Source: Marmoricola sp. (GTDB lineage: Bacteria > Actinomycetota > Actinomycetes > Propionibacteriales > Nocardioidaceae). From it: a stretch of 41,601 bases of DNA. Numbering within the stretch: position 1 is the first letter of the stretch; the number at the start of each line of letters is the position of its first letter. This document shows, piece by piece, positions 1 through 41,601 of this stretch. The notes below the pieces were generated by a model that made no database searches, was not told where the DNA came from, and worked only from the letters and a program-made list of their open reading frames with translations. The position numbers were made by a program, and so were the translations under genes. The stretch is taken from the NCBI RefSeq assembly GCF_025965215.1, contig NZ_JAOPXI010000024.1, positions 1 to 41,601 of the forward strand, read 5' to 3'.

Positions 1-145
1 ACCTGCCAGGTGGGTCACTCGACGGTCCCGGCGCCAGCCGGGCCTCCAGCGAGGCCAGGCGGCGGGTGAGGCGGAGGAGGGTGACGGCGAGGACGGCGGC
101 CAGGATGGCGAGCCCGATCGCGACCGCCAGCACCACCCACGCCAT
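1..145 (-). CDS. Small membrane protein, 3' part beyond the window
   Basis: An ATG at 145 opens a frame that runs off the left edge; 48 codons are visible. It begins with one hydrophobic helix (about residues 3-24, rich in Val, Ala, Leu and Ile). A basic stretch with Arg pairs follows, then a short LASLEARL segment that may start a coiled coil. This is the layout of small single-pass actinobacterial proteins such as the DUF948 type, often found after rarA and before alaS. Family membership is inferred from layout and position. The gene starts 11 bases after the rarA stop and is probably co-transcribed with it. No strong ribosome binding site is visible. Confidence 0.6.
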   Translation of the reverse strand, partial: MAWVVLAVAIGLAILAAVLAVTLLRLTRRLASLEARLAPGPSSDPPGR

Positions 146-156
146 GGCAGCCAACC

Positions 157-1530
157 CTATCTCCCGCGGATGATCCGCCGGACCCGCTCCCAGCGCTCCT
201 TGACGGCGGCCTCCGCGCCGAGCGTGGTGGGCTGGTAGTACTCCGCGTCGAGGACGACGTCGGGGGCGTACTGCTGCTCGGCGATGCCGTACGGCGCGTC
301 GTGGCTGTAGGTGTACGACGTGCCGTGGCCGAGCGTCTTCGAGCCCTGGTAGTGCGCGTCGCGCAGGTGTGCGGGTACGCCGCCGATCTTGCCGGCCCGC
401 ACGTCGGCCGTGGCGGCGCCGATCGCCATGGTCACGGCGTTCGACTTCGGCGCGATCGCGAGCGCGATGGTGGCGTGCGCGAGGTTGAGCCCGGCCTCCG
501 GCATCCCGATCAGCTGCACGGCCTGGGCCGCGGCCACCGCGGTGGTCAGCGCGGTCGGGTCGGCGAGGCCGATGTCCTCGCTGGCCAGGATCACCAGCCG
601 GCGCGCGATGAACCGCGGGTCCTCCCCCGCCTCGATCATCCGCGCCAGGTAGTGCAGGGCCGCGTCGACGTCGGAGCCGCGGACCGTCTTGATGAACGCG
701 CTGATCACGTCGTAGTGCTGGTCGCCCTGCCGGTCGTAGCGCACCGCGGCACGGTCGACCGCTGTCTCGGTCGTCGCGAGGTCGATCAGGTCGCGACCCT
801 GGGCGACCGCCGCGCCCGCGGCGGCTTCGAGGTAGGTCAGGGATCGTCTGGCGTCGCCGCCTGCAAGCCGGACCAGGTGGTCGCGCGCGTCGTCGTCGAG
901 CTTGAGCGCGTCCGCCAGGCCGCGTTCGTCGGTGAGCGCGTCCTCGATCACCGACCGGATGTCGTCGTCGGTCAACGGTTCCAGGGTCAGCAGCAACGAG
1001 CGCGAGAGCAGCGGCGAGATCACCGAGAAGAACGGGTTCTCGGTGGTGGCCGCGACCAGGGTGACCCAGCGGTTCTCGACCCCCGGCAGCAAGGCGTCCT
1101 GCTGTGCCTTGGTGAACCGGTGCACCTCGTCGACGAACAGGACCGTCTCCTGGCCGGTGGATGCGAGCCGGGCCCGGGCGCTGTCGATCGCCGCCCGGAC
1201 CTCCTTGATCCCGGCCGCGACCGCCGAGACCTCCACGAAGACCCGGTTCGTCTGGCCCGAGACGATCGCGGCGATCGTGGTCTTGCCGGTGCCCGGCGGT
1301 CCCCACAGCAGCAGCGACATCGACTGATCGCCCTCGACCAGTCGACGCAACGGAGCGCCGGGGGCGAGCAGGTGCCCCTGACCGACCAACTCGTCGAGGG
1401 TGCGCGGGCGCATCCGCACGGCCAACGGCGCCGAGGCGTGGCCATTTCCTGCGAGCGAGCCGGCCCCGGCGAGCGTGCCGCCACCCGGGGTCACCGGCAC
1501 GGCGGCCTCGAACAGTCCCTCGTCGTCCAT
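157..1530 (-). CDS. rarA: Replication-associated recombination protein A (RarA/MgsA AAA+ ATPase)
   Basis: A 457-residue AAA+ ATPase of the clamp-loader-like RarA/MgsA family, which acts at stalled replication forks together with SSB. The conserved part begins with [11 protein letters not shown] (about residue 41). Walker A is GPPGTGKT (77-84) and Walker B is LFVDEVH (131-137). Sensor residues and the C-terminal tetramerisation region follow, with total length close to E. coli RarA (447). The first 40 residues are Gly/Ala-rich and unlike the family core. No Shine-Dalgarno precedes the ATG, and a TAGGCT -10-like hexamer lies six bases upstream, so the mRNA may be leaderless. A cut small membrane protein gene follows 11 bases later. 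Confidence 0.95.
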
Positions 1531-1536
1531 CCAGTC

Positions 1537-1565
1537 AGCCTACGGACTGTCTCACCAGCGTTGTC
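1537..1565 (-). promoter_or_regulatory. Candidate leaderless promoter of rarA
   Basis: Read on the minus strand, TAGGCT at 1542-1537 lies six bases before the rarA ATG, which would place the transcription start at or next to the A of the ATG. The -35 area (about 1560-1565, GACAAC) is weak. The region also holds two short inverted repeats: CAGTC/GACTG at 1533-1549 and CACCAG/CTGGTG at 1553-1568. The absence of a ribosome binding site fits leaderless translation, which is common in actinobacteria. Inference only. Confidence 0.3.
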
Positions 1566-1668
1566 TGGTGCGGGGCATCGCAAGGCGGAGGAGGGAAGGC
1601 GGCCCTTTGAGCGGAGCGGGCCGTCGACCGACGACAACGGGGCCAGGTCCCGTGCCAGGCCGCGCCGG

Positions 1669-2847
1669 TCACGTGCCTGCGCGCTGGCCTGTCTTCAGAT
1701 CCAGCCAGGTGGTGTCGTACCCCGGAGCATTGAGCTGGATGTCCGCGGTCGCGCCCGAGACGGCGTTGCCGTGGTCGTCGACACCACAGATCGCCGTGGT
1801 GACCGGGCGCTGCGGCGCGTGGCCCAGTTCGCCCGGGAAGTGACAGGCGACCTTGTGGCGGGGTCCGACCTGGAGCAGAGGTGGCTCGACCTTGGAGCAG
1901 ATCTCCTGGGCCATCGAGCACCGGGTCCGGAAGCGGCACCCCGACGGCGGGTTGATCGGGCTCGGGACGTCGCCCTCGAGGCGGATCCGCTCGCGCCGTC
2001 CACCGATCGCCGCCTGCTTCACGTCGGGCACCGCGGACAGCAGCGCCTGGGTGTACGGGTGGTGCGGGTGGTTGTACAGCGTCTCGCGATCGGCGATCTC
2101 GACGATCTTGCCGAGGTACATGACCGCGATCTCGGGGCAGAAGTGCCGCACGATCGCGAGGTCGTGGGCGATGAACAGGAACCCGATCCCGAACTCGCGC
2201 TGGACGTCCTGGAGCAGGTTGATCACCTGGGCCTGGATCGACACGTCGAGGGCTGAGACGGGCTCGTCGGCGACCAGGAGCTTCGGCTGGAGCGTCAGGG
2301 AGCGGGCGATGCCGATCCGCTGGCGCTGACCCCCGGAGAACTCGTGCGGGTAGCGGTTGTAGTGCTCGGGGTTGAGACCGACCACCTCCAGCAGCTCCTG
2401 GACCCGCGGCAGCACCTTGTTCTTCGGTACCACCTTGTGGATCAGCAGCGGCGCCCCGACGATCGCGCCGACCGTGTGCCGCGGGTTCAGCGAGGTGGCC
2501 GGGTCCTGGAAGATCATCTGGATCTCCCGGCGCAACGGCAGCAGCTCGCGCTGGCTGAGGTGCGCGATGTTCCTGCCGTCGAAGTTGATCTCGCCGTCCG
2601 TGGGTTCGTACAGCCGCGTGATCAGCCGACCAGTGGTCGACTTGCCGCAGCCCGACTCACCGACGAGGCCCAGCGAGCCGCCCTTGGGCACCTGGAAGGA
2701 GACCCCGTCGACGGCTTGCACGTGCCCAATCGTGCGTTGGAAGATCCCGCGGTACTTGACCGGGAAGTACATCTGCAGGTCCTGGACGGTCAGGATGGGG
2801 GGTGCCGTCACGTCCAGCGGTGTCGCAGCGTGCGCCAGCTCGCTCAC
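1669..2847 (-). CDS. Oligopeptide ABC transporter, ATP-binding subunit (DppF/OppF type)
   Basis: A 392-residue cytoplasmic ATPase that energises peptide uptake with the DppD-like partner encoded just upstream. Walker A is GESGCGKS (63-70), the ABC signature is [15 protein letters not shown], and Walker B is [12 protein letters not shown]. The oligopeptide-specific C-terminal domain is present, with the conserved CRFRTRC pattern and further Cys residues that bind an iron-sulfur cluster in many members. About 50 residues beyond that domain have no obvious counterpart. The ATG overlaps the stop of the upstream ATPase gene by four bases (ATGA), so the two are translationally coupled. It is the last gene of the five-gene importer operon. 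Substrate is not deducible beyond peptides or nickel-like solutes of this family. Confidence 0.92.
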
Positions 2848-3893
2848 GGCGTCTCCTTCACGAGGTCAGGGGCGATTTCCGGGAGGACCTCGGCGACGTA
2901 CACCTCGTCAGGGTTGGCCAGGTGGCAACGCTTGACGTGGTTGCCGCCGGATCGTGCCGGCGTCAGGTCCGGGACCTGGGTCGTGCACAGGTCCCCCGGG
3001 ACCTTGTCGCGGTGGTCGCACCGCGGGTTGAAGGCGCAGCCCGGAGGCGGGCTCAGCAGACTCGGCGGATTGCCCCTGATCGGGATCAGCTTGGCGTTGG
3101 TGTCGGCAGTGAGGTCCGGGACGCTCGACAGCAGTCCCCAGGTGTACGGCATCTCCGGGTGCGTGAGGATCTCCTTGCAGGGTCCGTACTCAACAGCCCG
3201 TCCCGCATACATCACGAGCACGTCATCCGCCATCTCCGCCACCACGCCGAGGTCGTGGGTGATGATGATGATGGCGGAGTTGAACTCGCGCTGCAGGTCC
3301 TGGAGCAGGTCGAGGATCTGGGCCTGCACGGTGACGTCGAGGGCGGTGGTCGGTTCGTCGGCGATCAACAGGCCGGGATTGTTGATCAGGCCCATCGCGA
3401 TCATCGCCCGCTGCCGCATGCCACCGGAGAACTGGTGCGGGTAGTCGTCGACCCGGCGATCCGGTTGCGGGATGCCCACCCGGTCGAGCATCTCGATCGC
3501 ACGCGCCTTCGCGGCCTTCTTGCTCACCTTGTTGTGCACGAGGTAGGCCTCGGCGATCTGGTTGCCGACGGTGTAGTACGGGTGCATCGCTGACAACGGG
3601 TCCTGGAAGATCATCGCCACGTCACGGCCGCGGTGACGCCTCATCTGCTCATCGTTGAGCTGGAGGAGATCGTCCCCGTCGAGCAGGATCTCGCCGCTCA
3701 CCTTCGCGTTGGTCCCGCGATGCAGTCCGAGGATCGCCGAACTCGACACAGACTTGCCCGAGCCGGATTCACCGACGATGCCGAGGGTCTTGCCGCGCTC
3801 GACCTCGTAGGAAAGTCCGTCGGTCGCCTTGACGACACCGTCGACGGTCGGGAAGTGCACGACGAGGTCACGCACCGACAGGTAGCTGGTCAT
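2844..3893 (-). CDS. Oligopeptide ABC transporter, ATP-binding subunit (DppD/OppD type)
   Basis: A 349-residue ATPase of the peptide/nickel importer family. Walker A is GESGSGKS, the signature is [15 protein letters not shown], and Walker B is [12 protein letters not shown] with the following H-loop THDLGVV. The C-terminal oligopeptide domain carries CAFNPRC and a later Cys, as in DppD/OppD. Length is normal for the family. It starts 13 bases after the dppB-like stop and overlaps the next ATPase by four bases. The two ATPases would form the heterodimer under the two permeases encoded upstream. Confidence 0.93.
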
Positions 3894-3906
3894 CTGCGCA
3901 ATGCTC

Positions 3907-4923
3907 CTAGCCGACCCGCACGCGCGGGTCGATGACGGCGTAGAGGATGTCCACGATGATGTTGGCCACGATCACGAAGGCCGCCAGCAGCAGCACCAGG
4001 CCCAGGGTGGTCGGTAGGTCGAACGTCTGGATCGAGTCGACCGCAAGCTTGCCGAGGCCATTGAAGTTGAACACCTGCTCGGTGATGATCGCGCCTCCGA
4101 GAAGGCCCGCGAAATCGAGGCCCGCCAACGTGACGATCGGGGTCAGAGCGGCGCGCATGGTGTGCTTGACCAGGATCTTGCGGGGGGCCAGGCCCTTGGC
4201 CTTCGCGGTGCGCAGGTAGTCCTCGGACATCGACTCGAGGACGAAGGCGCGGGTGATCCGGACGTACCCGGCCATGTAGAAGAGCGCGAGCGTCAGCGCC
4301 GGCAGGAAGAGGTTGCTCAGCCAGCCCCAGACGCCCCCGTCGGCGATCGACGTGTACGACGGAACGGCCACCAGTCCCCACTTGATCGCAGGGAACTCGA
4401 TCAGGAACAGGCCCATCCAGAACGTGGGGAGCGCATAGAAGACCAGACTTATGCCGACGACGCCGCGGTCCACGATCGATCCCTTGGTCAGGGCAGCGAT
4501 CGCGCCGAGCGAGATGCCGCCTGCGATCCACATCAGGAAGGCGACCAGGGCGAGCGACGCGGAGATCGGGATCTTGTCCTTCAGCTCCGACGTGACGTTG
4601 ATCAGGTTCACCTGGGAGTAACCCAGGCACGGCGCCGAACAGTGCGAGATCAGCTGTGGCGCCGACTTCCGCAGTGCCGGATCCTCCGGGTAGTCACGCC
4701 CCTTGACCACGCCGACCGCAAAGTCCTTCCACTGCACAGGCCACGGCTTGTCGAAGCCAAGGGCCTTGTCCGTCTGCTTGATGAGCGCAGGAGGGCAGCT
4801 CTTGCCGCACGCGAACTTTCCGGGATCGAGCGGCGAGGCGAAGAACAGGAAGTAGGTGACGAAGCTCATCACCACGAGCATGATCACGCCCGTGAAGCAT
4901 CGCCGGACGACGTAGGCGAACAT
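3907..4923 (-). CDS. Oligopeptide ABC transporter permease (DppB/OppB type)
   Basis: A 338-residue inner-membrane permease with about six membrane helices. The first helix (MFAYVVRRCFTGVIMLVVM) is followed by a long extracytoplasmic loop of roughly 100 residues. The BPD-transport coupling segment sits near AKAKGLAPRKILVKHTMR. The loop contains two close Cys pairs (CGKSC and CSAPC), which could form disulfides outside the cell; this is more Cys than I expect in a DppB loop. The ATG follows an 18-base perfect palindrome and a GAGGTGG ribosome binding site. It is separated from the binding-protein gene by 125 bases holding two hairpins. Confidence 0.92.
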   Translation of the reverse strand: MFAYVVRRCFTGVIMLVVMSFVTYFLFFASPLDPGKFACGKSCPPALIKQTDKALGFDKPWPVQWKDFAVGVVKGRDYPEDPALRKSAPQLISHCSAPCLGYSQVNLINVTSELKDKIPISASLALVAFLMWIAGGISLGAIAALTKGSIVDRGVVGISLVFYALPTFWMGLFLIEFPAIKWGLVAVPSYTSIADGGVWGWLSNLFLPALTLALFYMAGYVRITRAFVLESMSEDYLRTAKAKGLAPRKILVKHTMRAALTPIVTLAGLDFAGLLGGAIITEQVFNFNGLGKLAVDSIQTFDLPTTLGLVLLLAAFVIVANIIVDILYAVIDPRVRVG

Positions 4924-4941
4924 TCTTGAACCACCTCACCA

Positions 4942-4959
4942 GGCGACGACGTCGTCGCC
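4942..4959 (-). repeat. 18-base perfect palindrome in the dppB-like leader
   Basis: GGCGACGAC followed directly by GTCGTCGCC gives a perfect 9+9 palindrome. It ends about 18 bases before the dppB-like start and just before its GAGGTGG ribosome binding site. It may fold in the mRNA and limit translation, or serve as a protein binding site. No direct evidence separates these. Confidence 0.6.
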
Positions 4960-4985
4960 CGTGTACCGACTGGTAGGGACAGAGA

Positions 4986-5018
4986 CCGGGGTGGAGGAGG
5001 TGTCCTCCTCCACCCCGG
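4986..5018 (-). terminator. Strong intercistronic hairpin after the binding-protein gene
   Basis: A perfect 15-base stem (CCGGGGTGGAGGAGG paired with its complement) around a TGT loop lies 30 bases after the binding-protein stop codon. No T-run follows on the minus strand, so it is more likely an mRNA-stabilising or partial-termination hairpin than a full terminator. Placed between the binding protein and the remaining importer genes, it would raise binding protein over membrane components, as known for periplasmic-binding-protein operons such as malE-malF. Confidence 0.75.
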
Positions 5019-5048
5019 CATCTTGTTCGGATCAGTTCTGATCCAGTG

Positions 5049-6779
5049 TCACTTCACACTGCTGGCAACGTCGATCGGGCCCAGGTCGGGGTATCCGTTC
5101 GAGGCTGCGTTGTTGGTGTAGTTCAGGACTTCCGATCCGTGGATCATGTAGAAGATCGGAATGTCCAGCGGGATGTACGCGACATCCTTGGCCAGCAACT
5201 GGTCTGCCTGCTGCAGGAACGTCGTCTGGTCGGTCAGCGACGACGAGTTCTGAGCCTTGTCCACCAGTGCGTTGAACGGGTCGCTCTTGTAGGCGCCGTA
5301 GTCCTGACCGTTGGACTTCGAGGTCAGGTTCGGGCGACTGTCGAACAGCGGCGCGGTCACCGTGATGGCCGACGGCCAGTCAGCACCCCACCCTGCCCAG
5401 ATCAGGTCGGCTGCCTGGTTGGGCTGCTGGATGTTGGTGTAGTAGACGTCGGAGTTCGCGACACCCTGGAGGGTGACCTTGAACCCGGCTGCCTGCCATG
5501 CCGACTGCAGCACACGAGCCTGAGCATCCGCCGTCGGCGTGCTCGGGTAGGTGTAGGTGAGCGGGTAGGGCATCTTGACGCCTGCCGACTGCAGCAGCGT
5601 CTTGGCCTGGGCCGGGTTGCCACTGCCACCCGGGAACAGGTTGGCCTGGTAACCCTTGACCAGCGGGCTGACGATGTCAGTCGCCGGCTTGTAGGCCTTG
5701 GGACCACCGCCGGCAGCAACCCAGGCGGTGTCGTCGGTCGACATCGCGATCGCCTGCCGCACCTTCAGGTTCTTCAGGCGGTTGAAGTTGAGCACCAGGT
5801 AGTCGACGTACGGCGACGTGACGCTCACCGTGCGGCTGGCCACCGGCCCGAGGACCTGGCTGAACTTCGAGGACGGGATCGACTGCTGCGTGACAGCGCC
5901 CTTGTTCGGACCCGCGTCAGCGACCAGCTGGTCGGTGATCTGCTCCGACGTCTGGCCGACCTTGAAGATGATCTCGTTCGGCAGTGCCTTGCGCACGTTC
6001 GGCGAGTCGGTCGACGCACTGTAGTTCGGGTTCCGGACGAAGGTGCCGCCGGTCTCCTTGCTCCAGGTGCCGCCCTGCAGCTCGTACGGGCCGTCGGAGA
6101 AGATCTGGTAGTTGGACTTGTCGCCCTGGTCCTTGTCGGCCCGGTACGGGTCCATCATGTGCAGCGCCGCGATCGCCTCCGGGAAGTCCGGCCAGGGCTT
6201 CTTGAAGTGGTAGGTGATCGTGTTGCCCGAGCAGGTGATGGCCTTGTCGAACAGCGCCTGGCCGTCCTTCTTGTACGGGCCGTCGTACGCCGGCAGACCG
6301 GTCTTCGCGTCCGTCGGGATGTCGAGGTAGGTCAGGATGTAGTTCGGCCCACCGGTGATGACGTCCGTAGCGAAGACGCGCGACGCGCCGTACTTGAAGT
6401 CCTCACAGGTGATGGCCTTGCCGTCCTGCCACTTCACGCCGTTCTTGATCGTGTACGACCAGGTCTTGGCGTTGTTGGTCGACGTACCAGTGGTCGTCGC
6501 CAGGTCCGGGACCGGCGTGGTGGCAACCGTCGGGTCGGACGAGATCGGGAATGCGACGAGCCCGCGATAGACGGTCCGGCTGAAGTTGGTCATCTCGACG
6601 CCCAGGTAGCTGCGCTGGGGATCGGTGTGTTCGTAGGCGGACCGCACGTAATACGTCAGGGTTCCACCGCCCTTGGTGTTGGAGTTCGCGTTCGAACTAC
6701 CGCCTCCACAGGCAGCGAGTGTGGCTGCCAAAGCTGCTGCAGTCGCAACCGCAAGCGCCTTTGTTCGATAGCTGGCCAT
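5049..6779 (-). CDS. Peptide-binding lipoprotein of the ABC importer (SBP_bac_5)
   Basis: A 576-residue extracellular solute-binding protein of family 5 (DppA/OppA-like). The N-terminus is a lipoprotein signal: basic start, Ala-rich helix, lipobox LAAC with the lipid-carrying Cys at residue 24, then a GGGSSN linker. The family 5 body follows, with the typical stretch giving the operon's projected cell positions and values (for example YRGLVAFPISSDP near residue 70 and KNGVKWQDGKAITCEDF near 120). A GGAGAGG ribosome binding site precedes the ATG. It captures peptides at the outer face of the membrane for the permeases. It lies second in the operon, after the dppC-like gene, which is not the common order. 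Confidence 0.93.
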   Translation of the reverse strand: MASYRTKALAVATAAALAATLAACGGGSSNANSNTKGGGTLTYYVRSAYEHTDPQRSYLGVEMTNFSRTVYRGLVAFPISSDPTVATTPVPDLATTTGTSTNNAKTWSYTIKNGVKWQDGKAITCEDFKYGASRVFATDVITGGPNYILTYLDIPTDAKTGLPAYDGPYKKDGQALFDKAITCSGNTITYHFKKPWPDFPEAIAALHMMDPYRADKDQGDKSNYQIFSDGPYELQGGTWSKETGGTFVRNPNYSASTDSPNVRKALPNEIIFKVGQTSEQITDQLVADAGPNKGAVTQQSIPSSKFSQVLGPVASRTVSVTSPYVDYLVLNFNRLKNLKVRQAIAMSTDDTAWVAAGGGPKAYKPATDIVSPLVKGYQANLFPGGSGNPAQAKTLLQSAGVKMPYPLTYTYPSTPTADAQARVLQSAWQAAGFKVTLQGVANSDVYYTNIQQPNQAADLIWAGWGADWPSAITVTAPLFDSRPNLTSKSNGQDYGAYKSDPFNALVDKAQNSSSLTDQTTFLQQADQLLAKDVAYIPLDIPIFYMIHGSEVLNYTNNAASNGYPDLGPIDVASSVK

Positions 6780-6864
6780 TACCTCTCCTTCTCCGTGCGC
6801 ACCCGAGTGGGCGTCACTATCGACAGCTCCGTGCTGCCGAAATCTGGGGTCGTGCTGGGCGTCG

Positions 6865-7872
6865 TCATCGGTCGCCCTTCGGGTCGAGCGCGTCGCGCAG
6901 GCCGTCGCCCAGCAGGTTGAAGCTGACGACGATGATCGCGAGCAGGAGCGCCGGGTACAGGAAGTAGGAGAAGTCCGAGCCGGAGAAGTTCACCGAGTCG
7001 CCGAGGATGTTGCCCAGCGTCGGCGTGGGCGGCGGGATCCCGACGCCCAGGAAGGCCAGCGCCGCTTCGGCCGAGACGTAGGCCGGCATGATCAGGGTGA
7101 ACTGGACCAGGACCGGGGCCCACAGATTGGGCAGGATCTCCTTGAAGTAGATCCGCCCCCGCGATGCCCCCGACAACCTGGCCGCGTCTATGAATTCCCG
7201 CTCCCGGATCGACAGCACCTGTCCGCGGATCAGGCGGGCGATCGAAGGCCAGCCGAACAGCCCCAGAACCAGGACCTCGTAGACGCCGTTGGGGATCGGG
7301 TCGGTTGCTTCGCCGGGCAGGATCTTCGCGAAGAGCGCGACCCCGGTGGTCGACAGCGCCAGCAGCATCAGGGTCTGCGGGAAGGAGAGCGTCATGTCGA
7401 TGAACCGGCCGATGACAGCGTCGACGTAGCCGCCGCTGAACCCGGAAATGATCCCGAGCACGACACCGATCACGACAGCGACGACGGTCGCGCAGATCGC
7501 GATCGTCAGCGAAAAGGTGATCCCGTAGGAGAGGCGCGACAGGAAGTCAGTCCCGACACGTGGCTCGACCCCGAGCAGGTGGTGCCAACTGGTGCCGCCC
7601 CAGGATCCGCTGGGAATCCCACCGAGGTCGATGTTGAGGAGCTTCTGATCCTGCCCGTAGGGCTTGGAGACACCAACCTTGACCAGGATGGGCGAGACGA
7701 TGCCCGCGGCGAAGTAGAACACCACGATCCAGAAGGAGATCATCGAGAGGCGGTCGCGCCGGAATCGGTTGTAGGCGAGCCGGGTCGGTGACTGACCGGC
7801 GACCAAGCCGGTCGCGGTGATCTGCGGGTCGATGGGTTCTGCTACCTCGAGCTGGGACTCCGGAAAGGACAT
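6865..7872 (-). CDS. Oligopeptide ABC transporter permease (DppC/OppC type)
   Basis: A 335-residue permease with an N-terminal cytoplasmic segment typical of OppC_N, six membrane helices and the coupling segment around REREFIDAARLSGASRGRIYFKEILPN. I chose the ATG at 7872 because GAGGTG lies about five bases upstream. The open frame extends 32 codons further to 7968, but that part (PASHRVASGAGLRRSRGP) looks non-coding. As first gene of the operon it departs from the usual SBP-B-C-D-F order. The gap of 170 bases to aspS (7873-8042) shows no clear promoter or terminator to me, though the operon promoter should lie there. Confidence 0.92.
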   Translation of the reverse strand: MSFPESQLEVAEPIDPQITATGLVAGQSPTRLAYNRFRRDRLSMISFWIVVFYFAAGIVSPILVKVGVSKPYGQDQKLLNIDLGGIPSGSWGGTSWHHLLGVEPRVGTDFLSRLSYGITFSLTIAICATVVAVVIGVVLGIISGFSGGYVDAVIGRFIDMTLSFPQTLMLLALSTTGVALFAKILPGEATDPIPNGVYEVLVLGLFGWPSIARLIRGQVLSIREREFIDAARLSGASRGRIYFKEILPNLWAPVLVQFTLIMPAYVSAEAALAFLGVGIPPPTPTLGNILGDSVNFSGSDFSYFLYPALLLAIIVVSFNLLGDGLRDALDPKGDR

Positions 7873-8042
7873 CAGCACCTCATCGACGGGTTGGTCGGAC
7901 AGATTCCGCGCTGGCCCTCGAGATCGTCGCAAGCCTGCGCCGGACGCGACTCTATGTGACGCAGGCACCAGGAAGGATCACCCTCTGGTAACGATATGAA
8001 CACGACGTGCCACGGACCCGGCTCAGCGAGTCCTCCGGAAGT

Positions 8043-9821
8043 TCACCCCTCCGACGAAAGATCCTTCGCCGCGACGGCGTCGACGCCCGCTTCTGCCCGC
8101 TGTGCCGGGGTAATGGGAGCGGGTGCCGCCGTCAGGGGGTCGAAGCCTCCGCCGCTCTTCGGGAACGCGATCACGTCGCGGATCGAGTCGGTCCTGGCGA
8201 GCAGGGCGCAGATCCGGTCCATCCCGACGGCGATGCCGCCGTGCGGCGGGGCTCCGAAGGCGAAGGCGTCGAGCAGGAACCCGAACTTCTCCTGCGCCTC
8301 CTCGGCCGACAGGCCCATGACCGCGAAGACCCGCTTCTGGATGTCCTCGCGATGGATCCGGATCGAGCCACCGCCCAGCTCGTTGCCGTTGCAGACGATG
8401 TCGTAGGCGTACGCCAGCGCGCTGCCCGGGTCGGTGTCGAAGGTGTCGGCGAACTCGGGCTTGGGGCCGGTGAACGCGTGGTGGACGGCCGTCCAGGCGC
8501 CCGCACCGACCGCGACGTCACCACTGGCGACAGCGTCGGAGCTCGGTTCGAACATCGGCGCGTCGACCACCCAGGTGAAGGCGAAGGTGCTCTCGTCGAT
8601 CAACCCACCGCGTCGACCGATCTCCAGGCGGGCCGCACCGAGAAGCGCGCGACTGGACTTCACCGGTCCGGCGGCGAAGAAGATGCAGTCGCCCGGGCCG
8701 GCGCCGACCTGAGCTGCCAGCCCTGCGGCCTCGGCGTCGGTCAGGTTCTTGGCCACCGGGCCGGCGAGCTGGCCGTCGTCGCCGACCAGGACGTAGGCGA
8801 GGCCCCTAGCGCCGCGCTGCTTGGCCCAGTCCTGCCAGGCGTCCAGCTTCTTGCGGGGCTGGCTCGCTCCGCCGGGCATCACCACGGCGCCGACGTACTC
8901 GGCCTGGAAGACCCGGAAGGTGGTGTCCTTGAAGTACTCAGTGCACTCGACGAGCTCGAGGCCCATGCGCAGGTCGGGCTTGTCGGACCCGAACCGTCGC
9001 ATGGCCTCGGCATAGGTCATCCGCGGGATCGGTCGCGGAATCTCGACGTCGATCAGCTTCCACATCGCGGCGAGGACGTCCTCCATCAGGGAGATCACGT
9101 CGTCCTGGTCGGCGAAGCTCATCTCGATGTCGAGCTGGGTGAACTCCGGTTGACGGTCGGCGCGGAAGTCCTCGTCGCGGTAGCAGCGCGCGATCTGGTA
9201 GTACCGTTCCATCCCGGCGACCATCAGCAGCTGCTTGAACAGCTGCGGGCTCTGCGGCAACGCGTACCAGCTGCCCGGCTGGAGGCGTGCCGGTACCAGG
9301 AAGTCGCGTGCACCCTCGGGTGTCGACCGGGTCAGCGTCGGCGTCTCGATCTCGACGAAGTCGTGGGCGTCCAGGACGTCGCGGGCAGCCTTGTTGACCT
9401 TGCTGCGCAGACGCAGCGCAGCGTTCGGCCCGCTGCGACGCAGGTCGAGGTAGCGGTGTTTGAGACGCGCCTCCTCCCCGACCTCCACGTGATCGTCGAT
9501 CGGGAACGGCAGCGCGGCCGATTCGTTGAGGACCTCGACGTCGGTCGCGATGACCTCGACCTCGCCCGATCCCAGGTTCGGGTTGCTGTTGCCTTCGGGG
9601 CGCAACGAGACCTCGCCGGTGACCTTGAGGCAGAACTCGTTGCGCAGGTTGCCCGCGACGTCCTCGTCCCGGATCACGACCTGGACGACGCCGCTGGCCT
9701 CGCGCAGGTCGATGAACGCGACGCCGCCGTGATCGCGCCTGCGGGCTACCCAGCCGGCCAGGGTGACGGTCTGACCGACGTTCTCAGCGCGAAGGGCGCC
9801 GGCGTCGTGGGTGCGGATCAC
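8043..9821 (-). CDS. aspS: Aspartyl-tRNA synthetase
   Basis: 592 residues, close to the bacterial norm (E. coli 590). It has the OB-fold anticodon-binding domain first ([25 protein letters not shown]), then the class II catalytic core with motif 2 ([19 protein letters not shown]) and motif 3 near the end ([14 protein letters not shown]). The bacterial GAD insertion lies between. It charges tRNA-Asp; in many actinobacteria the enzyme is non-discriminating and also serves tRNA-Asn, which cannot be judged here. The GTG start at 9821 overlaps the hisS stop by four bases (GTGA). The open frame continues upstream across hisS, but that part is in the wrong frame for either protein. Confidence 0.97.
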
Positions 9822-11155
9822 GGGTTCTTCTCCTGGGTGGGGGCGATGCTGGGTCTGAGGTCTTCGGCCGGCGGCGTCCAGGTGGCCGGGTCCACCGGCA
9901 CCTGGTCGCCGCTGCGGATGTCCTTCATCTGGGGACCGTCCGCGGTAGAGAACAGAACGTACGGGATGCCCCGCCGCTCGGCGTACCGGATTTGCTTGCC
10001 GAACCTCTGGGCACTCGCCGACACCTCGCACGGAACGCCGTTGGCGCGCAGTTGCGTTGCCAGCGCATCGCTGGCCGATCGCGACTCCTCGTCGCTGAGC
10101 GCGACCAGGACTGCGCTCGGCACGGTGCGGTTGGCCGTCAGGCCGCCCGCGACGAGCGAGATGACGACCCGGGAGAGCCCGAAGGAGATCCCCACCCCGG
10201 GGTAGGTGGTCGTCCCGTCGCTCGCGAGGCGGTCGTACCGGCCCCCAGAGCAGATCGACCCGAGCTGGTCGTAGCCCGCCAACCGGGTCTCGAAGACCGT
10301 GCCGGTGTAGTAGTCCAGCCCGCGCGCGATGCGGAGATCGGCGACGACGTCCACGCCGTCGATGCCCTGGCAGCCCTCGACGACCTGCGCCAGCTCGTCG
10401 AGACCCTCGACGAGCAGGGGGTGCGAGACACCGAGTCCGTTGACCTGGCTCACGAAGGACGAGTCGGTGCTGCGTATCCCCGCCAGGGCAAGTACGGCAC
10501 GCGCCTGCTCCGCGGTCGTCCCGCCCTCGGAGACCAGCAGGTCGCCCAGCTTGTCCGCCGGAACCTTGTCCAGCTTGTCGACGACGCGCATGACGGCCTC
10601 GGTGTCGCTGAGGCCCAGACCGAGGTAGAAACCCTCGAGGACCTTGCGGTTGTTGATCTGCAGCGTCGCCCTCGGGATGGGGAGCGCGGCAAGGGCCTCT
10701 GCCATCACCCGGGCGACTTCGATGTCGTGGTGGAAGGGCAGCTCGCCGGCACCGACGACGTCGATGTCGGCCTGGGTGAACTCGCGGTAGCGCCCCTGCT
10801 GCGGCCGCTCCCCGCGCCACACCTTCTGGATCTGGTACCGCCGGAACGGGAAGTCCAGCTTGCCGGAGTTCTCCAGCACGTACCGGGCGAACGGCACTGT
10901 CAGGTCGAAGTGCAGGCCGAGGCCGGCGTCCTTGCCGCCCTCGTCCTCCTGCAGCCGGCGCAGGACGTAGACCTCCTTGGAGGTCTCCCCCTTGCTGAGC
11001 AGCTGGTCGAGCGGTTCGACCGCGCGAGTCTCGATGTTGGCGAAGCCGTGGAGCTCGAAGGTCCGGGACAGGGTGGCGATGATCTGGGTCTCGGCGAAGC
11101 GCTGCGCAGGCAGCAGCTCGGGATAGCCGCTCAGCGGCGTCGGCTTGGCTGCCAT
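9818..11155 (-). CDS. hisS: Histidyl-tRNA synthetase
   Basis: A 445-residue class II synthetase. Motif 1/2 residues are visible as [13 protein letters not shown] and the histidine-specific motif as [13 protein letters not shown]; the C-terminal anticodon-binding domain begins near [16 protein letters not shown]. The ATG at 11155 shares one base with the stop of the hydrolase gene (TGATG). A GTG one codon upstream is an alternative start. The open frame running further upstream lies inside the hydrolase gene and is not used. The next gene, aspS, overlaps by four bases, so hydrolase, hisS and aspS are translationally coupled. Confidence 0.97.
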
Positions 11156-11865
11156 CACAGTCCCCGGGTGACGTGGCCGACGTCGAGGTCGTCGATCAGG
11201 TCGAGCAGGAACGGATTGGTCGCACGCTCGGCGCCGATCGAGGTCTGCTCGCCGTGCCCCGGAAGGACCACGATGTCGTCGCGCAGCGTGAGCACCTTGG
11301 TACGCAGGCTCTGCATCATCGCCGGGTGGTCGCCGCCGGGCAGGTCGGTGCGCCCGATCGATCCCGCGAAGAGCAGGTCGCCGGAGAAGAGCACCTCCGA
11401 GACGTCCGCCTCCGGGTACGGGGTCCGGAAGGTGATCGAACCCTCGGTGTGGCCAGGCGTGTGGTCGACGACGAACTCCAGGCCGGCGAGCGTGAGCCTC
11501 TGCGCGTCCTCGATCTCGACCACCCTGTCCGGCTCGGCGAACTCGTACTTGCCACCGAGGAGCATCGCGGTCGTCTCCGCCGACATGCCAGCCATCGGAT
11601 TGGCGAGGAGGTGCCGGTCCTTCGGGTGGATATAGGCGGTGGCGTCGTACGTGCCGGCCACCGGCGCCACGCACCACATGTGGTCGACGTGACCGTGCGT
11701 CACCAGGACCGAGACAGGCTTGAGGTTGTGCTCGCGTACGACGGCAGCCACACCCTCTGCGGCGTCCTTGCCCGGGTCGATGACGACGCACTCGGTACCG
11801 GGCCCGGTGGCCACCACGTAGCAGTTGGTCCCCCACGGCCCCGCCGGAAAGCCTGCGATCAGCAC
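11155..11865 (-). CDS. Metallo-beta-lactamase-fold hydrolase (glyoxalase II-like)
   Basis: A 236-residue single-domain hydrolase. The metal motif THGHVDH is intact, and further ligands appear as HTPGHTEGS and FSGDLLF, matching the glyoxalase II / YcbL-like subgroup that hydrolyses thioesters or related substrates. I chose the GTG at 11865: AGGAG stands seven bases upstream and the family core ([14 protein letters not shown]) begins just after it. The open frame extends to 11988 without support. The gene is usually next to hisS in actinobacteria, yet its physiological substrate is unknown. It is divergent from the DUF349 gene across 146 bases. Confidence 0.88.
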
Positions 11866-11915
11866 TGTGTTACTCCTGCTCCGGGGTCCGACGTTCGGCG
11901 CCCAGCCTACTGTCC

Positions 11916-11945
11916 CTGACCTGCGGGGCTGGTCATGGCTACGAT
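11916..11945 (+). promoter_or_regulatory. Candidate promoter of the DUF349 gene
   Basis: CTGACC (11916-11921) and TACGAT (11940-11945) are separated by 18 bases, a reasonable vegetative sigma factor pattern. They lie in the 146-base divergent gap between the hydrolase (start 11865) and the DUF349 gene (start 12012). On the other strand a TAGGCT at 11910-11905 could be the -10 for the hydrolase-hisS-aspS operon, but its -35 is poor. Confidence 0.35.
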
Positions 11946-12011
11946 GAACCCCGCAGTGGATGCTCGGGTGGAGCATCGGGTTGGACATCGCACGCCGACG
12001 GAGGGGTCACA

Positions 12012-13253
12012 GTGACCGCGCAGGGCAACGAAGGCGCCAGTTTCGGCCGGGTCGACGCAGACGGGACCGTCTACGTCCGCATAGGCGGCCAGGAGCGAGT
12101 CGTCGGGCAGTACCCGGAGGGATCGCCGGAAGAGGCCATGGCCTTCTTCACCAAGCGGTACGACGCACTGGCGTTCGAGGTCCAGCTCCTCGAGCAGCGT
12201 GTCCGCTCCGGCGCGATGTCCCCCGACGAAGCCACGTCCTCGATCACCCGGGTCTCGGCCCAGCTCGCCGAACCACACGCCGTCGGCGACATCACCGCAC
12301 TGATCGGCCGCCTCAACGCTCTCAAGCCCGTCATCGGCCTGCAGCGCGAGCAGCGCCGCGAGGAGCGCAGCAAGCGCGTCGAGGAGTCGCGAGCACGCAA
12401 GACCTCGATCGTCGCCGAGGCCGAGAAGATCGCTGCCGGCACGGACTGGCGCAACGGTGCCAACCGGCTGCGCGACCTGCTCACCGAGTGGAAGGAACTT
12501 CCCCGGCTCGAGAAGTCCGCGGACGACGAGCTGTGGCACCGGTTCTCCAGCGCGCGAACCACCTACACCCGGGCCCGCAAGGCGCACTTCGCGGTGGTCT
12601 CCGAGCAGCGTGACAGTGCACGCGTGGTCAAGGAGCGCCTGGTCAAGGAGGCCGAGGCGCTCTCCGACTCGACCGACTGGGCAGGCACGTCGACCAAGTA
12701 CCGCAACCTGATGTCGGAGTGGAAGGCGGCCGGCCCGGCTCCGAAGGACATCGACGATGCACTCTGGAAGCGATTCCGGGGAGCCCAGGACGTGTTCTTC
12801 GGCGCCCGCGACGCTGCCAATGCTGAGCTCGACCAGGAATTCGCCGCGAACGCCGAGGTGAAGAAGGCGCTCCTGGTCGAAGCCGAGGCACTGCTCCCGG
12901 TCACCGATCTGACCGCGGCCAAGAAAGCCTTCCGTGACATCTCCGAACGCTGGGACGCGGCAGGCAAGGTGCCGCGTGACGACATGAAGACCCTCGAGGG
13001 GCGGATCCGCAAGGTCGAGCAGGAGATCCGCGGCCTCGAGGACGCGCAGTGGAAGAAGTCGGACCCGGAGAAGTCCGCTCGCGCCGACGGCATGGTCGGG
13101 CAGCTCCAGGACGCGATCGCCAAGATCGAGGCTGACCTGGAGAAGGCGAAGGCATCAGGAAACGACAAGAAGGTCCGAGACCTCGAGGAGAACCTCGAGT
13201 CACGGCGGACCTTCCTGGAGATGGCGAAGAAGACGGCGTCCGAGTTCAGTTGA
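12012..13253 (+). CDS. DUF349 domain protein, helical
   Basis: A 413-residue, charged, mostly helical cytoplasmic protein. It has three DUF349-like repeats: NRLRDLLTEWKELPR...ELWHRFSSAR (about 150-195), KYRNLMSEWKAAGP...ALWKRFRGAQ (about 228-270) and KKAFRDISERWDAAGK (about 305-345). A C-terminal coiled coil ends the protein. The LW-RF motif recurs in the first two repeats. The family is common in actinobacteria next to rel or hisS, and its biochemical role is not established. The GTG start has GGAGGGG upstream. It is the only complete plus-strand gene of size in the window and converges on rel. Confidence 0.88.
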   Translation: MTAQGNEGASFGRVDADGTVYVRIGGQERVVGQYPEGSPEEAMAFFTKRYDALAFEVQLLEQRVRSGAMSPDEATSSITRVSAQLAEPHAVGDITALIGRLNALKPVIGLQREQRREERSKRVEESRARKTSIVAEAEKIAAGTDWRNGANRLRDLLTEWKELPRLEKSADDELWHRFSSARTTYTRARKAHFAVVSEQRDSARVVKERLVKEAEALSDSTDWAGTSTKYRNLMSEWKAAGPAPKDIDDALWKRFRGAQDVFFGARDAANAELDQEFAANAEVKKALLVEAEALLPVTDLTAAKKAFRDISERWDAAGKVPRDDMKTLEGRIRKVEQEIRGLEDAQWKKSDPEKSARADGMVGQLQDAIAKIEADLEKAKASGNDKKVRDLEENLESRRTFLEMAKKTASEFS

Positions 13254-13286
13254 TCAAGGACGCGGCGTAGTTGCGCGCTGAGGTCG

Positions 13287-13311
13287 CCACGTCTCGGCAA
13301 GCTCGATGACC
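13287..13311. repeat. REP-like intergenic element, single arm
   Basis: A 25-base unit in the convergent gap between the DUF349 gene and rel. Its minus-strand reading is GGTCATCGAGCTTGCCGAGA followed by CGTGG. It matches both arms of the inverted pair at 34598-34647 at most positions. Read this way it resembles the GGT-GTCGAGCTTG-CGAGACC type of intergenic repeat I know from Nocardioides and related genomes. No separate terminator is seen in the 102-base gap. Confidence 0.5.
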
Positions 13312-13355
13312 GCCGCTCGCCGCCCTGCGCTTGATACTGGCCGCAGCGGCAGACG

Positions 13356-15752
13356 TCAATGGGTCACGCGGTACGCGTCGAACACGCCGTCGATGCTGCG
13401 CACGGCCTTGAGGATGGCTCCCAGGTGCTTGGGATCCCCCATCTCGAAGGTGAACTTGCTCTTCGCGACCCGGTCGCGACTGGTGTTCAGGGACGCCGAG
13501 AGGATGTTCACGTGCTGGTCGGAGAGGACCAGGGTGATGTCGGAGAGCAACCGCGCCCGGTCGAGTGCCTCGACCATGATCTGCACGAGGAACGTCGACG
13601 TCGACGTCGGGGCCCACTCCACGTCGACGAGACGTTCGGGCTGGCCGAGCAGCGAGGACGCGTTGGTGCAGTCCTTGCGATGGACCGAGACCCCGGAACC
13701 ACGGGTCACGAACCCGAGGATCTCGTCGCCCGGGACCGGCGTGCAGCACTTCGCGAGCTTCACCAGGACGTCAGAGGCGCCCATCACGATGATGCCGGAG
13801 TCGCCCGCTGTCTTCTGCGGACGGCGCGGGCGGGTGATGGTGACGGTCTCGGCCAGGTCCTCGGCTGCGCCGTCTGTCCCGCCGAAGACCTCGATGACCT
13901 TGCGCACCACCGTCTGCGCCGCGAGATTGCCTTCGCCGACCGAGGCGTAGAGCGCCGAGACGTCGGCGAGCCGGAGCTCGTGGGCGACCTGCGTCAGCGA
14001 GTCGTGGGTCATCACCCTCTTGAGCGACACACCCTCTTTGCGCATCAGCCGGGCGATCTGGTCCTTGCCCTGCTCGATGGCCTCCTCGCGGCGCTCCTTG
14101 GTGAACCAGTGCCGGATCTTGCTGCGCGCACGCGGCGACTTCACGAACCCGAGCCAGTCCCGGCTCGGTCCAGCGTTCGGCGACTTGGAGGTGAAGACCT
14201 CGACCACGTCACCGTGCTCGAGGCTCGACTCCAGGGGCACCAGTCGTCCGTTGACCCGGGCCCCGATGGTGTGGTGGCCGACCTCGGTGTGGATCGCGTA
14301 GGCGAAGTCGATCGGCGTCGAGGACGTCGGCAGGCCGATCACGTCGCCGCGCGGCGTGAAGACGTAGACCTCGGCGGCGTTGATCTCGAAGCGCAGCGAC
14401 TCGAGGAACTCGCCCGGATCCTCCACCTCGTTCTGCCAGTCCAGCAGCTGGCGCACCCAGGGCATGTCGTTGGACGCCGTCTCGGCGAGGGTCTTGTCGG
14501 TGTCGACCCCGGAGCTGACGTCCTCCTTGTACTTCCAGTGCGCGGCCACGCCGTACTCGGCGCGGCGGTGCATCGCGAAGGTCCGGATCTGCATCTCCAC
14601 GGCCTTGCCCGAGGGACCGATGACGGTGGTGTGCAGGGACTGGTACATGTTGAACTTCGGCATCGCGACGAAGTCCTTGAACCGGCCCGGAATCGGGTTC
14701 CAGCGGTTGTGCAGCACGCCGAGCACGCCGTAGCAGTCCTGATCCTCCTCGACCAGGATCCGGATGCCGACCAGATCGTAGATGTCGCTGAAGTCCCGGC
14801 CGCCGTGGATCATCTTCTGGTAGATCGAGTAGTAGTGCTTGGGGCGCCCGGTCACGCGGGCCTTGATCTTCGAGGTCTTCAGGTCCGCCTCGACCACCGA
14901 GATGACCTGGCGCATGAACTGGTCGCGCGAGGGCGAACGGTCGGCGACCATCCGGACGATCTCGTCGTAGATCTTCGGGTGCAGGGTCGCGAACGCCAGG
15001 TCTTCGAGCTCCCACTTGATGGTGTTCATGCCGAGTCGATGCGCCAGCGGCGCGAAGATCTCCAGCGTCTCGCGCGACTTGCGCTCCTGCGTCTCGGCCT
15101 TGACGTAGCGCAGCGTCCGCATGTTGTGAAGCCGGTCGGCGAGCTTGATGACCAGCACCCGGATGTCGCGGCTCATCGCGACGATCATCTTGCGGATGGT
15201 CTCCGACTGCGCCGAGTCACCGTACTTGACCTTGTCGAGCTTGGTGACGCCGTCGACCAGCAGGGCGACCTCGTCGCCGAAATCCTTGCGCAGCTGCTCG
15301 AGCGTGTACGGCGTGTCCTCGACCGTGTCGTGCAGCAGCGAGGCCACCAGCGTCGGCTCGGTCATGCCGATGTCGGCCAGGATCGTGGTCACCGCGAGCG
15401 GATGGGTGATGTAGGGGTCCCCGCTCTTGCGCATCTGTCCGCGGTGGTGGAGCTCGGCCGTGGCGTAGGCACGTTCGAGCAACCCCAGGTCGGCCTTCGG
15501 GTGGTTGGCCCGTACGGCGCGGAAGAGCGGCTCCAGCTCGGGGTTCCCCACCTGCTTGCTCGTCCCGATCCGGGCCAGCCGGGCACGCACGCCTCGTCCC
15601 CCGGTCAGCGCCGGGCCCGCTGGTGCGGCCGCCTCGGCCGCGACAGCCGGGGTCGGTTCCTTCTCGAGCACTGGCTCGGGACGTTGCTCCGCGCCGGTAT
15701 CGATGACAGGCGCGACCGGAACCGCCTCTGCGATCACCCGTTCCTCCGCCAT
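13356..15752 (-). CDS. relA: Bifunctional (p)ppGpp synthetase/hydrolase (RelA/SpoT, Rel)
   Basis: A 798-residue long RSH enzyme that makes and degrades the stringent-response alarmone. The HD hydrolase domain has HDTVEDT (about residue 141) and looks active. The synthetase domain follows ([31 protein letters not shown]). Then come a TGS domain ([34 protein letters not shown]), a zinc-finger-like helical part with the [10 protein letters not shown] motif, and a C-terminal ACT domain. The first 60 residues are Pro/Ala/Glu-rich and probably disordered. Actinobacteria normally carry this single bifunctional enzyme. It is downstream of apt with a 44-base gap and faces the convergent DUF349 gene. 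Confidence 0.97.
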
Positions 15753-15796
15753 CGCACCAGTCTAGTCGCGGGGCAGCGAGCGTGGGCCCGAGAGCG

Positions 15797-16342
15797 TCAG
15801 AGGGTGCGCAGCGCCAGCAGATCGAGGCCGTCGAGCGCATCGCGCCCATGCAGGAACGAGAGCTCCATGAGCACGGCGAGCGCGTGCACTCCCGCACCGC
15901 ACCGCTCGACGAGCTGAACGGTCGCCGCAGCAGTGCCCCCCGTGGCCAGCACGTCGTCGACGAGGAGGACCCGCTCCCCCGGCTTGATCGCATCGGTGTG
16001 CAGCTCCAGGATCGCCTCGCCGTACTCGAGGGCGTAGCTCACGGAGTAGGTGGCCGACGGGAGCTTGCCGGGCTTGCGCACCGGCACGAAGCCCACCCCG
16101 AGTGCGAGCGCGACGGGCGCGGCCAGGATGAAGCCACGCGCCTCCATCCCGATCACCGCATCGACGACGGTGTTGCCGGCCCCGTCGCGACCGGCATCGG
16201 CGAGCCCGTCGATGACCGCTTCGAAACCCTCGTGATCAGCCAGCAGCGGCGTGATGTCCTTGAACGTCACCCCGGGCTTGGGAAAGTCCGGGACGTCGCG
16301 AATCAGCCGGTCGAACAGTGCGTCGAAGTCCGGACGGGTCAC
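15797..16342 (-). CDS. apt: Adenine phosphoribosyltransferase
   Basis: A 181-residue purine salvage enzyme converting adenine and PRPP to AMP. The PRPP-binding motif is [14 protein letters not shown], and the start region [17 protein letters not shown] is diagnostic for Apt. Length is normal. The GTG start overlaps the secF stop by four bases (GTGA). The secD-secF-apt-rel order is classic for actinobacteria, linking salvage and nucleotide signalling in one transcript. Confidence 0.96.
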
Positions 16343-17568
16343 TTGCCGCGCTTCGATCGGGGCTGCCGGGTCGGCTGCGGCCGCTGTGCGGACCCGGACT
16401 GCTCGACCGGAGCCTTCGGCTCGGGCATTGTCCGGCCACTACCGCTGGCTTCCGGTCGCGGCGCGGGTCGCGGCTCACGCAGCGCGGCGTCGTCCTCGTC
16501 GGCGGCGCCACCACCGATCACCGGGCCGTCACGTAGCGGCAGGTCCTCGGTGAACGACGGAACGCTGGCGTACCGATCGGCATCCCGCTTCATCCGCGCC
16601 TTGGCCCGGCGGTCCTGCTCGGTGATCTCCTGCTCTCGCGCCTTCAGCTGCACCAGCAACGGGGTGGCGATGAAGATCGACGAGTAGGCACCTGCTGCCA
16701 TACCGACGAACAGGGCGAGGGCGAGGTCCTTGAGCGGACCCGAGCCGAGCTGGAAGACGCCGACGTAGAGCAGGGCACCGACCGGCAGCAGCGCGACGAA
16801 CGACGTGTTCACCGAGCGCACCAGGGTCTGGTTCACCGCGAGGTTGGCCAGCTGGGAGTAGGTACGCCTGCTCTGGCGGAGGTTCTTGGTGTTCTCTCGG
16901 ATCTTGTCGAACACCACGACCGTGTCGTACAGCGAGAAACCAAGGATGGTCAGGATTCCGGTGACCGTCGCAGGCGTCACCTGGAAGCCGGACAGGGCAT
17001 AGACACCCACCGTGATCACCAGGTCGTGAGCCAGTGCCACGAGGGCCGCGATCGACATCTTCCACTCGCGGAAGTAGCCCCAGATGAACAGCGCCACCAG
17101 GATCAGGAAGACGATCAGGCCGGTCAGCGCCCGGTGGGCGACGTCGCTGCCCCAGCTCGCCCCGACCTCCTGGGCAGAGATCGTGCTCTGCGGGACTCCC
17201 ACAGCCTTGGCGATGGCCGCGGACACGGTGTTGGCGTCCTCGGTCGTCATCGTCTCGGTCGTGATGTTGATGCCCTTGGGCTCCGTGCTCACGATCGGGT
17301 TGGCAGCCTGCTTGATCCCGGTTGCCGCGGCGGCGTTGCGGATCTTGTTGGCGTTGGTCTCGTTGGCTTGCGACGAAGGCAGCGAGACGGTGTACTCGAC
17401 GCCGCCCTTGAACTCGATGCCCAGGTTGAGTCCCTTGACCAGGAGCCCGCTGAGCGAGGCCGCCACGATGACGCCGGAGACCAGGTACCAAAGCCACTTG
17501 CGGCCGACGAAGTCGACCGAGACCTTGCCCTCGTAGAGGTCGTTGCCGAGTCTGCTGAACTTGCCCAT
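16339..17568 (-). CDS. secF: Protein translocase subunit SecF
   Basis: A 409-residue membrane protein that partners SecD and uses the proton motive force to help SecYEG-exported proteins leave the membrane. Six membrane helices are expected, with the first after [18 protein letters not shown]. The conserved [10 protein letters not shown] (P4 domain start) and [20 protein letters not shown] motifs are present. The last 90 or so residues form a Pro/Arg-rich cytoplasmic tail typical of actinobacterial SecF. The ATG at 17568 shares one base with the secD stop (TGATG); the frame extending upstream lies within secD and is not used. Confidence 0.96.
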
Positions 17569-19307
17569 CAGACAGTGCCTCCTGCGAGTCGCCGGACCGA
17601 CGGTGGGCCGTCGATGCCGAGGGTCTCCTCCGAGAGCCCCGACCACTTCCCACCGGTGTTGAAGTACGGGCGCCGCGCCAGCAGCGTCACCGCGGGCTTG
17701 GTGAACCAGAAGAACACCACGAGGTCGATCATGGTGCTGATACCGAGGGCGAACGCGAACCCGCGCACCACCCCGATGGCGAAGATGTAGAGCACGATCG
17801 AGGCCAGCAGCGAGACCGAGTCGGCCGCCAGACAGGTGTTCCGCGCCCGGATCCAGCCTGCCTCGACAGCGACCCGCATCGACTTGCCGAAGCGCATCTC
17901 GTCGCGGATCCGCTCGAAGTAGACGATGAACGAGTCCGCGGTGATACCCACCGCCACGATGAGGCCCGCGATGCCAGGAAGGGTCAGGGTGAAGCCGGCT
18001 GCCTTGGCCAGGATCAGCACCATTGCGTAGGTCACCCCGCCAGCGACGACCAGCGACGTGATCACGACCAGGCCGAGCCCGCGGTAGTACAGCAAGCAGT
18101 ACAGCATCACGATGATCAGACCGATGATGCCGGCCAGGATGCCGGCCGAGAGCTGGTCACCGGCGAGCGTGGCGCCGATGACCTCGACGCGCGGATCCGG
18201 TTGGAACTTGATCGGCAGGGCGCCGAACTTCAGGGAGTTGGCCAGCGAGCTCGCCGAGGACTCGGTGAAGTTGCCGGTGATCTGCGCGGACCCGTCGTTG
18301 ATGACGCCCTGGAACCCGGGCGCCGAGAGCACCTGTCCGTCGAGCACGATCGCGAACTGTCCGTGGTTGGCGTACAGCGCGCGGCTGATGTCGGCGAACG
18401 TCTGGCGAGCGCCACCCTTCAGGGTGAGATCGACCGCGAACCCGACGCCGTTGGTCGGCACGCCCGAGGACGCGGACCCGAGTGACGTGCCCTCGATGAC
18501 CGCCTCGGACAGCAGGTACTTGTTACCGGAGGAGTCACAGGCGACCAAGGGCTGGTTCGGGTTGTCTGTCTGCTGGACCGAACCCGCGGTCGGGCAGACG
18601 AACTCCGAGAACTTGATCAGCCAGGCCTCGCCGGGATCAGACGCCCAGGCGAGCGGGTTGCTGACCGGTGCGCCCTTGCTCGCTGTCGGAGCCGTCGGCG
18701 TCGCGGTGGGAGTCGGTGTCGGGGTCGCCGTTGGAGTCGCCGACGGGGACGCCTTCGCTGCCGTCCCGGGATTGTGCTTCGCGCTGGCGTAGTCCGGAGC
18801 CGGGCGCGGGTGTGGCGTCGCGGTCTTGGTGGCGGTGGGCGTGGTCGTCGGCGTCGGGGTCCCCGACGGCTTCGCGGTCGGACTCGTGGTCGGACTCGGC
18901 GACGCTGTCGGCTTCGCCGGCAGACCCGAGGCCTCGACCGGCGTACCGCCCGAGCTGGCGACCAGCCGGAACCGCAGCTGCGCGGTGCGCTTGACCTGGT
19001 CAACGAGGTCCTGGCGGTTCTTGCCCGGGATCTCCACGACGACCTGGTTACTGCCCTGCGTGGTCACCTGAGACTCGACGACGCCGCTGCCGTTGACCCG
19101 GGCCTCGATGATGCCCCTGGCCTCGTTGAGGCTGTCGCGGTTCACCCCGTTCCCGGTGGCAGTCAGCGTGATCCTGGTGCCGCCGGACAGGTCGAGCCCG
19201 AGCTGGGGCTTGAACGTGCCGCCCAGCGCAGCCAGCCCGTACAGCACCGCCACTGACATGAAGAAGATCAGCAGGGTGCGTCCCGGGCGGGACGTATTCT
19301 TGGCCAC
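17568..19307 (-). CDS. secD: Protein translocase subunit SecD with Pro/Thr-rich insertion
   Basis: A 579-residue RND-type membrane protein that works with SecF in late protein export. The first helix is followed by GLDLSGGTRI, the hallmark of SecD. The C-terminal helical bundle carries ADSFIVYFERIRDEMR. Between about residues 130 and 213 the periplasmic P1 region is interrupted by two low-complexity blocks rich in Pro, Thr, Ser and Ala (132-167 and 186-210). They probably form an extended linker outside the membrane. Many actinobacterial SecD proteins have a similar insertion of varying length. It starts 14 bases after the yajC stop. Confidence 0.96.
   Translation of the reverse strand: MAKNTSRPGRTLLIFFMSVAVLYGLAALGGTFKPQLGLDLSGGTRITLTATGNGVNRDSLNEARGIIEARVNGSGVVESQVTTQGSNQVVVEIPGKNRQDLVDQVKRTAQLRFRLVASSGGTPVEASGLPAKPTASPSPTTSPTAKPSGTPTPTTTPTATKTATPHPRPAPDYASAKHNPGTAAKASPSATPTATPTPTPTATPTAPTASKGAPVSNPLAWASDPGEAWLIKFSEFVCPTAGSVQQTDNPNQPLVACDSSGNKYLLSEAVIEGTSLGSASSGVPTNGVGFAVDLTLKGGARQTFADISRALYANHGQFAIVLDGQVLSAPGFQGVINDGSAQITGNFTESSASSLANSLKFGALPIKFQPDPRVEVIGATLAGDQLSAGILAGIIGLIIVMLYCLLYYRGLGLVVITSLVVAGGVTYAMVLILAKAAGFTLTLPGIAGLIVAVGITADSFIVYFERIRDEMRFGKSMRVAVEAGWIRARNTCLAADSVSLLASIVLYIFAIGVVRGFAFALGISTMIDLVVFFWFTKPAVTLLARRPYFNTGGKWSGLSEETLGIDGPPSVRRLAGGTV
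18669..18920 (-). repeat. Low-complexity Pro/Thr-coding stretch inside secD
   Basis: Imperfect repeats of codon pairs for Pro-Thr, Ala-Thr and Ser-Pro encode residues about 130-213 of SecD. The DNA shows recurring GTCGG-type triplets on the plus strand (for example GGAGTCGGTGTCGGGGTCG). Such stretches expand and contract by slippage, so the length is expected to vary between strains. Confidence 0.7.
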
Positions 19308-19321
19308 GGTCCAGCGTCTCC

Positions 19322-19627
19322 TCAGTCTTCGGGGTGGTGCTCGTCGGTGGGTTCTGCGGGCGGTTCGGGATCGGGCACGCGCCGTACGACGACCTGGCGG
19401 GCGACGGTGATGACAGTGCCTTCGGCGATCTCGATGCCGAGCCGGTCCTCGCTCACCGAGTGAACCGTGCCGAAGATACCTGCCGAGAGGATCACTTCGT
19501 CGCCGACCTGCACCTCTGCCTGCAATGTCGCGATTCGTCGCTGCTCACGCCGGGTAGGACGGGTGAGGACGACCCAGAGACCCACCAGGGCGACCAGGAA
19601 GATCAGGAACTGCACTGCTGCAGGCAC
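19322..19627 (-). CDS. yajC: Preprotein translocase subunit YajC
   Basis: A 101-residue single-pass membrane protein of the SecDF-YajC complex. It has one N-terminal helix (AVQFLIFLVALVGLWVVL), then RPTRREQRR and the conserved EVQVGDEVILSAGIFGTV segment, and an acidic tail. The GTG start at 19627 has GAGAG about nine bases upstream. It heads the yajC-secD-secF-apt-rel run. A 130-base gap separates it from ruvB, and its promoter may lie there. Confidence 0.93.
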   Translation of the reverse strand: MPAAVQFLIFLVALVGLWVVLTRPTRREQRRIATLQAEVQVGDEVILSAGIFGTVHSVSEDRLGIEIAEGTVITVARQVVVRRVPDPEPPAEPTDEHHPED

Positions 19628-19757
19628 GGGAACGGGCTCTCAGTCGGGATCGTCGTCGGGCAGTGGCGCGCGCTCGCTGTCACGGGCACATTCATCGCGC
19701 ACGGCACCGCCGGTGAAGTGTAACGGGATCCGCCGCACCGCTCCGACCAAGGGAGCG

Positions 19758-20876
19758 CTACTCGGAGAACAGGGTCCCGTCGTCGGAGAACGGGGCTGCC
19801 GCGGGAACGGACAGGCCCAGGTGAGCCCACGCCGCCGCCGTCGCGACCCGGCCCCGGGGCGTCCGCGCGAGCAGGCCCCGGCGCACGAGGAAGGGCTCGG
19901 CAACCTCCTCGACGGTCTCGCGCTCCTCGCCGACGGCGACAGCGAGCGTCGAGAGACCGACAGGACCACCGCCGAAGCGGCGGCACAAGGCATCCAGGAC
20001 CGCGCGGTCCAGACGGTCGAGGCCGGATTCGTCGACTTCGAAGAGGTCCAGCGCGCGACGTGCGATGTCGAGGTTCACAACGCCGTCGGCCCTGACCTGG
20101 GCGTAGTCCCGCACGCGTCGCAGCAGGCGGTTGGCGATCCGGGGGGTCCCTCGCGACCGGGACGCGATCTCGGCGGTCCCCTCGGCGTCGCTGGACACCT
20201 CGAGCAACCCTGCCGAGCGCTGCACGATCAAGTCCAGCTCGGCCGGCTCGTAGAACTCCAGGTGCGCGGTGAAGCCGAAGCGATCGCGCAACGGACCCGG
20301 GAGGAGTCCTGCCCGGGTCGTGGCACCGACGAGCGTGAACGGCGGGATCTCCAGCGGGATCGACGTCGCGCCGGGTCCCTTGCCGATGATCACGTCGACC
20401 CGGAAGTCCTCCATCGCGAGGTAGAGCATCTCCTCGGCGGGCCTGGACATCCGGTGGATCTCGTCGACGAACAGCACGTCGCCCTCGTTGAGCCCGGAAA
20501 GGATCGCCGCGAGGTCGCCGGCATGGGTGATCGCCGGACCGCTGGTCAGTCTCAACGGCGCGGACATCTCGGCGGCGATGATCATCGCCAGCGTCGTCTT
20601 GCCCAGTCCGGGTGGGCCGGAGAGGAGGACGTGATCCGCCGTACGGGCTCGAGAGCGGGCGGCCTCGAGCACCAGCGACAGCTGTTCGCGCACCCGCTCC
20701 TGGCCGATCACCTCGTCGAGCGTGCGCGGTCGCAGCGCGGCCTCGACCGCGCGATCGTCGGCGTCGGCGACCGTGTCGGTCAGCGCGGCCAGGCGCTCCA
20801 GGCCGCGTTGTTCGAGCAGGGCCAGCTCGGCCTCCTCCAGCGCCGCCTGGATCGACGACTCCGCGCGCTCGCTCAT
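19758..20876 (-). CDS. ruvB: Holliday junction branch migration motor RuvB
   Basis: A 372-residue AAA+ helicase that drives branch migration on RuvA-bound Holliday junctions. Walker A is GPPGLGKTT, Walker B is LFVDEIHRM, and sensor 1 follows at VGATTRAG. The C-terminal winged helix is present ([18 protein letters not shown]). About 45 residues precede the family core ([11 protein letters not shown]), so it is somewhat longer than E. coli RuvB (336). The ATG overlaps the ruvA stop by four bases (ATGA). Confidence 0.97.
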
Positions 20877-21478
20877 GCCCGGCTCAACGTCTGGAGGGCG
20901 AGGCGGAGCAATCGTGCGACGTCAGGAGTCGCCATCAGGTCCGCTTCGCCGGTGACGGCAGCCACGGCGTGGTCGGCTTCCTTGCCGCTCCAGCCGAGGC
21001 CGACCAGGCCACCGTGCACCTGGCTCTGCCAGCCCGAGGCCGTCGGCACACTCATGGCCGTCAGCGTTGCCGAACCCGGGCTCCCGATGCGATCGCGCAG
21101 CTCCAGGATGATCCGCTGCGCGCCCTTCTGCCCGATCCCCGGTACGCCGGTCAGCGCCTTGACGTCGTCTCCGGCCACCGCTCGCCGGATCGCTTCGGGA
21201 GTCAGCACCGCGAGCATCGCCTGGGCGAGCTTCGGACCCACACCGCTCGCGGTCTGGACGAGCTCGAACATCTGCTTCTCGTCCTCGTCGGCGAACCCGA
21301 AGAGCGTCAGGGAGTCCTCGCGCACCACCATGCTGGTCGGGACGGTGGCCTCAGCGCCGAGGGCCAGGTCGGCGATCGTGTTCGGAGCGCACTGGAGCTC
21401 GAGCCCGACGCCCCCGACCTCGAGGACGACCGAGGTCAGACCGACGGCGGCCACGCGTCCGCGCACGAACGCGATCAT
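20873..21478 (-). CDS. ruvA: Holliday junction DNA-binding protein RuvA
   Basis: A 201-residue junction-binding protein that forms a tetramer and recruits RuvB. It begins [13 protein letters not shown] with the OB-fold domain. The helix-hairpin-helix segments follow ([14 protein letters not shown] and [19 protein letters not shown]), and the RuvB-contacting domain III ends the protein. I chose the ATG at 21478, which overlaps the ruvC stop (ATGA). The open frame extends upstream inside ruvC without support. Confidence 0.97.
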
Positions 21479-22002
21479 CGACGCACCGCTGCAGCCTGAG
21501 CGACCACCGCAGCCTGGATCCGGTTGGTCGCCGGACCACGCCAGATGTGGCAGATCGCCAGCGCGAGGGCGTCGGCCGCGTCGGCCGGCCTGGGCATCGC
21601 TTCGAGGCGCAGCAGCCGGGTGACCATCGCGCCGACCTGCTGCTTGTCCGCACGACCGCTGCCGGTCACCGCGGCCTTGACCTCGCTCGGGGTGTGCATC
21701 GTGACCGGGATGCCCCGGGTGGCGGCGGCAACCAGTGCCAGTCCACTGACCTGCGCCGTGCCCATCACCGTCTTGACGTTGGCCTGCGAGAAGACGCGTT
21801 CGACCGCGATCGCGTCGGGCGACGTCGCCTCTATCCACGCCTCGATGCCACGCGAGATCAGCAGGAGCCGATCCTCGATCGGCAGCTCGGCTCCGGTCTT
21901 CACCACGCCCACGTCGATCATCGACAGCGGCCGGCCGATCCCGCCTTCGACCACGCCGACGCCGCAGCGGGTCAGTCCGGGGTCGATGCCGAGCACGCGC
22001 AT
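21475..22002 (-). CDS. ruvC: Holliday junction resolvase RuvC
   Basis: A 175-residue endonuclease that cleaves Holliday junctions. The first catalytic Asp is in [12 protein letters not shown] (Asp7); the Glu in IAVERVFSQ and the C-terminal Asp pair in [13 protein letters not shown] complete the site. First gene of ruvC-ruvA-ruvB, each joined by a four-base overlap. A LexA-type box lies 18 bases upstream of its start, so the operon is probably DNA-damage inducible. Confidence 0.97.
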
Positions 22003-22019
22003 GGGAGCCTCACTGTCGT

Positions 22020-22035
22020 ACGAACACCTGTTCGG
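22020..22035 (-). promoter_or_regulatory. LexA (SOS) box of the ruvCAB operon
   Basis: The core CGAAC-ACCT-GTTCG at 22021-22034 is a perfect match to the inner bases of the actinobacterial/Bacillus-type SOS box CGAAC-N4-GTTCG. It lies in the 78-base gap between yebC and ruvC, upstream of ruvC, which is the expected place. LexA repression of ruvCAB is well known in mycobacteria; here it is inferred from the site. Confidence 0.88.
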
Positions 22036-22080
22036 ACAAACCTAACCGCAGGTCTCCCCCGGTCGTCGTGCGACACGCCA

Positions 22081-22845
22081 CTACGCGTCGATCGCCGCCA
22101 TGATCTCGTCGGCGATGTCGAAGTTCGCGAACACGTTCTGGACGTCGTCGAGATCCTCGAGCGCTTCGACGAGCCGGAGGACCTTGCCCGCACCGTCCTC
22201 GTCGAGCTCGACCTGCATCGAGGGGACGAACACCGCGTCCGCGGAGTCGTAGTCGAGGCCCGCTGACTGGAGCGCCGTACGCACCTCGACCAGGTCGGTG
22301 GCCTGGCTGACGACCTCGAACGCCTCCCCCATGTCGTTGACGTCCTCGGCGCCTGCGTCCAGGGTCGCTTCGAGGACGTCGTCCTCGGAGACGGTCCTGC
22401 CGTCCTGCTCGCTCGGCACGATGACGATGCCCATCCGGTGGAAGAGGTACGCCACCGAGCCCGGATCGGCCAGCGAGCCGCCGTTGCGGGTCATCGCCGT
22501 GCGGACCTCCATCGCGGCGCGGTTCTTGTTGTCCGTCAGGCACTCGATCAGCAGCGCGACACCGTTCGGGCCGTAGCCCTCGTACATGATCGTGGTGTAG
22601 TCGGCTCCGCCGGCCTCGGCGCCCGAACCGCGCTTGACCGCACGGTCGATGTTGTCCTTGGTGACCGAGGACTTCTTGGCCTTCTGGATCGCGTCGAACA
22701 GCGTCGGGTTGCCGGCAGGGTCTCCGCCACCCATCCGGGCCGCGACCTCGATGTTCTTGATCAGCTTGGTGTTCATCTTGCCGCGCTTGGCGTCGACGAT
22801 CGCCTTCTTGTGCTTCGTGGTCGCCCACTTGGAGTGGCCGGACAT
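22081..22845 (-). CDS. yebC: YebC/TACO1 family protein
   Basis: A 254-residue cytoplasmic protein beginning with the diagnostic [14 protein letters not shown] and ending with the acidic C-terminal domain. Members have been described as transcription regulators (YebC) and, more recently, as translation factors that relieve ribosome stalling (TACO1/YebC). The sequence alone does not settle which. The ATG shares one base with the pdxT stop (TGATG). Neighbourhood with ruvC is conserved widely in bacteria. Confidence 0.95.
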
Positions 22846-23459
22846 CAGCCCACCGTCCTTACATGTTCGGTGACCAGGTCGACGAAGACCTGGTGGATGC
22901 GACTGTCGTCCCCGACCTCAGGGTGGAACGACGTCGCCATCAGTGGTCCGTGACGGACCGCGACGATCCTACCCGCGGCTGGTCCCGACGCGACGCGCGC
23001 GAGGACCTCGACATCACTGCCGACCTGCTCGACCCACGGTGCGCGGATGAAGACGGCATGCACCGGATCGTCCAGCCCGGCGAACCGCAGGTCGCCCTCG
23101 AACGAGTCCACCTGGCGTCCGAACGCGTTGCGCCGCACGGTGATGTCCAGGCCGCCGAGGGTGACCTGGTCCGCGGTGCCGTCGGTGATCCGGTCGGCCA
23201 GCATGATCATCCCGGCGCAGGTCCCGAACGCCGGCATGCCACCCCGGATTCGCTTCTGCAGCGGCTCGAAGAGGTCGAAGGTGCGAGCCAGCTTGAACAT
23301 CGTGGTGCTCTCGCCACCGGGAATCACCAGGGCGTCGCAGCGCTCGAGCTCCTCAGGCCGGCGTACGCCGATCGCTTCGACGCCGAGTCGGGTCAGCGCA
23401 CGCAGGTGCTCGCGGACGTCGCCCTGGAGGGCGAAGACGCCGATGGTCGGTGAAGTCAT
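22845..23459 (-). CDS. pdxT: Pyridoxal 5'-phosphate synthase glutaminase subunit PdxT
   Basis: A 204-residue class I glutaminase that feeds ammonia to PdxS for vitamin B6 synthesis. The start [14 protein letters not shown], the GGESTTM segment, the catalytic Cys in FGTCAGMI and the His/Glu in SFHPEVGDD are all present. It starts 31 bases after the last gene of the surface-protein island, with no terminator seen between, so island transcripts may read into pdxT and yebC. Its partner gene pdxS is 11.7 kb away at 35184, which is unusual. Confidence 0.96.
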
Positions 23460-23490
23460 GCCTTCATTGTCCCACTGCCGCGCTGAGCGC

Positions 23491-24507
23491 TCAGTTGCAG
23501 ACCGGCGCCTTGTTGTTGCCGTTGCCGAAGGTGTAGTTGATCGACGTCGAGTTGGCGGACAAGGGACCGGAGCCGATCTGCGCCTGGACGAACGCGGTCC
23601 CGGTGGTGTTGTTGCCGCCGGTGAACGTCTGGCTGGTCGCGGATCCGCTGAGTTGGGTGCCCGGATTTCGGGTCACCACGTAGTTGGTGGCGCCCGAAAC
23701 GGCAGTCCAGCTGATCTTGATCGTGTTCGCGACAGTTGTTCCAGCCGTACAGGTGACCCCGGTCGGCGCTGGCGGCGCGCCCCACGTCCCGGTCGTCAGG
23801 GACTGGCCCGTGACGGGGACGCTGGAGGTCCAGGCAGCCCAGGTCGGCATCGCCCACACCAGGACTGCTGCGAACACAGCCCCCAAGACCGCCAACGCGC
23901 TGACAGCCCCGACCACCGGCCGGCGAGCGGTTCGCATCGGTTCGCGCGTTTCGACGCGGGGAATCTCGACCGCGGTGCTCGTTGCCTCAGCGTCGTCGGT
24001 GGGTTCGCGAGGCGTCTTCGGATCCCCGGCCGACCGCCCGATCAACAACAGCATCAAAGCGACGTACGCCGCCACGAGGTACACCCCCGGTGCGCTGGAC
24101 AACCACGAGACGGCGTACCCGACCTTCGGGACGTGGAACAAGACCCGCTGAACCGAGGTGACGTCGTAGACCTTCGGGTCGATCACCTGGTTGGCGTCAC
24201 CCTTGAGGGTGAGCAACCGGTGCGACCCGGAGCCAGTGCTGTCGACCACGCGGTGCGTGACCCGTGCGCCACTGTCGGCAATCACCGAGACGATGTCTCC
24301 CTTGCGCACCCGCGCCGCAGCGACCGAGTGCGAGAACGCGATGTCGCCGGTGCTGATCGTCGGTGACATCGACCCGGATCGGAAGAGCAGCGGGTGAATC
24401 CCGAACGCGAAGCCGATCGCGGTCAACAGCACACAGAGTCCACCCACTACCGCGGTGAAGGTGAGCAACACCTCGCGTGTGAGGCCAGTGAGACGCGACA
24501 GAGTCAT
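23491..24507 (-). CDS. Signal peptidase I (Ser/His type) fused to a substrate-like FN3 half
   Basis: 338 residues in two parts. Part one (1-160) is an S26B (SipW/ER-type) signal peptidase: membrane helix 12-34, nucleophile Ser46 in SGSMSPT, general base His85 in VTHRVV, GDAN at 103-106, and a second helix at about 142-157. The second half begins after a Thr/Glu/Arg-rich cytoplasmic linker. It has a helix at 199-219 followed by [14 protein letters not shown] (224-237). This closely resembles the signal ends of the two nearby secreted proteins (AFWTSS). A Gly/Thr-rich fibronectin III-like domain (about 246-330, [14 protein letters not shown]) completes it. So one chain carries both protease and apparent substrate. 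The ATG overlaps the upstream gene by four bases (ATGA). Last gene of the island's second cluster. Confidence 0.85.
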
Positions 24508-25133
24508 GAGATGTCAGAGGTTCCGATGAATGTGAAGGCGGACGTGGCTGTCTTGCCTCCCGACAAGGTGGTCTGGTCGGCCGTGCTGGACAACTTGATC
24601 GAGATACACAGAGTCTTGTTGCCGCCGCCCGCGATCGCGGCCTGACGAGTCGGGATCACAGCGGTGGTGACGACGTTGGTCATCGCCACATCGGAGACGT
24701 ACGCCGTCGTACCCGCGGTGCAGGTCACGTTCGGCGCAGTTCCGGTCGGAGCGCCATCGGTGATCGTGAGCCTCAGTGCAGCCTGGGTGTTGAAGGCGGC
24801 AGCGTCGCCTGCGTTGACCAGACCGCCTTGCGCCGTCCATTTCAGCGGGACGTTGCCGCCGTTCTTGAGCACCAGAACCTGAGCGACCGAATCGCCGGGG
24901 ACCATCGTGCTCGCTCCCAGTGTCGTCGTGCTGAACGTCGGGCCGGCCGTCGCGGCGGTCGCTCCCGCGAGCAGAGAGATCGAGCCAGACGTCAACGCCT
25001 GCCCCGTGATCGTGGCCGACGAAGTCCAGAACGCAAAGGTCCCCGTGACCGCCAGGCCAAGGACAGCACCGAGGCTGAGCCCAGCACGCACTCGGGTGCT
25101 GCGCAGACGACGAGCCAGGTCAAGCTTCAACAT
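24504..25133 (-). CDS. Secreted TasA/camelysin-like protein, alternative signal
   Basis: A 209-residue exported protein. The signal is basic N-terminus, hydrophobic helix, then GTFAFWTSSATITGQALTSGSI, the pattern of SipW-dependent proteins. The mature part has MVPGDSVAQVLVLKNGGNVPLKWTA, the PGD-plus-beta-strand start seen in TasA/camelysin-like subunits. Two Cys residues (CTAG and LCISI) might form a disulfide. I chose the ATG at 25133, with AGGAAAGG upstream. It overlaps the end of the LPNTG gene by 14 bases and the start of the fused peptidase by four, so all three are translationally coupled. It is a likely fibre subunit; function is inferred. Confidence 0.8.
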   Translation of the reverse strand: MLKLDLARRLRSTRVRAGLSLGAVLGLAVTGTFAFWTSSATITGQALTSGSISLLAGATAATAGPTFSTTTLGASTMVPGDSVAQVLVLKNGGNVPLKWTAQGGLVNAGDAAAFNTQAALRLTITDGAPTGTAPNVTCTAGTTAYVSDVAMTNVVTTAVIPTRQAAIAGGGNKTLCISIKLSSTADQTTLSGGKTATSAFTFIGTSDIS

Positions 25134-25821
25134 GGGAGGGCCTTTCCTCGGGACGGGGGGTGCGGCGTCGGCTGTAGCCGACGAGCCCGATGCCGGATGC
25201 ACAGAGCACGGCAGCGAGAAGGAGCATGGATGGGGTGACGACCGAGCCGGTGTTGGGAAGCGGGCTACTACCTGTGCCGCCGTGTCCCCCCTGCCCGCCG
25301 TGCCCCGTGCCGCCACCGTTGGTGGGCGGCTGGACCGACGCTGCCTGGGTCAGGGCCACGGTGAATCGCAGGTCGAGCTGCGTCGACTGCGACTGGTTGG
25401 TCGAGGCCGGGTCGAAGGTCACCCGCACGTTGATCTTGTGCGAGGCGCCGGACGCCACCGGCACCTGGCGGATCAACGCCTGGGTACCCGGAGTGCTGAC
25501 GTCGGTGAACGGCCCACTGTCGACGCTCGCGCCGACCGTCAGGTCGCCGGTTTCGATCAGGGTCTGTAGGGGACCCGTCAGCATGGTCACGTCCAGTACG
25601 GCGGCATCGGCGCTCTGGTTGCGCACGAAGAAGCTCGCGACCTCCGAGTCCCCGGGAACCCATCGGAACGCCGGATCGAACAGCGGGTTCGGCAGGGTGG
25701 CTGCCCAATGGGTGCCGTCCGGGCTGAGGCCCAGTTCTCCGGCTGCCTGCGCGGACCCTTGGAATCCGAGGGTCACCAGCAGCCCGATCGCCAGGACGAG
25801 GAAGGTACGCACGAGCGGCAT
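25120..25821 (-). CDS. LPNTG-anchored surface protein
   Basis: 233 residues with a classical Sec signal peptide (MPLVRTFLVLAIGLLVTLGF, probable cut after AQA). A beta-rich ectodomain follows, containing WVPGDSEVASFFVRNQSADAAVL, which resembles the PGD region of TasA-like subunits. Then comes a Gly/His-rich spacer, the sortase motif LPNTG, a hydrophobic helix and the basic tail SRRR. It should be linked covalently to peptidoglycan by a sortase, which is not encoded in this window. Unlike its neighbours it lacks the alternative W-containing signal. The ATG shares one base with the stop of the upstream peptidase (TGATG). I infer an anchor or base role for the fibre. Confidence 0.85.
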   Translation of the reverse strand: MPLVRTFLVLAIGLLVTLGFQGSAQAAGELGLSPDGTHWAATLPNPLFDPAFRWVPGDSEVASFFVRNQSADAAVLDVTMLTGPLQTLIETGDLTVGASVDSGPFTDVSTPGTQALIRQVPVASGASHKINVRVTFDPASTNQSQSTQLDLRFTVALTQAASVQPPTNGGGTGHGGQGGHGGTGSSPLPNTGSVVTPSMLLLAAVLCASGIGLVGYSRRRTPRPEERPSHVEA

Positions 25822-26420
25822 CAGCGCACCCCTGCCATCCGCGGTGTCGTCCGATCGTCGGTGGCCTGCGAACCGACCTCCGCGACGGGGGTGCCCTTGC
25901 GGCGCCGATCGCGGACTGCTCCGGCGAATGACACCGCCGAGTAGCCGAGCAAGATCAAGACAGCTCCCATGACGACGATCTGGCGAATGTCTCCGTTGAC
26001 CGCGAGGGCCGGCAGACCGACGTAGGGCACCGAGTACCACCGGACACCGCGGATCTGCACTGGTTCAACCGGTCGCCGATCTGGAGTGTTGTTGGCATCG
26101 CCCTGGGTGATGAAACTAATCTGTCCGCTCAATGACGTCATCACCGCGCGCACGCGGTGAGTCACGACCGTCGGGTCGCCGGACTTGATCTGGTACGTGA
26201 CCACGTCGCCGGTGCGGATCTGGTTGACCGGCGTCGGCCGGACTACTACGACGGTCCCCGGCGGCATTTCCGGACGCATCGACCCGGTGAGGATCGTGTA
26301 CGCCTTGCCGCCACCGAGCATGGGGATGACCACGGTGATCCCCAGGACGACGACAACGAGCCCCGCGGCCAGCAGGGCGAATGCCCTACCGACCACGGTG
26401 CGCACGGTGCGCAAGCTCAT
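25821..26420 (-). CDS. Signal peptidase I (SipW/ER-type, S26B)
   Basis: A 199-residue membrane protease. The first helix (13-35) is followed by the nucleophile Ser47 in LTGSMRPEMPPGT, the dyad His88 in VVTHRVRAV and the GDANN-PD box (107-114). A second helix (about 145-165) and a basic tail end it. The Ser-His dyad in place of Ser-Lys marks the SipW/ER type. It lies between the AFWTSS-type protein (22 bases upstream) and the LPNTG protein, the typical setting of a dedicated peptidase. AGGAG precedes the ATG. Confidence 0.9.
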   Translation of the reverse strand: MSLRTVRTVVGRAFALLAAGLVVVVLGITVVIPMLGGGKAYTILTGSMRPEMPPGTVVVVRPTPVNQIRTGDVVTYQIKSGDPTVVTHRVRAVMTSLSGQISFITQGDANNTPDRRPVEPVQIRGVRWYSVPYVGLPALAVNGDIRQIVVMGAVLILLGYSAVSFAGAVRDRRRKGTPVAEVGSQATDDRTTPRMAGVR

Positions 26421-26442
26421 CGTCGTCTCTCCTGGATTCAGA

Positions 26443-26946
26443 TCACTCGTGGGTCTGGGTCGCGACCAGGTTCAGCGTGTTCAGCGATGCAGTCGCGTTC
26501 TCCGAGGTCGTCGACGTGACTGTGCTCGGGAAGGTGACGTCGATGTTGATCGTGACCGGGTAGCTGCCGGCAGTCGTGACGTGCGCTGCTGGGGAGACCA
26601 TCGTCGCGGTTGCGGTGATTTCCGAACCGAGGGTGCCGGTGACACTGGCCACCGATGCGGGATCAAGGGCCACGGTCGCACCGATGTGGTCGCCGATCAG
26701 GGTCAGCGTCCCGGTGCACTGCTTGGTGATGGTGTCGCCCGGAACGATAGTGGTGACGGGCGTTCCGGTCTCGGTGTGGGTGAAGCTGGCCGGGCAGGTC
26801 ACCGCGGAAAGCGTGATGCTTCCCGAAGCCAGGCTGCCTGCACCAACGGTCTGGCTCGACGTCCAGAACGCGTACGACCCAGCGCCGCCGAGAAGGAGGC
26901 TGCCCGCAGCAGCCGCTGCGAGTGCGCCCTTGGCTGATTTGTTCAT
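26443..26946 (-). CDS. Small secreted protein with alternative (SipW-type) signal
   Basis: 167 residues. The N-terminus MNKSAKGALAAAAAGSLLL leads into GGAGSYAFWTSSQTVGAGSLASGSI, characteristic of the alternate-signal exported proteins known in actinobacteria. The mature part is a compact beta-rich domain with IVPGDTI and one Cys pair (VTCPAS and KQCTG). The ATG at 26946 has AAGGA upstream; the frame extends 19 codons further without support. First gene of the second island cluster and so perhaps its most abundant product. A likely fibre or coat subunit by analogy with TasA/CalY. Confidence 0.8.
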   Translation of the reverse strand: MNKSAKGALAAAAAGSLLLGGAGSYAFWTSSQTVGAGSLASGSITLSAVTCPASFTHTETGTPVTTIVPGDTITKQCTGTLTLIGDHIGATVALDPASVASVTGTLGSEITATATMVSPAAHVTTAGSYPVTINIDVTFPSTVTSTTSENATASLNTLNLVATQTHE

Positions 26947-27008
26947 GAAGATTCCTTTGGGAGAGGTTCGAACGATATGAGCGAAATGGACAACGAGGTC
27001 CACGGCCC

Positions 27009-27073
27009 ATCGTTAGGGCGATCCCGTTCATTCGCGCCCAAAGTCCCGTGTACGCAGTCAAAGGTCCCAAAAC
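27009..27073 (-). promoter_or_regulatory. Candidate promoter region with two dormancy-box-like sites
   Basis: In the 334-base gap 26947-27280, the minus strand shows GGGACCTTTG and then, 21 bases later, GGGACTTTGGGCGCGAA (plus-strand positions 27054-27073 and 27031-27050). Both resemble half or partial forms of the DosR/DevR-type box (GGGACT-WWA-GTCCC), the second at about 15 of 20 positions by eye. A -10-like TAACGAT follows at 27015-27009, 63 bases before the ATG. Two sites two helical turns apart in front of a -10 is the arrangement of DosR-type promoters. I see no gene in this gap. Weak but specific evidence. Confidence 0.35.
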
Positions 27074-27280
27074 GGTCCAGACCGCGCGGCTGACTTATCG
27101 GACACTTCTCCGAATCGAGGTCCCACGGTCTCGTATTCGAGGTATCAACGTGGGTTTGGGCGCGCCACGATCGCTCGCACCTCGCGGCCGCGAATCAAGG
27201 GGCCGAAGCAGGTGCGAAGCACGATCTGTGCCTTCAGCGTCAGGGCCACTGAAACTGTCACTGGCCGTCGCGCGCCTGTC

Positions 27281-28195
27281 CTACGCCACAGCCCTTCGAG
27301 CTCCGGCGGTCGCCGTCCGGGAGCCCGCCGACCCGTGTCGGTGTCGATTCCCGCGAACGGCTGGTCTCGGCCTGACAAGACCGCCGAGCGCACGACTGAT
27401 GGCCGGCAGGAAGCACACCCCGACCAGGCCGATCCACCACCACCACGGGATCGCGGGCGACAAGGTGACGTGCAACCAGCCCCGCCCATCCGTCTTCGCC
27501 ACGTGCACGGTCCCCACCTGTCCTGCCTTGAGCACGACGTGCGGGCCCGCTGCCGCTGACAACCGGATCGGCAGGAGGCCGGTCCCGACGTAGGTGGCGT
27601 CCGCGCCACCATGGGGGGCCGGACTGAAGGCCAGCTGTTGGGCATTGACCAACGGACGCTGCCAGACGATCAGGACGCTCAGCACCACTGATCCGAGCAT
27701 CAGGACCGCCGGCAGCTTCCACGGCGCCGAAAGCACCCTCGTCGCCAGGGCGATCAGGACCCCGCCGAGCACGAGAAGGGGCGCTGCCGCGAGCAACCAG
27801 CCCACACCCCACCAGTGCATCGCCACCTTCCCGACGATGTTCGCAGGCCCCAGCCGCCACGGGTCCGGGGCACTGAGGACTCCCTTGGTCATGATGGTCC
27901 CGTCGGCGTCACGGCGCAGGACACGGTGGCTGTACGTCACTTTGTTGGATCCCGGAGGCCGGAAGGTGATGAAGTCACCTGGTTTCAGGCTGGCGAAGTC
28001 CACCGGCTTGATCCACAGCAACGTGCCGACCGGTGCCACGGTGCCCATCGAGGCGGTCTCGACCCGCTCCCATCTCCCGCCCTCGACGCGCCAGGCCACG
28101 CAGATCGCGACCACCGCGAACGCGGCGATCAGCGCCGCCCAGGACAGCAGCCCTCGGGCAACCTCGCGGTGGTGCTCGGCGTGACGGGGCGTCAT
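27281..28195 (-). CDS. Divergent signal peptidase-like membrane protein
   Basis: 304 residues. The first helix (about 17-35) is followed by VETASMGTVAPVGTLLWIKP with candidate nucleophile Ser49, and TYSHRVLRR with candidate base His90. KPGDFITF matches the GD-hydrophobic strand of S26 peptidases. The usual GDAN box is replaced by KGVLSAPDPW. After the protease domain come helices at about 133-150 and 163-178, an outside segment of about 70 residues (AQQLAFSPAP...), and a last helix starting at the Trp-rich PWWWWIGLVGV. It thus also carries a C-terminal extra half, like the fused peptidase at 23491. Last gene of the first island cluster, ten bases after the LamG-like gene. Confidence 0.75.
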   Translation of the reverse strand: MTPRHAEHHREVARGLLSWAALIAAFAVVAICVAWRVEGGRWERVETASMGTVAPVGTLLWIKPVDFASLKPGDFITFRPPGSNKVTYSHRVLRRDADGTIMTKGVLSAPDPWRLGPANIVGKVAMHWWGVGWLLAAAPLLVLGGVLIALATRVLSAPWKLPAVLMLGSVVLSVLIVWQRPLVNAQQLAFSPAPHGGADATYVGTGLLPIRLSAAAGPHVVLKAGQVGTVHVAKTDGRGWLHVTLSPAIPWWWWIGLVGVCFLPAISRALGGLVRPRPAVRGNRHRHGSAGSRTATAGARRAVA

Positions 28196-28205
28196 CGTCT
28201 CGTCC

Positions 28206-29615
28206 TCATGAGATGAACACCCCGGTCGCGCCGTCCCAGGTCAGGATGGCCGTCCAGTTGCTGGCCGGAGGTGCTGAGAGACGCTGACTCAGCGGCGCGT
28301 AGAGATGCAGACCGGCCACATAGGCGTTCCACGTCGCGTCGCGGGTCAGCGTGACCGTCGAGGTCTGCGATCCCCCGGCACCGGGCGCGGTGACGGCGTG
28401 CCAGGTGCCGTTCGCGAAGGTCGACAACTTGGTACCAGCCGCCGACGCCGTACCGCTCGGACTGGTGAACGTCCAAGCCAGGTCGACCATGCTGCAGGCC
28501 GAGGTCGCACCGATGGTCGGCAAGGAGCCGGCGTAGGTGGTGGTCCCGGTGTCGTCGAGCATCCAGACCTGGCTGGCGCCGCTCAGCGCCTGTGCCGCCG
28601 TGCTGTACGCCGCAGCCGATGCCGCAGTGAACAGGCTCGACACCGTTCCCGAGCTCACCGAGTTGCCGGCCACGAACGCACCGGAGAGCGACCCTGTCAG
28701 GTAGGCCGATGTCGGTGAGTTGCTGACCCCGGTGAAGTCGCCCCAGCCGGCGTGCCAGTAGGCGTTGCCCCCGGTGAGTGCGGTGAGGCCGGATGCCGAT
28801 ACCCCGGCCGCGTTGTCGACGTACAGGGTCGGGGTGGAGACGATGACCGACGCCACGCTCAGCACGGCCAGATGCCAGTTGCCGTCGTTGTACGCCGCCG
28901 CCGAGACCCCGCTGGTCGTGGTGCCCAAGGTCCCTGAGACGCGGAACCGGACCTTGCCGGCGTTGTCCATCCACAGCAGCGGTGTCCCGGCGACCGACGA
29001 CGAGTCGATCGCGCTGGTCGCCATCGAGAGCAGGCCGCCGCCGGACGTGTAGCCGTTGGCCACCTTGAACCACACGCCGAACGCGTAGCTGCCACCGAGC
29101 AGCGAGGCAGTGCTGGTGGCCACGACGTCTGAGGCGTACGCGGAGCCGCCACTCAGTGCGACGGCCGAGGAGGTCCCCCACTTGTCGGTCTGTCCGAACG
29201 CGACCGCGTACCGGGGCAACATCGGATCTGTCGACGTCTTCACGTTGGCGAACTTCACCGGCGCGCACGACGGCGCGCGGAACTCAGAGGTCAGCTGGCT
29301 GGCCGAGAGTGGGCTGTTGTTGGTGAACGTGTCGGTGGCACTGACCCCGCCTACCGTGGCCGCCACGGTCGGGCCGATGCTGCCGCCGCACGAGGTGGTC
29401 CCGGACATCCGCGCGGTGAGCGAGCAGGACGTCGCCTGGTACGCATGCGTGACGGCCAGCGATCCGGTCAGGCTGGAGTTGGCGGAGTTGAGCACGACGC
29501 CCGCGTTCCAGGACGACAGCGTCCCCGAGCTCGCCGTCCACACGACGGCCAGGGCCACCGTGACCACCCCCCAGGCCCAGCGACCCGGGCCGCGTCGAGG
29601 GACGCGCCTCATCAC
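28206..29615 (-). CDS. Secreted LamG-like protein with SipW-type signal
   Basis: 469 residues. A basic start and one helix lead to SSGTLSSWNAGVVLNS (29-44), nearly the same signal end as in the two proteins encoded upstream. The middle (about 140-310) reads as a LamG/concanavalin-like jelly roll: AFGVWFKVANGYTSGGGLLSM, DNAGKVRFRV, DGNWHLAVLSV, LYVDNAAG. The C-terminal 120 residues are Ser/Thr/Ala-rich with a further beta region. Such domains often bind glycans. Start is GTG at 29615 (an ATG follows directly), three bases after the preceding stop. A surface adhesin-like role is inferred. Confidence 0.75.
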   Translation of the reverse strand: MMRRVPRRGPGRWAWGVVTVALAVVWTASSGTLSSWNAGVVLNSANSSLTGSLAVTHAYQATSCSLTARMSGTTSCGGSIGPTVAATVGGVSATDTFTNNSPLSASQLTSEFRAPSCAPVKFANVKTSTDPMLPRYAVAFGQTDKWGTSSAVALSGGSAYASDVVATSTASLLGGSYAFGVWFKVANGYTSGGGLLSMATSAIDSSSVAGTPLLWMDNAGKVRFRVSGTLGTTTSGVSAAAYNDGNWHLAVLSVASVIVSTPTLYVDNAAGVSASGLTALTGGNAYWHAGWGDFTGVSNSPTSAYLTGSLSGAFVAGNSVSSGTVSSLFTAASAAAYSTAAQALSGASQVWMLDDTGTTTYAGSLPTIGATSACSMVDLAWTFTSPSGTASAAGTKLSTFANGTWHAVTAPGAGGSQTSTVTLTRDATWNAYVAGLHLYAPLSQRLSAPPASNWTAILTWDGATGVFIS

Positions 29616-29618
29616 GGC

Positions 29619-30296
29619 CTACTTGTTGAGGGTCCACGTGAGCGGCTGGCTCGCTGTGATCCCCTGGTCGAGAACGCTCGCTGCACTGTCGAGCGCCACG
29701 GTGAAGCGGCAGGTGAACGATGCCGATGCAGCGATGGTCGCCGTGTGGGTCAGGGTCGCGCCGATGCTGGCCGGCGCCCCCGCCACGTACTTGAGGTCGG
29801 ACCAGGCAGTGCCCGCGTTGTAGGTCGCCCCGTCCGAGCACGAGATCGCGACGGTGAGCTCACCATTGGTGCAGATGTTGTTGGCGGCCGGTGACCCGGA
29901 GCCCGCGGTCGGGTTCTGGGTACACGTGCCACGGGTGAGGACGAAGGACGACGCTGCCGAGGAGCCCACGTTGCTGAACACCACGTCGGTGACCTGGTTG
30001 GCGCCCGGCGTCAGCGGAGTGGTGACTCCGCCGTACTTGTTGATGGTGCTGCAGGTGAACGAGTTTCCTACCCCGCTGCTCGACAGGCACGTCGCCGACG
30101 GTCCGACCTCCTGAAGGATCACGGCCGTGGCGGTGGCGACGGTGTTGGTGTCGTTGCCGATCACGGCGGCGGTCCAGGACGAGAGCGTGCCGTTCGTGCT
30201 GAGGACGAGCAGGAGCGCAGAGAATCCGCAGGCGACCCAGACGAGGGCGCTGCGGCTCGTGCGGCGTCGATTCCGGTTCCTGTGGTGACCAGACAT
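29619..30296 (-). CDS. Secreted TasA-like protein, GTLSSW signal (paralogue 2)
   Basis: 225 residues. Arg-rich start, helix, then STNGTLSSWTAAVIGND, followed by VATATAVILQEVGPSATC and INKYGGVTTPLTPG. These match the protein encoded just upstream over the same positions, so the two are paralogues. The mature part is Thr/Ser/Val-rich with several Cys residues (TCLSS, FTCST, GTCTQN, NICTN, ISCSD), suggesting disulfides outside the cell. I chose the ATG at 30296 because GGGGAGGAG stands seven bases upstream. A strong hairpin separates it from paralogue 1. Confidence 0.78.
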   Translation of the reverse strand: MSGHHRNRNRRRTSRSALVWVACGFSALLLVLSTNGTLSSWTAAVIGNDTNTVATATAVILQEVGPSATCLSSSGVGNSFTCSTINKYGGVTTPLTPGANQVTDVVFSNVGSSAASSFVLTRGTCTQNPTAGSGSPAANNICTNGELTVAISCSDGATYNAGTAWSDLKYVAGAPASIGATLTHTATIAASASFTCRFTVALDSAASVLDQGITASQPLTWTLNK

Positions 30297-30322
30297 GCGG
30301 CGCTCCTCCCCGTGCGGTGGTG

Positions 30323-30356
30323 CCGGGGGTGTGGAGGTTACTCTCCCCACCCCCGG
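30323..30356 (-). terminator. Intercistronic hairpin between the two GTLSSW paralogues
   Basis: A 14-base stem with one mismatch (CCGGGGGTGTGGAG / CTCCCCACCCCCGG) and a six-base loop begins five bases after the stop of paralogue 1. No T-run follows, and the ribosome binding site of paralogue 2 lies just beyond it. It probably protects or partly terminates the upstream message, raising the first protein over the rest, as for major subunits of pili and fibres. Confidence 0.65.
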
Positions 30357-30360
30357 ACGT

Positions 30361-31026
30361 TTAGCTGGCTGTCAGCGTCCAGTGAAGGACCTGCGAGGCA
30401 ACCTGCGATGAGTACCCGGCGGGCGTGCCCGACGGGAGGTTCAAGGTGAAGGTGCAGTCGGTCGCCGCGCCTGCCGCGAGCGTGCCGACAGCGCCACCGG
30501 TGAACGAGCTGAGCACGACGGGCGTGCCGGTCGTGTCGAGCGTCGCGGGACTGGTGCACGCGACCGTGACGGTCACCTTGGCGCAGACCGGGAAGTCGGT
30601 CGGGTCCGCGGTGGTCGACCCGCCGAGTGCCGTGGAGCCACACGTGTCGGCCGCCAGGACGAGATCGCCCTGCCCGGTCCCGGTGTTCTTCAGGTTGACC
30701 GTGACTGCCTGGGAGTCACCGCCGCTGATGCTGTCCGGGTTGAGCGGGGTTCCGGTGCCGCCGTACTTGTTGATCGAGGAGCAGTTCGAGACCTGGTTGG
30801 TGGTCGTGGACGTGGTGTCGCAGGTGACCGCACCAGGGCCGGTTTCGAGCAGGGCCACCGCGTGGGTCGAGGCCACCGTGTTGTTGGTGTTGTCGATGAT
30901 GGCCGATGTCCAGCTCGACAGGGTCCCGTTGACGCCCAGGACGAGGATCGCGGCCGAGAACGCGCCGCTGGCCCAGAGTGCGCCGGTACGACGACGCTTG
31001 TTCTTGTCGCTCGTGGTTTCGCTCAT
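30361..31026 (-). CDS. Secreted TasA-like protein, GTLSSW signal (paralogue 1)
   Basis: 221 residues. The signal has KNKRRR, one helix (ALWASGAFSAAILVLGV) and NGTLSSWTSAIIDNTNNTVAST. The rest follows the paralogue downstream: ALLETGPGAVTC, INKYGGTGTPLNPD and then GGDSQAVTVNLKNTGTG, which is the PGD-type strand region of TasA-like subunits. Six or more Cys residues are spread through the mature chain. First gene of the island's first cluster and followed by a strong hairpin, so it may be the most expressed. Structural subunit is the best inference; no catalytic motif is seen. Confidence 0.78.
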   Translation of the reverse strand: MSETTSDKNKRRRTGALWASGAFSAAILVLGVNGTLSSWTSAIIDNTNNTVASTHAVALLETGPGAVTCDTTSTTTNQVSNCSSINKYGGTGTPLNPDSISGGDSQAVTVNLKNTGTGQGDLVLAADTCGSTALGGSTTADPTDFPVCAKVTVTVACTSPATLDTTGTPVVLSSFTGGAVGTLAAGAATDCTFTLNLPSGTPAGYSSQVASQVLHWTLTAS

Positions 31027-31085
31027 TGTGCAGACCTGCTCCCTGGACCGCGCCGCCCCTGTGACGGAGACGCTTCAAGGCCCAA

Positions 31086-31127
31086 CATCGGCTGCTTGGA
31101 GTCGAGGTTGAGGGTTTGAAGCCGATG
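31086..31127. promoter_or_regulatory. Inverted repeat upstream of the first island cluster
   Basis: CATCGGCTGC (31086-31095) and GAAGCCGATG (31118-31127) are inverted copies with one mismatch in ten and a 22-base spacer. They lie in the 132-base gap between the tetR-like stop and paralogue 1. A regulator operator is possible; I cannot place a convincing -35/-10 pair beside it. Confidence 0.35.
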
Positions 31128-31158
31128 ATTTCGCCCTAGGGGTTCACAGAGGTCGGGC

Positions 31159-31890
31159 TCAGTCGACGCGCACGGCCGCCATGATCAGGTCGTCGAGCGA
31201 GGCTGAGGGGTCGACCGCAGCACCGCGATCACGGGCGAGGCCGTCGATCTGGAACCAGATCGAGCGGGCCAGCTGGCCCGCGAGCACGTCGGCCGCCGGC
31301 GATTGCTCGGGGCGGGACAACCAGGCCCGCACGGCGCCGAAGACCTGGCCCACGATCCCGAAGACCAGCGGGTCGAGCAGGTCCTCGTCGTCGCGGGTCA
31401 GGTCGATCTCGAGCAGTCCGGCACCGGTACGCACCAGGGTCGCGATGCCGTCACCGATCTGGGCGGCGGTCCGGGTCAGGTCGCTCTCCCCGTGCTCGTC
31501 CGGGGTCTCCATCGCACCGATCCGGTGCAACGCAGGATGGGCGGCGGCCCAGTCGACGTAGGCGTGCACGATGCGGAAGATGAGCTGCTCGATCGTGCCG
31601 CTCAGTGCGAACTCCGGGACCAGGCGCTCCATCAGCCGGCCCAGGATGCGGTTCTGCACGGCGCGATCGAGGTCGGCACGGTCGGTGAAGTGCCGGTAGA
31701 CGACCGCACGCCCGAGGCCGGCCTGCTCGGCGATCTGGCGCACGTGGATCTCGGTGCCGATCGGCTCTCGCTCGATCACGGCGATCGCGGCGTCCAGGAT
31801 CTGCAGCTGCCGCTCGGCGCGGTGCGCGGCCCAGCGCTCACCCCGGCCGTCGCCGAGACCCCGTGCTGAGGAGCTCGGCTTGCCGGTCAC
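31159..31890 (-). CDS. TetR family transcriptional regulator
   Basis: 243 residues. The N-terminal helix-turn-helix domain is clear: ILDAAIAVIE, then IHVRQIAEQAGLGRAVVYRHFTDRADL. A helical ligand domain of about 170 residues follows. The GTG start overlaps the reductase stop by four bases (GTGA), so it is the third gene of the oxygenase-reductase-regulator operon. Self-regulation through the inverted repeat in front of the oxygenase gene is likely. The ligand is unknown, perhaps the oxygenase substrate or a fatty acyl compound. Confidence 0.9.
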   Translation of the reverse strand: MTGKPSSSARGLGDGRGERWAAHRAERQLQILDAAIAVIEREPIGTEIHVRQIAEQAGLGRAVVYRHFTDRADLDRAVQNRILGRLMERLVPEFALSGTIEQLIFRIVHAYVDWAAAHPALHRIGAMETPDEHGESDLTRTAAQIGDGIATLVRTGAGLLEIDLTRDDEDLLDPLVFGIVGQVFGAVRAWLSRPEQSPAADVLAGQLARSIWFQIDGLARDRGAAVDPSASLDDLIMAAVRVD

Positions 31891-33542
31891 ACCCGTGAGA
31901 ATAGGGCGCGCCGAGCGCGCCCGGACCCGCCGACACGAGCCGCAGAGGCGACGCGCACCATCTCCTCGACCTCGAGCAGCTTCACCCGGGACCGGCCGAC
32001 GGCTGCGCCACGCCGGCGCTCGGCAGCATCGATCGCCCGCCAGCCGGCGCGGTCGACCACATCCGGCACGAGGCCGGCGAGCCAGGCGTCGAGCTCTGCG
32101 CGACTACCCGTGGCCGGAGCCAGTAAGCCCGCGTCGAGATCGTCGAGCAGCGAGCTGACGGTCTCCGCCGAGCACGACTTGTTCGTGCCGATGAAGCCGG
32201 TCGGCCCGCGCTTGATCCACCCCGCGACATAGGTTCCCGGGCGCACCCGGCCGCCCGTGTTCGGCACCGTGCCGGTCGCCTCGTCGAACGGCATCCCGGG
32301 CAGGGCCGTGCCGCGGTAGCCGACCGAACGGAGCACCATGCCAGCGGACAGCACCTCGGTCTGACCAGTCGCCACGGCCTCGAGGCGACCGTCGTTCTCG
32401 ACGAGACGCGTCCGGGTCACCTCGATGCCCTGGACGTGGTCGTTCCCGAGGATGCGGACCGGGGCCGTACCGAAGCGCAGCACGATTCGTCGGCGTCCCG
32501 GGGTGGGTGTGCGCAGGGCGAGCTCACCGAGCAGCCGGGTCTTCGCCGAGTCCGCGACGATCGGCTCGCCGCCGTTGTCGACCAGCACGTCGATGTCGGC
32601 CAAGCCCGCGAGGCCGACGAGCTCGGGCATCGTGAACGCCGCCTGTGCAGGTCCCCGGCGTCCGAGCACGACGACCTCGGTGACCTTGCTCCCCCGCAGC
32701 GCGGCAAGCGGGAGCGCGGCAATGTCGGTCGGTGCGAGCGCCTCCGGGTCGGCGGTGAGGATCCGCGCGACATCGAGCGCGACGTTGCCGTTGCCGACGA
32801 TCACGACCCGCTCGGCGCCGAGGTCGACCCTCGCGTCCTGGTGGTCGGGATGTCCGTTGTACCAGCCGACGACGTCGGTCGCCGAGATGCTGCCGATCAG
32901 CTCCTCGCCCTCGATGCCCAGCGCCCGGTCAGCCGATGCCCCGACGGCATAGATCACCCCGTCGTAGCGGGTGGCGAGCTCCTCGTGGCCGACCGCGGCC
33001 CCGACCTCGACGTTGAGACGGTAGGTGAAGCCGGGCTGGCCCTCGATCGCCGCGAACAGGGCCGAGACCTGCTTGGTCTCCTGATGATCCGGGGCGACCC
33101 CCGCGCGCGCCAGTCCGTACGGCGTCGGCAGTCGGTCGAACACGTCGACGCTGACGCCGGCGTGCTTGAGCAGCTCGTCGGCGGCGTACAGGCCGGCCGG
33201 ACCGGCCCCGACGACAGCCACCCTGGCTACGCGTGCGGGTCGGCGCACGCTCGGCACCACCGCCAGCGGGGTGCGGTCGGCGTGCGGGTGTTCGGTGAAG
33301 TACAGCTCGTTGAGGGCACGGAACGGCAGCTCGGCCCCGGTGAGCTTGGTGTGCGGCTTGACCGCGTCGACCGGGCAGGCCGTCGTACAGGCTCCGCAGT
33401 CGACGCACGAGGCCGGATCGACGTACAGCATCTCGGCCTCGGCGAAGCCGGGCTCACCGGGAGCGGGGTGGATGCAGTTCACCGGGCAGGCGATGACGCA
33501 AGAGGCATCGCTGCAGCAGGACTGCGTGACGACGTACGGCAC
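31887..33542 (-). CDS. Ferredoxin-fused NADP reductase (FprB-like)
   Basis: 551 residues with two parts. The N-terminal 65 residues are a seven-iron type ferredoxin: Cys residues at 9/10, 15, 19 and 23, and a complete CVDCGACTTACP motif (46-57). The rest is an adrenodoxin-reductase-like flavoprotein with the FAD motif VVGAGPAGLYA (110-120), a second dinucleotide motif VIVGNGNVALDVA for NADP, and a C-terminal tail of about 80 residues. It resembles mycobacterial FprB. It would carry electrons from NADPH to the oxygenase encoded three bases upstream. GTG start. Confidence 0.9.
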   Translation of the reverse strand: MPYVVTQSCCSDASCVIACPVNCIHPAPGEPGFAEAEMLYVDPASCVDCGACTTACPVDAVKPHTKLTGAELPFRALNELYFTEHPHADRTPLAVVPSVRRPARVARVAVVGAGPAGLYAADELLKHAGVSVDVFDRLPTPYGLARAGVAPDHQETKQVSALFAAIEGQPGFTYRLNVEVGAAVGHEELATRYDGVIYAVGASADRALGIEGEELIGSISATDVVGWYNGHPDHQDARVDLGAERVVIVGNGNVALDVARILTADPEALAPTDIAALPLAALRGSKVTEVVVLGRRGPAQAAFTMPELVGLAGLADIDVLVDNGGEPIVADSAKTRLLGELALRTPTPGRRRIVLRFGTAPVRILGNDHVQGIEVTRTRLVENDGRLEAVATGQTEVLSAGMVLRSVGYRGTALPGMPFDEATGTVPNTGGRVRPGTYVAGWIKRGPTGFIGTNKSCSAETVSSLLDDLDAGLLAPATGSRAELDAWLAGLVPDVVDRAGWRAIDAAERRRGAAVGRSRVKLLEVEEMVRVASAARVGGSGRARRALFSRV

Positions 33543-33545
33543 GAC

Positions 33546-34499
33546 TCAGGCCGCGGCAGGCTGGCTGCGGAACCGGGCGCCCCGACCGTCGATCTTCAGC
33601 GCCTTCCAGACGCGTCGCGAGACCGGGTTCATCAGGTCGAGCTCGTCAGCGAGGGCGCGCACGTCGTAGAACACGTCGCGCAGCATGACCCGCGCTTCCG
33701 GGCTGTCCCAGAACACCTCGTCGAGCACCTTCTTCGGTACGCCGACGGCCTTGGTCATCTCCTTGCCCGGCACCATGATCGCGTCACCCAGCACCCGCAT
33801 GATCACCGGGAGGACGACCGACAGGATGGCCTTGCGGACCGGGCCGACCTTCGGGACGTTCCGCTTGAGGTACTCGTGCGCGAAGGAGATGTGCCGCGCC
33901 TCCTCGGCGATGTGAATCTGCATGATCCGCTGCAGCAGGGGGTGCATCGCCTCGCCCTCGCGCAGGATCGCCTTCTGCAGGTGGTCGATCGGCTCCTCGC
34001 CGGCGAGGACACCCATGAAGAAGACGATCGAGAGCGGCCTGGCCGCGAGCGGGAGGAACGGGGCCACGGCACGGAAGTAGCGCGGACCACCGGGGACGTC
34101 GACACCCGTACGGTTGACGAACTCCTGGAACATCTGGGTGTGGTGGGTCTCCTCGGTGGCCTCGTGGGTGATGTAGCGGTACTCGGGCGACCCGTTCGGC
34201 AACCCGATCACGTACTCCATCAGGCCGCGGATCAGGATGTTCTCGAACTGCAGGCCGACCTTCGCGACGTTGGCCTGGCGCCAGATGCCGATCTCGATCT
34301 GGCGCTCCAGCGGCAGGCCGCGGTACCAGGAGCTCGCACCCAGTGCGTCGGCCTTCGGCAGCACCCAGCGCGGGTCGCTGTGGTCAACCGCATAGTCGGT
34401 GTTGTCCCAGTCGATGTCGGTCCACGGGTCGAAGTTCTGGTGCACCGAACCCTCCGACAGCGTGTGCAGCTTCTCTTCGTAGGTCTGGATCGCAGTCAT
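33546..34499 (-). CDS. AurF-like di-iron oxygenase
   Basis: 317 residues, a ferritin-like four-helix protein. Candidate metal ligands appear as ENILIRGLMEYV, then THEATEETHHTQMF, and EEARHISFAHEYL, giving the paired E-x2-H pattern of the AurF (p-aminobenzoate N-oxygenase) family. The family oxidises amines or aliphatic chains using O2 and a reductase; the substrate here is unknown. First gene of the operon with the FprB-like reductase and TetR regulator. No clear ribosome binding site is visible. Confidence 0.85.
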   Translation of the reverse strand: MTAIQTYEEKLHTLSEGSVHQNFDPWTDIDWDNTDYAVDHSDPRWVLPKADALGASSWYRGLPLERQIEIGIWRQANVAKVGLQFENILIRGLMEYVIGLPNGSPEYRYITHEATEETHHTQMFQEFVNRTGVDVPGGPRYFRAVAPFLPLAARPLSIVFFMGVLAGEEPIDHLQKAILREGEAMHPLLQRIMQIHIAEEARHISFAHEYLKRNVPKVGPVRKAILSVVLPVIMRVLGDAIMVPGKEMTKAVGVPKKVLDEVFWDSPEARVMLRDVFYDVRALADELDLMNPVSRRVWKALKIDGRGARFRSQPAAA

Positions 34500-34523
34500 G
34501 TTTCGAGGTTAGTGAGACGCGGT

Positions 34524-34564
34524 GTCACATGTAAATAGGTATCTGTGACTTCGCGTCACAGATA
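34524..34564 (-). promoter_or_regulatory. TetR-type operator and promoter of the oxygenase operon
   Basis: TATCTGTGAC (34540-34549) and GTCACAGATA (34555-34564) form a perfect ten-base inverted repeat with a five-base spacer. A third half-site GTCACA lies at 34524-34529. On the minus strand TGTGAC (34560-34555) as -35 and TATTTA (34537-34532) as -10 are 17 bases apart, so the repeat covers -35 and spacer. The start codon follows at 34499. This is the expected site for the TetR protein of the same operon. Confidence 0.7.
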
Positions 34565-34597
34565 TTTCGCGCTGCGCGAGGAATGTGCTCCACGTCA

Positions 34598-34647
34598 CGA
34601 CGTCTCGCCAAGTTCGACGACCGGTCGTGAAGCTTGCCGGGACGTGG
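34598..34647. repeat. REP-like inverted pair
   Basis: Two 25-base units abut head to head: 34598-34622 and 34623-34647, about 75-80 percent complementary, able to form one long stem. Outer bases CTCCACGTC (34588-34596) and GACGTGGAG (34641-34649) add a second pairing option. Each unit, read as GGTCRTCGARCTTGCCGAGA and onward, also matches the single unit at 13287-13311. It ends at the stop of the pdxS-linked gene (34651) and may also end its transcript. Confidence 0.6.
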
Positions 34648-34650
34648 AGG

Positions 34651-35187
34651 TCAGGCAGGGGGTCGCCGCTGCCAGTACGCCGAGACCTCGATCCGGCCCT
34701 CGTCGAACTTCGCGTCCAGTCCGGCGTCGCGGAACGCGGCCAGCACGTCCTCCAGGAGCGCATCTCCCGGCGCTGCGTTGGCATTCGTCGAGTGCCAGAG
34801 GTTGACCTCGAGCATCCCCTCGTCGATCGCGTGCCAGACATCAGGCGGGGTGAACCAGGCGATCCCCCGGGCTGGGCTCCGCGCAAGCTCGTCGTGGGCT
34901 GCCCAGTGGTCAGGGCACCCCTGGAGCACGACGATCCGGTCGGCCTCGAGAGCGGCGAACGCGTCCTGGAGCCGGTCGTAGTCGGTGACCGCGGGCCAGC
35001 CGGCCGCCTGATCGCGCCACGCCTCGAGCGCCTCGGCTATCCAGGTGCGCGCGGTCGCGTCGGCATCGAGCTCCGGGTGGTCGGCAGCAATCGCCTCCAC
35101 CACGAGGGCTGAGGTCTCCTGCGGTGTCCCGAGGCCGGAGCGGACGACATCAGCCACCCAGGCGCGGGTCCCCGCGAGGCGGGTCAC
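34651..35187 (-). CDS. Unrecognised protein coupled to pdxS
   Basis: 178 residues, soluble and acidic, no signal peptide or membrane helix. I do not recognise the family with confidence. Visible features are [12 protein letters not shown], a central [31 protein letters not shown] and a C-terminal [20 protein letters not shown]. The conserved-looking Cys-Pro-Asp-His-Trp and Trp-His residues could be a site, but no motif I know fits. The GTG start overlaps the pdxS stop by four bases, so it takes the place that pdxT usually has. A REP-like repeat follows. Confidence 0.65.
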
Positions 35188-36104
35188 CAGCCGCGTTCGG
35201 CCAGGCGGTGCGGTTGCGGGATGTCCTCGACGTTGATGCCGACCATGGCCTCACCGAGGCCGCGGGAGACCTTGGCGATCACGTCGGGGTCGTCGTGGAA
35301 GGTGGTCGCCTTCACGATCGCCTCGGCACGCTCGGCCGGGTTGCCGGACTTGAAGATGCCCGAACCGACGAAGACACCTTCCGCGCCGAGCTGCATCATC
35401 ATCGCGGCGTCGGCCGGGGTCGCGATGCCGCCGGCAGTGAACAGGACGACCGGGAGCTTCCCGTTGGTGGCCACTTCCTTGACCAGCTCGTACGGCGCCT
35501 GCAGCTCCTTCGCCGCGACATACAGCTCGTCGTCGTGCAGGGCCCCGAGCCGGCGGATCTCGCGCCGGATCGTGCGCATGTGGGTGACCGCGTTGGACAC
35601 GTCACCGGTGCCCGCCTCGCCCTTGGAGCGGATCATCGCCGCGCCTTCGGTGATCCGGCGCAGTGCCTCACCCAGGTTCGTCGCACCGCAGACGAACGGA
35701 ACCGTGAACGCCCACTTGTCGATGTGGTTGGCGTAGTCCGCCGGCGTCAGCACCTCGGACTCGTCGATGTAGTCGACGCCCAGGCTCTGGAGCACCTGCG
35801 CCTCGGCGAAGTGGCCGATCCGGGCCTTGGCCATCACCGGGATCGAGACGGCCTCGATGATGCCGTCGATCATGTCCGGGTCGCTCATCCGGGACACGCC
35901 GCCCTGGGCGCGGATGTCGGCAGGAACGCGCTCAAGCGCCATGACGGCGACCGCGCCGGCGTCCTCGGCGATCTTGGCCTGCTCGACGTTGACCACGTCC
36001 ATGATCACGCCGCCCTTGAGCATCTCGGCCATGCCGCGCTTCACGCGGGAGGTGCCGGTGCCCGGCGAGTCGTTGTCAGAGGTCAGGTGAGAGTCCGAAG
36101 CCAT
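35184..36104 (-). CDS. pdxS: Pyridoxal 5'-phosphate synthase subunit PdxS
   Basis: A 306-residue TIM-barrel enzyme that makes PLP from ribose 5-phosphate, glyceraldehyde 3-phosphate and ammonia supplied by PdxT. The catalytic Lys segments are intact: [26 protein letters not shown] and [12 protein letters not shown]; phosphate-binding [10 protein letters not shown] follows. Length fits the family. It is normally adjacent to pdxT; here the partner lies 11.7 kb downstream. It starts 27 bases after pgsA. Confidence 0.97.
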
Positions 36105-36131
36105 GAACCCAGTTTACGACCGCGTGTCGCC

Positions 36132-36785
36132 TCAGTTTTCGGCGGCCTCACGCGCCGCGTCGATGGCGAGCGCCTGCTGGTGCACCACCTGAACCCGCTG
36201 GATGACCGTGATCGTGTTCGCCAGCGCCATCAGGCCCAGGACGATCGGGATCGCGACCAGCCAGTCCTCGCCGCCGCCGAGGTCGTCGATCAGGGCCGCG
36301 AGGCCGGTGGTCACCAGGGTGAAGACCAGCCGGTCGGCGCGCTCGGCGATGCCGACCTTGGCCTGCATGTTCAGCGACTCGGCACGGGCCCGAGCATAAG
36401 AGGTCACCGAGCCCATCGAGAGGCAGTAGATCGCGAGCGCGGCGTACCAGTTGTTGTTGCCCGGACCGACGTAGTACATCGCGAGGCCACCGAAGATGGC
36501 CGCGTCACCGATCCGGTCCAGCGTGGAGTCCCAGAACGCGCCGAACGTCGAGACCTTCCCGGACGCACGGGCCATGTAGCCGTCCATGATGTCGCTGAAC
36601 ACGAACGCGGTGATCACCAGGACGCCGACGAGCAGCTTGCCCTGGGGGAAGAAGATCAGCGCTCCGGCGACGACACCGACGGTGCCGACGAAGGTGACCG
36701 TGTTGGGACTGATCCCCCACTTGAGGAACAGGTTGGCGAGGGGCGCCCAGACGTTGGTCCAGAACTGACGGAATCTCTCGAGCAT
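36132..36785 (-). CDS. pgsA: CDP-alcohol phosphatidyltransferase (phosphatidylinositol phosphate synthase)
   Basis: A 217-residue membrane enzyme with about six helices. The full CDP-alcohol motif is visible as SDIMDGYMARASGK...FGAFWDSTLDRIGD, with Asp65, Asp68, Gly69, Ala72, Arg73, Gly82, Asp86 and Asp90. Position between a HIT gene and pdxS matches PgsA1/PIPS of actinobacteria, which makes phosphatidylinositol phosphate. The genes for PIM acyltransferase and mannosyltransferase that often follow are absent here. 33 bases separate it from the HIT gene. Confidence 0.9.
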   Translation of the reverse strand: MLERFRQFWTNVWAPLANLFLKWGISPNTVTFVGTVGVVAGALIFFPQGKLLVGVLVITAFVFSDIMDGYMARASGKVSTFGAFWDSTLDRIGDAAIFGGLAMYYVGPGNNNWYAALAIYCLSMGSVTSYARARAESLNMQAKVGIAERADRLVFTLVTTGLAALIDDLGGGEDWLVAIPIVLGLMALANTITVIQRVQVVHQQALAIDAAREAAEN

Positions 36786-36818
36786 GGTGGCAGCAGGTTA
36801 GCGGTTCCCTGCGACGGA

Positions 36819-37370
36819 TCAGTCCGACCACGCCTCGGCGAGCAGTCGCCGGGTCTCGGTGAGCAGCTGGGGCAGCGGTTTTGTCCGGCCGATCACCGGC
36901 ATGAAGTTCGCATCGCCCGACCACCGCGGCACGACGTGCTGGTGCAGGTGAGCCGCGATGCCCGCCCCGGCGACCGGGCCCTGGTTGATGCCGAGGTTGA
37001 ACCCCTGCGCGCCGCTGACGGCCCGGATCGTGCGCATCGCCGACTTGGTCAGCGACGCCACCTCGAGCGTCTCCTCGTCGGTCAGGTCGGTGTAGTCCGC
37101 GACGTGCCGGAACGGGCAGACCAGCAGGTGCCCGGAGTTGTACGGGTACAGGTTCAGCACGACGTACGCCGACCGGCCGCGACGCACGATCAGGCCGGCC
37201 TCGTCGTCCGGGTTCGCCGGGATCCGGCAGAACGGACAGGCCTGCTCCGAGTCGTCCTCCGGCTTGCTCTCGCCACGGATGTAGGCCATCCGGTGCGGGG
37301 TCCAGAGGCGCTCGAGATGATCGGGCTCCCCCAGCCCGTCCTGGTGGAGGTGACCCCCCTCCTGAACCAC
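36819..37370 (-). CDS. HIT family nucleotide hydrolase/phosphorylase
   Basis: 183 residues. The histidine triad is HLHQHVV near residue 118. Four cysteine/histidine residues near CPFCRIP and PFRH suggest the zinc-binding form known from the mycobacterial Ap4A phosphorylase-like HIT proteins. The conserved LERLWTPHRMAYIRG segment starts at about residue 19, so a start upstream of it is required; I take the GTG at 37370, two bases after the thrS stop. It is encoded between thrS and pgsA, as in other actinobacteria. Confidence 0.9.
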   Translation of the reverse strand: MVQEGGHLHQDGLGEPDHLERLWTPHRMAYIRGESKPEDDSEQACPFCRIPANPDDEAGLIVRRGRSAYVVLNLYPYNSGHLLVCPFRHVADYTDLTDEETLEVASLTKSAMRTIRAVSGAQGFNLGINQGPVAGAGIAAHLHQHVVPRWSGDANFMPVIGRTKPLPQLLTETRRLLAEAWSD

Positions 37371-37372
37371 CG

Positions 37373-39364
37373 CTACACCTGGACGCGATCGGCGACGGCT
37401 TGGCTGACCCTGGCAATCGCCTCGTCGATCGGTACGCCGTTGTCCTGGCGCCCGTCGCGGTAGCGGAATGAGACCGCACCGGCTTCGATGTCATCGCTGC
37501 CGGCGATCATCATGAACGGCACCTTCTGCAGCTGCGCGTTGCGGATCTTCTTCTGCATCCGGTCATCGGAGTCGTCGACCTCGACCCGCAGGCCCAGCTT
37601 GCGCATCCTCGCGGCCACGTCGTAGAGGTAGTCGGCGTGCACGTCGGCGACCGGGATCGCCTGGACCTGCACCGGCGCCAGCCACGGCGGAAACGCACCG
37701 GCGTAGTGCTCGACGAGCACGCCGAAGAACCGCTCGAGCGACCCGAACTTCGCCGAGTGGATCATCACCGGCTGCTGCCGGGTACCGTCCGCGGCCTGGT
37801 AGGCCAGCTCGAAGCCCCTGGGCTGGTTGAAGTCGTACTGGATCGTCGACATCTGCCAGGTGCGGCCGATCGCGTCGCGGCACTGGACCGAGACCTTCGG
37901 TCCGTAGAAAGCAGCGCCGCCCGGGTCGGGGACGAGCTCGAGACCGGAGGCGACGCAGACGTCCTCGAGCACCTTGGTCGCGGTGGCCCAGTCCTCGTCC
38001 GAGCCGACGAACTTGTCCGGCTTGGAGTCATCACGGGTGGAGAGCTCGAGGTAGAAGTCCTCGAGGCCGAAGTCCTTCAGCAGGCCCAGCACGAAGTCGA
38101 GCAGGTGCTTGATCTCGGCGGGCGCCTGCTCGGGCGTGACGTAGGAGTGCGAGTCGTCCTGGGTCATCCCGCGCACGCGGGTCAGCCCGTGGACGACACC
38201 GGACTTCTCGTAGCGGTAGACCGACCCGAACTCGAAGAGGCGCAGCGGGAGCTCGCGGTAGGAGCGCCCCCGCGACTTGAAGATCAGGTTGTGCATCGGG
38301 CAGTTCATGGCCTTGAGGTAGTAGTTCGCGCCCTCGAACTCCATCGGCGGGAACATCGTGTCCGCGTAGTACGGCAGGTGCCCCGAGGTGTGGAACAGGC
38401 CTTCCTTGGTGATGTGCGGCGTCCCGACGTACTGGAAGCCCTCCTCGATGTGGCGCTGGCGGACGTAGTCCTCCATCTCGCGCTTGATCACCCCACCCTT
38501 GGGATGGAAGACCGCAAGGCCGGACCCGATCTCGTCGGGGAAGCTGAACAGGTCGAGGTCACGACCGAGCTTGCGGTGGTCCCGGCGCTCGGCCTCCTCG
38601 ATGCGGTGCAGGTGCTCCTCGAGCGCTTCCTTGCTCTCCCACGCGGTTCCGTAGATCCGCTGGAGCTGCTTGTTCTTCTCGTCCCCGCGCCAATACGCCG
38701 CAGCGCTGCGCATCAGCTTGAAGGCCGGAATCCGCTTGGTCGTGGGCAGGTGCGGACCCCGGCAGAGGTCCTTCCACGCGATCTCGCCGTTGCGGTCGAG
38801 GTTGTCGTAGATGGTCAGCTCGCCGGCGCCGACCTCGGCACCGGCCCCTTCGGCTGCTTCCGCCGCCGAGCCCTTCAGGCCGATCAGCTCGAGCTTGTAG
38901 GGCTCGCCGGCGAGCTCGATCCGGGCATCGTCATCGGTGGTCACCCGGCGAGAGAACTTCTGGTTCTCCTTGATGATCTTGCGCATCCGGGACTCGATCT
39001 TCTCGAGGTCCTCCGGCACGAAGGGAACCTCGACGTCGAAGTCGTAGTAGAAGCCGTTCTCGACCGGCGGGCCGATGCCGAGCTTCGCGTCCGGGTAGAG
39101 GGCCTGGACGGCCTGAGCCATCACGTGCGCGGTCGAGTGCCGCAGGATGTCGCGACCGTCTGGGCTGTCGATGAGCACACCCTCGACCTCGTCGCCGTCG
39201 TTCAGCACGTGGGCCAGGTCGCGCAGGACCCCGCCGACGCGCGCTGCCACGACATCAGGCTGTGCGCTGAACAGCTCCCAGGCGCGCGTGCCCTCGGCAA
39301 CGGACTGCTCCACCGTGGCGCCTGGGTCGGCGGGTCTGATCACGGTGACGAGGACGTCGGGCAC
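37373..39364 (-). CDS. thrS: Threonyl-tRNA synthetase
   Basis: 663 residues. An N-terminal TGS-like domain is followed by the editing domain with [12 protein letters not shown]. The class II core shows [37 protein letters not shown] split by motif 2 and GMTQDDSH, and the C-terminal anticodon-binding domain ends the chain. The GTG start at 39364 has GGAG five bases upstream. It heads the thrS-HIT-pgsA-pdxS run. The 75-base gap to the desaturase gene contains no obvious terminator. Confidence 0.97.
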
Positions 39365-39439
39365 AGGGGCTCCAGTCGTTGAAGGCGGACATCGCCTCGA
39401 TCGTATCGACGGTGGACGCCGAGCGCCTCGTCGGTCGGA

Positions 39440-40504
39440 TCAGGAGTCCCGAAGCTGGCTGGCCAGGGGGCAGTCGAACGGGTCCCTGGCGCGCAGGCCG
39501 ACGTTGTTGAGGTAGTCGACAACCAGGGCATAGGACCGGAACAGGCCGACCTCGGTGTAGGCGATCCCCTCGCGCTCGCAGTGCTCACGGACCAGGGATC
39601 GCGCCCGTTTGAGGTTGCACCGCGGCATGCTCGGGAACAGGTGGTGCTCGATCTGGTAGTTCAGACCGCCCATGAAGAAGTCGACCAACGGGTTGCCGTA
39701 GACGTTGCGCGAGACCATCACCTGTCGCCGCAGGAAGTCCAGCTTCATCGTCGCCGGAACGATCGGCATCCCTTTGTGGGCTGGAGCGAACGCCGCGCCG
39801 AGGCAGAACCCGAACACTGCCAGCTGAATGCCCAGGAAGGCGGCCGCCATCCCTACGGGCAGGAACACGAAGAGCACCGCGACGTAGACCGACAGCCGGG
39901 TCACGACCAGGACCAGCTCCAGCCGTCGCCAGGGCTGGCGCGAGGAACGGTCCAGGGTCGCGCGGACGCTGGAGATGTGCAGGTTGATGCCTTCGAGGGT
40001 GAGAAGCGGGAAGAAGAACCACCCCTGCCGGTGGGCGAGCCACCCCGAGAACCCGGTCCGCGCGTCCACGACGTCCGGGGTGAACCCAATGGCACCGGGT
40101 GCGATGTCCGGGTCGTAGGACGCCCGGTTCGGGCCCTTATGGTGCAGGTTGTGCTTCGTCCGCCACCACGCGAAGCTCAGCCCAGCGAACGCCCCGGCTA
40201 GGACGCGCGCGGTCCATGCGTTCCAGCTCGCCGAGTCGAACATCTGACGGTGGGACGCGTCGTGGCCGAGGAAGCCGAACTGGGTCACCACGATCCCCAG
40301 GGCAGCTGCCAGCAGGAGCTGGAACCACGAGTGCCCGAGCAGGGCGAATCCGACCCAGATCCCCGCGAAGGATCCGACCGCGATGCCGATCTGGCTCCAG
40401 TAGTAGACGCGATGTCGACGGAGCAGCCCGGCCTCCCGGATGCTCTCGGCAAGCTCGGTGTACCTGCTGGTGAACCGCTCATTGACCGGCGCGATCGAAG
40501 TCAT
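39440..40504 (-). CDS. Membrane fatty acid desaturase
   Basis: A 354-residue integral membrane di-iron enzyme that introduces a double bond into acyl chains. The three histidine boxes are present: HDASH (81-85), HNLHH (118-122) and QIEHH (284-288). The QIEHHLFP form marks the delta-6/acyl-lipid type group, as in mycobacterial DesA3. Two pairs of helices are expected. I take the ATG at 40504, which overlaps the stop of a 13-codon leader (ATGA); a TTG at 40522 in the same frame would add six residues but lacks a ribosome binding site. A possible promoter (TTGGAC, 18 bases, TACACC) lies at 40654-40625. Confidence 0.92.
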   Translation of the reverse strand: MTSIAPVNERFTSRYTELAESIREAGLLRRHRVYYWSQIGIAVGSFAGIWVGFALLGHSWFQLLLAAALGIVVTQFGFLGHDASHRQMFDSASWNAWTARVLAGAFAGLSFAWWRTKHNLHHKGPNRASYDPDIAPGAIGFTPDVVDARTGFSGWLAHRQGWFFFPLLTLEGINLHISSVRATLDRSSRQPWRRLELVLVVTRLSVYVAVLFVFLPVGMAAAFLGIQLAVFGFCLGAAFAPAHKGMPIVPATMKLDFLRRQVMVSRNVYGNPLVDFFMGGLNYQIEHHLFPSMPRCNLKRARSLVREHCEREGIAYTEVGLFRSYALVVDYLNNVGLRARDPFDCPLASQLRDS

Positions 40505-40542
40505 GGGGTGCACGCAGCACAAGCATGGGGGATGGCAGACAT
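40501..40542 (-). CDS. 13-codon leader reading frame before the desaturase
   Basis: ATG at 40542 opens MSAIPHACAACTP and ends in TGA at 40501, which overlaps the desaturase ATG as ATGA. AGGAG stands seven bases upstream, while the desaturase start itself has no usable Shine-Dalgarno. So ribosomes probably load on the leader and reinitiate at the desaturase. Two Cys codons and Pro codons could make the leader sensitive to stalling. Too short to be proven by sequence alone. Confidence 0.5.
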   Translation of the reverse strand: MSAIPHACAACTP

Positions 40543-40683
40543 GTCACAACTCCTGGACGGTGAAGGCGCGTCACCCTGGGTCCGGGAGTGATGTGCGAAG
40601 ACGCGGAATGCGCCGACCATTCAGGTGTAGCACCGGATCCGGGCATAGTCCAAGGCTGCGGCGGGACGCCTGCGCCACAACAA

Positions 40684-40707
40684 GACCCGGCTCGATCGAG
40701 CCGGGTC
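40684..40707 (-). terminator. Rho-independent terminator after the tRNA fragment
   Basis: A perfect 24-base palindrome (GACCCGGCTCGA / TCGAGCCGGGTC). On the minus strand it follows the tRNA 3' end by 11 bases and is followed by TTGTTG. It is the expected terminator of the tRNA gene whose 3' end lies at 40719, and it stays on the chromosomal side of the junction. It could also protect the desaturase from element transcription. Confidence 0.7.
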
Positions 40708-40718
40708 CTTGCGCTGCG

Positions 40719-40741
40719 GGTGGGCGATACTGGGTTCGAAC
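40719..40741 (-). other. Left attachment site: 3' fragment of a tRNA (probably tRNA-Val)
   Basis: The minus strand reads GTTCGAACCCAGT-ATCGCCC-A-CC: T-loop from G53, T-stem 3' strand, acceptor 3' strand, discriminator A and CC. No 5' part of the tRNA follows; identity to a tRNA stops after position 53. The 3' acceptor ATCGCCC fits actinobacterial tRNA-Val starting GGGCGAT, from memory. A tRNA 3' end followed at once by an integrase is the classic mark of an integrative element. The intact tRNA should lie at the other end, beyond this window. Confidence 0.7.
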
Positions 40742-40742
40742 A

Positions 40743-40767
40743 AGTCTTTCGGCCTCCGGCCAAGACT
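40743..40767. repeat. Inverted repeat beside the attachment site
   Basis: AGTCTT (40743-40748) and AAGACT (40762-40767), with inner GGCC/GGCC pairing, form a small hairpin starting two bases inside the element. It could be a binding site for integrase or excisionase. Position is suggestive; function is unproven. Confidence 0.4.
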
Positions 40768-40829
40768 GGACACAGGGGGCCAATACAGGCCTCTGACCTG
40801 CAGATTTGTAGTCTAGTGCCCTCAATCGC

Positions 40830-40882
40830 TTGTACCCCGAAGTGGACTGAATTAGGCTGTCATCGGATGCATATCGGATGCA
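40830..40882 (+). promoter_or_regulatory. Candidate integrase promoter with tandem repeats
   Basis: TTGTAC (40830-40835) and TAGGCT (40853-40858) are 17 bases apart. ATCGGATGCA occurs twice, at 40862-40871 and 40873-40882, an 11-base period at the expected transcription start. The repeats may be operator or integrase arm sites. The whole stretch 40543-40906 has no other gene that I can see. Confidence 0.45.
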
Positions 40883-40906
40883 AAATCAGGCCTTTGGAGA
40901 TACAAG

Positions 40907-41601
40907 ATGAGTCGAAGTAGCGCCTCTCGGCCGGCTCAGGAGAAGCGTGGCTTCGGGCAGGTCTCGAAGATGCGGAGCGGGCGCTATCAGGCCCGCTACA
41001 CCGGTCCCGACGGAGGCCGGCACTCAGCGCCTACGACCTTCGAAGCGAAGGAAGATGCCGTCGCATGGCTGCGCGCAGAGCGCCCGCTCGTCGAGGACCC
41101 CGAGAGCTGGGAGCCGCCCAAGGTCCGGTTGGTGAAGGCTCAGACCCGGCTCACGTTCGACAGTTACGCCGACAAGTGGTTGGAGGAGCGGCCACTCAAG
41201 CCGCGCACCCGTGCCCACTACCGCCGACTTCTCGACGTCCAGCTCTTTCCCACGTTCGGCGACATGGACCTGACCAAGATCACCACAGACGTCGTCAACC
41301 ACTGGTACGCCCTGATGGGTCCTAGTCGCCCCGCGTTGCGCGCACATGCCTACGCCCTGCTCCGGACCATCCTCAGCGAGGTCGAGCAAGACGAACTCAT
41401 CTCCAAGAATCCCTGCCACATCAGAGGTGCTGGAAACACCCGACGCGTCCACCGGGTCAAGCCAGCGTCCCTCGACGAACTCACCACGCTCGTCAGCGCG
41501 ATGCCCCAACGCCTCCAGGCGATGACCCTCCTCGCAGCGTGGTGCGGACTCCGATTCGGCGAGCTCACCGAGCTGCGCCGTAAGGACGTCGACCTCAAAG
41601 C
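40907..41601 (+). CDS. Tyrosine recombinase (phage-type integrase), cut by the window edge
   Basis: The first 231 codons are present and run off the right edge. The N-terminal part has a GFGQVSKMRSGRYQARYTGPDGGRHSA segment split by an AP2-like arm-binding fold, then the SAM-like core-binding domain (TFDSYADKWLEERPLKPRTRAHYRRLL). The catalytic domain begins with the first active-site Arg in AAWCGLRFGELTELR (about residue 216). The remaining catalytic residues and Tyr lie outside the window. ATG at 40907 has GGAG eight bases upstream. Its gene starts 166 bases inside the tRNA fragment, as for site-specific integrases of actinobacterial phages and integrative plasmids. Confidence 0.92.
   Translation, partial: MSRSSASRPAQEKRGFGQVSKMRSGRYQARYTGPDGGRHSAPTTFEAKEDAVAWLRAERPLVEDPESWEPPKVRLVKAQTRLTFDSYADKWLEERPLKPRTRAHYRRLLDVQLFPTFGDMDLTKITTDVVNHWYALMGPSRPALRAHAYALLRTILSEVEQDELISKNPCHIRGAGNTRRVHRVKPASLDELTTLVSAMPQRLQAMTLLAAWCGLRFGELTELRRKDVDLK

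Follow-up and report, generated by a model that had tools for sequence, protein, structure and literature searches.

Two neighbouring gene sets on the minus strand of the window, the 41,601-nucleotide stretch of Marmoricola sp. DNA analysed here, probably build TasA-like surface fibres, each set served by a dedicated signal-cutting enzyme. The locus runs from position 31026 to 23491 and consists of nine open ORFs, named A to I (Table 1).

The nine genes and their signals

A preliminary description had placed on this one strand nine genes, comprising three Ser-His signal peptidases, four small proteins with W-containing signals, a LamG-like protein that shares this signal and an LPNTG protein. 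This inventory stands: all nine ORFs are open, the peptidases are D (S49/H90), F (S47/H88) and I (S46/H85), the small proteins are A, B, E and H, with W at a constant position relative to a small-residue site, C is the LamG-like protein (its Laminin_G_3 match lies below the cut-off) and G, which passes TIGR01167 LPXTG, is the LPNTG protein. The description had missed the second, internal TasA-type signal in peptidase I, followed by an FN3-like domain, as well as the separability of the two clusters and an orphan B-type gene on another contig. The start of G overlaps the stop of F (TGATG), the start of I overlaps the stop of H (ATGA), and A and B are 39% identical. With a hairpin after its stop, A may be favoured over B to D. 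The promoter and terminator scan gave no signal above shuffles, and the tRNA scan of the window found none. Named isolates that carry related loci include members of Nocardioides, Arthrobacter, Rhodococcus and Aeromicrobium.

Table 1 Features of the locus; hyphens within sites mark the predicted cleavage position
Feature	Coordinates	Strand	Description
A	30361..31026	-	Small secreted protein, site GTLS-SW, six-Cys family of B
Hairpin directly 3' of A stop	30320..30358	-	-29.3 kcal/mol, z -3.2
B	29619..30296	-	Small secreted protein, site GTLS-SW; predicted TasA-like beta sandwich
C	28206..29615	-	LamG-like, W signal; N-terminal part akin to A/B
D	27281..28195	-	Ser-His signal peptidase of ABCD module; further hydrophobic segments, conserved C-terminal stretch between them
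E	26443..26946	-	TIGR04089 small secreted protein, site SYA-FW, akin to H
E arm, first 18 predicted mature residues	26815..26868	-	
F	25821..26420	-	SipW-type signal peptidase, S47/H88
G	25120..25821	-	LPNTG wall protein, conventional signal AQA-AG, subunit-like body without N-terminal arm
H	24504..25133	-	Small secreted protein, site TFA-FW; predicted TasA-like fibre subunit
H arm, first 18 predicted mature residues	24978..25031	-	
I residues 1-160	24028..24507	-	SipW-type peptidase domain (S46/H85) with TM1 and TM2
I residues 161-224	23836..24027	-	Basic linker and third membrane segment ending TWA, internal TasA-type signal
I residues 225-338	23491..23835	-	Cargo: arm and FN3-like domain, two invariant Cys
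I cargo arm, residues 225-242	23782..23835	-	Tracks H arm

In the window proteins, W stands at the same place relative to the small-residue site in all six carriers (6/6). Among relatives, 140 of 141 aligned rows retain W, F or Y at P2' (E 31/31, H 57/57, A/B 17/17, C 8/8, I 27/28), and the conventional signal of G, taken as a control, has an aromatic P2' in 0/29. These alignments consist of selected rows plus the window proteins: 30 of the 76 E proteins found, 56 of 60 for H, 15 of 15 for A/B, 7 of 8 for C, 28 of 32 for G and 27 hand-picked relatives for I, with L086, L104, L108 and L119 (H), L087 (C), four G and 46 E proteins unused. All 115 readable rows of E, H and I have Ala at P1; of the 24 readable rows of A, B and C, 20 have Ser there and 4 have Ala. 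TasA of Bacillus is cleaved at TWA-AFND and LepB cuts sites with an aromatic P2' poorly, according to the available part of one report (PMC10269814).

Within NCBIfam, E, H, F and I fall among the alternate-signal proteins (TIGR04088/TIGR04089) and the TIGR02228 peptidases, whereas A, B and C have no match and D stays below the peptidase cut-off. In particular, the TIGR04088 SipW-dependent signal (cut-off 19 bits) is recognised in H (22.0) and E (19.9), gives no match in A, B or C, and scores 11.1 bits, below the cut-off, on the internal signal of I, which no NCBIfam match reports. Because only E and H exceed the cut-off among the four TIGR04088 matches in the genome at E <= 10, the W-signal observation goes beyond chance. 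TIGR04089 (cut-off 60 bits) matches E at 116.5 and H, below cut-off, at 16.2, with no match to A, B or C; H is matched by its signal only. A confinement of the W signal to this locus was rejected, as the orphan B-type gene lies on contig C22 (G000:C22:640-1269).

Among the peptidases, F (84.7 bits) and I (67.5) exceed the TIGR02228 cut-off of 51.85; D, at 36.6, lies below it, has the Ser and His motifs and forms a separate group in the peptidase tree. The Bacillus SipW equivalog NF046067 has a cut-off of 190 bits, and F and I score 69.7 and 55.5, with no match for D. Since the aromatic P2' is kept and SipW-type peptidases are present, the processing enzymes that the preliminary description had assigned to the locus find support.

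Subunit folds and the wall-anchor candidate

The comparison with TasA/CalY structures that had been proposed for the small proteins was run on H and B, and both models rank TasA first: searched against the PDB, each finds the TasA fibre 8aur at the top and as its sole match with E <= 0.001. A second structural comparison to TasA gave Z 8.6 for H (model residues 2-175) and 8.1 for B, values barely over the 7 to 8 that models lacking a clear match usually reach. The arms are modelled with low confidence (pLDDT about 56 for H residues 1-10 and below 50 for B residues 1-15). H and B are thus predicted, at modest Z, to have a TasA-like fold. The TasA-likeness proposed for all four small proteins accordingly has models behind it for H and B, and E and A are tied to them by profile only. 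Profile-profile probabilities are 98% for E-H, 97% for G-E, 95% for A/B-H, 93% for C-A/B and 90% for G-H, with 0.3% for the control pair F-H; the E-H, A/B-H and C-A/B similarities are in part due to the common signal. E, G, A and C therefore appear, by profile, to be related to the TasA-like group of H and B. Searched against PDB sequences, the H profile places the ciliary proteins FAP74 (2e-4) and FAP65 (0.0014) ahead of AbpX (0.005) and TasA (0.056), and the A/B profile has no match.

The LPXTG protein G belongs to the EFGHI module and is matched by curated models only through its LPXTG tail (TIGR01167 18.4 bits, over its 15.9; Pfam PF00746 18.3, under its 20). Sortases give 10 matches in the genome, 9 of them over the cut-off. 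Because G combines an apparent subunit fold lacking an arm with an LPXTG tail, we consider it a candidate acceptor-only subunit. No G turned up in several E-F-H-I loci, among them L078, L103, L109 and L125.

Peptidase I, its cargo and the matching arms

Beyond its peptidase domain, I continues through a third membrane segment to a TasA-type site, TWA-AW, and then an FN3-like domain; it seems to carry on its own tail a fibre-starting piece that needs release. Fusion to cargo is found in 51 of 55 I-type relatives scoring at least 150 bits, matches below 150 bits being excluded, and the site in 47 of 55; the remaining eight are four unfused proteins and four fused ones in which no aromatic site was found. 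The strict site occurs in 41 of the 51 fused relatives, compared with 4.2 in shuffles. A similar test on F-type peptidases gave fusion in 0/79, with the membrane-segment scan begun 95 versus 78 residues from the His and a cargo of 60 residues also required. The cargo of I, an arm and an FN3-like domain, is likened by description to TapA, which has an Ig-like domain and an essential N-terminal arm.

The arms of I and H match within the same locus (z 7.3), and the neighbouring segments show no such match (hydrophobic region z 0.9, next 30 residues z -0.4); the I-E match reaches beyond the arm too (z 2.9, n 16). In the Nocardioidaceae-only arm test, loci were listed by hand, with L075 and L087 counted in. 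Scores across the two modules are near zero, and within ABCD the arms of B and C match in a locus-specific way (z 2.6, n 8), and those of A-B (z 0.5) and A-C (z -0.1) do not. As the EFGHI arms co-vary and their flanks mostly do not, the pattern fits a shared groove. The TapA N-terminus is donated to start TasA fibres, as stated in the portion of the source available (PMC10151520).

The internal site of I has Ala at P1 in 28 of 28 rows and an aromatic P2' in 27 of 28, the cargo type varies among relatives (FN3-like, Big or LamG), and in split loci of some Nocardiaceae the cargo is a separate gene with an N-terminal signal, clear in L131 and L123. These observations speak against I being a peptidase with an uncleaved third membrane segment and a docking domain, its W site being either vestigial or a mimic by which the active site is inhibited or positioned. 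We think this unlikely, although the topology of I also fits an uncut membrane protein, D has a comparable further segment in which the residue at P2' of the RPL..A motif is not aromatic, and the four fused relatives without the site fit it too. The two split peptidases nest among the fused ones in the tree, and of the three stand-alone cargoes only that of L122 has an aromatic P2' (Pro in L131, Leu in L123). It is distinctly unlikely, in our judgement, that the W-signal proteins are TasA-fold surface monomers or adhesins that do not polymerise: Pfam's name for the family, camelysin metallo-endopeptidase, would suit such a role, but the co-variation of the EFGHI arms fits a shared groove, and the best structural match of the H model is the fibre form of TasA, arm included. 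An assignment of E or H as camelysin was itself rejected, as their PF12389 scores (15.2 and 15.5) fall below the gathering score of 22.5; the other proteins of the locus have no PF12389 match.

Two modules and a model of assembly

EFGHI and ABCD are two separable modules and not one machine. Of the 11 family genomes with strong A/B matches, 4 have ABCD-type genes and no E, three of the four at the same site beside a PdxT-like gene, and E occurs without strong A/B in 62 of 69 genomes; this census left out A/B matches weaker than E 1e-20 (G036, G165, G171). The name of the PdxT-like gene, and that of an integrase-like ORF, are our presumption. The modules also differ in P1, Ala in EFGHI and mostly Ser in ABCD, and in their N-terminal arms. 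Because the modules occur apart and their arms do not match, a single nine-gene machine was rejected. The earlier view of a single fibre built by all nine genes, ABCD then forming the tip or an adhesin, is in our estimation very improbable, even with both modules present in 7 of the 16 loci listed, side by side or three genes apart. The first interpretation, a wall-anchored fibre locus with processing enzymes of its own, is partly supported.

The model that we favour, and hold with some confidence, consists of two donor-strand TasA-type modules, a starter derived from peptidase I and a wall-anchored, acceptor-only G. We infer cleavage, the pairing of cutter and substrate, fibre assembly and polarity, wall anchoring and the roles of the I cargo, G, C and D as follows. 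E and H would be exported with signals that their aromatic P2' reserves for the SipW-type peptidases F and/or I, and cutting would expose some 15 N-terminal residues as an arm by which the following subunit's beta sandwich is completed. The C-terminus of I, with its internal signal of the TasA class, H-like arm and FN3-like domain, would be held at the membrane until either I itself or F cuts the internal site and releases a TapA-like starter. G would tie the fibre end to the wall via sortase. In ABCD, A and B would be subunits with a different arm, C would add a LamG-like head and D would cut mostly Ser-P1 sites. We put forward, tentatively and at somewhat less than even chances, the fuller proposal that peptidase I is its own substrate carrier, its starter freed by self-cutting, that the starter arm and the arm of the subunit to be primed evolve together, that the arm-less, sortase-anchored subunit closes the other end, and that two modules with separate arm codes and cleavage preferences stand side by side unmixed.

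As far as the available sources describe tapA-sipW-tasA of Bacillus subtilis, the likeness lies in a SipW-type Ser-His peptidase, TasA-fold subunits with an aromatic P2' site and a starter, TapA, encoded beside the peptidase. In contrast, the starter-like piece here is fused to the peptidase, EFGHI has two peptidases and the locus three, there is an LPXTG protein with an apparent subunit fold, and the two modules have different arms, bearing out the greater complexity claimed at the outset. Structural matches of H and B include the Pyrobaculum bundling pilus (7ueg) and the Sulfolobus thread (7pnb); both are archaeal, whereas the locus here is bacterial. The thread is joined by donor strands, in the text available (PMC9715654), and its proposed cap is there given an arm and no groove, whereas G would have a groove and no arm. 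For Clostridium perfringens sipW-bsaA, the accessible part of the report (PMC7395162) likewise describes a SipW-dependent polymer outside Bacillus (the polymer here being predicted), no effect of srtB deletion and, unlike here, no fused peptidase or wall anchor. Bacillus cereus CapP-TasA-CalY has, as in the model proposed here, two structural subunits and an accessory assembly protein, and is sortase-independent in the excerpt available (PMC13082335), whereas the locus here has an LPXTG partner. Among the matches listed from titles and abstract starts in open-licence PMC, no paper dealt with an actinobacterial TasA/SipW fibre locus or with a peptidase fused to its own substrate; the fibre papers found cover Bacillus, Clostridium and archaea.

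How TasA-type fibres start, in which direction they grow and how they attach to the cell are open points, to which this parts list suggests answers: a peptidase-tied starter, an arm-less terminal subunit and arm sequences that serve as an address code. A protease carrying its own substrate behind a membrane segment is an unusual arrangement and, if the proposal is true, self-cutting of peptidase I would tie the supply of starter one to one to the processing enzyme.

Gene content and distribution of the two modules

All nine genes are minus-strand genes and run A, B, C, D and then, after a 334-base gap, E, F, G, H and I. They comprise an ABCD and an EFGHI module, in which A, B, E and H encode small W-signal proteins, C a LamG-like protein with the same signal, G an LPNTG wall protein and D, F and I Ser-His signal peptidases. 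Stop and start codons overlap at F-G and H-I and G overlaps H by 14 bases, so E to I looks like one transcript. The catalytic Ser/His residues are S47/H88 in F, S46/H85 in I and S49/H90 in D. Among NCBIfam models, the cut-off of TIGR02228 is passed by F and I and missed by D, that of TIGR04089 is passed by E, that of TIGR04088 by E and H and that of the LPXTG model by G; A, B and C had no NCBIfam match. The nearest named records to protein F are from Propionibacteriales, Marmoricola and Nocardioides. The host genome (3.6 Mb, 206 contigs), whose contig C72 carries the window, contains ten sortase matches, nine of them over the cut-off.

Strong A/B hits (E ≤ 1e-20) were found in 11 of 148 family genomes, E in 69 and both in seven; three of the four genomes with A/B and without E share one site beside a gene that we take to be PdxT-like. 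Both modules are present in 7/16 listed loci, as neighbours or three genes apart and in either order. ABCD genes occur in eight of the 80 named loci, and E-F-H-I genes in named loci that include Nocardioides, Arthrobacter, Glutamicibacter, Rhodococcus, Gordonia and Aeromicrobium. At the phylum level, A/B (3 of 396 genomes, E ≤ 1e-6) and TIGR04089 (3 of 296, E ≤ 1e-10) are thus patchy. One Aeromicrobium locus (L114, Leaf350) holds a tandem pair of EFGHI sets, and no peptidase gene was recognised beside two orphan B-type genes in the stretch read.

Coordinates of features in the window and in loci of relatives
Feature	Sequence	Positions	Strand
Nine-gene locus, A to I	window	31026-23491	minus
Strong hairpin 3' of the A stop	window	30320-30358	
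ORF cut by the window end; presumably similar to the N-terminal portion of a phage-type integrase	window	40907-41599	
Orphan B-type gene	L163 (contig C22, same genome as the window)	640-1269	
Orphan B-type gene	L164	4736-5365	
Stand-alone cargo	L131	11775-12824	
Stand-alone cargo	L123	12053-13072	
LamG-fused SipW-like peptidase	L036	8360-9772	
LamG-fused SipW-like peptidase	L038	7919-9520	
Protein with E-like domain (46 bits)	L122	12905-13495	
Protein with E-like domain (57 bits)	L123	10633-11208	

Predicted folds and cleavage sites

The models of mature H (57 rows, pLDDT 87) and mature B (17 rows, pLDDT 84) each had the TasA fibre structure 8aur as sole PDB match at E ≤ 0.001 (1.2e-4 and 8.2e-5, respectively). 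A second structural comparison gave Z values of 8.6 for H, over model residues 2–175 and TasA 28–235, and 8.1 for B, level with the Pyrobaculum bundling pilus; taken alone, both values are modest. In either model, confidence is low for the arms, the N-terminal stretches after the predicted cleavage sites. A sequence search with the H profile placed two ciliary proteins on top, then AbpX, with TasA at E 0.056. Profile comparisons gave 98% for E-H, 95% for A/B-H and 93% for C-A/B, matches due in part to the common signal, and 97% for G-E and 90% for G-H, which are not; the control, F-H, gave 0.3%. The G-E match starts beside the mature N-terminus of G and opposite E residue 40, so approximately 14 residues at the start of mature E have no counterpart in G.

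The W comes second after a small-residue site in the alignments, which cover selected relatives. The P2' position is W in all rows of E (31), A/B (17) and C (8) and in 56 of 57 rows of H, the other being Y. At the site internal to I, TWA|AW, 27 of 28 rows have W, F or Y in this position; the 28 include two stand-alone cargoes, one of them (L131) the sole exception. The conventional signal of G has an aromatic P2' in 0/29 rows. P1 is Ala in 115/115 readable rows of E, H and I, and Ser in 20 and Ala in four of the 24 readable rows of A/B/C. SipW is described as cutting TasA at TWA-AFND, and LepB as hindered by an aromatic P2' (PMC10269814).

Peptidase I, its cargo and the arms

In peptidase I, the peptidase domain is followed by a second membrane segment and a basic linker. 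A third membrane segment then terminates in the internal site, behind which comes a cargo of 114 residues (225–338). The profile of the cargo matches FN3 domains (best E 6.3e-6), and two of its Cys are invariant (16 rows). In the 80 named loci, 51 of 55 I-type peptidases (matches of at least 150 bits) carry a fused cargo and 47 of 55 have the site, with cargoes of 99–470 residues in these 47; in a like test, 0/79 F-type peptidases carried one. The permissive site pattern occurs in 47/51 fused proteins versus 19.9 in shuffles, and the strict T.A.[WFY] in 41/51 versus 4.2. The I and D peptidases each form a single tree group (28/28 rows, support 100/98, and 9/9 rows, support 100/100, respectively), and the F peptidases need two changes.

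Four I-type peptidases are unfused (L104, L122, L123 and L131). In L131 (Rhodococcus ARC_M6) the cargo is the overlapping next gene and has its own N-terminal signal, as does that of L123, where the peptidase lies downstream on the opposite strand; L122 has a cargo-like next gene, as called with just a short hydrophobic start. The L122 and L131 peptidases sit within the fused ones in the tree, and the split thus looks derived. The aromatic P2' is kept by fused cargoes and is present in L122; the stand-alone cargoes of L131 (Pro) and L123 (Leu) have lost it, so that a cargo, once detached, may cease to depend on a SipW-type enzyme. Some other relatives have a SipW-like peptidase fused to LamG, with an internal site AEA|AF in that of L036. 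The E-like-domain proteins of L122 and L123, with N-termini that we take to be lipobox-like, are possibly a membrane-held version.

The arm of I (15 residues past the aromatic P2') co-varies with that of H: across 28 loci, scores were 34.5 within a locus and 22.1 between loci (z 7.3; 0/2000 shuffles, which take no account of kinship), and Nocardioidaceae on their own gave z 6.7 (n=20). Two old paralogues do not come to resemble each other inside one genome through kinship alone; gene conversion could bring this about. No locus-specific I-H match was found in the hydrophobic regions (z 0.9) or in the 30 mature residues after the arm (z -0.4). The arms of H and E match (z 5.3) and those of I and E do so weakly (z 1.7), with an odd I-E match past the arm (z 2.9, n=16). 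The ABCD arms (7–8 loci) are similar overall (mean scores 15 to 39), with B-C the sole locus-specific match (z 2.6; A-B z 0.5, A-C z -0.1); between modules mean scores were -3 to 4.

A proposed fibre mechanism

TasA/TapA fibres are described as assembling by donor-strand exchange, with TasA residues 28–38 as donor and the first strand supplied by TapA (PMC10151520); tapA is described as overlapping sipW. What the analysis shows directly is the gene content, the sites, the predicted folds, the fusion and the arm co-variation; cleavage, polarity and the roles of the parts we infer from this analogy. E and H would be the fibre subunits, the I cargo would be the fibre starter, and G would be an arm-less fibre end held at the wall. 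ABCD would make a second fibre, with C as its head and D as its peptidase.
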